Assembly: GCA_009869945.1 (NCBI GenBank)
Contig: WIXG01000251.1
Span: 1 to 64,000, forward strand
Source of the DNA: Mesaphorura yosii
Lineage: Eukaryota > Arthropoda > Collembola > Poduromorpha > Tullbergiidae
Direction: 5' to 3'
DNA length: 64,000 bases
Shown: in pieces, positions 1 through 64,000 of the stretch
How the letters are laid out: each line of letters starts with the position of its first letter
Position numbering within the stretch: the stretch's first letter is position 1
Made by a program: the position numbers and the translations under genes
Notes under the pieces: model-generated
Database searches by the model: none
The model's input: the letters and a program-made list of their open reading frames with translations, nothing else
Told to the model about the DNA's origin: nothing

Positions 1-533
1 TGCCGGCATCGTATTTCTTGAAAATCGCGTTACCTGAGGACTTGATTGAGGGGCTGTCCTGTGCCATGCAGGAGCGTTATGGACACAGTTTCGGTGTGTT
101 ATGTTCATGGGAGTCTAGTTGTTTCGTAGTGAAAATTTCACGAAATTCTACCGACAGGGAAAAAAGTTGTGCACATTTGAGTGAAAACCTAGAGAGTGGC
201 CTCTTATGAACTTAACACCCTGTATATGTGAGAAATGGGTTGACTTGAACTTCGATCGGTTTGCATGCTCCCAGTTGACGTAGATTGGGTTGAGATAACT
301 GCCCGGCTGTCATAATGAACGTGATATAGGTAAGTTGATATTTTCAGATATACGCAATTCAGCTTAGTCCATATCAATATTTTAGTAGTTGCGTGAGACC
401 AAGTGTCTCAGCCGGGCAATTAATTAGCCCAAGTAATTCTCAATTTTTCAGACATTGGTACAATTTTAGTGCCTTCAAGTATTCATACGTCTTCTGGTGA
501 TTAACCGAAACCCGCAATTTAATTGGATTACAG
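1..533. other. No gene recognised at left edge
   Basis: Only a 63-codon open frame (18-209, +) without recognisable features is present. An AG at 532-533 preceded by a pyrimidine-poor tract could be a splice acceptor for the receptor gene that follows. Confidence 0.3.
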
Positions 534-626
534 ATTAAATTGATCTTCGACTTAAAACACGCAACTGACGCAAGCAGCGAGGTTCAAAGAGTTCACGGGC
601 GTGTGTCCTGGATTTTAGACGTCGAG

Positions 627-1739
627 ATGCTTCTGAATCTTGTGGAATTCGATATCTTCTCTAAGTGCCTAGGAGCACATCTTTTACTCGTTTGGCCAGT
701 AGATTGGAATCCAAAGGCTTTCAGCCTTTCCCGGACTACGTCAAAGTTCAAACGGGTAGCATATCACATTGTCGTCCTTCTGAATCTATTCTATTGCGCT
801 TTCTTAGTGTATATTGGTTGGCCATACACACCAGAGGATACAAAACTTCTCACAGGACAACTGAAAATTTTTCTACATGCTACAATAATCGTCTGTGAAA
901 CTGCGACCGTGTTCGAGAGGATTCTCATTCAGACCCGCCTCGAAGACTTCTCTGCTTTTATTCGCCTGCTGCAAAGTCCAAGCTTCGGCTCAAGTCATGG
1001 ACAAGGAATAAAACAAGTCCGGATATTTCAAGCCATTTACTGGGGTCTTGTGCTCATTCATGCAGGCGCAACAGGTGCCTTGGTACTGACCCGTAGCGGA
1101 CCATTCTATATAGACACATTACTTCCTGTGCAGCATAGGAACTTATTGACCTTTCTCATTTCCTGTGCCTGGGCTTCTTATGTTGGGTTGCATGGAATAA
1201 ATGCTGTCAAGATCTCAGTCGGAATTGGGTACTTGTATTACGTAACAACGTGTAAGATCCTACGCGACGCATGTACCAGAGCAAAGGAAAAAGCAGAGGC
1301 AGCATGGAGTATTACTCAAGAATACCGGACAGCAACCATTCTTACAATTCTCTTTAATCAAACTTCTGGCTCAGTCTTTGTTCCAGTTGTGAAAACAGGC
1401 TGTGAAATTGAAGCTCCGCTCGCAATTGCAATGTGTTTCAAATTCAGCCATGATCAAACATCCATGCTCTTTCTGGTCATGATGATCGTCATTTCAGTCG
1501 TAGCGACTGCCAGTGAATTTGCACCCATTTTCCCGCTGGCTACGATACATGAGTTGTCCAGAAAATTTCTGGACAGACGACAGACGTCCGCAAACACGCG
1601 CCACATGCAAATGCTTGCAAGGTCATGTTATGTGCTTCGGAATCAAGTTGGATCACTTTATTATGTGGATCGGCCACTCGTCCTTACCATGCTTAAGAAC
1701 AAGATCGATATGGTCATCTTTTTATTGTTGAATATTTAA
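627..1739 (+). CDS. Gustatory-receptor-like seven-transmembrane protein
   Basis: A single open exon encodes about 370 residues from the first ATG at 627; the frame is open back to 501, so a further 5' exon joined near 534 is possible. About seven hydrophobic segments can be seen, for example around YHIVVLLNLFYCAFLVYIGW, KIFLHATIIVCETATVF, YWGLVLIHAGATGALVL, LTFLISCAWASYVGLHGI and SMLFLVMMIVISVVATASEF, with no signal peptide and short loops. This size and layout match arthropod gustatory receptors, which are ligand-gated channels in chemosensory neuron membranes. The last segment is followed by a charged tail, also usual in that family. It shows little resemblance to the two other 7TM receptor genes near 55.3 and 63 kb, so it is from a different subfamily. 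No lesion is seen. The family call rests on topology rather than a diagnostic motif. Confidence 0.6.
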   Translation: MLLNLVEFDIFSKCLGAHLLLVWPVDWNPKAFSLSRTTSKFKRVAYHIVVLLNLFYCAFLVYIGWPYTPEDTKLLTGQLKIFLHATIIVCETATVFERILIQTRLEDFSAFIRLLQSPSFGSSHGQGIKQVRIFQAIYWGLVLIHAGATGALVLTRSGPFYIDTLLPVQHRNLLTFLISCAWASYVGLHGINAVKISVGIGYLYYVTTCKILRDACTRAKEKAEAAWSITQEYRTATILTILFNQTSGSVFVPVVKTGCEIEAPLAIAMCFKFSHDQTSMLFLVMMIVISVVATASEFAPIFPLATIHELSRKFLDRRQTSANTRHMQMLARSCYVLRNQVGSLYYVDRPLVLTMLKNKIDMVIFLLLNI

Positions 1740-2366
1740 ATTGTAATTTCGTAGTCCAGTGCCCGTGTCCAGCGTAAAAACTCAATAAAAGCTAAACGAT
1801 AATGGCGGAGAAAACTAAAGCTTGTGTGATTATACCATCCGTAATCCGTTGCTATGACAAAAAGAAATTGCAAATCAGTTGTCATTACAACAGAGCAAAT
1901 CAGTTGCGATGACAACAGAAAATTGCAAATCCGTTCCCATGGCAACAAAATATGCGAAATCCGTCGTTCATATCGAGTCGGAAAACATTTCTGACTTCAT
2001 TCGACACATACACATTTACATCAAAGGTACGTTAATGATCTGGTCAATGATTAAAGCCCAAATGCAAGGTACGCGCACTTATCAAAATACCCAATCCCAC
2101 CCATATAAACCTGGCTGGACGTTTTCTGTTTCAGACGCCTTATAATCCCGTATGCTAACCTCTCAGACGTAGCTTACATCGAAGCGCATGGGACGGGGAA
2201 ACAAGTGGGTGTTCTCGTTTCTCGTTTAAATGACCACCACGTGCACGTGTTCCGAGACAAGCGCAAAGAAATAAAAGCAAAGAAATGCTGAGAGAAGTGT
2301 CTGGTGCAATCTATGAGTCTTTATTCGGTTCAGTGCCTTTATTGTGTTTGGCAAAAATGTATATGC
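1740..2366. other. Intergenic, contains X-box-like array
   Basis: Holds the repeat array described separately; otherwise no gene seen. Short open frames here look like chance. Confidence 0.4.
1842..1955. repeat. Degenerate tandem repeat carrying four X-box-like palindromes
   Basis: Four units of 25-30 bp each contain an imperfect palindrome: GTTGCTATGACAAA at 1848, GTTGTCATTACAAC at 1878, GTTGCGATGACAAC at 1903 and GTTCCCATGGCAAC at 1933. Most units are introduced by GCAAATC(A/C). The palindromes closely resemble the X-box bound by RFX transcription factors (symmetrical GTTGCCATGGCAAC). Whether this is a regulatory array or merely a decayed simple repeat cannot be told from sequence. Confidence 0.6.
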
Positions 2367-2860
2367 CTACATCACAGGGTTCAGATTGCACAATTTTGAC
2401 TTGCTGTTGCCTTTGTCATTACCATCAAGTTCCGGCTCGTAAGGTCGATCTTGGCCATGGTTTAGTAAATAATCTTCACAGAAGCAGATGAATATGGTGT
2501 GAACTGAATGAATTTCCATCTGGAAAGAAGTGTGACAAACATGATAAGTTAACGTTGTGGCGCTCAAGTGTGCTCATAACCTCATAAACACTGATGAGAT
2601 AGTGAGCAATGCAGTAGCACGCCACTCCAGCACCACCAGCGGCACCCTCTTTCTCCTTGACCATCAACTCATGGCCCATGAATACCGTCACGACAACAAT
2701 TCCAAGTTTACTCAGAAACAGTACAAAGCCATCCAAGGAATTTATCGTCGCCAATTACAAGACGTTGGTCACGAAGATGAGCGTGAAAGCTTGTCGAGCA
2801 GATGGGCAAAAAGATTTGCCATGAATTGCAATTTCAATGTAGGCAAGGTATAATCTCGCT
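2367..2860 (-). pseudogene. SLC44 choline-transporter-like, 3' portion, broken
   Basis: Read on the minus strand, this stretch encodes the C-terminal part of an SLC44 (CTL) transporter: a segment with YIEIAIHGKSFC, then SARQAFTLIFVTNVL, then TINSLDGFVLFLSKLG, a hydrophobic stretch VVVTVFMG, YLISVYE and finally HTIFICFCEDYLLNHGQDRP. These match in order the conserved CTL motifs around the last membrane segments and the C-terminal FLCFxED block. A short intron (donor after YE, acceptor before MEIHSV) joins the last two pieces. A TAA stop interrupts the frame between TNVL and LATINS, where family members continue, so this copy is probably a pseudogene. The matching 5' half lies at 5847-6189 on the same strand. 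Confidence 0.55.
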
Positions 2861-3303
2861 AATTGGACCTGAACAGCTTACTCGGGTCCGGCGCTCTCTC
2901 CGAGGCATTTTCAGCTGTCATGGTACTCCAAGACGGTTTACTCAAAAACCAGACGCCCGGAACCCTTCCGTTTAGCATGCCGACCTAAACCTGACCTAAC
3001 CAAGTGGTTTGACTAAGTCTGCGACAACTCGTTCGAGGAAGATCTGCGAGGCCTGCGTTACTCGTATGAAGAGATTTGTGCTCTGACGTTAGAGAAAGTT
3101 CGGTCGATTGCTCATGAGAATGCAAAATGAGGTCAAAAAATAGGAATATGATACATAGTACAATTTATTTGTAATTAAAGATACATTCAGATAGATGAAA
3201 ATACTTAATTTACTACAAATGAAAACATAGTACCACAATTTTCGCAATTTGTCCGACAGTGATTTAATACGTCGGACCGAGTTAGAATATTTTACGCGTT
3301 GGT
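2861..3303. other. Intergenic; 3' side of EF-hand gene
   Basis: An AATAAA signal for the minus-strand EF-hand gene lies at 3164-3169. Nothing else is supported. Confidence 0.4.
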
Positions 3304-3792
3304 CTACAACGACGCCGCCTGTTTGTCAGCCCAAGCGACTGCTTCGTCAATGCTCACTTTGCCATCGTGATTGATATCCGCCTCAGAGACAAACTTGTCG
3401 TAAGAGAATGTTTTGCCAACGTGATGCTTCTCGCAAATGTCGAAGAAGAGTTGGAATTCCTCCTTTGAAATGAATCCGTCCCCATTCTTGTCGCAGTTCT
3501 TGATCATTTCACGCAGGTATGGCCCTGCTACGTGACATTGCTCCAGAATTCCTTTTGCCAGCTCGAATGGGATCCTACCCTCGAAGCTCTTGTTCCAATA
3601 CTCTGCGTACGCAGCAACTTGCTCAGATGAACGCTCCCATTTCAACGCGTTGAACATTGCAGCAATGTCCGCGGTGCCAATGCTCCAGTCTTGTTCCCTG
3701 AACGTTGGCAATGAAGGAAAAATCACAGTCCGAAACTGTTCAATTTCTTCAGCAGACACGGGTTTGAAAGGGTCACGAGGTTCGTCAGACAT
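3304..3792 (-). CDS. EF-hand calcium-binding protein
   Basis: An intact single-exon frame of 162 residues starting at ATG 3792 (MSDEPRDPF; an in-frame codon upstream at 3816 is not ATG). Two canonical EF-hand loops are visible in the C-terminal half, DKNGDGFISKEE and DINHDGKVSIDE, each with Asp/Asn at positions 1, 3 and 5, Gly at 6 and Glu at 12, so both should bind calcium. The N-terminal half is helical and may hold a degenerate pair. There is no signal peptide, so a cytosolic calcium sensor or buffer is expected, similar in size to sarcoplasmic calcium-binding proteins and calexcitins. It lies between two pieces of an SLC44-like gene on the same strand, so it may be nested in what was an intron. 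Confidence 0.75.
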   Translation of the reverse strand: MSDEPRDPFKPVSAEEIEQFRTVIFPSLPTFREQDWSIGTADIAAMFNALKWERSSEQVAAYAEYWNKSFEGRIPFELAKGILEQCHVAGPYLREMIKNCDKNGDGFISKEEFQLFFDICEKHHVGKTFSYDKFVSEADINHDGKVSIDEAVAWADKQAASL

Positions 3793-3957
3793 TTCACGAT
3801 CAAGATGAATGAACAAGTTTAGTTGTCAAAAGTCAGAATGGAAATGGCGCTTCGGATGGACGACGGCGAGACTTATTTATTAATAGCCATCGATCGAGGT
3901 CAACGACTGGAAACTTTCCGTCCGTCCGCAGCGAAGGAATAATACCGTGATACCGTA
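3793..3957. promoter_or_regulatory. Presumed promoter region of the EF-hand gene
   Basis: Sequence immediately upstream of the minus-strand EF-hand start; no core element was confidently identified. Confidence 0.2.
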
Positions 3958-4295
3958 TCAGAAGCAATTAATTTGCTAAAGATTGAGCCAACTGCGCAAT
4001 AATTCGCTAGAAAGGAACGATAACTTCTGACTCATCATCACAACCACAAAGTTCTTGATTAGAACAATGATGAGCATATTTTTCAGTTCTAGTTAGACCG
4101 AAGTATGTAAGTAAGTTAACAATTTCTTGCGCACCGAACCACAAGACCAGATAAAAAGCAGAAACCATATTCAGAAGCAATTAATTTGCTAAAGATTGAG
4201 CCATCTGCGCAATAATTCGCTAGAAAGAAACGATAGCTTCTGAATCATCACAAAGTTCTTGATTAGAACAATTATGAGCATAGTTTTCAGTTCTA
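3958..4295. repeat. Local tandem duplication, about 213-bp unit
   Basis: The first unit spans 3958-4170 and begins near TCAGAAGCAATTAATTTGCT; the second begins at 4171 with the same words and matches for about 125 bp up to 4295. The remainder of the second unit resumes at 5616-5694 (TTAGACCGAGGTATGT onward), on the other side of the mariner element. The copies differ by scattered substitutions and a few small indels. The first unit therefore preserves the uninterrupted insertion target. Confidence 0.85.
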
Positions 4296-5615
4296 ACGAG
4301 TCACAACATAAAAATGCCACTGAAGTAAAACCGATGTAACTTTATTACTAATCAACAGATTTTTAAACGGTAAAATTGTTTTGAGAAGGTTAAAAATAAG
4401 GTTATTAAACAGTACTAACGATTGATTGCATAGGGACACTTCTCGGCACACTTCCTAAGAAAGGCTCTAACTTTCTCGGTTGTGCGTCGGACGACATCCA
4501 AATCCACTTTCTTAAGGCAGAAATTAATGCGTCTTCGTAAGTGTTTGATAATTCGAGCTTTCCAACCATCCCTGTAGATCAGTTGATCGAGATATCGGAA
4601 GAAATCTTCAATTGGACGGGTCTGTGGTAGATTTATAGGATTGTCTTCCTTGCGCACAAAATTGATGTTTTCGCTTTGGAGAAAGGTCGTTACTGATTTC
4701 GGATAGTGTGATGAAGTCTTGTCTGGCCAGAAGATGTAATCGTTGTCCGAATACTTTTCTCGAATAAAAGGAACCAAAATTGGTGGCAGACAACTTTCCC
4801 TGTAAGCTTCTTGCGTCACAGCATTCTTAGACGGGAGAAAGTATGGTCAGTCACGCCACGCGGAGAAATTCCAATCCACACCAAAATTTTGGGCTCAAAT
4901 TTGTGCTTAAAGTAAACTTTCTTCGTTGGAGTCATGTTTTCTTTGTTGCTGGAGTAAAATCTGGCGTTTCCTGGTGTTTGTGACTTGCTGAGGGGAAAGT
5001 AATGCTCATCGTCGATGACGAATTCTTTGCCAATTGAATTGCGGTTAAGTCTCCGGCTCTGTGTCTTGAAAGTTTCAATCTGTTCCTTCGTGTAGCCTAG
5101 CGACCTCATCTTCTTGTATTTCTTAATTTTGGACTTCGTTCTCAACGTTTGAGAGATGTATTGCTGGGTGCAATTGAATTTGGAAGCAGCTGCAGCTTGC
5201 GACACTGTATCACTTCCATCGAACAACTTCTTCAGCACAGTGAGTTTTCTCTTCGTCATCTCGACGGGTTTCTTGCCAGATCCAACCTTTCTATCCATTG
5301 GGTGTCCAGCTTCGTATCTTCGAATGATCCGATAAATGGTCGTTTTTGGAACCGCTTGGGCTTTAAAGTGTTTGGCGATATCAATCTTCCTCCATTGTGG
5401 ATTTAGTTGGATCACTCGTCCGACACGGTTTCTGAGTTCAACTTGTTTATTCATATTTAATGATAAGGGTAACCGAAAAAGAATTGTTGAGAATTTATTT
5501 TCTAACACAAAAATGAATGAAGAGAAAGAAAAAAAATAGTTTAATGTGAAGAAAACACGTTCCCTCCATTTTTAATTCAAAATGGCGGCAGTGCCATTTT
5601 CATGTTGTGACCCGT
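4296..5615 (-). mobile_element. Tc1/mariner-type DNA transposon, 1320 bp
   Basis: Imperfect terminal inverted repeats of about 27 bp bound the element: left end begins ACGAGTCACAACATAAAAAT at 4296, and the right end reads, on the complementary strand, ACGGGTCACAACATGAAAAT from 5615. TA dinucleotides flank both ends (4294-4295 and 5616-5617), as expected for TA target-site duplication. The element carries one transposase reading frame on the minus strand, frameshifted. It lies within the second copy of a 213-bp tandem duplication whose first copy shows the empty site (GTTCTAGTTAGACCG near 4086). Length, ends and transposase all fit the Tc1/mariner superfamily. Confidence 0.92.
4415..5454 (-). 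pseudogene. Tc1/mariner transposase, frameshifted (D37E type)
   Basis: The N-terminal part (from ATG 5454) has the helix-turn-helix DNA-binding region, with a second HTH around SQAAAASKFNCTQQYISQTL. The catalytic core shows the first acidic residue in FVIDDEHYF, the second in IFWPDKTSSHY and the third in RPIEDFF. There are 37 residues between the second Asp and the Glu, which is the spacing of the D37E group of Tc1/mariner elements. The frame breaks at about 4816-4822, between TFSRL and TQEAYRES, consistent with loss of a single base, so no full-length enzyme can be made. No other lesion is obvious, which suggests fairly recent inactivation. Confidence 0.88.
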
Positions 5616-5846
5616 TAGTTAGACCGAGGTATGTAAATAAGTTAGCAATTTTTTGCGCACCGAACCGCAAGACCAGATAAAAAGCAGAAACCATATTCTT
5701 GAGACACCACGAAATTCTGTGCTTGATATTTTTCAAAGGTCGAACGAAATCTTAACTGGCAAACATTTCAGCAGTTTTCAGTCACCGATTAGCATCAATA
5801 TCCTTCGGGGTAATTGGAGAAAGGAAACTGCAATCGAAATATTGGC

Positions 5847-6189
5847 TCATTTGTCCTCCGTTGTCGGGGTTCCATTTTTAGTACATAGTATAGTATGCAC
5901 ATTTTGGACAGATTCTTGCAGACTTACGAAAAATGGCAGTGCCAAAAGCATGACCATTGGATGTAGTGCTTTTCGAGCTTCACCAAACAACCCTATCACT
6001 AATGAGATCCGTTTTCGTAACACGAAGAAGATTAGAATCAATGAAACTGTGCAAATGGTGGCTCCAGCAAGCAGCCATGGGCCGTGGCCTTTTTTTAGTG
6101 AGGAAAAGGATCCATAGAGTCACAGAACCTCCAATTGCAACCGAACTAATTGTAAGGACCACAATCCAAATGAAAAGGCTTCCATCCAA
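5847..6189 (-). pseudogene. SLC44 choline-transporter-like, 5' portion, broken
   Basis: Two overlapping minus-strand frames encode parts of an SLC44 transporter. One gives the segment FIWIVVLTISSVAIGG followed by LWILFLTKKRPRPM; the other gives ILIFFVLRKRISLVIGLFGE and ARKALHPMVMLLALPFF, which match the CTL motif in which a membrane segment ends in LRKRI and is followed by A-[LI]-xx-EA-[SG]-KA. The frame must change between them near 6030, and the reading stops at about 5847. On the minus strand this piece lies upstream of the SLC44 C-terminal piece at 2367-2860, in the correct gene order, with an EF-hand gene and a mariner insertion between and the middle of the transporter missing. Confidence 0.42.
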
Positions 6190-7725
6190 TAATGCCGAAA
6201 AAGAATGCAGAATCCAATAATGGGCTCAGCAATAATGTCGAACCGAAAATGCAGAACCGACAGTGCGGAATCAACAATGTATAATCAATAATGCCCGAAT
6301 TCTTGTGCGCTTTGTAATAAATTGTTTTGGTAATTTCATAAATATTCGTTTGTTTGAGCCTGAATTGAGCTCTTATGTTGCGAACTCTTGATTGCTCTCT
6401 AAAACCAACGAAACATTTGCCAGTTCCAAGATTTTGCACATGGTCACACTGGACCAGGAACTACGCTCTAGCATAAGTTTCGAGTCCGCACTTGATATCC
6501 AGCTGGCGGGTCTTCCTTGTTAGTTGGAAATGGTCCACAAGCCATCAGGTCCTGGTACTGCAAGTGCCCCGTTGGTTCAAGAGTTGTCGGTACCTGTTCC
6601 AACATCGCAACAGTTCTGTGGTTCTTGGGCTACGCCCGCCATCTACCTGACCTTCGATTCCCTGCTGCGCAGGTGGGAAATTGCCTTTTGGATGAGCACA
6701 ACTTCGACTACTTTCACTAACCGAAGCCGTATTGTACATATGTAAATAATAAGGCCAAAGGCCGCCTGGTGTTCGGATTTGCGGAATGTCTGACTATTTG
6801 CGTTCCCACTTTCGAATACTTAGCAATGTATTTTGACTTTTGGACCAAACTTCGGCACTTGATGATCGCTAGGAACTAGCATTGCATTCCGGTAAGTGGG
6901 TAAGATTTTTCAATTTATAACTTTTGCCATAACTTCTACCCGTGTGGATGATCCCTCACCAATATCTTTACAAAACTGCCTGAGGTCTTCCACGACACGC
7001 ACATTCAAACCGCTGCTCAATCGGTTAGGGGAGAGAGAAGATATGACGATTTCAATAGACCAGGTTTTACATGGGATTATATGGGAGGAAAAATCAGTTT
7101 TCATTTCCTACCTCCGTAACGTGAAGGAATTCGACCGTGGTCCTCTATTTAATATTGTGTGTCTCGGTGAGGGCTACGCACTCATATGCACGGATGTTGA
7201 AAATAACGTTTAGTCCAAATTCCTACAGGACTGAATAAGGTCCTTTCTGTTTGTTAATACCAGCCTACACGCTAATGGCGTCGCCTAAGGAGGGCAGTGC
7301 AGTCGTAACTTACATGCATTAACTGCAGAACGTGCGGGTCTTGGCATATCCAAACTCATGATTTGAATATCCGATTGCAGACTGCACTCATTCATTGATC
7401 ATAACTCACTACTGTTAATTAATCTTACTGTTCAATTAATCATTCTAGAGCCAAAAATCCTTAATAGATCGGGTGGCCGTATTCTGAGCCCTTGATTACA
7501 ACTAATGACTAAATGAGTACATCCTTTGAGTAAAGTCAAATCGTCGGATCGGGATATGGATGTTAAAAATACATTATTCAGCTCTGGGATAAAAACCTGC
7601 ACCCGCACTCAAGATAAATGTAAATCTAAAATAATGGCGAGGGTGATGAAAAGTTTCAACATTTACAAGAATTACATAATTCCATTTACGGCTTACGTTA
7701 GAACACAACTGCAGAACTACAGAAG
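6190..7725. other. No gene recognised
   Basis: 6195-6300 has a loose run of AATAATGCCGAA/AATGCAGAA-like words. Several short open frames on both strands lack initiator context, domains or splice partners. Nothing else is supported. Confidence 0.35.
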
Positions 7726-7918
7726 TACAGGGTCCCCAAGAATTATTGTCTCCCCCCTACAGCCAAGCACGGGGTGGCGGGCACAAGTGTGGTGCGCCAT
7801 TGGAGTCCTTGCAAAAATACATCTCTGTGCAAGTTTTCATGATGATTGAACAAGTCATCATGAAAACTTGCACAGAGATGTATTTAGGGGGGAGACAATA
7901 ATTCTTGGGGACCCTGTA
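7726..7918. repeat. Foldback repeat with a 55-bp interruption in one arm
   Basis: Outer arms 7726-7759 and 7885-7918 are perfect inverted copies (34 bp, beginning TACAGGGTCCCCAAGAATTA). Inner arms 7815-7845 and 7855-7885 are also perfect inverted copies (31 bp), separated by only 9 bases. The right arm is continuous, whereas the left arm has an extra 55 bp (7760-7814). The structure looks like a snap-back duplication or a foldback MITE with an insertion in one arm. No target-site duplication was found. Confidence 0.85.
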
Positions 7919-8213
7919 GATCTGATCAAGGCCAATCTTGTGAGTTATGGTATGTGAGTTCCAAATATTCAATTCCAGTTTTGTGACTTTTGTCACATTT
8001 TCTAACTCATTAAAATGTATGAGTATTGTCATTATCGCACAGTTCACTTCAAAGTTGTTGTACCACTTTGAAGTGAACTTTGTAGTGTCAACTTCATCGG
8101 TTGACTTGACGACCTCGACAACTCGTTTTTAAGTGAGTATGGACCTGTGGACCTTGGCAACTTGGCTCCTTGGCTTTTAGTATCACGGTGGCAGACCGTG
8201 GAAGTGAAGAGTC
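7919..8213. other. Upstream region of SEC14-like gene with hairpin
   Basis: A perfect 14-bp inverted repeat (AGTTCACTTCAAAG at 8041-8054, its complement at 8066-8079) with an 11-base loop lies about 135 bp before the start codon. It could be an operator-like site or a chance hairpin. Confidence 0.45.
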
Positions 8214-9189
8214 ATGAAACGTCGCACTCGCACGACTTTGGTACCCGCTATCCTGGTGCTGGTAGTTTTGGGGCTCTGCGTCCAACACTCCGGCTCCCAA
8301 GAAACTTCGACACCGACGCCGGCCGCCGAGGCCACGTACACGCCGAAAGAAGCGGCTGCTCTTGAAAAGGTGAGGTAAAAGAAAATCGGCTGAATTGTCA
8401 ATAAAAGGAAGCCTTTTGTCTCAGTTTAAGAAATCTCTGAGAGGCACTCCCCAATTCTTAGAGCCGTACATGCGACGAGATGAATATTTAATCCGCTGGC
8501 TGCGTGCCCGCGACCTGAACGTGCAGCAGGCCAAAGCCATGCTGCTCAGCAACCTACGCTGGCGCAAGACCCAGAAAATTGATGCCCTCCTGGTCGAAGA
8601 ATTTCCATTCAAGAAGCATTACGACATGCAAAGTGTGGACAAAGAAGGGCGGCCGGTGCTCATCGTCAACTTTGTCAAGTGGGACATCCGGAAAATTGCC
8701 CTTTCCGGCCAACTTCCGATGTACCTCCGCTTCATGAACAAATTCGCACTAGAAGAGCCAAGTATCAAGGCACGTGAGGCGGGACAGGCGACGGGGAGCA
8801 ACTCGACAGAGTACTACATCATGGTGGATCTGGCAGGCTACAATTTGCGCCAGCACGGATGCATTCAGTGCCTTCGAATCTTCTTTTTTTACATAGAGAC
8901 TTACGAAAATTACTACCCACAGCTCGTGAAGGAGACAATCTTCATAAACAGTGAGTCCGGTCTTGTTTTCTGTTTTCAAAACTGATGGACGTTAATGTTT
9001 TACTTTGCAGCTCCGAAAATCTTTGACTCCATCATCACAATGACGAAATCATTGTGGTCATCGCATCTCACTGACCACGTCATGTTTCTTGGGTACGACA
9101 AGAGCGAATGGAGACGGAAGATCGGTGAAATGATTGCGCTGGACCAGCTTCCGGTTCGGTTCGGAGGAACGAAATCGGAGAAGCGTTAA
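8214..9189 (+). CDS. SEC14-like CRAL-TRIO domain protein with signal peptide
   Basis: Three exons (8214-8369, 8425-8950, 9011-9189) with GT-AG introns of 55 and 60 bp and consistent phases give 286 residues. Residues 1-30 form a basic-then-hydrophobic leader (MKRRTRTTLVPAILVLVVLG), followed by a Thr/Pro/Ala-rich linker. The CRAL-TRIO N-terminal helices follow (FLRW-like YLIRWLRARDLNVQQAKAML), then the lipid-binding core: KEGRPVLIVNF, YYIMVDLAGYNL, YYPQLVKETIFIN, and the C-terminal LPVRFGG. The core matches the SEC14L family, which binds phosphoinositides, tocopherol or other hydrophobic ligands. Most SEC14-like proteins are cytosolic, so the leader is unusual and suggests secretion or ER residence. 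An AATAAA lies at 9266. Start choice rests on the leader and the in-frame splice. Confidence 0.85.
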
Positions 9190-9737
9190 TTTAACTTAAA
9201 GGATACAAAGCCATAATCAGCTAAGTATTGTTCAACCCACAACTCAACGAACTGTGCAGTGAATTAATAAATCATCTAGATTTATGAAATTCTAGCGCTT
9301 AGATCAAGCCAAGGACTATACTAGCAAAGAAAGTTCCCCTGTGACGAGAGTCACAAGGGAAGGTTGCACATGTAAACGAACTAGCTCCCGAAATTACTCC
9401 CAAGACTTGCTGTATGCAGCCAACAAAGTGTTTCTTGGTTTACTTGTCCTTTACTACCAGCTAGCACGCAATTTCGCACAAAATACACTTGTGAACTTGT
9501 ATTTACATAAATACGATTGAATCTCTGACTTATCGTCGTTACCGACATCGGAAGAATACTGAGAGCCCGCAAAATATTCCACCAGACAGGCACCAAATGG
9601 GTAAACAACAGCTGACGATTCCAAATTCCCAAATGCGACATCGACGAAAAGCACCGTGCAGAAACTGACAAGAACTTCCTTTAGTTGGCTTCTGCTCCTG
9701 ACGGCTTGTTCTGATCTGCTGATTGAGTTAATCCACA
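9190..9737. other. Intergenic
   Basis: Contains the 3' end and polyA signal of the SEC14-like gene and the presumed promoter of the ionotropic-receptor-like gene. No other gene seen. Confidence 0.3.
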
Positions 9738-11511
9738 ATGAAGGAACTCGCATTTGCTCTGCTTGTGTGTTGTTTCCATTGCCACCCCGCAACAACAGTA
9801 GCACGAGGAGCTGATAGCAAATCCCAAGCTGTGCCTGGGCCTGTGCCTGAATCTGCCTCCGTCTTCGCTCACCTGCTGGACCGACTTCATTCTGGCGGCT
9901 GCCAGTTGGAAATCATTCACATCGACTCGAGCCCTGAGATATTCGACGACGACGATGGCAGATTCGCTCTACTCACTCGCCATCCTCGGACTCCAGTCAC
10001 CCTCATCTCCCGTCGCATCCGTATATCTGAGAAGAGGGTCGCGGAGGTCGTCGCCGAAGGGTCGACGCGGCCGAGAGCATCCGCACCTGCTCCAAGCATA
10101 CGTGGTGCCGAGTTCAGGCAATATTCCTTCAGCCTGTAGAGGAAATTACAGCAGGCGGAGTGAAAAAATTGGCAGGCCGCCTCTGGCTGGATATTGTGAC
10201 GTTGGTCGAACTCACGTGAACGAGGAAATGCTCAGAGTCGTCAAACAATTCAGGGCACACGTGATTGACACGGAGTCCGTCCTGTTCAGGTTCATTGTGG
10301 TCCTGGACAGGGAGCACAATCACTCGACCAACAAGCGAGCGCTCCTCTTGTCGATGGACGTCCCGACGTGGATCTTCACTGCAGGTTTTGCTGTAGCCGT
10401 CACGGCAAGCCTGTCTTTGTCTTTGTCTCTGATGTCTTGGGACTCGTCATCAGCATCATCCAACACGGACATGGGCTGGCGCGGCAACTCAAAGATTTCA
10501 ATTTCTGTACTCGGGCTGCTGCTGGGCCAAGGAACAAGTCAAACTTCGGGCAGGTTCGCCTTCTGAATCGTATTGGCCGCCTGGATCCTGGCAATCGTTG
10601 TCATCTCGAACGGCTACTCCAGGATTCTGATGACGCTCATGGCGAAGGAAGTGATTCCACCGTTTCCCACGTCGACACTTGAGATCGTCGATGCCTCGTA
10701 CCCCGTTTTCATGTTCTCTACGGTTGAGGGGGCGCGCCACACGGGACCGGTGAAGCTCGTCATCTGGGAAGGAGCCGCAGCAGACGTACACTCACGTTTG
10801 CGGGAGTCAATCATGTACGTCCCGCCAGAGTTTGACAGGTTGAACCTAAGAAGCAGAGGAGTTTTTAGGTTTCGTGATGCAATCGCGAGCGAAGGAGCGT
10901 TCATGACTTTGGGCCTCGGAAACAGAAGCATGGCGACGACGGCACCCGTGCCAAAGAATTTCGCACTTCTGGAGTGCAGTGAGTACCAAAACGCGCGTCA
11001 TTTCATCCGTTCCATGCCGCAGAGGGAGAAACTCATCGTGTACGACGGCCCAGCCAACCGGTTCGTGTACACTCGCGTGCAGATCATCTCGGCCAATTAC
11101 ATCTACCGACTCGTGACGCCAACGATCACGGCGATGAAGGAGTCTGGAAGTTACGCCCGCTGGGAGTATCAGAGCGACGTGTTTAAGCAGTACGCGATCA
11201 TGTTTTTGAGAGCTTTACTACCCCCACCTGAGCTTCAGTACTGAACCACTCCTGCAGCCAATCATCTTCAACCTCCCGCCGAAGCCACGCCCGCCCGAAA
11301 GGGCTCCCTCGACTTGTATCGGGCACCGCTGACGATCTTTGACGTCATGATTGCATTAACGACGGCGGTATTCTTTCCGGAGCTCTTCCTCGCTAAACGA
11401 TGCATCGGGCAAACAGTTAAAGCCGCGGGTTTACTTCATAGTTGGTGGAGATCGATAAGAAGAAATGGTTCCGACGTAAGATCGCGATCCGGTCACGCCT
11501 CGCCCGTGTAA
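9738..11511 (+). pseudogene. Ionotropic receptor (IR)-like, disrupted
   Basis: Starts with a leader (MKELAFALLVCCFHCH). The extracellular region moves from frame 9738 to a second frame near 10142 (ITAGGVKKLAGRLWLDIVTL) and a third by about 10200 (EEMLRVVKQFRAH). From there one frame holds the channel layout: TM1 near VPTWIFTAGFAVAV, a pore-loop-like VLGLLLGQG, TM3 AAWILAIVVISNGYSRIL, the second ligand-binding lobe, and a final membrane segment IFDVMIALTTAVFFPELFL. Two in-frame TGA codons interrupt it, at 10564-10566 between pore loop and TM3 and at 11242-11244 before the last segment. IRs are iGluR-derived chemosensory channels. Two shifts plus two stops argue for a pseudogene. Readthrough of the TGA codons would not cure the shifts. 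Short unrecognised introns could explain some of the breaks. Confidence 0.6.
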
Positions 11512-11666
11512 CCAAAGAATAAAGTAAAATTACCGGAAGACAATCAATCTTTGGATCAAATTCAACTGATTTTATTGTTTGTACACAGAAAAGCTTCGTA
11601 TGTTAATTAAATTGTAAATTCATTCGCATGACGTGTTTACTGGCTTGACTGGCTCTGACAGGGCCT

Positions 11667-12235
11667 TTAGCCCAGTGCGGCGACGTGCCCCAGGACGAGG
11701 ATGCCCTTGAGCACGAGAGCCGTCTTGAGCAAGAATTCGGGCGAGAGGCCTCCGTGGTATTGTCGATGGTGGTGGTGGTACACACGGTACGAGTGCGGTG
11801 GCGGATGTGGAGCCCAGCCGCCCCATCCGTGTCCACTGCTCACTTCGTGACCCCAGCCATAAGCCTCACGCTTAGTCCGGCTCTTTACGCTGCTCTTTGC
11901 CTCAATTTCCTGGTTGATGGTCCCGAGCAGGGCGTCCAGTTCCTCGAGGGCTCGTTTGTACTTCTGTTCACCTGTAATTAAGAATTAAATGGAGCACACT
12001 TATTAACTCATTGTCGCGTGATTGGATCAAGACTTGGAGTTTGGATTCGTATTCCCGTACCTGATTCACTGGCGTCGAATATTTCCGAGTCGATTGAAGC
12101 CAGGGGACCGCCGGATTTGACGGATGCTGGCGCTGGCACGGCCAAATTACTGGTTCCAACTGCAGCTGTCGCACCTGTCGCGCTTCCAGAACCGTAGTGG
12201 GCCAGGGCCAAAAAGATAAGTAGAAGAATCTTCAT
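11667..12235 (-). CDS. Small secreted protein with basic processing-like site
   Basis: Two exons on the minus strand (12061-12235 and 11667-11971; intron 12060-11972, GT-AG) give 159 residues. A clear signal peptide (MKILLLIFLALAHYGSGSA) is followed by an Ala/Ser/Gly linker, a helix-prone region (QKYKRALEELDALLGTINQE), a basic site SRTKR that looks like a furin-type cleavage site, then an aromatic and His-rich stretch with GWG repeats and HHHH, and a hydrophobic C-terminus (LLKTALVLKGILVLGHVAAL). I do not recognise the family. It could be a cuticular or silk-like protein or a precursor cleaved at the basic site. Confidence 0.6.
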
Positions 12236-13320
12236 GATGGCTGATTTTCTGGTTCTGATTTACTTGCTGAAGGCTAAAGACTGTGCTCGTGATCGTGATT
12301 CAGACCTTTGATAAGAACTAATGTTCGATTCGATGCGAAATGCAAACTGAATGAAAACTGGGGCCTCACCTTCGCCTTTTATCCTCTGATCTTTGCTACT
12401 CTGCGCTGGTCGCTTGCCCTGCTCGTCTTGACTTCCTGTCATAAATAACAAAAAGATGAGGTTTATGAGAACCCACTGCAAAAAGCAAGAACAAAACAGC
12501 AAAAGAACTGGGATCTGAAATCAGAACATTCAATCAATCATTTCCATTTCAATTTTTAATCATTTTAGTTTACTAACTGAACAAGAACGAGCATTTGTTA
12601 TTTGTTACTTGTTACATAAACCATTTATCGTAATTTTACGCAAGACGTGGCTCGAGGATTGCGGCAGTGATACAGATTTAACACGGCACGTACGGCAGAG
12701 GGGCAGTGGTTTACGACCCCATTGTTGACATTTATGGCCCGACGGCACAGTTGTCAGTGCGGATCAATTAGCGCGCCAATCAACCAATACGTAATCAGTG
12801 TACTACAGAAAACATGAGCATTTCTTGTTAACAGTCATCATTTGAGTTGACTTGACTTGTCAGCTGAGAGCTGAGCTTTGGGGCCAAAAAAAATCTGCAG
12901 TGAACGCGAAAACACGATAATTTGAAAGTGAACTGGTTTCTGCAGCTGATGTGATGCGATGCAATGTGACGAGTCGGGCTAAATGGGTAAGTGAGCAAAT
13001 GAGCAATCGCAGTTGAGGCAGGCAGGCATGAATCATAATCAATTTCGAACGTGATGCGTGATACGTGATTTCGTAACAAGATCAAAATGTCAGCAATTTT
13101 CTTCTCTCGCTCATAAATTCCCCCTTATTTCTCGAAAAACAACGAAATAAATGTCATGCGCGTTCCCTTTCAAAACTTAAAATGACAGAAAACATAGCAC
13201 AAACACAAATCGAATTTCGTAATCGTAACTTCATTTGAACATTTGGTCATTTGGCGACTTGGCTTTTGCGTTTATTTGGTTAACTCTTCGACGACGACAT
13301 GGAGAAGGCTAAGGCTTCCT
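12236..13320. other. Intergenic
   Basis: Includes the upstream region of the small secreted gene and, at about 13271-13277, an AATAAA on the minus strand for the CYLD-like gene. Short open frames at 12260-12502 and 12828-13085 (minus) lack support. Confidence 0.3.
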
Positions 13321-15729
13321 CTACGGCAAAGGTGAATAGAAGCACATGTACACGTCTTTCAGGAGCTGTTTGAAGAGGCCAAATTTGTCGTCTTCGAGCC
13401 CAGCAACGGCGTTCATCGACAGCGGGCCTTTGTTTTTGTCTTCTTGAATCGACCGCACTTCTTCCAGCCATGCGCCGAGGTCGGGCAGCTTCTGGACTCG
13501 CGGCTCCAGCACGAATTCACCACCACCGCTGTACTGCTTCAGTCGGTCGCGGTTCGCCATCGAATCAAAGAACAGCCACGGGTCGTTCGTGGCCTTGGCG
13601 TCGACCGCGTTGGCGCGTGGCACGCGGACGAAACTCACAAAATGATTGTATTTTATGCAAATAACGGCGAACAATCGAAGGAGGCACGGTGAAGTCCGCC
13701 CGGGCGTGGGTGTCAGCCTGTCGGTCTCCAAAATCTCCGAAATGTCCATCGTCAGGTTCGGGACGATACCGGCGAACGTCTTGTAGGAATTCCCGCTTCG
13801 TGGCATTTGCAGGATGAAGCACGGATCCGGGCTCCCACGCAGCTGAAGATTCTGAAACTGGAAACTCGCGACGAGAAGTTGCTGGACAGTCGGCACTTGC
13901 TTCATCGCCGCCGCCGTCGCTGGCTCAGGGAGCAGGATCTGGTGAAAGAAGTCTCCGTAGTCTCCTTCCTGTTGCTGACCCGCATTCGCGTTCTGGGCGA
14001 CGCGGACGAACGCTGGAAGGCGAAACACGTTCTGGAAGAGGAGCTGAAGGAATTCTTGCGTATCCATCTCCTCACTGAGGAATTTGTCGCTGAGGTACGC
14101 CATTGACTGGCGGAGACGCGTCACGTTTTCTCTCGGCACGTAGTGCGTCCGGCGGAGTTGATTCACAATGTGACGAAGCTCGGCTTGAACCTTTCGGGCG
14201 TCGGGCTTCGCTTCGCCTTGGTTTTGTTCTTGGGCTTGAGCAGGCGGAGACGGAAGGTCCAATTCCAGTAAATTGTCCAAGACGCTCGTGAAGGAGAAGA
14301 GGCTGAAAAGCGCCGAGTCCATGTAACAAGAGTTCTTGTCGCCCTGAATTCCTTTCAGACTGGTCGAGCTCATGCTTGTGTAGGTTGCGTGAGTCCAGGA
14401 CGGTGTGAGAAATGGAGACTGAGACGCTGGCGCTGGCTCAGGAGTCTTGGGGGGCTGGGGCCGCTCCGGCGCGGGCCATGACGACGACAGTCCCTTCCTT
14501 GGCAGCTCTTGGAATACTGGCGGCGACGGCCACGACGTCGATGTCGACGAAGTTCTTGGCTGGGCTGGGCTATTATTATTCTGCTGCTGCTGGCGCTCAT
14601 GCTGCGGGGAACGTCTTGAAAACGATCTCATATCAAAGGGTTTGAGGGTACTGAGCTGATACTCGTCATCAGGCACAGGCGAGATTTGAGTCGATATCGG
14701 AGTCGGAACTGGCTGGCTGACTCGGCTGACTACCGCTGCATTTGAATACCGGCGCTGGCGCCGGCCCACGCGTGAATTTGGGCCGAAGTCGAATCCTTCA
14801 CCTTCACCAAAGTCCATGGTAGTGGCAGTGTCAGCATCGGCTTCCGCTTCCGTTGGCATTGAAGAACAAGAAAAGCCCTTCTCTTGCCTTTTGTTGTCGC
14901 CAGTATAAGCACAGGCATGAGTTTGAGGCTGAATATGGTGACTGTGATTGGACTTGTGAGTCGGAGTCGGCAGCTCAAAAATGGGAGGGCGATGGGTCGA
15001 CAGGGCCGAGTTGAGGCTTGGGCGACTCGGGCCATGGCTGCTGCTTACTGCTGATGTTGCTGCCGCTGCCTGCCCTTGTATATGGTCTGCTCGGTTGTAA
15101 TCAATTATCTTTGGCGGGTTCCAGTCATTAATCGTTGTCGATGCCGATGATGCAGTTGCAAATGGCGATGACGAAACGGTGGCTGTGGCTGCTCCCAGCG
15201 GTATGTACTTCTTGGCAATGTTGAGTACCAGCGATGAGCGTGATAATGACGGCGATGGCGGTGACTCGGCTACGGACGCTGACGCTGCTGGCTCAGTTCC
15301 AGGCTCCTTCTCTTCGGCCTCTGCCACCCGAACTGGATTACATACTGTGGTGGTCGGCTGGTTCGACGTGTTCGTCTTGTCGAAGTTCCTCTCCAGAATC
15401 AGTCCATTAATATTCACAAAAGCGCCGTGATCCGCCTCGCACGTGAAGATCTGAACATTATTGTACCAGCCAGAGCCCAATCCGAGCGGACGATCAAACT
15501 CGATCCCGGCACAGACTTCATTCTTGATGTGGATGTAGCCTAGCCATTTGATCGTGCCCTGTTCCCAGCTTCTGATCACCTGGAATTCGTCGCCCCGCTC
15601 GTACAGCCAGACCACACGATCTCCAAGCCTGAGACCGCTGGGTGTGGTGGTTATAGACTCAAATCCCATTCCAGAAAGCGAGGCGGAGGCGGATGACGAA
15701 GATGCGACTCTTGTTGACTTATTTCCCAT
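13321..15729 (-). CDS. CYLD: CYLD-like deubiquitinase (CAP-Gly + USP)
   Basis: An intronless frame of 802 residues from ATG 15729 (MGNKSTR, which fits an N-myristoylation consensus; frame is open upstream but without an ATG). A CAP-Gly-like domain occupies about residues 35-115 (GTIKWLGYI, GIEFDRPLGLGSGWYNN). A long Ser/Pro-rich low-complexity region follows. The C-terminal USP domain starts at GIQGDKNSCYMDS with catalytic Cys near 468, His near 696 (KYNHFVSF) and Asp near 722 (WLFFDSMANRD), matching CYLD in order. CYLD removes Lys63- and Met1-linked ubiquitin and restrains NF-kB/IMD-type and JNK signalling. Unusual points: one CAP-Gly where vertebrate CYLD has three, and the zinc-binding B-box normally inserted in the USP domain is absent, only about 16 residues joining the flanking motifs. 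Lack of introns may indicate retroposition or intron loss. Confidence 0.88.
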   Translation of the reverse strand: MGNKSTRVASSSSASASLSGMGFESITTTPSGLRLGDRVVWLYERGDEFQVIRSWEQGTIKWLGYIHIKNEVCAGIEFDRPLGLGSGWYNNVQIFTCEADHGAFVNINGLILERNFDKTNTSNQPTTTVCNPVRVAEAEEKEPGTEPAASASVAESPPSPSLSRSSLVLNIAKKYIPLGAATATVSSSPFATASSASTTINDWNPPKIIDYNRADHIQGQAAAATSAVSSSHGPSRPSLNSALSTHRPPIFELPTPTHKSNHSHHIQPQTHACAYTGDNKRQEKGFSCSSMPTEAEADADTATTMDFGEGEGFDFGPNSRVGRRQRRYSNAAVVSRVSQPVPTPISTQISPVPDDEYQLSTLKPFDMRSFSRRSPQHERQQQQNNNSPAQPRTSSTSTSWPSPPVFQELPRKGLSSSWPAPERPQPPKTPEPAPASQSPFLTPSWTHATYTSMSSTSLKGIQGDKNSCYMDSALFSLFSFTSVLDNLLELDLPSPPAQAQEQNQGEAKPDARKVQAELRHIVNQLRRTHYVPRENVTRLRQSMAYLSDKFLSEEMDTQEFLQLLFQNVFRLPAFVRVAQNANAGQQQEGDYGDFFHQILLPEPATAAAMKQVPTVQQLLVASFQFQNLQLRGSPDPCFILQMPRSGNSYKTFAGIVPNLTMDISEILETDRLTPTPGRTSPCLLRLFAVICIKYNHFVSFVRVPRANAVDAKATNDPWLFFDSMANRDRLKQYSGGGEFVLEPRVQKLPDLGAWLEEVRSIQEDKNKGPLSMNAVAGLEDDKFGLFKQLLKDVYMCFYSPLP

Positions 15730-16774
15730 TTTACTCAGCAATGACGTGATATTTTCTGATAAGAAACGCCGAAAGTTACACAATAATGTGTCATTGAATT
15801 AGCCCAGTGGCTGACCGATGATATGTTTTACGAGACTTACCAAAATCCGTTTGCCAAGCGACTGGCTCCGTCCGTGTCAAACGTTAGGCAGGATAAGGCC
15901 AAGACAATCAGTATCAGTGAAAAAACACTGAATTTTGGCTATTTTGGTCGTGATCGATGGTTAAAAATAAGTTTTGAGTAGCTGCCTCGCTGTTTCAGGC
16001 TTCACGAGCTTCAGATTCCCTATCAATCGGTTAGCAGCGGATTCTTTCGCTTCTCAATAGCTCCACCCACCGTTGTCAATCATCCCGATATGCTCGAGCC
16101 TTCTCTCCGCGACGCGTGCCGGAGTTCCGTTATGTAGCAAGTAAACGTCAAAGTCAATTCGTTGCGAAGGGTTTCGTAACTCTAAACTGCACTACGCTTG
16201 GACTGAAACTGGACTGCGCTATCAGTAATGGTTTTCAGGCAATAAATCGATGCGCAGCGCACGCAGATACACTTTGAATTTTTCTGTAAAATTCATAGAG
16301 TAAATTCATAGTTTTGACTTCCTCCACCAACTGTCACAGCTGCGCTAAGAAATAACTGAATGAAAACTTGTCTTAATTGAATCAAAATCCCTCGCATTTG
16401 ACGGCGTCGTCTTCGCATACATTTTGATGGTGTTTGTTGTCATTTCCATTGCCATTTTCCTGTGCTCGGACACAAAAGCGAGAACAAAGCGGCACAAGCT
16501 ATCAGCTGAGTCACGAAAGATCATAAGAATGGAAAGATCAGCATAAACTGTTCAAGAAATTATCGATCACACAATCGAAATCGAATCTTGTCTGGAAATC
16601 GCAACGCAACTTCGCAACGTAACGCAACTCAACGAGATTGGTTTTTCGCAATTTCGCAATAGCAAGGTGTAGCAAAGCACCAGAACAGTCAGAAAAGCAA
16701 TAGCACGCAATCCATTAACGTGTGATTAGTGACTTTGACTTGTTAGTTAATTGGTTGGTGATTACTGCTTCAGG
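15730..16774. other. Divergent promoter region between CYLD-like and CFAP57 genes
   Basis: About 1 kb between two head-to-head starts. A cluster of GCAAC/GTAAC words at about 16598-16635 resembles RFX half-sites but no full X-box is seen. No gene. Confidence 0.3.
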
Positions 16775-19700
16775 ATGTCTTCGGGAACCTACGGCCTCCT
16801 GCACCCACGGTTTGTCTTCGGGCTGAACGCAGAATGCAAGGGAGTCAACGCCTACTTTCTGGATGCCAGCACAATCATCTACCCGGTGAGTTCTTTACTT
16901 AATTGACAATAGCCAGCCATTAAGCAGAATAACTGATTGATTGATCGATTGGTCTCTGTTCTTCTGTGACTAGGCTGGAAATACAATCGTGATGTACAAC
17001 ATGGACCAAAAGACTCAACACTTCCTCCATGGAGTCGAGAAGGGAAGAGGAATCACGGCTTTCACAGTCAATAGCATTAGGACTCATGGAGCAGTTGCCC
17101 AACTAGGCGAGAAGCCCTCGATTGTAATCTTTGACTTGATAACCAACAAACGGCGCAAGACGATGCAATTCAACGACACGGCAGCGCAGGAGTACATTTC
17201 CCTCAGCTTCACGCAGGACAACATCCATCTCGTGTCACTGTCGGGCCCGCCCGAGTTCAGCATCTATTTTTGGAAGTGGGACCGAGCCCGGCTGCTGGGG
17301 CAGGTGAAGGCGACTGGCGGCGTCGGCCCCGTCTACGAACTGAGCACGAGTCCCGTTGAAAACGCCGTCCTCTGCGCCGTGGGCAAGGGCACTTTCCGGT
17401 TCTTCCGCTACAACGAAGGCCACATGAAGCAATTTGGGTTCCAACGAGGCATTTCGTATCATTTCATGTGTCACGCATGGCTCGGCAAAGGCGATCGGAT
17501 GATTGCGGGCACGGCGGACGGGAAACTGATGGTATTTGAGCGTGGTGAGTTTCGGCATGAGATTCCGGTGGTGAGAGAGCGAGACCAGAAGACGGTGGCC
17601 AAATTGAAGGAGGATCAGACGAAGGTCAAGCTCGCGACGGGGGAAGGCGCCATTGAGCAGTTTGATGAGATTATGCACTCCGGCATGGGTGCTCGAGCTG
17701 GAGCCGGAGATGAGGGAGTGGTCGGCGCAGCCGCGGCGGCAGCGGAAAAGACGGATCGAATCCCATCAGTCAGTTCGAAGGTGACTAGCAAACAGGAAAT
17801 GGCGTATGAATGGAAAGAAATCACGGCGCTCGTCGCATTTTCAAAGGTAAATTACTCAAATTAGGATCGGTCCCTTCTTATTCATGGCATGGTTTCATCT
17901 TCGTAGGGCTTCGCTCTGGCGTATGGCGCAGGGAACGTCATCGTCTACGAGGAGCAGCAGTCATTCGACAAGCCCGAAGAGAACTACAAACCTCTGCACC
18001 ACATCGCAATTCCTGTAGAGACGTCCGAGCCCGAGGACCGGGTCGTCAAATCCCTCGGCCTGAACCCGCTCGAAGATTTACTCATCGCGACGACGCGGAA
18101 CGCGCAGCTGTTTTTCTTCTCGCTGGCCACCGCCGAAATTAAGAAGCCACATGAGATGGTCTTCGAGCACGCGTGCTGCTCGTTCCACTTTGGCCCAGTG
18201 CTCTGCGTCGACGTGGCCGTTCGCAAGTCGCTTTTCGTGACTGCTGGCGCCGACTCGTTCATTCGCATTTGGAATTACGTCACCTACACGCAAGAATGCG
18301 TCAAGGAATTCCCGGAGAAGATTTTCTGCCTGAGTTTGCACCCAACGGGCCTTTTTCTTCTCGCCGGCTGCTCCGACAAAGTGCGCCTGTACACCGTCCT
18401 CATCGACGACATCCGAGAGCTGCGGGATTTCAACATCCGCGGCTGCCACGAGCTGCGTTTCAGCAATGGTGGTCACCTTTTCGCGGCTGCGAATGGAAAC
18501 ATCATTCAAATATACAGCACGACCTTCTTCGACAACGTGCAGAATCTCAAAGGTCACAGCAACAAGGTCCGAAAGCTGAAATGGGCGCAGGACGACAACC
18601 GGCTGTACAGCGTGGGCAGCGACGGCGCGATTTTCGAGTGGGAAGTCACGACGGGGGACCGGAGCGCGGATTTCGTCGAACGGGGTTCGAATCTCGTGGA
18701 CGATGCCTTCACGCCTGACTCCCGCATGCACTACGCCGTGACTGGGCCTCCCTCGCGCCTCATCAAGGAGATCCAGCTCGCCGACGGGATGGTTCTGAAG
18801 GAGCTGAGTCTCGGCCTGAACCCGAACGCCATCACGATGAGCCGGTCCGGCCGCTTCCTGCTCGCGGGCCTCGAGAACGGAATCGTGCGCTCGTTCCGGC
18901 AGCCGCTGACGTACGTGAACGAGTGGTTCGACTTCCACATGCACGTGAGCACCGTGAACGCGGTTGCCATCACGCACGATGACGTCTGCTGCGTCACCTG
19001 CTCGGAGGACGGATCGGTCGTCGTTTGGAAGCTCACGGACGGCGATGGCCGCATAGCGAAAGACGCGAAGGAGGTGCAGTATTCGACGGAGGTGCTCGTG
19101 ACCAAGTCGGAGCTTGAAGAGCGGGAGCAGGTGATGCGGGAGCTCCGGCAGAAGTTTGGGGAGGTGCGGGTCGACATGGAGTATCAAATCAGGAGGAAAG
19201 AAATGACGTTCCTGGAAGAAGTGCGTAGCCTAAAGGAGGGATTCAAGACGAAGGTGGAGGACCTCAACAAGAACATCGACGCGCTGATCGCAGCGAAGAA
19301 CGAACACGACGCAGATTACCACGCCCACGTGCAGGAAATGGCGATGGAGAGCAAGCAGAGCCTCGCCAACCTCGAAGCGCACTACAACGCGAAGCTCATT
19401 GGAGAATACGAAAAGTACAACAGCCTGCAGGAGCTGCTCGAGTCGACGATCCGCGACTACGAAGGTCGGCTGCAGGGGCTCGACTCGGACCGGGGCACCG
19501 CGATCGATGAACTCGTGGAGTACTTTGAGGGCAAGATTGCCGATAAGAACGCGGCACTCGAGACGGCGTACAACGAAGCCCGCCGGCAGATGACCGAGAG
19601 CGAGGAAATGAAGCGGCAGATCGAAGTGGACGCGGACGAGGAAATCTTGCAACTGACGACGGCGTACGAGAAACGGCTCCGAGGAGAGCGCGACGCAAAC

Positions 19701-20925
19701 GCGAAGCTACGCGGCGAGGCGGGGATCATGCGCAAGAAATTCGGGACGATGCAGAAGGAAATTGAGGAGCAGAAAGGTGAAGTGCAGAGGCTCCTGCAGG
19801 AAGGCGAGAAGATGAAGACGATCATCACGCTCACGGAGAAGGAAGTCAGCACGCTGCGCAAAGACCTGGTCGACCGCGACGTCAACGTCCACGACAAGGA
19901 GAAGGTCATTTTTGACCTGAAGAAGACCAACAATGAACTGGAGAAATTCAAGTACGTGCTCGATTACAAAGTGAAGGAGCTCAAACAGATGATTGAGCCG
20001 AAAGAGCGGGAAATTGTGTACTTGAAGCAGCAGAATGTCGACGTGAGTGCTACAGCATTGATTTATCCTTGCCCTATGCAAATACAATGTTTTTATCCTT
20101 GATTTTGAATTTCAGATGGAACGCGAGCTCGAAGGCATCATCGCAGCCCGCGAAGGGCTCGGCCTTCAAGTCAACGAGCTGACGAGCAAACTGCGGGTGA
20201 CCACTTCGGAGCTCCAGGCGGAGAAACGGCTTCGTCGGCGTCTAAATGTGCTCGTGGAGCGGATCCGAGCGCACATGTCCCGCACGGTGGCGTTACTGGA
20301 GGACTACCCTGAGCTGAAAAAGATGGTCCGGGAGATGTACACCAAATACGGGGAGGGGTTGCAGGTGAGTCCTGCCTCCAACGCGGAGCAGGAAGCCATC
20401 TGCGAACTCCTCCGCCAGAAGACGCACCTCGAACTCAAAGTGGAGACACTCAAGCGCAAGATGAGGAAGGACGTGACGCACACGCGGAACGAGCAGCTCA
20501 AATTCATGCACGAAAACATGCTGCTTGTGGCGGAGATCAACAGCCTCCGGAAGGAGCTGAAACTCGCCCGCGACCGGATTCTCAGCTACGAGGCGGCGCT
20601 TGGCGTGACGGCGGCGTCGAACGTGAACGAGCAGGCTGAGATGCGGCTCCGACTGCAGAACGCCGTCATAGAGAAGGAAGAAATCGCCGCGGAGCACCGC
20701 AAGGCGCTAGGCGCGAAGGAGGACCTCATCGAAGCCCAGCAGATGGAGATTGAGAACCTCATGAGGAAGATCATGAAGGTCCAGGATTTTGTACAGGACA
20801 TCGAAACCAACCCAAGCGAAGTCGGAGTGGCTCCCGAGTCCGTGTCTTACCTGAAGGAGGTGCTCGAGCAGGAGCAGCCAGAGGCGAAGCAAAATGAGCA
20901 AGAAACCAAGAAATCAACGACTTAA
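16775..20925 (+). CDS. CFAP57: Cilia- and flagella-associated protein 57 (WD40 + coiled coil)
   Basis: Four exons (16775-16885, 16974-17846, 17907-20042, 20116-20925), introns of 60-88 bp, all phase 0, give about 1309 residues, close to the family's 1250. The N-terminal half is WD40 repeats with family signatures: HPRFVFGL near the start, TIIYPAGNTIVMYN across the first junction, FQRG, DKVRLYTVLIDDIREL, SNGGHLFAAANGNIIQIYST, SVGSDGAIFEW. From about residue 720 (LVTKSELEEREQVM) to the end it is long coiled coil, including GEAGIMRKKFGTMQKEIEEQ and KFKYVLDYKVKELKQMIEP, strongly conserved in CFAP57. The protein is needed for inner dynein arm assembly in motile cilia or sperm flagella. An AATAAA lies at 21053. 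The next gene converges from the other strand. No lesions. Confidence 0.95.
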
Positions 20926-21137
20926 GCAAAAATCGCCTCGTAAATCAATGAAACTGCTTCTAATTTTACTGGAAAATTGTTTTCAACTCCTAATATCCCT
21001 CGAAATGTGTCGGAAACCATGCAAATCGTGAAATATCAACACGAAAGGCGGAAATAAAACAGCAACAATTTATTCTCTGTTCTGCTTAAGTTTGCTTGCA
21101 ATAGAAATACAAAAGATATCAAATCTCTCGTCTCGCG

Positions 21138-24100
21138 TCACTCGTGCTTGATGTCCGCCCTCCGCTTGAAGGCGGCCCTGAACGCAGTCGTCGACGTGAC
21201 GAGAATCGGCTTGTCTGTGCTCGAACTTCGGCTTCGGCGTCTGTTCCCGCCATCGCTGCTCGAACTCATCGAAGAGGTGGCGTCGCTATTTCCGGCAGTA
21301 CCGTTGCCTTCTCGTGACTTTTTCTTTGGCATTCCAGCGCCAGCGCCGCCGTTCAGCAAAAGCTCAGGTGCCGGAGGCGGAACGCGCACACGCTTTCCCG
21401 GGCCAGGCGTCTGCGTCGGAGTCGCATTCCTGAAGCCCTGCCCACCGCCGGCTTCGGCGTCCCCGCCGCTCGAGTCGAGCCCCTGCACGAGCTGGTTCAC
21501 TTCCAACGCTGGCACGGCATGAAACCAGTTCTGGCAGAGGTCGTGCACGAATTCAGAGTAGCGGGCGCTGGCCTGGGCGCAGAATTCAGAGTAGGCCGAG
21601 TGGAGGGCCGAGGCGGAGAAGAGCGCGGGCTTGGAACGGGCGTAGAGGCGCTGGAAGTGGTCGTAGTTGATGGGGAGTTCGATTGGCGTCAACGGTAGCG
21701 TTGCGTCTGGGGAATTCGGCCCACTGGACAATGGCAGTGGCTGTTGTGGGCGTGGCCCGGCCCGGTGCTGGTGGACATGTTGCTGTTGCTGCTGGTGTTG
21801 GCGTGGACTTGGCATGGGTATTGGAGACACGGGAGCGGAGTGCGAGTGCGAAGTGTGTGAAGGCGGCAGGGGCGCCCGCAATGGCAATGATACGGACGGC
21901 TGTGGGTGTGTGTGCGGGTGAAATTGTTGCTGCTGCTGATGTTTAAAATGAAAAGGCGTTGACGTTGACGGCATTGGAATTCCTGCCCGTGGAGGAATGT
22001 TCAGGGCCTGCATGGGTATCAGAGGCACTGGGAGCGGTGGCGGTCCATTCTGGTTCTGCATCTGCTCCTGATGCAGCGTCTGCGGCATCGCCAGCGGCAG
22101 GGGGGGTTGGGCAACCCGCTTGAAGGCCCCGAACCTCATTTCGAGCCACTCCTTCACTTTTGTCGGCCACCCACCCGCTCCCAGCCCGTACGCGCTGACG
22201 ACACTTGGCAGAAGGTCCCGGCTGTTGATGTTGACTTGCGCCACGTACTCGACGTACCGAAACCGTATGATTTCGTGCGAGATTCCGTTTCCAAACGATC
22301 CGTACTCCAGAAACACTTGGTACGGGAGGGTGGAGTTGGCGGGGTTGAACTGGTCTTGCGCCGTCCGCGTTTCGAGGGACAGCAGCTCGCGCTGCACGTG
22401 CTGAGGCTCTGCTGGCGGGCGTGAGAAATAAAAACGGGTCGCCTCGGCCACAGGTGCCTGCTGCTGGCTGGGCTTGAGTATGGCCTTCAGAGAGTTGCCG
22501 ACCTGCGGAGGCGGCGGAGGCAGTGCACCTGTTCGGGGTGTCGGCGTCGGCGCCACCGAGCCCCACACGTCCCCACTCACCACGCGTCTCCAGTCACTCA
22601 GCCCCTTCTGCTCGTGCCCCTCCTTGAAGTACGCGTCGTGGTCGTTGCCAATCACCTTGAAGCACTGCTCCAGCGCAGACTCGTTCGCCGAGAGGTGCAC
22701 GGTGAGCTGTTCGTACCGAACGCGGAAGAGATTCGGGGCGCTGAGGAGGAGCTGCGTCTCGGCCAGACTGAAGCCATACCAGTGCAGGAGGGACGAGATG
22801 GCCTGGGCGTAGGTGGAGTAGGAGACGGGTGCGGAAGGGGCCTCGGGAACGGACACGGAGATCTGGAATGGAGTGGCTACTGCTGACATCGTCGTAGGCG
22901 TTGGCGGCGCGGACGCCTCAGGAGGAGCATCAGCAGCAACAGGAGTTGGAGGTGGTCTGCCTTGAGGCAAAGGCGGCTCTTCCCAGTTTTCGTCGCCATC
23001 AGCATACATCGGAGCCAAACCCAATTTGGGCCTGGGCCCTGCCTGATCTGGCTCCCAGTTTTGTGTTTGCTGCATGGACTGTATGGAAGGCTGGTCCCAG
23101 TCTTCATTTTCGTCGGCAATCAGGGCAGGGGCTGTCTCTCCTTGCCAATTTCCAGGTCTCTTCCATTGATATGAATCATTCTCAGGGGCAGGAGCAGGAG
23201 CCAACGAGAAAGGCGGCTGGTTGTGGTTCTGGAACTTTTGATGCTGTGTGTGTTGTAGTCCCTGCGGCGGCGGTGATAGCAGCTGATTTCCTTTCTTGCC
23301 TTTATTCTTCTTTTTGCTTGCCACCCAGTCCCCGATAGGGTTCAATGTCTCAAGCTCCTTGGCCCGTTGCGCCCATAAAGCTCGGCCAGTAAGTGCGGGA
23401 GCAGGCGTGGAAGACGGAGGTGGCGTGTTTTGATGCTGATGCAGATTGGGGTTGAACCTCGTAGAGGGCGTCGGTGTAGACGTGGGAGTTGGAAGAAGCG
23501 GGCCAGGACGAGGGCGATTCGGGCTCGGCGCTGCTGCTATTGGCCTACTGCCCCAATCGTAATCGTCGTCATCTGCTTGTGTTTGGGGTTGCACCTTTAC
23601 TGGAGCTGGACCGCCGGGTGGCCGACTGCCGCTGGAATGAGATGGGTGTGCTTGCACTTGAGATTCTGGCTCATCCCAATTATCGTCATTACTGTCACCC
23701 AATCCTTTGTACATGATGCTCCTTCCAATTTGCATCTGCGGGCGGCGCTGCGGGAGGAGCGTAGGCGTGGGTCTGGATTCATAGCTAGAGCTTCGGTTCA
23801 GTACATGAGATTTTGTTGCCGTTGGCGTTGACGTCGGTGTGAGCGTGAGTTTAGGTCGACTAGTCGGCGGAGGCTCGTCCCAGTTCTCGGTCTCGTGGTC
23901 ATATCCTCTGTACGCATTGCTTCCGCTGCCTCTGAACTGAGTGATCTGAGAATTCTGAGATCGATGCTCGTATTTTCGATGCGGCAGAGGTGCCGGAACT
24001 TTCCCTCTTGCTGCAGGAGGTTTTGATTTTGATTCGACACCCCCATAATCCTCATCCCAATCGTAGTCTCCACGGCGAAAATTCTCGACTACGGGTTTAG

Positions 24101-24496
24101 TCGGTACTTTGTCCGCTGGAGCCTGTTTTCAGAATGACTTAGCCCTCAAATGGCACAGATGGCTTTAACGGCTAATGCTAATCTCTTTACCTTCGGCTTT
24201 GAATCAGGGGCAGGTGACTCCGGCGAGTCGTCAAGCTCTCCATCACTGACTGGCTCGGCCGCCTCCTCCGGCCTCGTCGGCGCTCCAGTTTCTGCTTTAC
24301 CTTTAGGTTGTGGTCCTGGCTCATGTTCAGGCAGCTCCTCGTCGTCGTCATCGTCATCTGGAATTTCGCCGTCTTCTTCAGCCTCCAGTCGCTTAATCAG
24401 CTCAATCCGTTCTCGTTCAAGGGATTCGAGGTCCTCCGCCTCAGGAGCGGTGGCGGCTTCGGCGTCTGCGGCGGAGGGCACAGGTGCATCCGCCAT
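21138..24496 (-). CDS. Unrecognised 1096-residue protein with Trp-acidic repeats
   Basis: Two exons on the minus strand: 24191-24496 and 21138-24122 (68-bp GT-AG intron, phase 0). The first exon gives an acidic coil (LESLERERIELIKRLEAEED then DDDDDDEE). The second begins with spaced motifs of the form [E/D]-[N/D]-W-[D/E]-[E/Q]-P or YDWD/YDWG: DYDWDEDY, ENWDEPPP, DNWDEPES, DDYDWGSR, EDWDQPSI, ENWEEPPL. Long Pro/Gln-rich stretches follow. Two compact regions may be folded: one around residues 450-530 (YAQAISSLLHWYGFSLAETQ) and one further on (LPYQVFLEYGSFGNG, WPTKVKEWLEMRFG). The tail is Ser/Arg-rich and basic, so a nuclear or RNP-associated protein is possible. I do not recognise a family. Confidence 0.7.
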
Positions 24497-24855
24497 TCCC
24501 AATTGCACGATTACAATTAATTTCGTTCAGTCTTTCTTCTATGTTCTTATAAAATTGCCCAAGTAAAAATAACAAACTACTCCTTTATCTTATCTTGTTT
24601 ACTACAAGCTAGATGCTCACAATTCACATTTTGCTCGCTTCTCTTCCAGACCAGATTTCAAATTGCCGCAGAGGAGCGGTGAATGAATGAAAAAGTACGC
24701 ATGGGCTTTGTTCGTTTGTGTCGTGCAGTCTCACTTTTCTCGTGCGTATTCCGTGTGTAACTTTTTCCACTCGTGTCAGTCGTCTTTTGGCTGTTCTCCA
24801 TAAAACAAGGTTCCAGGAACTCCAGCCCACAGTTTTCACTTGGCGGTCCCGCAAA
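24497..24855. promoter_or_regulatory. Short divergent promoter region
   Basis: Only 359 bp separate two head-to-head start codons (Trp-repeat protein on minus, discoidin protein on plus), so the two probably share a bidirectional promoter. No core element was confidently identified. Confidence 0.4.
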
Positions 24856-27334
24856 ATGATTCATCAAACACCAGCCGTACTGCTTCTGAAGCTTCTGAGC
24901 CTGATTTTCGTGTTTACGACCCGAATTCAGCTCGCTGTGCCGCTGGAGTCTGGTAAGTGTCTTAAATATTAAGTACTTAAGTTAATTTAAGCAACGATTC
25001 TTTCGCATTTTGATTTGCAGGCTGTGCCAAACCACTCGGCCTCATTTCCGGCGCGATTGCAGACTGGCAAATCTCCGCCAGCAGTTCCTCCGTTGACTCA
25101 AGCTCCCAGGCGAAGTGTGCCCGTGTCCACGCTCCGCCAGGTCATGCCTGGTGCGCCGAGCGCTCGCGCGAAGGAGCAGTAGCAGTAGCAGAAGACAACG
25201 GCCATCATTGGGTCATGGTGGATCTCGGCGTGGCCGAGACGTGGGTGGCGGGGCTCATCGTGCAAGGACGTGAACGCGATGGGGATGGTGACGGTGCGGT
25301 GACTGCGTCGGCGTCGGCGTGGACGACGGCTTTCGAAGTATCCTACATTCGTGGCCCGTCTTTGTCTTCTGGGGCTTGGAAGCACGTGCGAGACGTCTAC
25401 GGAGCTAAGAGAGTGTTTCAGGTCGAGATCGAAAGCGAAGCGCGCCAGCCTGTCACGATTTGGCTGGAGGAGCCATTTCGTGCCCGGTTTGTACGAGTGC
25501 ATCTGCTGGAGTGGGTGGGTGAGCCGTGTCTCAGGCTGGAGTTGCTTGGATGCCAAGGTAAGAAATGCGAACGGCATTCTGCGTTGTAGGACCCAAAGTA
25601 GGCCAGAGGCTTTCACCTCCAACTTTTCCTCCTGTCTTTTTTGTATTGAAGAACCGCTATCCTTCATAATCACCAACTTCCTGCTTTCTTTTTTCTTTTT
25701 AGACATTTTAGCCCTTGCCCAAGTATCACTTCTTCGGTGCAGGAATTTTCTCTATTTTGTGCGCATGAATTGAGTAGAATTAATTGCCAACATTCTCCTA
25801 TAGCGGTTTCTTGGCTCCAGTCTTAGCCTGGTCAGGCCAGGCGCCGGTTCTCTCATTCTGTATCTGAATCCCAGTGGACTATTTTGAGCTGGTTCGGATT
25901 AATGAGATTAACTTGTCTCCCGTCTTGTTTACTTGTGTACAGTTTCTTATTTGGTGTTCATTTCAGAGTGTGGATCGATCGTCAGTGGACTGGGATCAGA
26001 GACTCGGGTTACTGCGTCAACGTCTACGTCAAGCACGCTCGACCAGTCACAGCCACTAATCAGCTGTCAGCCGGAAGAGTCGCAACTGGAAACCCACTCG
26101 GGATGGTGTGCGAGCCGTAACGATGGTAAGTCCATTCAAACCAAGGCTTAATGCCAACTTTACTTCGCATTAATCTTGTTTTTCGTGTTTTGCCGTTCGT
26201 CCACGATTTGTCTTTCGTAATTCCCGCATTCTTCCTGATTCTTTGCGCTACACAGTTCATCAGTGGCTTCAGTTCGAGTTTAGCGTCCCAACACTTGTCA
26301 CTGGGCTCGTGACACGAGGGCATGGCGGTCATGGGCACGGCCACGCTCTTCGGGCGTGGGTGACTGGCTACACGCTCTCGTACAGCAACGACTCACTCGT
26401 ATGGTACTCGTATAAAGACCAGCATCACCCGCATCAGGTGGTTCCAAAAGTCTTTGGCGGGAATATGGATCGAGGAACGGAAAGACGCCATTTCCTCAAC
26501 ACGCCGTTCACGTGCCGCAGCCTACGTCTGCATCCGGTCCACTGGCACGGGGCAATAGCGATGAGAGCCGCTGTTATTGGTTGCCCCGCGTCTGTGCAAG
26601 GTGTGAATTCTGTAGTCTCGCTGCTGCCCGTCGACGGTTGCCCGGAAGGCTTCTTTCGTGCGAGGCTTAACCCACTCGGCCCGTGCATCCAAAATCTTGC
26701 GTACCGGAAGGAAGTCTGGACGAATGACAAGAAACACTTTTGGCCAGCACAAGAGTGGAAACACGGGCACGTCTCGCGTGCCGTGGATGGAAAGGGAAAC
26801 TTCAGCCGTGCGGGTACGGGTACGCTGTCATTGTCAGAATGTGCGGTCCTAGACAATTACTACACGGAACAGCCAGTGTGGATGGTCGACCTCGGCCGGA
26901 AGATGGAAATCGAAGGCGTCGTTCTGATTACGTGGCAAGGCGGCGATGGCGATGTCGATCACGAAAGCGGTGGCGGCGGGGAGATTAAAAATTCCACGCC
27001 GCTGAATGTGAAGTACGAAGACTACGTCGCCGGGCTGGAATCAATCAGCGTCTACGTGAGCAATACGTCAAGATCGCGGGCGGTCATCGGCCTCGATGAC
27101 GGTCACGCTCACGCCCAAGAAAAAACCAAGGACGTCGTCTCCTGCGGCACAATCACACGCGAGAACGACGCTATCTTTGCTCCAAAGCTCTTCTTTATCT
27201 GCCGGCAGGCGCGGAAGCGGGCACGCGCTCGCTACGTGTACGTCAAGCCACGCCCACGAATCGACACACAGTCGCAGTCGTATGGCTTGACGCGAATTTT
27301 TAACTTTGTTGTATGCCAAGTGTATGTTTACTAA
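24856..27334 (+). CDS. Secreted protein with three discoidin/fucolectin-like domains
   Basis: Four exons (24856-24952, 25021-25557, 25967-26125, 26256-27334), all introns phase 1, give 623 residues. A signal peptide (MIHQTPAVLLLKLLSLIF) is followed by an F5/8-type-C domain at about 34-210, beginning CAKPLGLISGAIADWQISAS and ending LRLELLGCQ. A second, at about 212-375, begins ECGSIVSG and ends AAVIGCP. The third, at about 415-620, has the fucolectin arrangement (LAYRKEVW, SRAVDGKGN, VWMVDLGRKMEIEGVVL, FVVCQVYVY). Phase-1 introns around the domains are typical of shuffled extracellular modules. Such domains bind glycans, phospholipids or collagen, so a lectin-like role in immunity, matrix or mucus is likely. 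AATAAA lies at 27380. Confidence 0.85.
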
Positions 27335-27454
27335 ATATAATTTTGCATTTATTCAATTCAGCGCTCAGCAAGATTAACGAATAAACTCGAATGCAAGGAT
27401 AATGGTTAAAAATATTTTGGACAAGGATTCTGGACACAGTACAAGGATAATTTC

Positions 27455-29061
27455 CTAATTTTCTCCATATTGTTGCTGTTGCTGCTTATATTCCCGAATC
27501 CACTTACGAATGTACGCTCGCTCTACGTCTCTTGCCTGCACTACCGATGGCGGGTCGTTTGAATTTGCTCCGCGGAGATCAAGATGGTGGGCGCCCTCTG
27601 CAATGATGACCACTCCCACAGATCGCACGCTAAGCCCGCTGATGTTTCGCATGACGCCACCGGCCGACCACGGATCGAGGAGCCCGTTGCTGAAGACCAG
27701 GTTGGAGGCGGCTGCGAGGGCAGCCCGAGCCCGGCCTCCGTACTCGAGCGTGGCCATCGCCGGGCGAGGACGGACGCCCCAGCGGGCTTGGCACTGGGCG
27801 GCATAGGAGTCGTAGTCCCATGGTGTTGGTTCGAAGAAGTCGTTCAGGCCGTCGGTGCACATCGGCATGACCATTTCGGTGCACGCTTGGTAGTCCCAGC
27901 CACGGTCACCGAGGGCAGACGTGGCCGCCGCCCCGAAGTCCAAGCAGGTCGCCGCGCCTGTGTAATTCACGTACACCGACAACGCCTTGAAGAGTGACTT
28001 GAGAAGCAGCTTGCCATCTGTCACATTGCTGTCGGGTAGCTTGCTGCAGAAGACTTTGATCGGGTACGGCGGCAGAGGAGCGAGGAAATTCGTCTCGTAG
28101 GGGTAGTCCACCATAGCGAGGTTGCCGTACACGTCCACAAGCCAATTCTTCAGTCCCGTCACGTCCGTCGCGTTGTTCAGCGGGTTGCAGAGCCGCCAAG
28201 CGGAGGAGAGCCATTGCCGCCCTGCTTCTGTCGCCCCGAACTCGTTGATGAACGCCCAGGACCTCCGGACGCTGTCCACACATTGACTCGACTCTCGGGC
28301 AAAGTCTGCAGTGACGATCCGTCCGAAACTGGCGCACGGCGTTTGTTCGAGGAACTGAGCGATCGGGGCCGACGCGGCGATTCCCCCTGCGACGATGTGT
28401 GGGTACTTCATTCGGAGCCAGGCGGTCAGCATCCCTCCGTACGAGCCACCAAACGCGATAACGGGCGCCTGCTCGGCATGGCGCGAGCTTTTGAACCACA
28501 TCACAACCTCAGCGAAGTCGGCCAGTGCCTGCTCGGATGTGAGGTAGCCCGTTTGGGTTGGGGAGCTGAAGGAGTCGTTGCCGAAGGGAAGGGAGCCGCC
28601 GTAATAGCGATGTTCGACGAACAGGAGGAGGGCGCCAAACTCCGGCGCAATGTCCCACATGAAGCCAGTGTTCTGAGCGAAGAGTTCGATGTCGCCTTCG
28701 TTGCCCGTGTAGAGGAAGATCGGGCCGGTCGGGGAGCGCCAGAAGGTGTCATTGTAGAGGTACTTGATTGGGAAAGTCAGGCGGGGTGATGGAGTGAAGG
28801 AGAAATGGTCCAGCTGCATACATACGCAGAGACGAGAGAAATCAGTGTCAATTTACCGGGCAAGCAAGAAGCAACGGATGAATTAATTAATTCGTCTCTT
28901 ACCTGAACCGGATAGTAATCTGATTGGAAGATGTACGGACTCTCCGCCGTCGAACTTGAGGCTCCTTCTGCGGTTCCGACGTGGGTTAAACCAATCACAG
29001 CCAGAAGTAAGCCCATGGCCATCGGCACCGAAAGGTGAGGACGTTGGAGTTGGAGCCCCAT
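27455..29061 (-). CDS. Lysosomal Pro-X carboxypeptidase-like serine peptidase (S28)
   Basis: Two exons on the minus strand (28903-29061, 27455-28813; 89-bp phase-0 intron) give 505 residues. A leader (MAMGLLLAVIGLTHVG region) precedes the S28 signature YPVQLDHFSF, spliced across the junction. The catalytic triad is visible: Ser near 177 in FGGSYGGML, Asp near 433 in NGLLDPWS and His near 462-463 in AEGAHHLDL. Several N-glycosylation sequons and paired Cys fit a secretory or lysosomal enzyme. The family comprises PRCP (removes a C-terminal residue after proline) and DPP7 (removes X-Pro dipeptides); length and motifs suit both, with PRCP somewhat favoured. It is tail-to-tail with the discoidin gene and head-to-head with the chitinase. 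Confidence 0.92.
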
Positions 29062-30422
29062 GGCAGTCTTCTTATAACGTTATTAGAGCCTAACTAAATG
29101 TAAGCTATCAGTGATTCCACAATTCCACAGTCCACTAAAATTTGATCAATTTGACGATGAATGTACACAAGATTCGAAACCACACTAGTGTATGTTCTAT
29201 TGCTCGTTGCATTCGACGAACTGTGGATGATTATGCCTCAGATGTGGAAAAGAGGAAAGAAGAAACGGCAAAGAAGGGCGAGGAGCAAAAGCTTCAGCTT
29301 TAAAGCTTCAAGTTTGAATGTGAACTGAAACTGACCTCTTATCTCATTCTAATCTTAATCTTGAAGGCTGTAGTCTGCTCTGCGTAGTCTGCCTGTCTGG
29401 AGACATAAGAGAACGAATGCCTCTTCGTTACTTTACTATACAGCGCAATTTAGCAGCGCATCGGAAGAATAATTGGACCAAAGAGAGGCCGAGATGTATG
29501 GAAAATTCTTTGCATTCAAATGAGCCAGAATACCGAAATCCCCAAATCCCATAATGCCATAATGCCAGAAAGTCCAGTGCAATTATTCTATTTCTAAATT
29601 AGCATTGGCATTAGCATTTAAATTAATTGCCCGTCTCCGGCAGCGGCAGCAAATGGAACAAAGGTGTTGAGGGACGGTTCTCTACCCGAGAACCGTGTCA
29701 ACGTGTTCGATATCACGCAAAAAAATGAAACCAGAACCCATGCTCCGAAATTCTTAATTCGAATTATTTTATTACATTTTTTCAGCCCTCAAAAAATTGA
29801 ACAAAACTCCAGCGCAGCGCACAACTCTCCTCTTCACAAAGGCGAGAATGGAATGGGGGCACGCTTCGTGCCAGACCACCTAGCATGCTCACGTCTCGCC
29901 ACGCTTTGCGAACACAAAAAGCCGATCCAATGTGAATTAATCGTCCATTATACGCCATCCTTCCTATGTCCTCATGGGCTAGAGTCCGTGGACACTAAAC
30001 AAAAGGATCATCGGCCGAAGTACGTGATTCAGCAATCGGCAGGCAATGGAATTGGCACGAGATTGCACGACCGCGACCCACGAAGAGTTGATTGACAGGT
30101 GAAACGAGCACAGATGTGTTAATATTAATTGAAACACGAATGAGCAATCGGCGAGCATGTGAATTGTAAAGTAAACACTTCAGGCAGACCCGACCACTGG
30201 CCACGAAACTGTCAAGTGTTCTGTTTTTCGTACCACCATCTGATAAGAATAGCCATTCTGCCCCTTTCTCAGCCTGATTTAGTAAGCATTAGTTATTGAT
30301 TAGTATACTTTCAGTAATCGATCACCAACTCGATCCTCGACTCAGTTCTAGTCAGATTTTTCGAAACGAAGGCCTAGTTTATAATTTGCACTGTATTGTT
30401 AAGTATCATCGCAGCTGTCAGA
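29062..30422. other. Divergent intergenic region between carboxypeptidase and chitinase genes
   Basis: 1.36 kb with presumed promoters for both flanking genes. A run of AATGCC/ATTAGCATT-like words at about 29525-29625 is low-complexity. The open frame at 29664-30095 shows no features. Confidence 0.3.
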
Positions 30423-31743
30423 ATGTTTTATTTCGTATTTTTACTGCTCGCTGCCAGCTTCGCTGCCTCTACCGACCTTTCGGCGGCTCCTGCGCCACAG
30501 CCACAGACCAAAGCAGGTGAGCGAGCCAAATAATTTGCCGCTAATCGCAGGTAACGTACGATTTTCAGTGGCTGACGTTTCTTCCTCGATACTCACAGAT
30601 GAGCCGAAGATGATCTGCTATTTCACGAGCTGGGCCCGCCACCGACCTGGAAACACGTCCTACACTCCCGAAGACATCGACCCGACCCTCTGCACGCACA
30701 TCGTCTACAGTTTCACGTCGTTGGACCCCGACACGCTCACCATTCGGGTCGACGACCCGCAAACTGACATCATCGACGGCTACTACGCCAAGGTCACCGC
30801 CTTCAAGCAGTACGGCATCAAAGTGACGATCGCCATTGGCGGGTGGGGCGACTCGGGAGCACAGCCGATCGACAAGTACTCGCGCATGATCACGAACGCG
30901 ACATCACGGGCCCGCTTCATCAGCTCCGTCGTCGAATTCCTGCGCTCCTACAATTTCGATGGGCTCGACCTCGACTGGGAGTATCCTCGCTGCTGGTGGG
31001 TACTGCCGTGGGACGAAACGTGCCCTGGCCCCGCGTCGGACAAGCAGAATTTCGCGAACCTCGTCGTGGAGCTCCGAACGGCATTCCGCCCGTACGGATT
31101 TCTTCTCAGTGCGGCGGTCGCCGGCTCCGAACTGACGACGGCGCTCGCCTACGACATCCCAACTCTCAGTGCGGCGCTCGACTGGATCGGAATCATGGTT
31201 TACGACCTGCACGGGCCGTGGACGGGGACGACGGGTTTCCACTCTGCCTTCAGTCTCGTTAAGGCGCCGGTGCAAAACGCAGGCTTCAACGTGATAGACA
31301 TTGTCAACTATTGGCTAGAGCGGGGCGCGGCGCGCGAGAAGATTGTCGTTGGGATTCCGTTGTACGGCAAAGTCTTTCAGCTATTGAACGAGAGCGACAC
31401 GAGAGTCGGGGCGCCAGTCAACCCAAACGCCGGCGGAGGATACGACTACTGGAATTTCTGCGGTGCAGTCGACGGCGAAGAGGGGCCGGGCGCAGGCTGG
31501 ACGAAGGTGTACGTGCCGGACATCGGCCCATACGCGTACAAGGGCGATCTGTGGACTTCGTTCGATGACCCGCAGATCCTCGTGCAGAAGGCGCAGTACG
31601 TGCGCGACGAAGGGCTGGGCGGAGCGATGATTTGGGCGCTGGACACTGACGATTTCAATGGACTCAACTGCGGCCAGGGACCGCATCCACTGCTGCGACC
31701 GTTGAGCGACACGATTCGAGGCCGCAAGAGCGGGCGTGTGTAA
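30423..31743 (+). CDS. GH18 chitinase, secreted
   Basis: Two exons (30423-30516, 30569-31743; 52-bp phase-1 intron) give 422 residues. A signal peptide (MFYFVFLLLAASFAAS) precedes the GH18 barrel: KMICYFTSWARHRPG, a conserved IKVTIAIGGWGD, then FDGLDLDWEYP with the catalytic Glu near residue 169, MVYDLHGPWTG and GGAMIWALDTDDFNG near the end. All active-site signatures (DxxDxDxE, YDL, WALD) are present, so it should be active on chitin. There is no C-terminal chitin-binding domain or Ser/Thr linker, as in several single-domain insect chitinases. Likely roles are cuticle turnover, gut or immune function. The intron is read without a stop in the downstream frame, so retention would not truncate the protein. 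Confidence 0.93.
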
Positions 31744-31774
31744 TTTAAACTTTTAAATCGGTGCGGTGCAGTGA

Positions 31775-33585
31775 CTATTTTAAGATTTTATTAATATTTA
31801 TGCGGGGCCATAAACCCCCCCAAATACTTGCAAAATCCATGATTCGGGCTTGCCGTAAATAAAAGCGAAGGACGGCATGGCCGCAGCCGAAAAGCTCCTC
31901 GGCGGTCTTCGACGCTTCCAGACAGTTGAGGGCGGCGTTCGGCTCCGGTTTGGCGCCTGCAACGATCTTTGTCAGCTCCTTCCGCAACTTGATACGGTAG
32001 CAGTCTTTGAACTTGCGGAGTTCTGCTTCCTTCGCCGCAGCGTACGCTCTCGTCGCACGCTTCTGCTGGCGGAGGTCCTCCATCACGGCGAGGTTGAGTA
32101 TACCTCGCTCCGAGGCGCGGCTGAGGTGCAGGCTTAGCGCGGCCTCCGCGTCTTCGCGAACACGGGACGCAGCAGCGAGGCTGAGCTTCTCCGCAATGGT
32201 GGCTCGGAGATCTTCGGACGTCGGAGGCAGGCGTGGACTTGGCTTTGGTGGAGCAACTTCTTCGGACGGCAACGACCCTGAGCCTGACGTGTATGTGTAC
32301 TCCGAGCCTGGCTTTGACTCCGAATCCGTCTCAACACTGAGCCTGACTCCTCTGAGCTCGAACTTATGTCGGTGACCGGCTTTCAAGAACTGCTGGACGA
32401 TTTCTTGGCGGCGGCGTGGGCATCGCTGAGTTTCTTGATTGTGTCTGACGGGAGATGCTGCTGAGGATGACCTTGAACATGCACATGGCATTCGTATATA
32501 TGAGCTTCGCTTCGCTGATAAATCGTCTCCAGAGCTTTTGCCTGTGACTGCGGGGTCGTATGGTCTTCTGTGGCTGTGGCTGCATTGGGTTGGTTTTGGT
32601 CGTGGTCGTTGGTGGCTGCTGCGTGCACAATCCGCTTCCTCTCTCGCGCCCTCGCAATCTTACCCCTCAATCCCTCCAACCTCTCCTTCCTCACTCGCTT
32701 CGGTACCCAGTCAGTCCTCCCCGTCCGATGCAGATGTCTGAAGAACGCCCCGCCCGACGGGTCGTACTCGAACGGCTCGACCTGCACCAGCCGACGATTT
32801 CTCGGCGGCAGAGGGACGGCTAGCAGAGAGTCGAGGTTTTCGACTCGGCGGAGCATCGCGTTGACTTGGAAGACGGGATGGTCGTAGAGGTACTGCATGT
32901 CAGGTGGGGGTGGCAGGAACCCCTCCACGACGAGCTTCTTGACTCGCTCCTTCTCCAACAGCTCGCGTTCTTCCTCCGTACGCTTCTGAGTCTCCGCCTC
33001 AGCTTCGACGAGGGCCGCATGTAGCCGGCCCATGTAGTTGTTGTCGTTCAGGCGGACTTTGTTCATGCCAAGCATGTATTCCAGGCGGAGGGCAGCGCGA
33101 GGTGGAATTTCAGCACTGCAGCAAAAATTGAAAGCATGTTCGAACTCGCTGATAAGGTCATAAGCTTAAAGGCAGTCTACACTTACATGTATTCGATGAA
33201 ATCGTGGTGGAGAATCCCCGTCTTGGAATTGGAATTTCTTCTTGTGGAGGAACCTGGTTCCGAGCGTGATGGGCAATGGACCCAACCGCGGTCGCTTCCG
33301 CTTCTTTCAGGCGTGCACCTTGTTACAGGGATCGATTTCAGGCCCAGCTGGAAATGAAGTGTCGCGCAGATTAGGGGTGAACAGTCTGAGTATTTCGTCT
33401 TGCTGGTCTTTGTGTCCCAATCCTTCGACTGATTCGGCATGTTCTGCGGCTGCAGACATTGCCGCTCGATGAATGGACTGGCGGAGGGACGAGAGAAAGT
33501 GCAATTGTGAGTCCATGACCGGGGGCTGCGTGGCTGAACGATCCGAGGCGTGAGAAACCGGAGAATACGTGCTTTTCATGTCCAT
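31775..33585 (-). pseudogene. Unrecognised coiled-coil protein gene, disrupted
   Basis: On the minus strand an ATG at 33585 opens a frame (MDMKSTYSPVSHASDRSATQ) that meets a TGA at about 33307, continues in frame as KKRKRPRLGPLPITLGTRFL, and then shifts to KTGILHHDFIEY near 33225. A good GT-AG intron joins this to AEIPPRAALRLEYMLGMNKV from about 33117. That runs to 32383 through a charged coil (AEAETQKRTEEERELLEKER) and a Ser-rich end, where a TGA and another shift precede a last segment (VETDSESKPGSEY to INKILK, ending 31775). The joined reading is coherent, hence a real gene; two stops and two shifts suggest inactivation or unrecognised splicing. I do not recognise the family; helical charged regions would suit a structural or centrosomal/ciliary protein, but this is speculative. 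Confidence 0.42.
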
Positions 33586-34093
33586 ACTTGTAATTTCGAA
33601 TTTGGAATCATTTGAAACAAGCAATTATGAAAGAAAGTCTGGGATTTTGGCGGCCAAGTACGTTAGTCAGCTTGATTTCAGCTTAATTTAGGCGAATGGT
33701 GATTAAAATACTAATTAAGTAATTACGATGAAGGAGTCGTCGAATTTTAAAATTTTATGGGGCGAAGCTGTTGATACCGGCCAAGATGCCCCAAGCGAAC
33801 GGAAAAGTGAAGGCGAAATCGAAAATTGAAGCGGAATCGTCGTTTTAGCGGGCAGGCACGCAATTTTCCAGCGCCGCGCCATTTGTATGAATGTTAGAAA
33901 TATTTCCTATGACAATTTGCCTTCAGGTTCGTATGCTGTCTCGTAGAATTCTCCGAAAATGTCAAAGTCGCTGGTGACTTGGTTTGGATTGGGCCAGAAT
34001 TCGTGTCTCCTTTTTATCATCGATTTTAATCAGTTCTCCGCTTGGTCGGCCACGAATTGACGAATTCTACTTGTAGCCTTCGGCAAATCGTCC
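33586..34093. other. Divergent intergenic region
   Basis: Between head-to-head genes; no gene or repeat recognised. Confidence 0.3.
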
Positions 34094-34696
34094 ATGTATC
34101 AAAGCCCCACAGGTAAGTTATCGAGAAAACGGAAGACCATTGAAAAGGCTTGAATTAAGCAATTTTTTCACTTGAATACAGAAATGGCTTCTTCACCTTC
34201 CACAACAGCAGTGGCGGCACTAGCACTCGGCCCTGGCGCGCTTTCAACTATGTCCTCTCTCGCCCCTCCGTCACTGCCCCTGCCACCTGTCACGGTCACT
34301 GCCGTGAACGTGACAAACGCCACTTCGTCCTCGTCTTGGTCGAACCCGCTTACTGCTCCTGCACCCATGCAAGGGACTCTGGCCGACTTTCTCAATCAGC
34401 TCCTGCTTCAAGCCGAGAACTCAAAGATCCCCGACATCTTCTTCTACAGCGTCATCACGATTCTGGTGCTGATCGCCCTTGGCTGCTCGATTGGGTGCAT
34501 CTGTGCCTGCTGCGACCCACGCAATGGAATCTGTGGCAAATCTCGGGCGCGGCGGTGTGACGGCAACGATCGATGGCGGCGTAGACGGCGCAAGACTTCC
34601 TACGGTCGAAGGTCACGGCGGCTGTACGGCGAATCGGCTCCGTGTAGTGGCGCTGGCGTTGGGACGCGGACGGTCAGCCAAGCACTGGGAGTTTAA
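34094..34696 (+). CDS. Small single-pass membrane protein, unrecognised
   Basis: A tiny first exon (34094-34112, MYQSPT) joins exon 34182-34696 through a 69-bp GT-AG intron, giving 177 residues; the second ATG at 34184 is an alternative start. An Ala/Ser/Pro/Thr-rich N-terminal part with N-glycosylation sequons (NVTNATSSSS) leads to a single membrane segment (IFFYSVITILVLIALGCSIG) followed by CICACCDP, a palmitoylation-prone Cys cluster, and a basic Arg-rich tail. With no signal peptide this looks like a type III membrane protein with extracellular N-terminus. No family recognised. Confidence 0.5.
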
Positions 34697-35169
34697 GCAC
34701 TGATTGATTGTCAATTGTGGTAATCGAATACAAAATTGTCTGCAGTCCGCAATCCGTAAACCGTAAATGAAACGTAATAAAATGAATATCGCTTTCTGAG
34801 AAGAAGATTCTTTGTTCTCTCCTTCTTTTGCTCCTGTACTTCTCTTCTTCGCTTCGTGCTGTACTTTTTCTTTTTCTTCCTACTCCAGCCTCCAGGAGAT
34901 TCCAACTCCTTTCCTTTTACTTTGCCCTCCGGGCCAAAACTGCAAAACGGCTCTGCTCGCTCGCTCGAGCACTCATAAGAAAGGAATGTGCGTTCGTCTT
35001 CGCCTTAGTCCTTCTTTTATCTTTCCAGTTCGAATCTTCTTTCCTTCGCTTCGTCTTTCACGACTCGACTTTAATCTTAATCTGGAGTTTAGTGGTTGTG
35101 ATTGGTGATTATTCACAACCTTATCAGTATTATTCCCGTTCAGTATCCAGTGATTTGCTCGTAGTAGCC
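34697..35169. other. Intergenic, pyrimidine-rich
   Basis: Contains a CT-rich stretch (34800-35060) but no recognised gene; presumably the 5' region of the BTB gene. Confidence 0.3.
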
Positions 35170-37067
35170 ATGGGCACAAATTGCAAGCTGCACTCTGACC
35201 GAGGCGTCCAGAAACTGCTGCAGGACCTTCATCAGCTGCTCCATGAAAGCAAGTCTGCCGATACCGTCTTCTTCGTCGGCGTTAAGGAAGTCCCGATGCC
35301 TTGTCATTCGTTTATGCTCAAGCAGAGGTAAGATTATTAATTGTAGATAAGCTGATAGCTAAAAGTTATCAATTCGAATACATTACATGCTTTGGTCTTC
35401 TTGATCGCAGGTGCAAAAGCTACCGAAGTGACCAGCAGCGATTCCCGTCCACAAGCCCGGAGCTCTTCCAGCTCTTCCTGAATTACGTGTACACCGGCCG
35501 CCTGGCCGTTGAAGAGTCGTGCCTGCTCGATCTTCTCTGCCTCGCCGCCGAGTTCGGGATGGAGGACCTCGAAGAGACCTGCGAGCAACTGATTTACAGC
35601 TGCGTTGAAGGATCGCCGAGCAAAGCATGCCAAGTGCTAAGTAGCGCCGTGTCGAAGAAGCGGAAAATGACAGGCACCGGCGGCACACGTCCTCGCTCGC
35701 TCCAAGCCATCCTGACGCACTGTACTCGCCTCATCGGCGAGTCACCCGCCGAACTCTTCCAGTCCCCCAAATTCCTGTGCATTCCCTCCGACACGCTGAT
35801 CGCAATCGTTTCATCCGACCAACTCTGCCTGGAGGAAGAACAAATTTGGAGGTACGTGCTGAAGTGGGCGCAGTACAACGCAGGAGTCGACACGCCGCTC
35901 CGGGAGTGGAGCGAAGAGGAACGGCTGCAGGTTGCCAAATACCTCAGCCCCGTCATCGGCCACGTCCGCCTCCTCCTTATCGACTCGAGAATCTTCGCGG
36001 AGGAGGTCGAGCCGACGGGCTGCGTGCCGATGGCCCTGAGCCTGGAGAGGTACCGCTTCGCGGCGCTGCAGGCTCCGCTCACTCTCACGACGACGACCAC
36101 AAGCACGCTCCACGCCCACGCCATTCCACGGAAAATGCCAAAACTCTTCCAGTCTTCGCTGATAATCCACAACCCGGCGATGGCGCGAAAATTGAATGAA
36201 TGGCACGGGCAAGCTCAATCCCAAGCAACTACGACGACCGCGGCGGTGGCGGCGGCTACTTCCACAACTTCATGGAAATGCATTTACCGGGCTTCACTCC
36301 ACGGATTCTCAGCCGACGTGTTTCATAAACACTGTGACGGGCACGCGCCGACGTACACGATCGTCCAGGTACAAACAAACAATGCAAACGGCAAAGGCAA
36401 TGCCAACGCCATCGGAAATGGCAGCTGCGCGTGGATTTGTGGCGGCTACACGGACGTGCCATGGAGTCGGCCACGAATGCCAAAATACGTAGCGAGCAGC
36501 AAATCTTTCTTATTCTCACACACCGGCGCCGGTGAGCCCCTCCGCTTCACCATCCAGCGCAAGCACTTTGCAGTCTGTCACCACGAAGAGAGTGGCCCCA
36601 TTTTCGGGGCCGGGGCGGATCTGTACATCGCGTCGAATTGTGACACGCCCGCAGCGGACTCGTACTCGAATATCGGGCACACATACGCGTACACGCACAC
36701 GGCAGCCACGCCGGAAGAGAGCTCGGGCTCGTGCCCGAATCCGAAAGCAAAACCAGGCAACGGAGAGCCTCCGCTGTTGCTGGTCAACGGCAACGGCCAC
36801 GGACCGGGGACGCTGACTCGAAGAACGGGGCCTCCACCTGCAACATTGCCATTGCCACCGACTCCATCGCCTCCTGGAGCTCAGCACAGACTCACGCCGA
36901 CGTACAACTTTACGGTGACGGACTACGAAGTGTTTATCCCGATTCCGGCGGCGGCTGTAGCTGCAGCGATAACGACGACACCCGATGAACCACAACTGCC
37001 AGAGCGCGAGCGCATTCACCTCCATCAGAATGGGAATCCTCATCAGAATGGAAACGGATACAAATAA
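35170..37067 (+). CDS. BTB-BACK-TLDc domain protein
   Basis: Two exons (35170-35327, 35411-37067; 83-bp phase-2 intron) give 604 residues. The N-terminus is a BTB/POZ domain (ADTVFFVG, MPCHSFMLKQR, SPELFQLFLNYVYTGRL) which mediates dimerisation and often cullin-3 binding. A BACK region follows (CEQLIYSCVEG, LCLEEEQIWRYVLKWAQYN). The C-terminal third is a TLDc domain (IYRASLHGFSADVFHKHCDG, GGYTDVPWS, SFLFS, SGPIFGAGADLYIASN, ending FTVTDYEVF). A Pro/Gly/Asn-rich insertion of about 100 residues separates the last TLDc strand from the rest. TLDc domains occur in oxidative-stress protectors and in V-ATPase regulators. AATAAA lies at about 37130. Confidence 0.85.
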
Positions 37068-38324
37068 TTTAAGAATCCCTTGACTTGTTTTATGCCTTCC
37101 CCGCCTTTTACCTTTGTGAAAATGTAAATAATAAATTAAACTGTCCGTCCAACGTCGTCACTCATGTGCATAAACAACTAAAAATCTAAAAATGCAGCAG
37201 TTTCCTGTTGTCGGTTGCGGTGTGTGGCGATGGCGTGCATTGACTCAGGCTCTGACTGGAGTAATCAACTAATTAACTTGTCAGTTAGCGCAAACCTGAC
37301 TCGCGTCAACCTGCTTGTGTTTTACTTTTGATCTCCCTTGAACTCTTTCTGGTGCCAGTGCGAGCAGAGAACAAGGCCCCATTGTTGGCAGTCTTCGATT
37401 GTATAAAAGCAGAAGCCAGACCTTGACAATGAATTCCATTCGTGCTGGGAACTTTTGTTAATTTCCTTGTGCTGTGCTTTTCGTCTTTTTCGTAGTTGGC
37501 AATTGTTGGTATTAAGTTCGGGTAAGTTCCATAATTACTGCGGTTATCATGCAGTTCTTTAAATAGAATCAGAAGTCTTGACTGTCTTGGTTTGTGTGCC
37601 GTCGTCGTGTTGAAGGCCGCCACTTCATTAAGCAATTGACAATCGGCAAATATTTACTGCTTACCGAGCACTTGTCTCCTCGTTCTCGTGCTTTATTGTT
37701 CCCGCACGAGTTGAGGTTTTGGCTTGATGACTGATGACACAATTGACGAAGCGACGCGAGCAATTTGAAGAGAAGAGAATGAGTTGACAGATTCTCATGT
37801 TCTCGCCTCGGCATGATTTTTCTGTAAAAACTTTGCGAATGCGAATGATTTGAAATAAATACAATGCAAGACCACAGTCCGAGGCGAGTCGAAATCGCGG
37901 AAACCCCGCAAAGACAAAGTCTTTACTTTACGATGTCTCGTGCTTTTGTGTGTTCACTGGCAACTGGCTATTAGGCTCTTTACTGAATTACTAACGACTT
38001 AATTCACTTAATTCACTGGACAATGACAATGAAAAAGTCGGTGTCGGTACAGCAGTAAAGTCATCACGCTAATTACGCAAGCAAGCAACGGAGATGCGAT
38101 CGCATGACACAACAATCTGCTATCTACGAACTTACCAGTCAACTTAACTTGCCATTGCAATTGCATTGTCAGTGAATATTTGCTTTACTCTCATTTCTGT
38201 TCTGTTTCAGTGTCCAGTGTTTGTTCTGACGCGCCTGGAGAAAGAACAAGTACAACAATCACATCAGGAGGATCAAGATCCTTATCAGTAAAGCGATTGT
38301 CCATGCAATTGCAGTGAAGTTATA
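37068..38324. other. Intergenic
   Basis: No gene recognised; minus-strand open frames at 37306-37864 lack coherence. Presumed promoter of the lipocalin gene lies at the right end. Confidence 0.3.
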
Positions 38325-39081
38325 ATGGAGCTATCATTCAAAGTAATTACTTTGCTGAGTCACCTGCTGATCTTGGCCACCAACACTCAGGCGCAGTACG
38401 TCACCGTCGGCCGCTGCCCCAAACTGTCTGGAATCCAGAACTTCAACACGACCGCCGTAAGTTAATTAACCAGTAGGCCAGTAGATTGCGTACTTATCAG
38501 TAAATTTAATTTTGTAGTGATTCTGAATTGAACTCGGTCGTATTTTTGTCTTTTAGTATCAAGGTCTTTGGTACGAAGTCGAAAAGTACTGGTTCGTGTT
38601 CGAGACGACGACTTCCTGCGTCCGAGTTACGTACCACAATTCGACGAGCGCCGACGGGAGTTTCCCCGTGGAAATCCTGCAGTACGACCACCTGACTCGA
38701 CAGACGTTCAATAATCCCGGGCTCACGCGATTCGCAGAGGCTGGTCGAGATGGGAGCGGTGACTTTGTGCTGGACCTGGTCATCACGCAGTCACCGATCC
38801 CGTTCACCGTCAAGTGGCCGTACCTCGTGCTCGGTACGGACTACTCGAGCTTCACGATCAAGTGGAGCTGTCGGCAGGCGGGGCCCCTCCAGGTGCAGAA
38901 TATTTGGATCCTCTCCCGGGACACGGAGTACAGACAGAAAACGAAGAAGCAGGTGTACGCAATTCTCAAGAAACTCGGGATCGCCACGCACCCGCTGCGA
39001 AGGTCAGATTTGAGGAGCTGCCCCGAGAAGGAAGGTACGGTGGAGCATCACGGCGATGAACAGAACACAATCAGCGATTAA
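38325..39081 (+). CDS. Apolipoprotein D-type lipocalin
   Basis: Two exons (38325-38456, 38557-39081; 100-bp phase-0 intron) give 218 residues. A signal peptide (MELSFKVITLLSHLLILATN) precedes a Cys-Pro and the lipocalin GxW motif in YQGLWYEVEKYWF, then a series of beta-strands with paired Cys (CVRVTYHN, YLVLGTDYSSFTIKWSC), a WILSRDTEY strand and a C-terminal helix ending in RSDLRSCPE. The order matches ApoD, Lazarillo and insecticyanin-like lipocalins that carry small hydrophobic ligands such as lipids, pigments or pheromones. The intron position right before the GxW motif is also typical of lipocalin genes. Confidence 0.88.
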
Positions 39082-39599
39082 TTTGCTTGCGTTATCTCTG
39101 CTGTGCTTCCTAAACTACATTTATGCAGAAGATTATCATTAAACATGCTCGTAAATAAGTCACCCTGCAGTTGCTCCATGTAGATAATGGTCTTATCTAC
39201 GGGAAATAGACAATTGCTTCCTAACCCACGTAGCATTCAAGCTTCAACGAAGCTCCGAATTTGCTCTCAAGCAACGCAGTACATAGTACATAGAACGGGT
39301 AGCTTTCGCGATAGCTTCTCGGAGCTACGCAAATCCAAGTTTAGCGGAGTAACTTTTGCGAAGCTACGAAGGACTTCAAAAGTATGTCGAATCGGAGTGA
39401 AGTCGCCATTGTTCGGATTGTGCAGGCTTCATCGCGCGTGCTTTGATTATTTATTTGCTTCGTGAGTATTGAAGAAGTCAGACGTACTGCTGCGGCTTTT
39501 GAATTACTTGCAAGTTTATTCCAGATGAAAATTACAATTAATTGGAGCTTTAGTTAATGTACAAAAACTTAAATTACAACTATTTATACAGTTAACTTA
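39082..39599. other. Intergenic
   Basis: No gene seen. GCTACGAAG-like words recur at 39300-39380 without clear periodicity. Confidence 0.3.
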
Positions 39600-40792
39600 A
39601 TGGTGTCGTTTCTTGACTCTCTTCGTACGCACTGCTCTAATCTTCGCCATCAACTCACTCATCCTGGGCTCATCGTGAAAGTCAACGTACCTCTCTTCGT
39701 AAGCACACTTCCTATCTTTATCAAATTCTACAAAACTTTGGAGCCCCGGTTTCAGGCTTAATGGTAGAATTTCTTAAAACCAGTTTCCCAGTTTACATTG
39801 CATCAATTTCTGGATCTTGAACCCCTGCCTGAATGTCAATATCGTAAGTAAGTTAAATCGTTGTAAGAGTTTTCCTTCTCATTATCACCGCCAATCAAGA
39901 CTACAAGTTGGTTATTGACTAACTCTTCAACTTTTGCGGTGACTTCTTCAAGTTTAGGATATTTGGAATTTTCCAAATTGAGATTGAACCCATTGCACTT
40001 AATTGCGTACTCGTTAAAGTTAAAGCTGTTACCAGCATGATACACATTGGATTTATAAATAGTTTGCTGGTTATGATCAACTACTGTGTTGCATCTGAAA
40101 GCAGCATATAGTTTAGTTTATGGTAAATGCAAACAGGCATGCAAGAAGAGAAGGGGGCGGCAGTCGTGCCACAGAAGTCGCATTCGAAAAAAGACCGAGT
40201 CTCGTTTCGTCGAGTTGTCATTTAAACATTTTTCAGTGAAATAAAGTCCTTCCAGGATCTTCCAGTTAAAATCAATCGTTTCAGTGCCCGATTCTTTCAT
40301 TTATCTCGCCTTCATCCGTTATTTCGCGTCGAGTCCGGTAAGCGCGCGTCTAACTTTGCCGCGAAGCCGCGCGGCGCAGCGAAGCACGGCACAGCACCTC
40401 ACCATACGCTTCAATATTAGAACTGCCACAGAACCACATTCCAGCTCGCCATTCTTCAGTGTAATGGTCTTGCAATCGAAGAACACGTAGTTTGTTGGAA
40501 AATACTTCTCAAAGCATGTCCTTTTAACGTGACGATTCATTGGAAACTCCCTCCATTCCTCAGACACGACAGTTTAAGCCTCCGAAGAGACTGCTTTTGC
40601 CGTTTGAGGAACTTCGGATTCGTCTCCTTTGCGTTTGGATTCTTGATAAGCTCGTCGTTTCTCGCAGGCTTTAATTTCTTCTAGTATGTTGCCTACATTT
40701 CCCGGAAACCGTGCCTGGGAAAGCTGGCAGATGATCAAAACAAGAAAAATACATGAAAAAATGTTTGAAAATCTGTGGTAATTCCCAATCAA
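39600..40792 (-). pseudogene. Decayed gene resembling a DEDDh exonuclease (ISG20/REX-like)
   Basis: Minus-strand pieces appear to form one eroded gene. The first (from 40792) has a helical region FPGNVGNILEEIKACEKRRA, a TAA at about 40574, then continues in frame with CFEKYFPTNYVFFDCKTITL, which resembles the first strand of RNase H-fold exonucleases although the usual Asp-x-Glu is not kept. Around 40100-39836 another frame gives TVVDHNQQTIYKSNVYHAG, then AIKCNGFNL and LEEVTAKVEELVNNQLVVLI, like the ISG20/REX middle region. A further shift leads to DIDIQAGVQDPEID and a last basic segment (FVEFDKDRKCAYEERYVDFH) ending at about 39600. Frame changes, an in-frame stop and missing catalytic residues point to a pseudogene. 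The family assignment is weak; a mobile-element origin is also possible. Confidence 0.3.
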
Positions 40793-43113
40793 GGCTTTCG
40801 GGAAAAGTGAGCAACATACTTGGTAATATCTGAGAGTCCAAAAAAGTCATCCCCACTCGATTCTGATCAGTATTGCGGGAGGAGATAGTTTGGGCGCAAA
40901 GTGGTTTTTATAAAGGGTTTTCCCATCTCAAGTACAAGTTTTTAATCGCCCTGACGGTCGCGTTAATCTCGAATGCACTTGGATTTGGATTTTCGGAGCT
41001 CCAGTTTCATTTTCAAATCCTGTCGCCTGAACGAACTTCAGGAGTCATTTGTTCGAGGCTGACATTGACGTTCTTTAAATTCGTGAACGAAATAAACTTT
41101 ATTTCATTCGACAATGCAGGGACCCCGTTTTGAGACTTTTCGACTTAGATTCAAGCACCACAGATTGTCTTCGAACTCAATGCCGAAATTTGCATTTTGA
41201 ATTGGTGCTGAGCGGCTAACTCTATAAAGACGCTGACATTTCCTCCATCTGGCTTTCGCGAAAACGATACCGATTAGATGCTACCTAATTTTAGTTACAG
41301 TTTCAACGCTTTTCGTTGTCAATTTCAATGTAAAATCAATACTGAAGTTGGTCGGGAAAACACGAGGGATTGTAACCTGCGAGTGGCGAAGGCTGTTGAC
41401 TGAATTACTGGGCATGCAGTTTCATCGACCTGCCTACATATTGAATTATTTTATAGGGCTCTAGAGCAGCCTCTGCCTTCTATGGGACCCGACAATACCT
41501 TCCCTTTTACTTACCAGTGCCGGCAGCCGCGTGTCTTGTGAACTCATGACGGACGCCATTTACACTTCGACAACGGAACTGGATTTTTATGAACCTCGTT
41601 ATAAACTTAGTAATTCCCTTCAGATTCGCACAAACTGATAAACTAATTCAGAGTAGTTTTTGTGCAAACTCTCGAGTGCTGATGTGAATGAGGCTTTTGT
41701 CCCTGAGATAAGGCATGCTTTTTGTGTTAAAAATAGACGGAGACCACAGCTTCTTAGCTGGGCTACTGCCTTGTGTATGCAAATTAATTGGCACTGTCCG
41801 ATCATGTCCATCCTGTATTGACAACGCTTAAGCGTTGTCAATATTTAATTACGTGCACATTATGCACCAACTTGCGCAGATTCAATCTAAGAACAGTCCA
41901 ACCCCTTCGGACCTTGACTCCTGACAGCGGGCGCCAATCGCGGATGAAGGATCATAAATTTGTAGTAATCCTCAGAAGGATTTCTAGCTCGAAGCAAAGT
42001 AATTGTCCCTGGAAGAGACCGGTAACCTTCTAACTCTAAAATTTGTAACACGCTCGAACTCCGGACAGCATGTGGAGGCTAATTCGGTGAGATCGATACG
42101 AAAATTTGCGAAAACGCGCGAAATGTATCGTGATTTGTTGCAACTTAAGGACGAAGAGTCTTTTAATAAGGAACGTTACAATGTTGCAATGAAGAATGAC
42201 CATGGCATTAATAGCAGGCAAGAAGCAGGCCAGCGTACGCGTGCCGCGTGCCATGCCGGTGCTTTGACGCGATTCACTCGTGCTCATCACGAAAGATGAG
42301 AAGACAAATGCATAGATGCTAAAAATAATCTCAGCCACGGCAAAGCAAAGAAAGGCAAAGGTAAATCTTTTGTTCGTGGCCTTCGTGTCTGTATCAGTTT
42401 TCACTCACTGCTCAAGACGACTCGAGTTCGAGAAAGAAGAGGACAGAATTCCCGTCACAGCCAGTCACGGATCATCGCTTTAATTACTCGCAATGAAATC
42501 TCAGATTCTTATCTCGTTCAAAATCGTGGTTGACATTGATTATTTCATTTCCACGTTGTGTTTGTATTTATGAAGTCGTTTACACTTGTCATTCATTCGC
42601 TGCTGCTGCTTGCTGCTTATGCTAATCTTCATCTTTCGTGTTTAGTCCACTTTGCTTGTTGTTGTCTTGATTTCTCTGAATTTGAGTGCTGAATTGATCC
42701 AAATTTGAAATAATGAATTGATCTCTTTTTGAAGACAAAGGCAATTATTGTCATCGAATCTGAGTCGGGTCAAGTCCAAGCGGCAGTGACAATTGCGGCT
42801 TGCCATTTGCGACTGCAATTAAATTTTGTCCCAGTTTACAAACTAACACCGAAATCAGAATTCAGAAGACAATCATTCCTAATCATGACGATCTTGATTT
42901 CTCTGCTTAGCTAATCATTGGCAATGCAGATCAGCCAATTCTCGACTATAAAAATGGAGTACGAGTCGGGAGAATTCGAAGCAGTTGTAAATCACCATCA
43001 ATTAAGGCTAGTTGAGCTCAGGAACCGTCGTGCAGTCAGATCAGTGCAGTTCCTCTTCAGATCAGTGATTAGTGCCGGTGAATATTAAGTTGGTGTTGGT
43101 CAGCGTTAGTATC
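40793..43113. other. Long intergenic stretch with a perfect palindrome
   Basis: No gene supported. A perfect 28-bp palindrome (arm TATTGACAACGCTT) lies at 41816-41843. A minus-strand open frame at 42036-42404 has two hydrophobic stretches but no ATG at its beginning and no splice partner I could find. Confidence 0.35.
41816..41843. repeat. Perfect 28-bp palindrome
   Basis: TATTGACAACGCTT followed directly by its complement AAGCGTTGTCAATA, without spacer. It can form a cruciform or a dimeric protein site. Confidence 0.85.
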
Positions 43114-43624
43114 ATGTGTCCGCGTCGTCTTCGATTCGACGTGCTGCTTGCAATCGGAATATTCATTTATCTCACGTCTCCAGTGCTGAGTTCGTACGAG
43201 GCGGAGCCACATCGTAAGTTAAGAACCATTACCAATGCAATAGTTTCATTGGCTTGGCTAATTAACTAAATTGACATTATTTGATTCATTAACAGATTAC
43301 GGAACACATCATCACTCGCCACATGTCGCCGGGCACGGTCACGGCCAGGGTTGGAATGCCCAAACTGGCTCCTATTACCACTACCACGTCCCACTCGTCG
43401 GCCAGCAGCAGTATCACCCCGAACCCCACCACGACAAGCACATCCTCTGGATCCTGGCCCTCATCCCACTCGCCCTCCTCGCCCTCCTTCCACTCCTCTT
43501 CCTCAAACTCCTTCCTCTCTTCCTGATCCCGACTGGTCTTGCCCTCCTCGCCCTCCTTCTACCTGGTGGGATGATGATGATGATGATGGCCATGATGATG
43601 ATGATGGGAATGGCCGCCATGCCC

Positions 43625-43660
<36 letters not shown>

Positions 43661-44516
43661 GGCGGTGGCATGATGATGATGCCCCCGATGAAGAGGGACA
43701 TGTCCGGCATGTTTGGAGCCGACGGCATTAGTCAGCAGATGAAGACCATTGGCGAGCTTCTGTTTGGGGACGTCACCCAGATTGTCGACCGATATTCGAG
43801 GTAAGTTTGCTTTTAACCTTTCAAAACTCGTCATTCATTGAGCACGATTTGACTGGAAATTCTTTTATAATTACAGGTCCCTCGACCTTGACAAATGCCC
43901 TGAACGCATCTCGTGCGAGATTGGGAGCGCTCTCTTTCCACCAAACGCATCGCGAACCTCCACCGCTCGCTCCTTCATGAATTACGTGTTGGAGAACGCC
44001 GTGCCGACTGGGAAAACGAGGGACTGGCTCACGACATGTGGCGACGCGCTGTTTGTGGGATCCGAATCGAGCAGCTGTGGGAGCTATCACTGCCGCCCGT
44101 CGTTCAGGCTGTATCCCGATGCCGGGTCGGATGCTGGCTACAACAAGGAATACTACAACTACAGCCAGCATGGCACGCCCAAACTTCAGCAGCCAGTTGC
44201 AGCTGTATCGGCGACGTCGGCTACTTCGGATTTCACACCAAAGCCAAGCACCCTGAAAAAGAGGACCAAGACAAAGTTCAAGACAATGAACCCATCGACA
44301 GCAACAGCGAGCACCGTCGCTGATTATCAACAGCTGTACAAAAGCAACGGCACATCGTCCGTGCTTCCGTCCGACACGAAAGCAGATCGAATCTCGTCGT
44401 TCCCTTACTCGTACTACGACTCGGCAGCAGCAGCAACGCAGCCCAACGAAGCTGAGAACGAACTCCGGTCGAATCAGCTGTACAGAAGATTCGGGACGCA
44501 GGTTGTACGTATTTGA
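43114..44516 (+). CDS. Secretory-pathway protein with a methionine-rich tract
   Basis: Three exons (43114-43213, 43296-43800, 43877-44516; introns 82 and 76 bp, phases 1 and 2) give 414 residues. A signal peptide (FDVLLAIGIFIYLTSPVLSS) is followed by a His/Gly/Tyr-rich segment (YGTHHHSPHVAGHGHGQGW), then about 40 very hydrophobic residues of Leu/Pro/Ile (residues 83-123) and, from about 126 to 175, a tract with about 32 Met including a run of twelve, broken by Gly, Ala and Pro. The C-terminal part has four or more Cys (DKCPERISCEIG, WLTTCGDALF, SSCGSYHC), Tyr/Ser-rich low complexity and ends RFGTQVVRI. The plus-strand reading is supported by the leader and consistent splicing; the His-rich frame on the other strand is its shadow. 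Family not recognised. Met and His suggest copper binding, but this is inference. Confidence 0.75.
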
Positions 44517-46261
44517 AGGAACGCGGTACGGCACATAAAACACTACTCTGGACCCTGAAAATTGTACTTTGACATCGTGATTCCGGCTTTTGACATTTGA
44601 CTTAGACTTCGACCTGACTTTCTATTTTCTCCTCGACTTGGACTTGAACATAACTAATGACGATTGACTGATCTTTCGACGTACTTTTGACAAATAGATC
44701 AGGCTCAGGACGCTGGTCTTGTTCTCTTAATTTATTTTGTTGCCTTTTTTATGTGCTATAATAAAGCAAATGCAAATGCAAACCGAACATTTTCTTCGCG
44801 CTATCTGCTACCTGTCTCGTGCATCGTAAATAATTATTATCTTTTGTGACGAGAAGTTCGCCTTTCTATAGCCGTTCCAGAGCTCAGTTCCTTTGTACGC
44901 AGTTCTTTCTCATTTTACATGATAAAACGAACTGGAGTCAGGAAACGAAACATGAGAAACGGTAGTGCAAATAACAGGTCAGCGGGGAATGCCCCACTGA
45001 CCAGGTCTGCCACCTCGCAGAGTTAATCCTGCTACGGTTTCAGCCAGTCGGAACGACGGAATTCCGACGAAATAAGCGTAATTGATAAACAGCGTCAGGT
45101 AATGCAGCGATGTGGAGCGATACCTGCTGCAAGTTGGCTCCAAGCTGTCGCTGGCAAGGTCGGTGGATTGCCTAAACGATTTGAGTTTCCTCAGCATTTT
45201 TGCAAGATTGTTGTAATTTCCACTTTCCAGAAGTCTCCGGCTTAAGCTAAGTATTTAGTCGCTGCGAAATGTGTGCGAACAGCGGACCGTAGGGTGGAGC
45301 AGAAAAAAGATGCAGTTCGGAAATAGCGAAATCAACATTTCTGTCCCGATTTCCAAGTGGCAGCATTTAGTCAAAATCGGAACGAAACGTATCCATTGTT
45401 TGTTTGTACTTAATTTTACACAAATGTTAACTACGGAGATCCTCGACGACGGTATCTGCATAACTTGAGTGCAATATGGTATAATTTCCATCCTTGGAGA
45501 CTACAATTACGGATTGTTTATTATGACCAAACAATTCGGATTTCGCTCTGCGACCTCATTTTCAAATGGACATGGTTTCGTGCAGAGTCTGTGCGAAAAT
45601 TTCGAAGTGAGTACTGTCAAAGCGAAAAATGTGCGGAATTTTTCGTTCAGGCATATTTTGGAAACAGGATTTCACAGCGACTGAATACTGGCCTTTAGTA
45701 AGTAAGCTCTTAGTAACAAGCGACAAACCTTAAAAGATGCGAGATGGCAGACTGTCGCTAAATGGTGTATTCCACAGGCCAGCCAAAACGAACCAATCAC
45801 TTAAATATTTTAAAGCGTGCGTCGTTACTGAATCGTGAGGGAAGTAAGTGGTTGTTTGCTATTGCTCCATTAGGGAAATTAAAAAGCCAAGTTCGAAGGC
45901 AGTCCACGACGAAGGTGCAAACAACGCATTCAATGCATCGGGGATGACGGATGATACCGGTTAGAGACCTAGTTGACTCAGTTCCAGGTCAATAATGGTC
46001 TAGCGCTTTACAGCTTTACGTTAGAAACCCAAGATGAAATGTAAATGTAAAGGTCAAGGTTCAGACAAGCAGATGGGTAATTTATCTACGAGTATACTTT
46101 TTTGTCAAGAAGACTGATCCGCCATTTGTTGCCAACCTTTATTGACAATGACATGATTACAGTAAATTTATTACAGGCGAAGAATCAATAAAATTACTAT
46201 CCGTATTGTGCATTTTCTATGTTAAAATTACGTTCGGTTTTCTTGACCTTTATTCTTCATG
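44517..46261. other. Intergenic
   Basis: AATAAA for the Met-rich gene at about 44760; AATAAA-like sequence for the STAT-like gene (minus) near 46185. No gene recognised between. Confidence 0.35.
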
Positions 46262-48885
46262 CTAGGGCCTGGCTAGCTCAGGAGGATATTCTAAACTAAT
46301 CCTCATTTGAACGTAAGTACGGATCAGATGTCTGGCTGATGCTGGAAGTTCATCGTCCAATGACGGCGACGGTGGGGGTGATCCCGGGGCGTTCTCGGAA
46401 GACAACATTTCGGCTGTGTATTCCGGGTAAATGAATGAAAAATTGATCTGCGGCGCAATTTCTTCGATTCTCTGCACCAGGCCTTTCACCTTCAAGTCAT
46501 CCAATGTCAAAGGCTGCAGGGAAGCCACACCACCTGAAAAATCAAAGCGCAAATGTCAGAATGTCTTTTGCTTTCGTGAGGCAAGTTTGGGGCAAAATTC
46601 TCAACACACCTGCGCAAGTCCAAGTGACTACCACGCCCTTTTTGGAAAGTGCAGCTCTGATAAGAAGCGTACCAATTGGGCGATTCTGGAGTAATGTATG
46701 TAAATGCTCTCTTTTGATCCAGCCCATCACTAATCCCCTTTGCCACAGTTGTTTAAAGTCTTCAAAGGCGTCTGCCAAGTCTATTTGTCCGTAGACGAAA
46801 TCATAAAATGTGATTCCCACGAGTCCCGCGTCAGGAATCTTAGCAGTGTACAACTCCTCAAGCGAGACGGTTCCGTTCGTACCAATGCTAAGTTTAAAAA
46901 GTATATGTACAACCCTTGCGACATATCTGGCATGAATACTTCTGTAGCGCACCTTTGCAGAGCTTCAGTTAAGCATTGCAAGTTGACCTCTGACAACGAT
47001 TCCCCCAGCTTAGCTATTTTCAGTTGATTTACTGATCTCAGGATCTTTTTATGTTGCAATCTTTCCGGTGCGACAAACCGGCCCCGTCTCCGAGAGAAAC
47101 CCGCGTTTTCGAATCTGATTGTCACCCATGAGAGGGGACTCTGGCAAGTATTGGTCCCAATAATTATGGGCAGCGTTATGCTGGTAATCTGCAAAAAAAA
47201 ACAAATATCCCGGATAAATTAAATTCGAATTCACAGACAAGAATGACCCAGTGGAATTTTAAGTTTACCTTGATTCCAGATTTCCATCCTGGAACATCAA
47301 TAATCATTTCACAGACCAGCCTGTACTTCGTCTGACTCACGCATCTCCTTTTGGTCGAACTATCACTTGCTCGAGCCTCGCGCGGTCGTGGATTGCCGAT
47401 CTTCACGTTTGCGAACTTCACACTCAGGCGACTGGGGCCTTCGTCGACTACTATGCCCACGGAATTTCTAATCCTCGCACAGCTGAACGATCCCTTTTCT
47501 CTGTTGAAGACTGATGGCACTCGATCTTCGTCAACAACTGACAAGACTGGATCGCCTAGTGTCGTGAAGAATTCGTTCAATAAATGCCGAAATTCGACAT
47601 TTTGACCTCGCTTCAGTCTCTCATCCGACTTGTAAACACAGAACCGGGCCGGGTGATTTTGGACGAGAAAACAATCATTGAAGATATTGAGGAGGACATG
47701 GTCGATATATGTAGTATGTGCTCCCACATCCTTGTACATTGCAAACAGACACAGGGCAAGTGGAACCATTCTCTTCAGCAATTCGTAGATTTTGGGACAG
47801 TCTGACCAGATCCATTGGTCTTCAAGAAGTTGGGACGACTTCCATCTGTTAATGATGTGCCTGTTGAAGAGTTCTTCAGCGTTGGAAAGGTGGTCCAGCG
47901 CTTGATGCAACAAAATCCAGGGCTGCAAAAAATATAGCTATGAGGCCTGAACCGGCGATACTTGTGTTTACTCACATCAGGAACAGGATCAAATTGCATT
48001 GGAGTTGACCAATTTTGGAAGTAATCCTCATCTTCGCCCATGAAATCTTGGAAGAATAGGCCTGGTATGTCCTGGATATCTAGTAAATTCAACTTGAAAT
48101 GCCTTATTTCGCATTTGTTTAGACGGAATCGTGTAAAAACTTACCTTCATTTCTTCCATACTGCTGTTGTTCATGCCTGAACTGATTCATCACTACTTCA
48201 ACTTGGTTCAGCTTGGTGATAATTTCTTCCTCAATGTTAACTTGTTTCTGCTCGAATCGGACCAATTCTTGCAGAATTTGAAAAACTCTTCCTGGATCCT
48301 CAGTCTGAAAACAGGAACAAACCAGAAAATGGGATTAGGGGTTTTGACGAAGCACAACAAAATGGAAAAACGCGATTGTTACACCAACGCTTACTAAACT
48401 TACCGGAACTGGGTGTGGCGGTATAATTTCTTGAGGCTCGCGGGTTGCCTGCATCAACGCTCCGATGCAGGCAACTCCTTCGGCGATTTCACTATCTCTG
48501 GTCAAGTTCCTGTTAGAAAAAGTAAACCGCCTACTTACCAGGTGATGATATTGTCAAGAAACATTACTTACGTTGCTAGCAAAGAACGGACCCGCTCCTC
48601 GGTCACGAAGGGCCTCGCCGTGTACTGGAATCCAAGCTGTTTCGCCCTGGCTTTGATGGCCTGCTTTTGCACCAGATTGAGTTCTTTGGCGCGGGTATGC
48701 AAAAGGCGCTCCATGACTGTGCACTGTGCCTTAGCTTTGTGATGACCAGTCCATGGAATTGAGTTGGAGTTGCGGAGGAAAAAAGAAACTGAGTGCCAGT
48801 GAGTCCGGGCTAGAGAATTTATATCGTCGGGTTCCTCCGTCGCAAAAACGTTTATAAGTTTGTCGCTTTGCAATGCTGGAGGCAT
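46262..48885 (-). CDS. Divergent STAT transcription factor
   Basis: Eight exons on the minus strand (48572-48885, 48404-48509, 48145-48304, 47976-48079, 47269-47922, 46953-47188, 46610-46887, 46262-46533), all GT-AG with matching phases, give 707 residues, near the usual 750. A coiled coil (VFQILQELVRFEQKQ) precedes a region aligned with the STAT DNA-binding fold (FNDCFLVQNHP, RLSVKFANVKIG, ITSITLPIIIGTNT with the usual hydrophobic strand, then WVTIRFENAGF). The linker and SH2 follow: VSLEELYTAKIPDAG, ITFYDFVYGQIDLA, KQLWQRGLVMGWIKRE and IGTLLIRAALSKKGVVVTW, which keeps the phosphotyrosine-binding Arg, then SLQPLTLDDLKVKGLVQRI and FIYPEYTAE. STATs transmit JAK signals to nuclear genes. The final segment has Tyr candidates but no standard activation-site sequence is recognisable, and overall divergence is high. 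Confidence 0.75.
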
Positions 48886-49560
48886 GAATTATTATTTCTG
48901 CAGTAATCAGTAAGGACGACCAAAAGCATACACACATGAAAAGCATTATGCCAAGCGAACCAGGGTTGGCAAAATGATAGTTGGATCTACCAGAATTATA
49001 CAGACAAGAGCTTCGACACTTAACTTGTCCAGCATTAAAAGCATTAAAAGCATAATCTGAGAAATAAGGCATAGAAAGCATAATTTCAAATTTTAATGCA
49101 ATCGCATAAATAGATGAAGAAGATATCTTAATTGATTATGTATATTTTTAACTTTTTATGATACTGCTCGCACACTTCCAACGCTCTTATGCCTTGATAT
49201 AAGATGCCTTATTTCACTTCAAATTGTGAGTAAGAGAACCTTTTCACAAAGTACGGAATCCTTGCAGTACATTGAAATTCAATGGGACTCATTTTCAATT
49301 TTCTTTGAAATGGGTGCATATTTCCAAAAAATTCCAAAAATAAATCTATCTTAGAATTTCGTGAGCTATTGGTTGCGGAGAATAAAAACCTACAAAAACG
49401 TACCCGGGCATAGCAATCGAACCGGCGACTGCCAGGTTGGAGGTAGGTTAATGAGCTCGTACTCAACTAAATTTCGAACTCAACAAAGAATGAAACAAAG
49501 CGACTACCTTCGAGCGGTTATCTCATAATTATAAAAACGTCTCTGGTTAAAAAAATAGGA
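48886..49560. other. AT-rich flank of hAT remnant
   Basis: Contains repeated AAAAGCATAA/AAAGCATTA words (48900-49100) that recur at 50865-50915, beyond the transposase remnant, and CAGGGTTGGCAAAATGATAG at 48961, which resembles a hAT terminus. A reverse complement at the other end is only partly matched and no 8-bp target duplication was found. Confidence 0.35.
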
Positions 49561-50780
49561 AGATTTTAAACATTTTAGCCAAACCACTGAAGCCAGGTTG
49601 CAAGTTCGGATTGATATCCTCGAAGGTGCTTCTTCAATGCAAAGCGATTGAAGTGGCCACTCAAGTAGATTCTGCCTTAAATGAGTACTATATGAAAAAG
49701 AATAATGTCCTCTGCTTCATATCCGACAACGCTCCGTACATGATCTTGGCTGTCCAAAAAATTTATGTATTATGTGACAGGTACTCGATAGCAGAAGAAT
49801 GTTAAGAAAAAAAATCAACTAGTTACATTGTCAATGAATTTCTTCTAGAATGATTCATTAAACTTGCTGGGCACACATTTTGCATCCGGTTTCTGAGGAT
49901 CTGCTAATGAACGTTGATTCCGCGGAGAATTTTATATCCAGTACGAAAGCCTGCCTGGTTAAGTCTCCAGAACGCCGCATTCTTCTCTTGAATATTCTGA
50001 AGGAATTTTAGACTGTTCTCCCTCCCGTTCCAGTGTTGACTGGATGGACAACCTGGGTCGCCGCCGCTGATTACTACTGGCAGAACTTCGACGCTGTTCT
50101 TGAATTCATTACGCGAGCCACAGCAGACAGTGTCGCAATGAAGAAATTCAATCAAATGACGGAGAGTGATTCTTTAGCGCAGGAACTGGAAAGACTAAGC
50201 AAGGTGACGCAGGGCTTGAAATCATCTATTCTTGAGCTTAAAAAGGGCCAGTTTCCAGCTTGCCCAGTCTGGCTTAACATAAAGGTCACCGCAGAATTAC
50301 TGAAGTCGTGCGGATTAGAATCTGACAAATTAAACCTATATTTACACCAAAAGCACCCATCCGTAAAATTTTGGAATGATGTTCAGTTTTTGGATCCACG
50401 TAAAGCGACAAGCTTCTTCAATGATAACTCCAATTCCGTTCCAACTTCCTTGCACTCTTTCTTGAAGGAAGAAGTTCCAGTTCACGAAATAATTAAATAT
50501 GAACTATTAATGGCGGACTCGAATTCAGCAGCTAGTAAGGACCCGTTCGAATTTTGGAATTTTTTCGTCCAGAATTGCCAAGCATGTCCAAATTAGCTCT
50601 GTCAGCGTTCTCTCTCCCGGCAAGCAGTACAGCTGTCGAAAGAAGTTTTTAGCAGCTTAAGCGTACTTTACGGCTCTCAGGATAAAAAACGACAGATGAA
50701 AATCTTGAAATTCATCTAAAGATTGTTTTAAGAAGCCGGAATCCTCAATTCATGACTCTGACTCAGAATCTGACAGCGAA
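49561..50780 (+). pseudogene. hAT-family transposase remnant
   Basis: Fragments in several plus-strand frames are in hAT order. At about 49611-49805 the segment NVLCFISDNAPYMILAVQKI corresponds to the hAT core containing a catalytic Asp. At 50033-50596 a longer frame reads GWTTWVAAADYYWQNFDAV and continues to FWNFFVQNCQ. In another frame just after, SAFSLPASSTAVERSF at about 50600-50650 is the C-terminal dimerisation motif, interrupted by a TAG. Stops and shifts make a working enzyme impossible. Such elements often contribute domesticated ZBED genes but nothing here suggests that. Confidence 0.75.
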
Positions 50781-52579
50781 TGAGAACTTTTTGCACTTCT
50801 TATGTTAATTTTATGACATACTATTTCATATTCTTGCAATATCCCTTTGTTATATATGAGAGAAAATAAAAGCATAAAAGGCATAATTTGAAATTGAAAA
50901 GCATAATGTTGGGGGGCCTGTCTCCTCTTTAGGAACAGTCATCTGCACTTGCTTTTTTGCTTGTCTGTGATTGGAGGCTGCCGAATAGGCTTTCTCAGCA
51001 TTCGCCGTGCAAATGTTAAGCTTGGGTCATGTCATGAGTCACACGTTATCTGTGCATGTCCACTCTGACAACAACGCAACCAGCAGCAGAGGATGCGGAT
51101 GATTGAAGAATGAATAACGCAGGAAGATTGACTGGCGACTGCCAGATTGGATGCTCATTTGTGCTATCGCGATTCACAAATATGAAGGACGGAAGATGGG
51201 TATTTTAAGCTCGCAGTGATAGCTGAATTAATGCATACAAAAATTGTTATGTACCTCAAACTCAGCATGGAGTTTACAACCAACTTGAGGTTAATACTAA
51301 GTTAGGAAACCTCGAAGTATCAACTAAGCCAGGGTAAACCCGGAAAGCGCTGGTTTTGATTTCGTTGCCTGACTTTATCCACCGTTTGCTAGAGATATGG
51401 ACTTCCAGCAAGGCCTTTGCAAAATTAGTTTATTTTATCCCCGTCAACGGTTTTCTACAACAGGAAGGATATTTGAGTATGTACAATTTTGTACTTCAGT
51501 TAGGAGTTAGGGGGCAGTAGGCTCTAAATCGAGGACACGTCTAATCTTCTATTTGCACTTGTCATTCCGAGAACAGAAAACAGAAGTTCAATGCAGAAAT
51601 TGCGAAATGACTTAACGTCACTTTGATTACTTGATTCGAAATATTCAGATTCAGATGCTAATCGCAATCGCTGCCTTCGGCTTGACCAGCTTCCAGCAGA
51701 TAACATTCAATTTACCCCATGCTCTGCGCAGAACTCTCACACGTGTAAAATATTCAACTTCCAATTTTTTCAGTCTACATAATTGCAGTGCCAAACAAAT
51801 CCTTCGCAAAAGTGAACAACACCGATCCCGATCTCTGTGATTGAGTCCTGCATTCAACATCCTAGATTAGCAATTTGTTCCATAGTGTAATCGCACGCGC
51901 TCCGGCCCGAGCTGAAAGGTATTGGACTGCCCATGATTCACTGGATGCTAATGAAAGTTATGATGTGATGACTCTACAAACGCTTTTACGTTCATAAATC
52001 GTTTCACTAAGCCAAATGTTCATAATGCATGAAGCACACCAAATCCGACCAATCAGCGGTGTCTCCTAGTCAGGTCCTGTCTCCTCATTCGAGACAGTGA
52101 GTCCGGATTCATCTGCTCCTTGTTTGTAGTTGACGCCTGACAGGTTAGTCAGAAATGAAATATCCAATGCAAATATTTCATCAAGGCACGGGTCACGTTA
52201 TCTGTCGCTGACTGACCAGAGTACGTTTGCATTAGTAAATAGTAATTGAGGGATGATGTGGAGAGAGAGCAGACGGACGATGGGCGCCTATGCCCTATTG
52301 GTTGAAGCTATGAGCGTGCATGAAAAGTAATGGCGGATCGAACTAATAAATTGTGCACATTATTCAAGACCCAAATGAAGTCGCACCATGAAAGTGAGCG
52401 GAACAGGTACCTGCCCGTTGAACTTCTTATGGAAAAGCACAAGCAAAAGTTTATTAGGAATTTGAGCAATCCTGTACAAGCATTCTCTTCATACATCTGA
52501 TTCTAGATAAAATCACATATCACACAATACTCGTCTTTTGGTTGTAGCTCTAACTCGCAAACAACTCAATAAACATCGC
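50781..52579. other. Intergenic
   Basis: Right-hand AAAAGCATAA words of the hAT flank at 50865-50915. A 20-bp word like CTGGCGACTGCCAGATTGG at 51131 recurs at 49431 in near-identical form. No gene recognised. Confidence 0.3.
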
Positions 52580-52720
52580 ATGCCGCCGCTGAACGCAACT
52601 TTAGTATTAATTATTTTTGTCAACTTCTGCGCAGCAGTTCTTCTCGCAGATGTGAAGGGCAGAAGAAGAGTATGGACTGGGCTTCTATTTGATAACTCAG
52701 ATAAATTCCTACACAATTAG
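52580..52720 (+). CDS. Possible 46-residue secreted peptide
   Basis: A short ATG frame encodes a strong leader (NATLVLIIFVNFCAAVLLA) followed by about 24 residues starting with a polybasic KGRRR and ending in NSDKFLHN. It could be a peptide precursor or the first exon of a longer gene, but no conserved partner exon was found. It may be chance. Confidence 0.3.
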   Translation: MPPLNATLVLIIFVNFCAAVLLADVKGRRRVWTGLLFDNSDKFLHN

Positions 52721-53197
52721 CATGCACGTATTATTTGCACTGGACGAGCAATGCATTACATTTGAGCCATATAGTTGTGGCTTCGAGTTCGCCTTCTTGC
52801 GAAACAGGATCTTTGATTGAGTCACACTTTCTGCATCTGAGATCAACGCTTGCCCTTCGGCTGCCTATAGACGGTGCTGCTTGCAACATGTGCCATCAGA
52901 GAACTAGGGCTAGGACTATCAGAAGGCTTGAATCTTTTGATTCCCGCTGCAGACGCGCGTTTTGTGATATGCATATTTTGAAAAAGTCTTTTTAGAACCT
53001 CGTGAGGGATGATATTTGGCTCCCCTCGTACAAATTCGTGTTTCACGGAATCCAGCAGTTCCAGAGATTGCGTTTTCCACCATCAAGGACACGCGACAGC
53101 CGCATGTGTTGGTCAAATCCTTCGCCTTTTCCAAAATTAGGAACCAAATGAAACAGTGCATTTATTCTATTAAGACAGAGTCTCTTGAGGCTGGATT
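52721..53197. other. Intergenic
   Basis: No gene recognised. Confidence 0.3.
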
Positions 53198-54230
53198 CTA
53201 AGAGCGTACCCATTTTGCAAGAGACTTTTTCCGTTTAGACTTTGACTTGTCTCGATCACGTTTCGTCATGATAAACCCCGCATCAACTTTCCGGCGTAGG
53301 ATTTTCCCTTGTGTCGTCGTTGTTGGCGTAGGCTTGGCCCTCGCAGTCTCGGCACTGCCTTGGGAAGGAAGCAGCAAACCGACATCCATGTAGTCCACCG
53401 TCGGAAAATTGGAAGACACTTCAGCGGATTGAATTACACTAGCCGCCGATATTATTGTCTGATTGTCAAGGTTCACGTAAACATGTTCACGAGACTCGTC
53501 ATCAGGCTCCTCAAACTCGACAGTGTCGACCGTCGAAACGCTGCTGTCGCCGCCGAGGTCATCCACTCCTGCCCAGTTGTAAATCTCTTCAAACACAGCT
53601 TCAGAGTTTGCGTGTCTGGTTTGATTAGAGGAAACTTAGCAACAAAATCCGGCACTTCCGTTGTAAGAATGGGAACTTCATTTAGTCAGGTGGCGGTATC
53701 GAGAAAGGGGACGGGACAGAGTCCATGAACCCCAACCAATCTGTAACCCTGCATAAATGTTCAATTAGGAATGGATTTTTCCTCAGCGTCACGTCCGAGC
53801 AGTCGAATGTTTTCTTGTCGTCGCTCGACCAGCTCATTTAGCGTCCTCATTTGAGACATCAAATTCTGGTTCACACTGAGTGGCGAATTTTCGTCTTCCA
53901 GGAGCTGTGAACCGGGTCCTTGAAACGTGTGGATCTTCATCACTCCTGTGCAAACGATCAGCGTCAGTATAAGTAGATTCTATATTAGAGCGCGACATAA
54001 CAAAAATACAACTTTTATTTGGCAACTTTGACTTACTTTCTAGTTTGAGCCTGTCGCCCCAGTTGAGCCCAAATACTTCCAGTTCGTTCTCAAGGGTTTT
54101 TTAACACATCGGTTAAGTCTTTGTGCATGGTCTCCAGAACTTGTGGGTCAAACTTTGAAAAATGGTTGGGAACCACTGGTAGCGCCGTTGGTACATTCGC
54201 TACGTCCACTTCTACTCTGTGAAGTTCCAT
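53198..54230 (-). pseudogene. Unrecognised basic-tail protein gene, disrupted
   Basis: On the minus strand ATG 54230 opens MELHRVEVDVANVPTALP and runs to a TGA at about 54098, right after a run of six A; one base fewer there restores a sensible continuation ENELEVFGLNWGDRLKLE. A GT-AG intron (54036-53946) then leads to a helical exon (MSQMRTLNELVERRQENIRL) ending about 53761. After a gap with no clear splice, PDFVAKFPLIKPDTQT appears and, after another one-base shift, AVFEEIYNWAGVDDLGG continues to a basic C-terminus (RDRDKSKSKRKKSLAKW) at 53198. The frames look coding but the shifts, one in a homopolymer, leave open whether this is a pseudogene or sequence error. The basic tail suggests a nuclear protein. 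Family not recognised. Confidence 0.4.
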
Positions 54231-55328
54231 TTTCTCTTCTGGTAGAAGGGCACTGAGCGGAAGGGAAAAGATCAGTTCCCACTTGAGTTATTTATACAAG
54301 CCCAGTTCAAGCAGCTAGTGACCTGAAGTAAATTTCTGGAGAAATCGTTCGTAAGCTCGTATTAAAGTATTAGTATAGAGTACGTGAAACTTTCCTACGA
54401 AACAGTAGATGTGATAACCCTTATCACATAGCACTCACAAACTCGCGAGAAACATCGCCGCCGTCGTACAGAAAACACAACTACAGCTATAGGCAGCACG
54501 TCCAATTCGTTAGAAATGGCTTGTGCAAAGTGCAAATGAAAACACAAACATCCGATAATTAAATTCACACAAATCTTAAGGATGAACGAAACGCTTGCTT
54601 GACTGACTTCATCCACGATCCATTGCTGCTCCAGTCTATGCTGCAAGACGAGCATTGAAATAGAAATAGAGTTTCAGTAATAGAACGCCAATGAATGTAT
54701 CCAGCAGCTTTGCTAACAAACAAAACGTCATCTCGATACTCTGAACTTAGCCGACCTTTCTCAGATTCGCAAGGTCAGTGTTCAGATACTCAACATTTTT
54801 ATTCGTAACGTCAACATGATGTCATGAATGTGGATTAAAACATGCCCAACAAGGAATAATTTTTAGCGCGTTGCACCGCGTGAAGTGGACGACTTAATTT
54901 TAAATAAAATTCTTGAATAAATCGAAGTTATTTGATTGTCGTGAACGATTCTATCCCCGAGTAACTCGGTGACACGGGCCCCTAGTTGGAATTTTATATG
55001 TAAGCGGAATTAAGCAAATTGAGCCCATTTGATATTAGTGAACCTTTCGTTATAGTTTTACCCATTCCACCTATCGAAACCTGAGAGAACTGGTTATGGT
55101 ACACACAATCACTAGCCAAAGCATGTGCACAATCAAATTCTCCAGCGTGGTCTTGTACTTGCACCGTAATCATAGTTGCTACAATTCAGCGGTTCCCATT
55201 TCTATTTACGGTTAATGAGTTACACTTTGACCAATAAACCATAATGAGGAATTGGCTTCTGACGTTTTTCTTGAAGAACCATATTTTTTCCAGAATTTGG
55301 GACGAGTTAACCACTCGATGTGGATAAG
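54231..55328. other. Intergenic
   Basis: A minus-strand open frame 54395-54655 has one hydrophobic stretch but is not supported as a gene. Presumed promoter of the receptor pseudogene at the right end. Confidence 0.3.
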
Positions 55329-56463
55329 ATGACGTCTCGGTTCAAAAGCGAGTACATTTCAAAGGTTACAACCACAGCGTTCCATCTGAAACCGATTCAT
55401 TTCCGTACAAAAGTTATTCCTGACGAGAATGGAGAAGGCTTCAGGGTTGAGCACATCATCGAAACGAGACGGCAATTTGTACAACGTGTGATTACGGTTT
55501 CATGCCAAATCTTGGTACGTTGTATGTTATTTGGATATGGCTTCTGGTTTGATGTGATCCATCCTGAGCTGGACAAAGTTGAACGGTTCACATTTTATAT
55601 TGTTGTCATCAGTGACATCATGGCAACCATTGTCATGTTGGTAATGAATTTCTTTGGGGAAATATACAGCGACTTAAGCGAGACAACTGTTATCGTAGAG
55701 CGATATCTGCGCAAGGTTCATGGGTTGCGTGAAAAGGACGGTGCAGAAAAGTATCTGAAGGCATTGATAATTGTCATGGCAAGCGTGATAGCCTGTGTGC
55801 CATTCATTACTATCAATCTGGTACAATTGGAGGTTCACTTCTATGGACAAGCCAAGACTCCATACGCCATCGGAGCCATTGTGTTTGCGTTGGTTGCAAT
55901 GTTTCTCATCGCTACAAATTGGTTGCTGGTCTTCTTGTGTTTACAAGGTGCCATCGTATACGTCAACTCCACACTACGATGGCTCAACATGCTTCGTTGG
56001 GAACCGGACATGGAAACTGAGAAAAAGGACAACTTCATCCTCGCCTACCGTATGCATCAAATAATTCACATCAGAGTCACACAGAACTCGAGTGCCATCA
56101 TAGCAATAGCCGTCTGTGCGGACGCTGTGCTCATGATCATAATTTTGGTTGTAATGATTGGATTTCCATCCAAGCTCAGCTTGTACATGATTTGGGCATT
56201 TGGTTCAACTTTTCTGGTTGTTGGCTACAAAACTTCTTCTGGATTTGTCCACGTACTTGGCGGAATTCCCAAAATCATTTCTACGGAATGATTGGACTCT
56301 GACTCCGGTACAAGTTTGAGCTTTGAAGACGTGTTCACTACTGCAGCTCAAGATTGGTCCATTCTCAGTCATCTCGAGGGAAACATTTCTATTTCTGATG
56401 AGTGACATTGTTGTCTCACAGTCGGTTGGAATCCTGGTGGACTTGAAGCTAACAAGTGGTTAA
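55329..56463 (+). pseudogene. Gustatory-receptor-like 7TM gene, inactivated copy
   Basis: From ATG 55329 the frame encodes a receptor very similar to the one at 62867-64000, sharing YLRKVHGLxxxDGAEKYLK-type, GAIVYVNSTLRWLN, LRWEPDME and YRMHQIIHIRVTQ segments. About six hydrophobic segments are intact. Compared with its paralogue there is a 5-bp deletion at about 56219 (paralogue reads GGTTGCAATGTTGGC, this copy GGTTGTTGGC), which shifts the frame and stops at 56289-56291. In the restored frame a TGA also occurs where the paralogue has CGA (CAAGTT-TGA-GCTTTG), a likely CpG transition. The last membrane segment and tail are thus lost, so a pseudogene. Sequence downstream remains highly similar to 56463. 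Confidence 0.85.
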
Positions 56464-57923
56464 TAGTTAAAGTCTCTGGTCTAGCCTAGTTACGAAATAA
56501 GTAGCATCTCGAATAATGTCATAATTTAATAATATGTAATTTGTAATCTAGTGGCAACTTTAGTGCAATCTATGGTAATGTTCTTGGTCGTCATCAATTC
56601 ATTTACTGCTGATTGCTTTCAATTGCAATGGGTTACTGAATCTCATTAAGGGAGCTTCATTCGAAGTATGCGCTTCCATTCCATAATTATTTTTCTCATT
56701 TCTTCATCCCGGGCTACAAACACACACGAGCCAACAAGAAACGGGAATTACATTTTCCACTTTTAATGATCATTGATCATGCAAGTTCACTCTTTTAAAG
56801 CGTGTTGCCAGTTCGGTTCGCTCAATTAGTCATAACTTTAAAATGCGCACCGGTTGTCCCAGGTTTGACGGCCTCATTTGTTTCCTGAGTTCGTCCTGCG
56901 TCTTTTAAGCGTGTCTCCGATGTCAAATATGTTTTTTCTTATCAACTCAAAACTGAGCCCATCTCAGGAGAACTGACGAACCAGAACGTCCACTTGAAGA
57001 TCCAATTTCTTAGGCATAATCACAAATATTCTTAAAATACTACCACAATCAAGTAAAGCAATGTAAGCCAGTGAGGTTGTAAAAAGAGCGGTTGATAATA
57101 TTGTTCCCGCGACCGGTTACCGTGCTTTTAACTTCGTGTAAAATAGGTTTATCCACCCTCTGTAAGACGGAATCAAAATATCAGATTACGCTACAAGCAG
57201 GATTACTACCCCAGTTGCACGGCACTTCGACCAATCCCGGAACTGCGACCCCTCACAGCCTCGTCCGTGCTTCTATTCGGCCCCATTTTGCGGGCTGGAG
57301 CCTGCCTCAGCGTGCTTCTGCTTGTTGCAAAGATCTAGCGAAACAGGAAATGCATCGAGCAAATTTGATCCAAGATAAGACTTCTACTGAACGATGGGGC
57401 TTGCAACGTCCTTCTCTGTCCTTCCCTCATGTCATAATCAATCAGACACGGGCATCGGAGCCAGAACCCCCGTCCTCGCTCTCACGACGGAACTCGCGAA
57501 GGAAACGCCGCAGCAGCGCCAGGCAGCCGAGGAGGGCGAGAATGAGAACCAAGAGGAGACGGAACCTCCTTCAATCAGAGGACTTGGCGTCATTCAGGCG
57601 GTAAAATACTTCAAATTTCAAATGCATGCTACCGATGATTACAAAGAATGAGCCTTAAACAGGCTGCAGACGCTTTCCTGGAGCAGACGCCCCTACCAGA
57701 CGTAACAACTGTACAGGACTGGGCAATCGGAACCAGCTTTTCAATCTGACGCATCAAGTGAAGCAGGTCGGGAACTTTGTGGCGCGGCGGCTGGAGGCAC
57801 CCGACGGTCTGGGCCAGGGTGTATGGAAATTGTTTGGGCTCAACCCGCCCCAGAACCTTCACGGTGGTGGAAATCGAACGGGGTTTTTCGGGCTGGGATA
57901 ATTCTAGATGCACTCATAATTAT
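56464..57923. other. Intergenic, possible receptor debris
   Basis: On the minus strand at 57480-57590 a hydrophobic stretch FRLLLVLILALLGCLALLRR followed by Arg/Glu-rich residues could be the last membrane segment of another decayed ionotropic receptor, but it lacks support. No other gene. Confidence 0.25.
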
Positions 57924-60149
57924 TTACTCTATTAAAGAGTTGGGTGAACGAATTTTGCCCGGCATCATTGAGTCAGGGTCCGGGTATACTTCGGCTACTG
58001 TCATCAATTCAGACTGCGGCATGCGCCCCTCGGAAGTGGACGGGCTGAGTCGTGCCGCCAAGGGCTCCATCGTGGAGGTGTCTGCTTTTATGAAATCCAG
58101 ATCTCGATTATTAGCCTTGGCAGAGTCGTAGGGTGTTCCGCACATGGAGGATCTGTCCTTGGGCCCAGTTGACGCACTTGGCTGTAAAATTTGCACACGC
58201 GACCCTCCCACGCATCGTTTCTGAGCCCAGGCGTAGGTCGACTCAGCCAACAGAGTCCCCAACGCAACGAGAAGCATGTATCCTCCGATGAAGAAAATCC
58301 GCATGATTTCAAAGTCCATCGAGATCGGTCTCAACTCCACACCGCCGTCCGGATCGTGCCCATGCCAGTCCTCACCCTTGCGGACAGCCGCTGCTTGCAT
58401 CTTCCTCTTGAGCGTCCTCACACGATCTCGCAACTCTTTGTCCTCCACGCGCAGCCAGAAGCTCCACAACCCGTGCTCGACGACTTTCTGAGCGAGGGCA
58501 GCCGCCTGGTCGCACAGGTGCGCCACGAATATCATCCAGCCTGGTTTGACATCTTGGAACGGCTGTGGCAAGAGGTGACACACGGCCCCGGGGTTGTAAA
58601 GGTTGACCATTGCCGCCATGGGTTCAGCTTGCTTCCCTCGCATCTGGCATGAGAAGGTCAAAGCTGAATTAAGAGGAAGAGCGTGCAACATTAGCTGAAG
58701 AAGCGTTTACCATTCTTGCGCGGAGTTTCAGGGGTCGTAGAAGATCGTCCATCTCATACTCATTGGATGTGATGAGGAGCCCCGTCTTGATCAGCTCCAG
58801 AATGCCCTTCCTGTTGTAGTCCATCTTTTGCAGGCTCTGTCTGTCGGTTGGGTGCTTGTACAGGTGAATCTTGTACCCAGCCTCCAGAAACTCCTCCCGT
58901 ACACGAGTGGCGGATCCGGGGCCAGCGCAAGCGTTGTCATATGGTTGGCATAGTAACCCGTGATCACGCTGCCTGCGAAGAGAAGCAAGAGATGATGTTT
59001 GGTGCGCACTTCGCCTTCGCCACGGAACAAATTCAGCGCGTTGTAGAATTCGAGGTTGAAACGCAGTCGCCCCGCCTCGGTCAGCTCCAGATTCGAGACA
59101 AATACGGCGAGGGCGCAGGCGAGCCCAACGAAGATCCAGAAGGAGGACGCGAACGCGGAGAGCCACTCAAACTGGTTCAGGATCCTTTGTTTGTCGTAGT
59201 CGAAGTACACGAGCAAACCTTCGCTGTCAATGAGGAGGAAGAGACGCAAGCCAACGTTGGGTTGGATGGTGAAGGTGTGAACCCCGTGTTCGCCGATGAG
59301 GAGACTCTTCGTCTTGTGGTCGCCCTTGATCATGTTGGCGATGTGGAGCGTCGCGTTCCACTCCTTCGCGATGAACTGCGTGACCTTCCGCCGCGCCGTG
59401 CACTCTTCTTTCGGATACAGGACAGACTCGGGGTCGTAACGCCTCCGGATTGGGTATCCTTCTTGTGGGCAGCCGGGCCGCAGGGGCATATCAGTGTGTA
59501 TGGCGATGACGAGGCGACGGTGAAGATTCGGGCGGGGAAGCGGGAGTGGCAGGCGCAATCCAAGGCCGAGACCGAGCCCGTGGGCTTCGAGATCTGTTCG
59601 TGAATATCAAAACGCGGCCTGAACTCGTATCTCGCCTTCGTCAATGAGGAGCGCATACATTTGCATGTTGAACATGAAGTTGTAGTCGACGGGCCAGTCA
59701 ATTCCTTCTGGAGTTGTGGCAGCGGCGATGATGACAACGAATGTGGAGCTCGGATCTCGGACCGAAATCATGCTCGCGTACTGAACAGCTCCCGCTTCGC
59801 CTGCTCCGTCAAGCCCGGGCGCGGGTTGAACGAGCAGATGCACTTTGCAGAAGCGAGACTCCCAAAGCAGAAGATGTAGGGCGAGGCTGGCCTTCGCCTG
59901 GGGAGCTACTCTATCGGGAACCATCGGGCGGTGCATTGGTCTCCGGACGGAGTGGATTGTCCAGGATTGCGCGTACTGGTTGAAATGCAAGATATCCTGT
60001 GTGAGCTCCGCGTTGTAGAATTCGAGGACGTGAAAGGCGCAGTGCGACAGGCGCTCGAGGCGAAGGGGAACTCCTTCAGTTGCTCCGAAGATCGCGATCG
60101 CGGAAAGCACGGGTACAGAAATGCGCCACCACGAAATTCCGGAATCCAT
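57924..60149 (-). pseudogene. Ionotropic receptor (IR)-like, disrupted
   Basis: From ATG 60149 a leader (GISWWRISVPVLSAIAIFG) begins an extracellular domain that runs to a TGA at 59607. Between about 59640 and 59470 a second frame carries coherent sequence (RFDIHEQISKP, ARIFTVASSSPYTLICP), after which the original frame resumes with YDPESVLYPKEE, the ligand-binding lobe, TM1 (SSFWIFVGLACALAVFVSN) and TM3 (LLLLFAGSVITGYYANHMTT). Near 58905 another one-base shift leads to REEFLEAGYKIHLYKHP and the second lobe. A 67-bp GT-AG intron (58710-58644) then joins the final exon with the last membrane segment (IMRIFFIGGYMLLVALGTLL) and a long cytoplasmic tail. At least three shifts make a pseudogene likely. 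It has the IR plan but little detailed similarity to the copy at 9.7-11.5 kb. Confidence 0.65.
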
Positions 60150-60458
60150 TCTTGAAAGCACATTTCCTTAGACTGAGTAAGAGCTTTAGGAAATGTGTGG
60201 CAGGCCGAATAGGAAAAGCTAGACTTGGACGGAAATGTAGCAGACATGACATGCACAGGAGCGGAAATTCTTCGAAATGGGCTTTCTTCCGCAGAAAAAG
60301 CTCGCTCTTGCACTCAAACTAATTAAGAAGTAAAAGTCAAGCGTCTAACCACTCAAATATGTACGAGCGGGCTTTGTGGTTGTGCACGAACTAATCCAAG
60401 ATTACAGTCCGCTAAACGTGTCGATGTTTCAAAAGATGTATTGCTATTGTGAAGTCCA

Positions 60459-60890
60459 TCAGGGCGTGTCAAGGAAGAGAGCCGCTTGCATGTAAGCACA
60501 AAATTGCGAGACGCTATGCAGATCTTCTACTGCCACCTTGATGTGTACCGGAGCGACTCTTCTCAGTGTTGGAAGCAAATGATCCCCAACATGTTGACAA
60601 ATGTAGGCAGCGAATGCTGGCTCAGAACGCTGAACAAGCACAGTTCCCCCAGAGAAACCGGGTACGAGCGCACCATCTGCGAGACATTTGATGATGGTAC
60701 TTTTACCTGCACCAGAAGCACCCATCAGTGCGACCAGGCGACCAGGTTCAATCTTCCCGTTGAGTTTATCCAAAATGACTTTCCCTTTTGGCTTTAGAGT
60801 TGGACAATATTGACAGCATGTCTTACCGATTATTCGGAGGGTTGAACTGTCGTCGCCGTTGAAGCACAGATTTTCCCACACAAGTGGCAT
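60459..60890 (-). pseudogene. ABCG-type transporter, N-terminal ATPase fragment
   Basis: From ATG 60890 (MPLVWENLCFNG) the frame contains LKPKGKVILDKLNGKIEPGR, then the Walker A GASGAGKST, then LADGALVPGFSGG, and a Q-loop-like AYICQHVGDHLLPTL. It stops at 60459, long before the signature (LSGGE), Walker B and the membrane domain. No continuation exon could be found downstream. The arrangement matches the start of an ABCG half-transporter (White/Scarlet group). It is therefore a fragment: a pseudogene, or the first exon of a gene whose remainder lies outside or was replaced. Confidence 0.65.
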
Positions 60891-62095
60891 TGTTGAAATC
60901 GGAAGCCTTTGTCCAGGATCACACTCATAGTCAAAGTCAGAATGAGCCACAAAGGAGAAGGTGAATCGGAAGCTGAGGGTGAACATGTCAAGTGCTAAAT
61001 TTCTCACGATACGAGTCGAGGAGATAAGAAACTCTCCAACATAATAATACATTTATAACATGATACATTCATGAACTTTGAGGTACTTTTTTGTCAATTT
61101 GTAAACTTTTTTCGATAAGTAAACAATTTTAGTGCAAATAGATTTTTGAGTTTTGTAATGATAATGATGATAGACTTAAGATGATTTGTTATAAACTATT
61201 TTTGACTGATACTAAAGTATGCATTAAAATTGTACAATAGGAAATGAGTTTATTATCATCGTTATCAGTGGCAAAAATGTGTGTGTTTTACTTTTGCGTA
61301 ATGTGATATTCACTTTTTCTCTCCTCTGCAAGCAAGCACACATTCTTAATTGAATGATTCATTCTTTTCTTCCCAGGAAAATGTACAACTGCAGATAGTA
61401 AACTGGTATTTCTATCATGCACCTTTTATATGTTTAACATCAGAAAACTCCAGGAAAATGTAACCCATCATCACGATTCATGGTATAATGTAAAACTTCT
61501 CCAGAACCAATTTAATTCCGAAAGGAAGGTATGCACTAAGGGGTGTCCTTTATGTGATGGATTATTCTTCTATGGACTAAGGCCTATTAATCGCAAAAAT
61601 AAAAAATTGTGGCCCAAAGACAAACCTTTAGTCTTGAAAAAAAAGGAGAGAATGAGGCTGTGATCTGTGGTGACAAGCAGTGCAGAGGAGGCTGTATGTT
61701 AGGCACGTGTGAAACTTGGATGGAACTTGGAGCTGAGATTGGATTGAAGATTGGACGGCCGGTCGCCGCTGCTGCGTTGTTGGGGCAGCTTTGGAGTGTT
61801 CGGGACGGGTGCCATCTCCGCCTTCCTCGCATCAGTGTCTTCCCTGCATTGATCAAAGCAGAACAATTTTCTTCTAACTACGAAAACAGACATGGACTGA
61901 CCCACCACTTCATTATCGCAGAATGACAATGCGGGATCATGTGTCGCTTATAACCTCCAGGGTGTAAAATTCGCGAATGCGCTTTCAACTTAGCTTTATT
62001 GTTACATAATAAAGATTTGTTATATAATTGTGATTTATTCAGTGTATTTTGAATTCAGTTATTTTAGTGTGGAAAGAAGTACTGAGAAAGTAATC
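60891..62095. other. AT-rich intergenic
   Basis: Strongly AT-rich at 61050-61400. Small open frames at 61430-61926 lack recognisable features. Confidence 0.3.
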
Positions 62096-62760
62096 ATGGC
62101 ACAAGTGTTAAAAAATAATGGACATGGGAAACTTCTGCCCTGTCGAGGCTATTCGTATGAATTTGTAAAGACTAGGTTGGAGAAGAAAATATGGCCCTGC
62201 ATTCAATGTCGGTACAAGGGTTGCTTGGGTTGCATCCACACTGCTGAGTTCATCCCAGAAAATGAAGGAACAGTAGAAGTTTTAAAGGAAACCGACAACC
62301 ATAATCACACACCAGATCCAGCGTCTGGGAAGAAGAAAAGAATCTTGGCTAATGTTAAAGAGACGACAGCTACTTCAACTGACTCAACCGCAGGAGTTAT
62401 CGCGATGGGTATAGAAGGGACATCGATAGCATCAAGAGGTATTGACTGTTGGGAATTAACTTATCAACTTTCACTGCATACCTACTTGATTAGTCATTGC
62501 CCTCTTACCATTCCTTATGTTACTCATCCATTACGCAGGCAAGTTACCTAAACTGGACTCCATCAAACGAAGTGTTCGCTATGTAAGGCACGTGAAATAA
62601 CAAAGCAACTCACCTTCGCCAAGCACACGTGCTGAATTAATCCTACCAGAACTGTCTAAACTCAAAAATGACGAGGAATTTCTATTGTTTGACTCTGGCA
62701 ACAACGATTAGTGCATTGTCATCCTTGATACCGACCAGACACTGGACGTTCTGTAAGGTG
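62096..62760 (+). pseudogene. FLYWCH-type zinc finger, MULE-like element remnant
   Basis: ATG 62096 opens a FLYWCH-like zinc-binding domain: GKLLPCRGYSYEFVKTRLEK, then IWPCIQCRYKGCLGC and a His pair in DNHNHTPD. Cys/His spacing fits the WRKY-GCM1 fold. The frame ends at 62551. In another frame GKLPKLDSIKRSVRYVRHV appears near 62540, and in a further one STRAELILPELSKLKNDEEF and LLFDSGNN near 62625-62700. These are the segments that normally follow FLYWCH domains in MULE-related transposase-like proteins of invertebrates. Frame changes and stops show it is decayed. Confidence 0.6.
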
Positions 62761-62866
62761 CGCTCTTTTTCCTAAAAATTGCAACCCTCAACTAAAGCAC
62801 TAGTACAATTAAGTCAGCATTTAAAGCCAACTAATGATACTCTTAGTTCAGTTATGCCGCTGCGCT
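62552..62866. other. Remnant tail and short intergenic gap
   Basis: Holds the decayed MULE-like tail to about 62760; nothing else before the receptor stop codon. Confidence 0.3.
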
Positions 62867-64000
62867 CTACGCAGATTGCTTCAATCCCACTAGAATATCA
62901 ACTGCGTGTGACACAACAATGTCACTCATCAGAAATGGAAATGTTTCCCTCGAGATGACTGAGAATGGACCAATCTTGAGCTGTAGTAGTGAACACGTCT
63001 TCAAAGCTCGAACTTGTACCGGAGTCAGAGTCCAATCATTCCGTAGAAATGATTTTGGGAATTCTGCTGAACATTCCGCCAAGTATGTGGACAAATCCAG
63101 AAGAAGTTTTGTAGCCAACATTGCAACCAGAAAAGTACAACCAAAAGCCCACATGAAATGAAAGTTTAGTTGTGATGGAAATCCGATTAGTATGACAAAG
63201 ATTATAGTCATGAGTATTGCATCCACGCAGAGGGCAAATGCAATGATGGTACTTGTACTCTGCGTGACTCTGATATGAATGATTTGATGCATGCGGTAAG
63301 CAAAGGTGAATTTGTCCTTTTTCCAATTTTCCATGTCCGGTTCCCAACGAAGCTTGTTGAGCCATCGCAGTGTTGAGTTGACATACACAATCGCGCCTTG
63401 TACAAAGATGAAGACTATTACCCAGTTCACAAAGATGACAAACGTTTCAACTCCAGCAAATACAATGGCTCCGATCCCGTACGCTGTCTTCATCTTTGCA
63501 TAGAAGTGAACCCTCAGTTGAACCAGGTTGAAAACAATGAGCGGGATGCAACCTGTGACACTGGCCATGGCAATTATCATTCCCTTCAGATATTTCTCTG
63601 CACCATCCTTCTCGTTTCCGGTCAACCCATGAATCTTACGCAGTAGTCGTTCCATGGTCACAAATATTATGCTCAAGTCACTAAACATTGACCCAAAGAA
63701 TGTGAGTACGAGTAGACCAAATTTGGCCATGATCTCAATCATCACAACAAAATAAAATATGAAATGTTCAACTTTGTCCAGTTCAGGATTGTTCAAATCC
63801 GACCAGAATCCGTAGCCAAGAAGGGTACAGCGGTACGCGATGTGAAGTGAGACGACGAGCATCCGTTGTACAAAATGGGATCTGTTTTCAATGATGTGTT
63901 CGACTCTGTGACCACCATCGTCATGAAGAACCACGTTTGTATGGAAATGGATCAGCCGGAGGTTGAATCCAATGGTTGTGGCCTTTGCAACAATCTGACA
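62867..64000 (-). CDS. Gustatory-receptor-like 7TM protein, partial at window edge
   Basis: The minus-strand frame is open from the right edge of the window (64000) to the stop at 62867, giving at least 377 residues; the start lies outside. The visible part begins QIVAKATTIGFNLRLIHFHT. About seven hydrophobic segments can be counted, including HFIFYFVVMIEIMAKFGLLV, IPLIVFNLVQL, VNWVIVFIFVQGAIVYV and LMTIIFVILIGFP. It is the intact paralogue of the pseudogene at 55329-56463, in inverted orientation 6.4 kb away. The C-terminal tail (SVISRETFPFLMSDIVVSHA) is retained here. Likely a chemosensory channel subunit. Confidence 0.75.
   Translation of the reverse strand, partial: CQIVAKATTIGFNLRLIHFHTNVVLHDDGGHRVEHIIENRSHFVQRMLVVSLHIAYRCTLLGYGFWSDLNNPELDKVEHFIFYFVVMIEIMAKFGLLVLTFFGSMFSDLSIIFVTMERLLRKIHGLTGNEKDGAEKYLKGMIIAMASVTGCIPLIVFNLVQLRVHFYAKMKTAYGIGAIVFAGVETFVIFVNWVIVFIFVQGAIVYVNSTLRWLNKLRWEPDMENWKKDKFTFAYRMHQIIHIRVTQSTSTIIAFALCVDAILMTIIFVILIGFPSQLNFHFMWAFGCTFLVAMLATKLLLDLSTYLAECSAEFPKSFLRNDWTLTPVQVRALKTCSLLQLKIGPFSVISRETFPFLMSDIVVSHAVDILVGLKQSA

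Follow-up and report, generated by a model that had tools for sequence, protein, structure and literature searches.

How does a coding exon come to hold 32 methionines within 50 residues, and has such a tract been selected or simply tolerated? The question is raised by a locus on the + strand of a 64,000-nucleotide stretch of DNA (the window), for which a first-pass annotation had proposed a membrane or secreted protein with a leader, a Leu/Pro hydrophobic stretch and runs of 6, 5, 12 and 4 Met. Few homorepeats are as rare as those of Met, and a survey table in PMC6219797 lists 8 proteins that have two or more of them (at least 5 residues each) among 1,449,683 proteins from 122 proteomes. M-rich low-complexity classes are described as rare, and as usually combined with Gly in eukaryotes, in PMC11132505. 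The protein considered here likewise has runs of at least five Met with Gly as a companion residue (PMC11132505), and it stands out among Met homorepeat proteins by having three such runs within a single chain. The literature on proteins with poly-Met or Met-rich tracts included no such arthropod protein among the matches listed.

Methionine has a single codon, and a Met tract therefore leaves no room for a concealed record of synonymous substitutions. Set beside sister genes of the same genome that have no such tract, the locus offers a clean case in which to ask whether slippage was tolerated or selection was at work.

Gene structure and coding evidence

Splice borders near those first proposed were tried by script, and the sole in-frame combination printed joins exons 43114-43213, 43296-43800 and 43877-44516 of the + strand through GT/AG introns into one open frame of 414 amino acids. 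The junctions that the first-pass annotation had placed at 43213/43296 and 43800/43877 were thereby reproduced, and its leader and hydrophobic stretch of about 40 residues fall at residues 1-27 and 83-123 of the model. The features of the locus are listed below, with residue numbers referring to the predicted protein.

42947..42952, + strand: candidate TATAAA box-like sequence (string match)
43114..43213, + strand: exon 1, with the start codon and a signal-peptide-like leader; ends in phase 1 with a GTAAGT donor
43114-43194, + strand: leader, residues 1-27 (by inspection and hydropathy)
43214..43295, + strand: intron 1, phase 1 (GT...AG, in-frame combination)
43296..43800, + strand: exon 2, with a His/Tyr-rich segment, the Leu/Pro hydrophobic segment, the Met tract and a linker
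43298..43441, + strand: portion of the His-rich segment encoded by exon 2 (residues 35-82), including SYYHYHVP
43442..43564, + strand: Leu/Pro hydrophobic segment, residues 83-123 (hydropathy, TRF)
43571..43711, + strand: Met-rich tract, residues 126-172, with runs of 6, 5, 12 and 4 and five single Met
43625..43660, + strand: perfect (ATG)12 array, the longest found in the genome
43801..43876, + strand: intron 2, phase 2
43877..44516, + strand: exon 3, with the Cys domain, a Ser/Thr-rich tail and the stop codon
43896..44093, + strand: Cys domain, CPERISCE (C209, C215), W and CGSYHC (C269, C274) (alignment with five sisters, profile score)
44760..44765, + strand: AATAAA polyadenylation signal-like sequence (string match)

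Codon use was compared between frames as synonymous codon choice in bits per codon, with amino-acid composition removed, after training on eight long ORFs of the window (Pfam matches were obtained for all five of those that were scanned). The spliced frame scores +0.125, against +0.159 for the training ORFs; the remaining frames of the joined sequence score -0.006, -0.164, -0.099, +0.088 (with 23 stops) and -0.117. Taken by itself, exon 1 has too few codons for a clear signal; at +0.072 it ties with another frame and lies below one antisense frame. The - strand also has an open frame with long His runs (43559-43834, 91 amino acids), so that the real gene could be an antisense one for a poly-His protein. 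That frame scores -0.305 bits per codon, however, and is in part the ATG array read backwards, whereas the splice sites, the sister genes and the polyadenylation signal belong to the + strand; we consider an antisense gene extremely improbable.

The TATAAA and AATAAA sequences at fitting places, the codon use favouring the + frame, the splice sites and the sister genes described below together argue for a real spliced gene, a supported reading under which the product would be a secreted or membrane protein. The first-pass case for a real gene had been built on the flanking exons, the leader and a Cys-rich C-terminal domain; it holds, and codon bias and sister genes can now be added to it, the Cys region being a domain common to the sisters. 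In the predicted protein, residues 7-28 are hydrophobic on the Kyte-Doolittle scale, 14 His fall within residues 33-82, and Cys occurs five times in the 'Cys-rich' domain (209, 215, 256, 269 and 274). There are three possible N-glycosylation sites (225, 296 and 359). Rfam and tRNA scans of the whole window gave no match.

A family of divergent sister genes

The first search of the genome with the Cys domain had one non-self match, a collagen-like frame (34% match, E = 0.22), which was rejected. A Cys-motif search gave 17 matches, with 8 in reversed controls, and only the gene itself and a locus termed L044 were kept as family. L044 encodes a leader, a hydrophobic segment and CIERISCE...CAKYVC. 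A similarity search of the genome with L044 found matches on contigs C151 (E = 1.6e-5), C157 (9.4e-5) and C348 (0.39), and a second motif search gave 12 matches, with 1 in the control, five of which are family (the gene itself, L044, L059, L060 and L064). L059 and L060 (G000:C157:102485 and 110036) share a contig, on which some 8 kb separate them, and are likely a tandem duplication. A FIPIPVVTVP-like pattern, taken from the end of the hydrophobic segment, matches L053, L059, L064, L044 and L072 (on C602) and is absent from the present gene and from L060, which makes it a common but not an obligatory feature of the family. We count L072 as a probable sister because its hydrophobic segment is that of the family, whereas its motif reads CMDKFICE and its introns are in phase 0/0.

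The sister models were built on splice sites of our choosing and encode 200 (L044), 281 (L053), 332 (L059), 200 (L060), 409 (L064) and 369 (L072) amino acids. Their plan comprises a leader, a Tyr/Gly/His-rich segment, a Leu/Pro hydrophobic segment of 40-60 residues and a domain with CxERxxCE, Trp and CxxYxC; the leader, the Leu/Pro segment and the Cys domain are all present in the protein of interest. The gene is not an orphan: this genome has five divergent sisters of it, and probably a sixth.

BLASTP aligned the product of the gene with that of L044 at 25% identity over 76 residues (E = 3e-5 as a single comparison). A profile of five sisters from which the gene was left out scored it at 14.5 bits, against 3.6 for the best of 2000 shuffles. 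When the same profile was run against 2,969 ORFs (at least 40 amino acids, from 51 sources, family loci removed), the exon-3 frame of the gene (15.7 bits) and its spliced form (14.5) led, the next ORF scoring 10.0. The motif match is not independent, because the first sister was found with a motif taken from the gene itself; masking the motif lowered the score to 1.8 bits, a value exceeded by 3 of 2000 shuffles. Nine columns are invariant over the gene and five sisters (C, E, R, C, E, W, G, C and C), among them the Trp and both later Cys, which lie outside the search motif. A phase-1 intron ahead of the hydrophobic segment and a phase-2 intron behind it are found in the gene and in four of the six sisters (L044, L053, L059 and L064). 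The second intron precedes the Cys motif in the gene but follows it in the five closer sisters, and L060 is modelled without intron 1. Taken together, these sequence comparisons make it very probable that the gene belongs to the family.

Over the Cys domain, the gene and its sisters are 18-21% identical, a divergence that would also suit a recent pseudogene in which the hydrophobic and Met tracts are the noise of decay. Against such decay stand the intact 414-codon frame and splice sites, a codon bias near that of the training ORFs and the conserved Cys, Trp and Tyr residues, and we judge a pseudogene quite improbable.

A Pfam scan of the protein at E up to 10 returned a single line, DUF3043 (E = 6.1), and no copper-transport family. 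The family looks distantly akin to DM4_12 (PF07841), whose C-x2-R-x2-C-E and later C...Y...C pair recur in it. In one DM4_12 member of the genome (L014, G000:C761:6341-6553, 40 bits), a leader is followed by Pro/Tyr/Gly-rich repeats of the PAYGAPP type, by a hydrophobic segment and then by the Cys motif, which is the order found in the present family. Comparison of the two Cys domains with hhalign gave a probability of 38% at 12% identity (E = 3e-4 as a single comparison). At E up to 10 the protein gives no match to the DM4_12 model, and it is absent from the seven genome matches to this family (four over the 22-bit cut-off and three weaker), L064 scores 13.3 bits against that cut-off, and L044 and two further sisters scanned have no match. 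Osiris proteins are arthropod-type secreted or membrane proteins with a leader and a hydrophobic segment, as in the present protein; it is not among the two genome matches to Osiris/DUF1676 (PF07898), nor was that family matched in the Pfam scan. Seven PBP_GOBP matches of the genome exceed the cut-off, as against none for the Or receptors (7tm_6); together with the DM4_12 proteins, this gene content suggests a hexapod that is not a winged insect.

No homologue was found in a large protein collection for the whole protein (7,996 candidates, E ≤ 0.001), for its residues 165-310 (176 candidates, E ≤ 1) or for residues 228-332 of L059 (45 candidates, E ≤ 1), although arthropod coverage of this collection is uncertain and all three results are weak evidence of absence. 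A sequence search of the PDB with the protein gave no match at E ≤ 1. The sister genes flag an uncharacterised arthropod protein family that Pfam leaves unnamed in the members tested.

The methionine tract and its ATG array

The count of about 32 Met in 50 residues proved exact. The protein has 36 Met in 414 residues (8.7%), 32 of them in the best 50-residue stretch (126-175), and the runs occupy residues 126-131 (6), 133-137 (5), 144-155 (12) and 159-162 (4). At an assumed Met content of 2.3%, a protein as long as this one would be expected to hold about 1e-17 runs of 12 Met, but this chance model is irrelevant because slippage makes runs. The corresponding DNA is an imperfect ATG array of period 3 (43570-43660, TRF) with perfect runs at 43571-43588 (6 units) and 43625-43660 (12 units), in agreement with the proposal of a microsatellite expansion inside a coding exon. 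Upstream of the tract, the Leu/Pro DNA also contains an imperfect tandem repeat, with 2.8 copies of a 24-bp unit (43452-43519, TRF), as would suit a slippage-prone region. Within the genome of 93,006,257 bases, an (ATG)6 pattern had 30 overlapping matches that merge into 18 arrays, with 2 matches for the reversed-pattern control; two of the 18 arrays lie within the 91-bp stretch of this gene, and none of the others is longer than 8 units.

Four other loci have at least seven ATG units (L020, L004, L001 and L002). L020 (region G000:C606:24745-24966, - strand) has an eight-Met run in a long zinc-finger-like frame and is a second coding case of poly-Met. At L004 (G000:C128:105653-108673) the array reads as poly-Asp in a long frame, where Asp runs of up to 12 residues are numerous, alternate with Ser/Glu and are encoded by GAT/GAC arrays. 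The arrays of L001 and L002 sit in short frames.

Part of the tract's length could have arisen in sequencing or assembly, with the gene otherwise as described, since simple repeats are error-prone and the tract is known from one assembled copy. Ala, Gly and Pro codons separate the four runs, however, and the frame is open throughout; we regard a partial artefact as very unlikely.

Five sisters in which residues were counted contain 0.6-2.5% Met, with a longest Met run of 2 and Leu runs of 3-7, and each has 2-6 His. Where the present protein has its Met tract, the sisters have a FIPIPVVTVP-like stretch (except L060) and a short linker. The protein also differs from them in a stronger His enrichment and a long Ser/Thr-rich tail. 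The tract is therefore particular to this gene, and the combination of Met and His is not a conserved feature, as the five sisters lack long Met runs and have few His.

Origin of the tract and possible role of the protein

The explanation that we favour, and consider reasonably likely, is that the gene encodes an ER-targeted membrane or extracellular-matrix protein of a small divergent family, whose hydrophobic segment was lengthened by tolerated slippage of an ATG microsatellite. The leader would send the protein to the ER, the Leu/Pro and Met stretch would sit in a membrane or hydrophobic matrix, and the Cys domain, with the three possible N-glycosylation sites, would be extracellular or lumenal and probably held by disulfides. 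An ATG microsatellite, translated in the frame that gives Met, may have replaced or extended the end of the hydrophobic segment and the linker, slippage producing the Met runs. Since Met shares with Leu its hydrophobicity and helix-forming tendency, the segment would stay membrane-compatible or sticky, which could explain why the runs persisted. Hydropathy in 19-residue windows exceeds 1.3 from about residue 79 to residue 163. An AF2 model of exon 2 from the single sequence is one helix over residues 79-157 (mean pLDDT 73, pTM 0.29), to which we give little weight because single low-complexity sequences favour helices; the AF2 model of exon 3 (pLDDT 40) was unusable. A hydrophobic surface or cuticle role, as first suggested, is possible, and a structural role at an apical or cuticle-secreting surface is our preferred guess, though we would put it at below even odds.

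Alternatively, the Met tract may itself be selected and functional, as part of a Met- and partly His-rich extracellular or membrane segment that binds Cu(I), as a reversible oxidation sensor or sink, or as a self-adhesive helix of a surface or cuticle protein. Such a tract would have evolved within an otherwise Leu/Pro-based family. The 14 His of residues 33-82 precede the 32 Met in 50 residues, and PMC11132505 cites a link between M-rich low-complexity domains and redox sensing in yeast. Outside the runs, too, single Met are enriched: residues 126-175 have 23 such positions, of which 5 are Met, whereas the rest of the protein has 4 in 364 residues, the start counted in (p = 5e-5). This enrichment extends beyond the present arrays and is at odds with purely recent slippage; it may reflect remnants of an older array or selection for Met. 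On the other side, an ATG array is just the DNA that slippage makes, and the five sisters have neither a Met tract nor strong His enrichment. Copper handling, proposed at first from the composition of Met with nearby His, is not supported: the Pfam scan matched no copper family, and the sisters have Met runs of at most 2 and 2-6 His. We consider a functional tract unlikely, and the tolerated extension of a hydrophobic segment remains our preferred reading of the locus.

Elsewhere in the window, Pfam matches mark frames for a protein with CAP-Gly and ubiquitin hydrolase domains (13321-15798, - strand), in an arrangement that recalls CYLD, for a peptidase S28 (27455-28852, - strand), for a GH18 chitinase-like protein (30403-31743, + strand), for a BTB/BACK/TLDc protein (35286-37067, + strand) and for a lipocalin (38557-39081, + strand). 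An imperfect tandem repeat with units of 25-55 bases occupies positions 1843-1961 (TRF).
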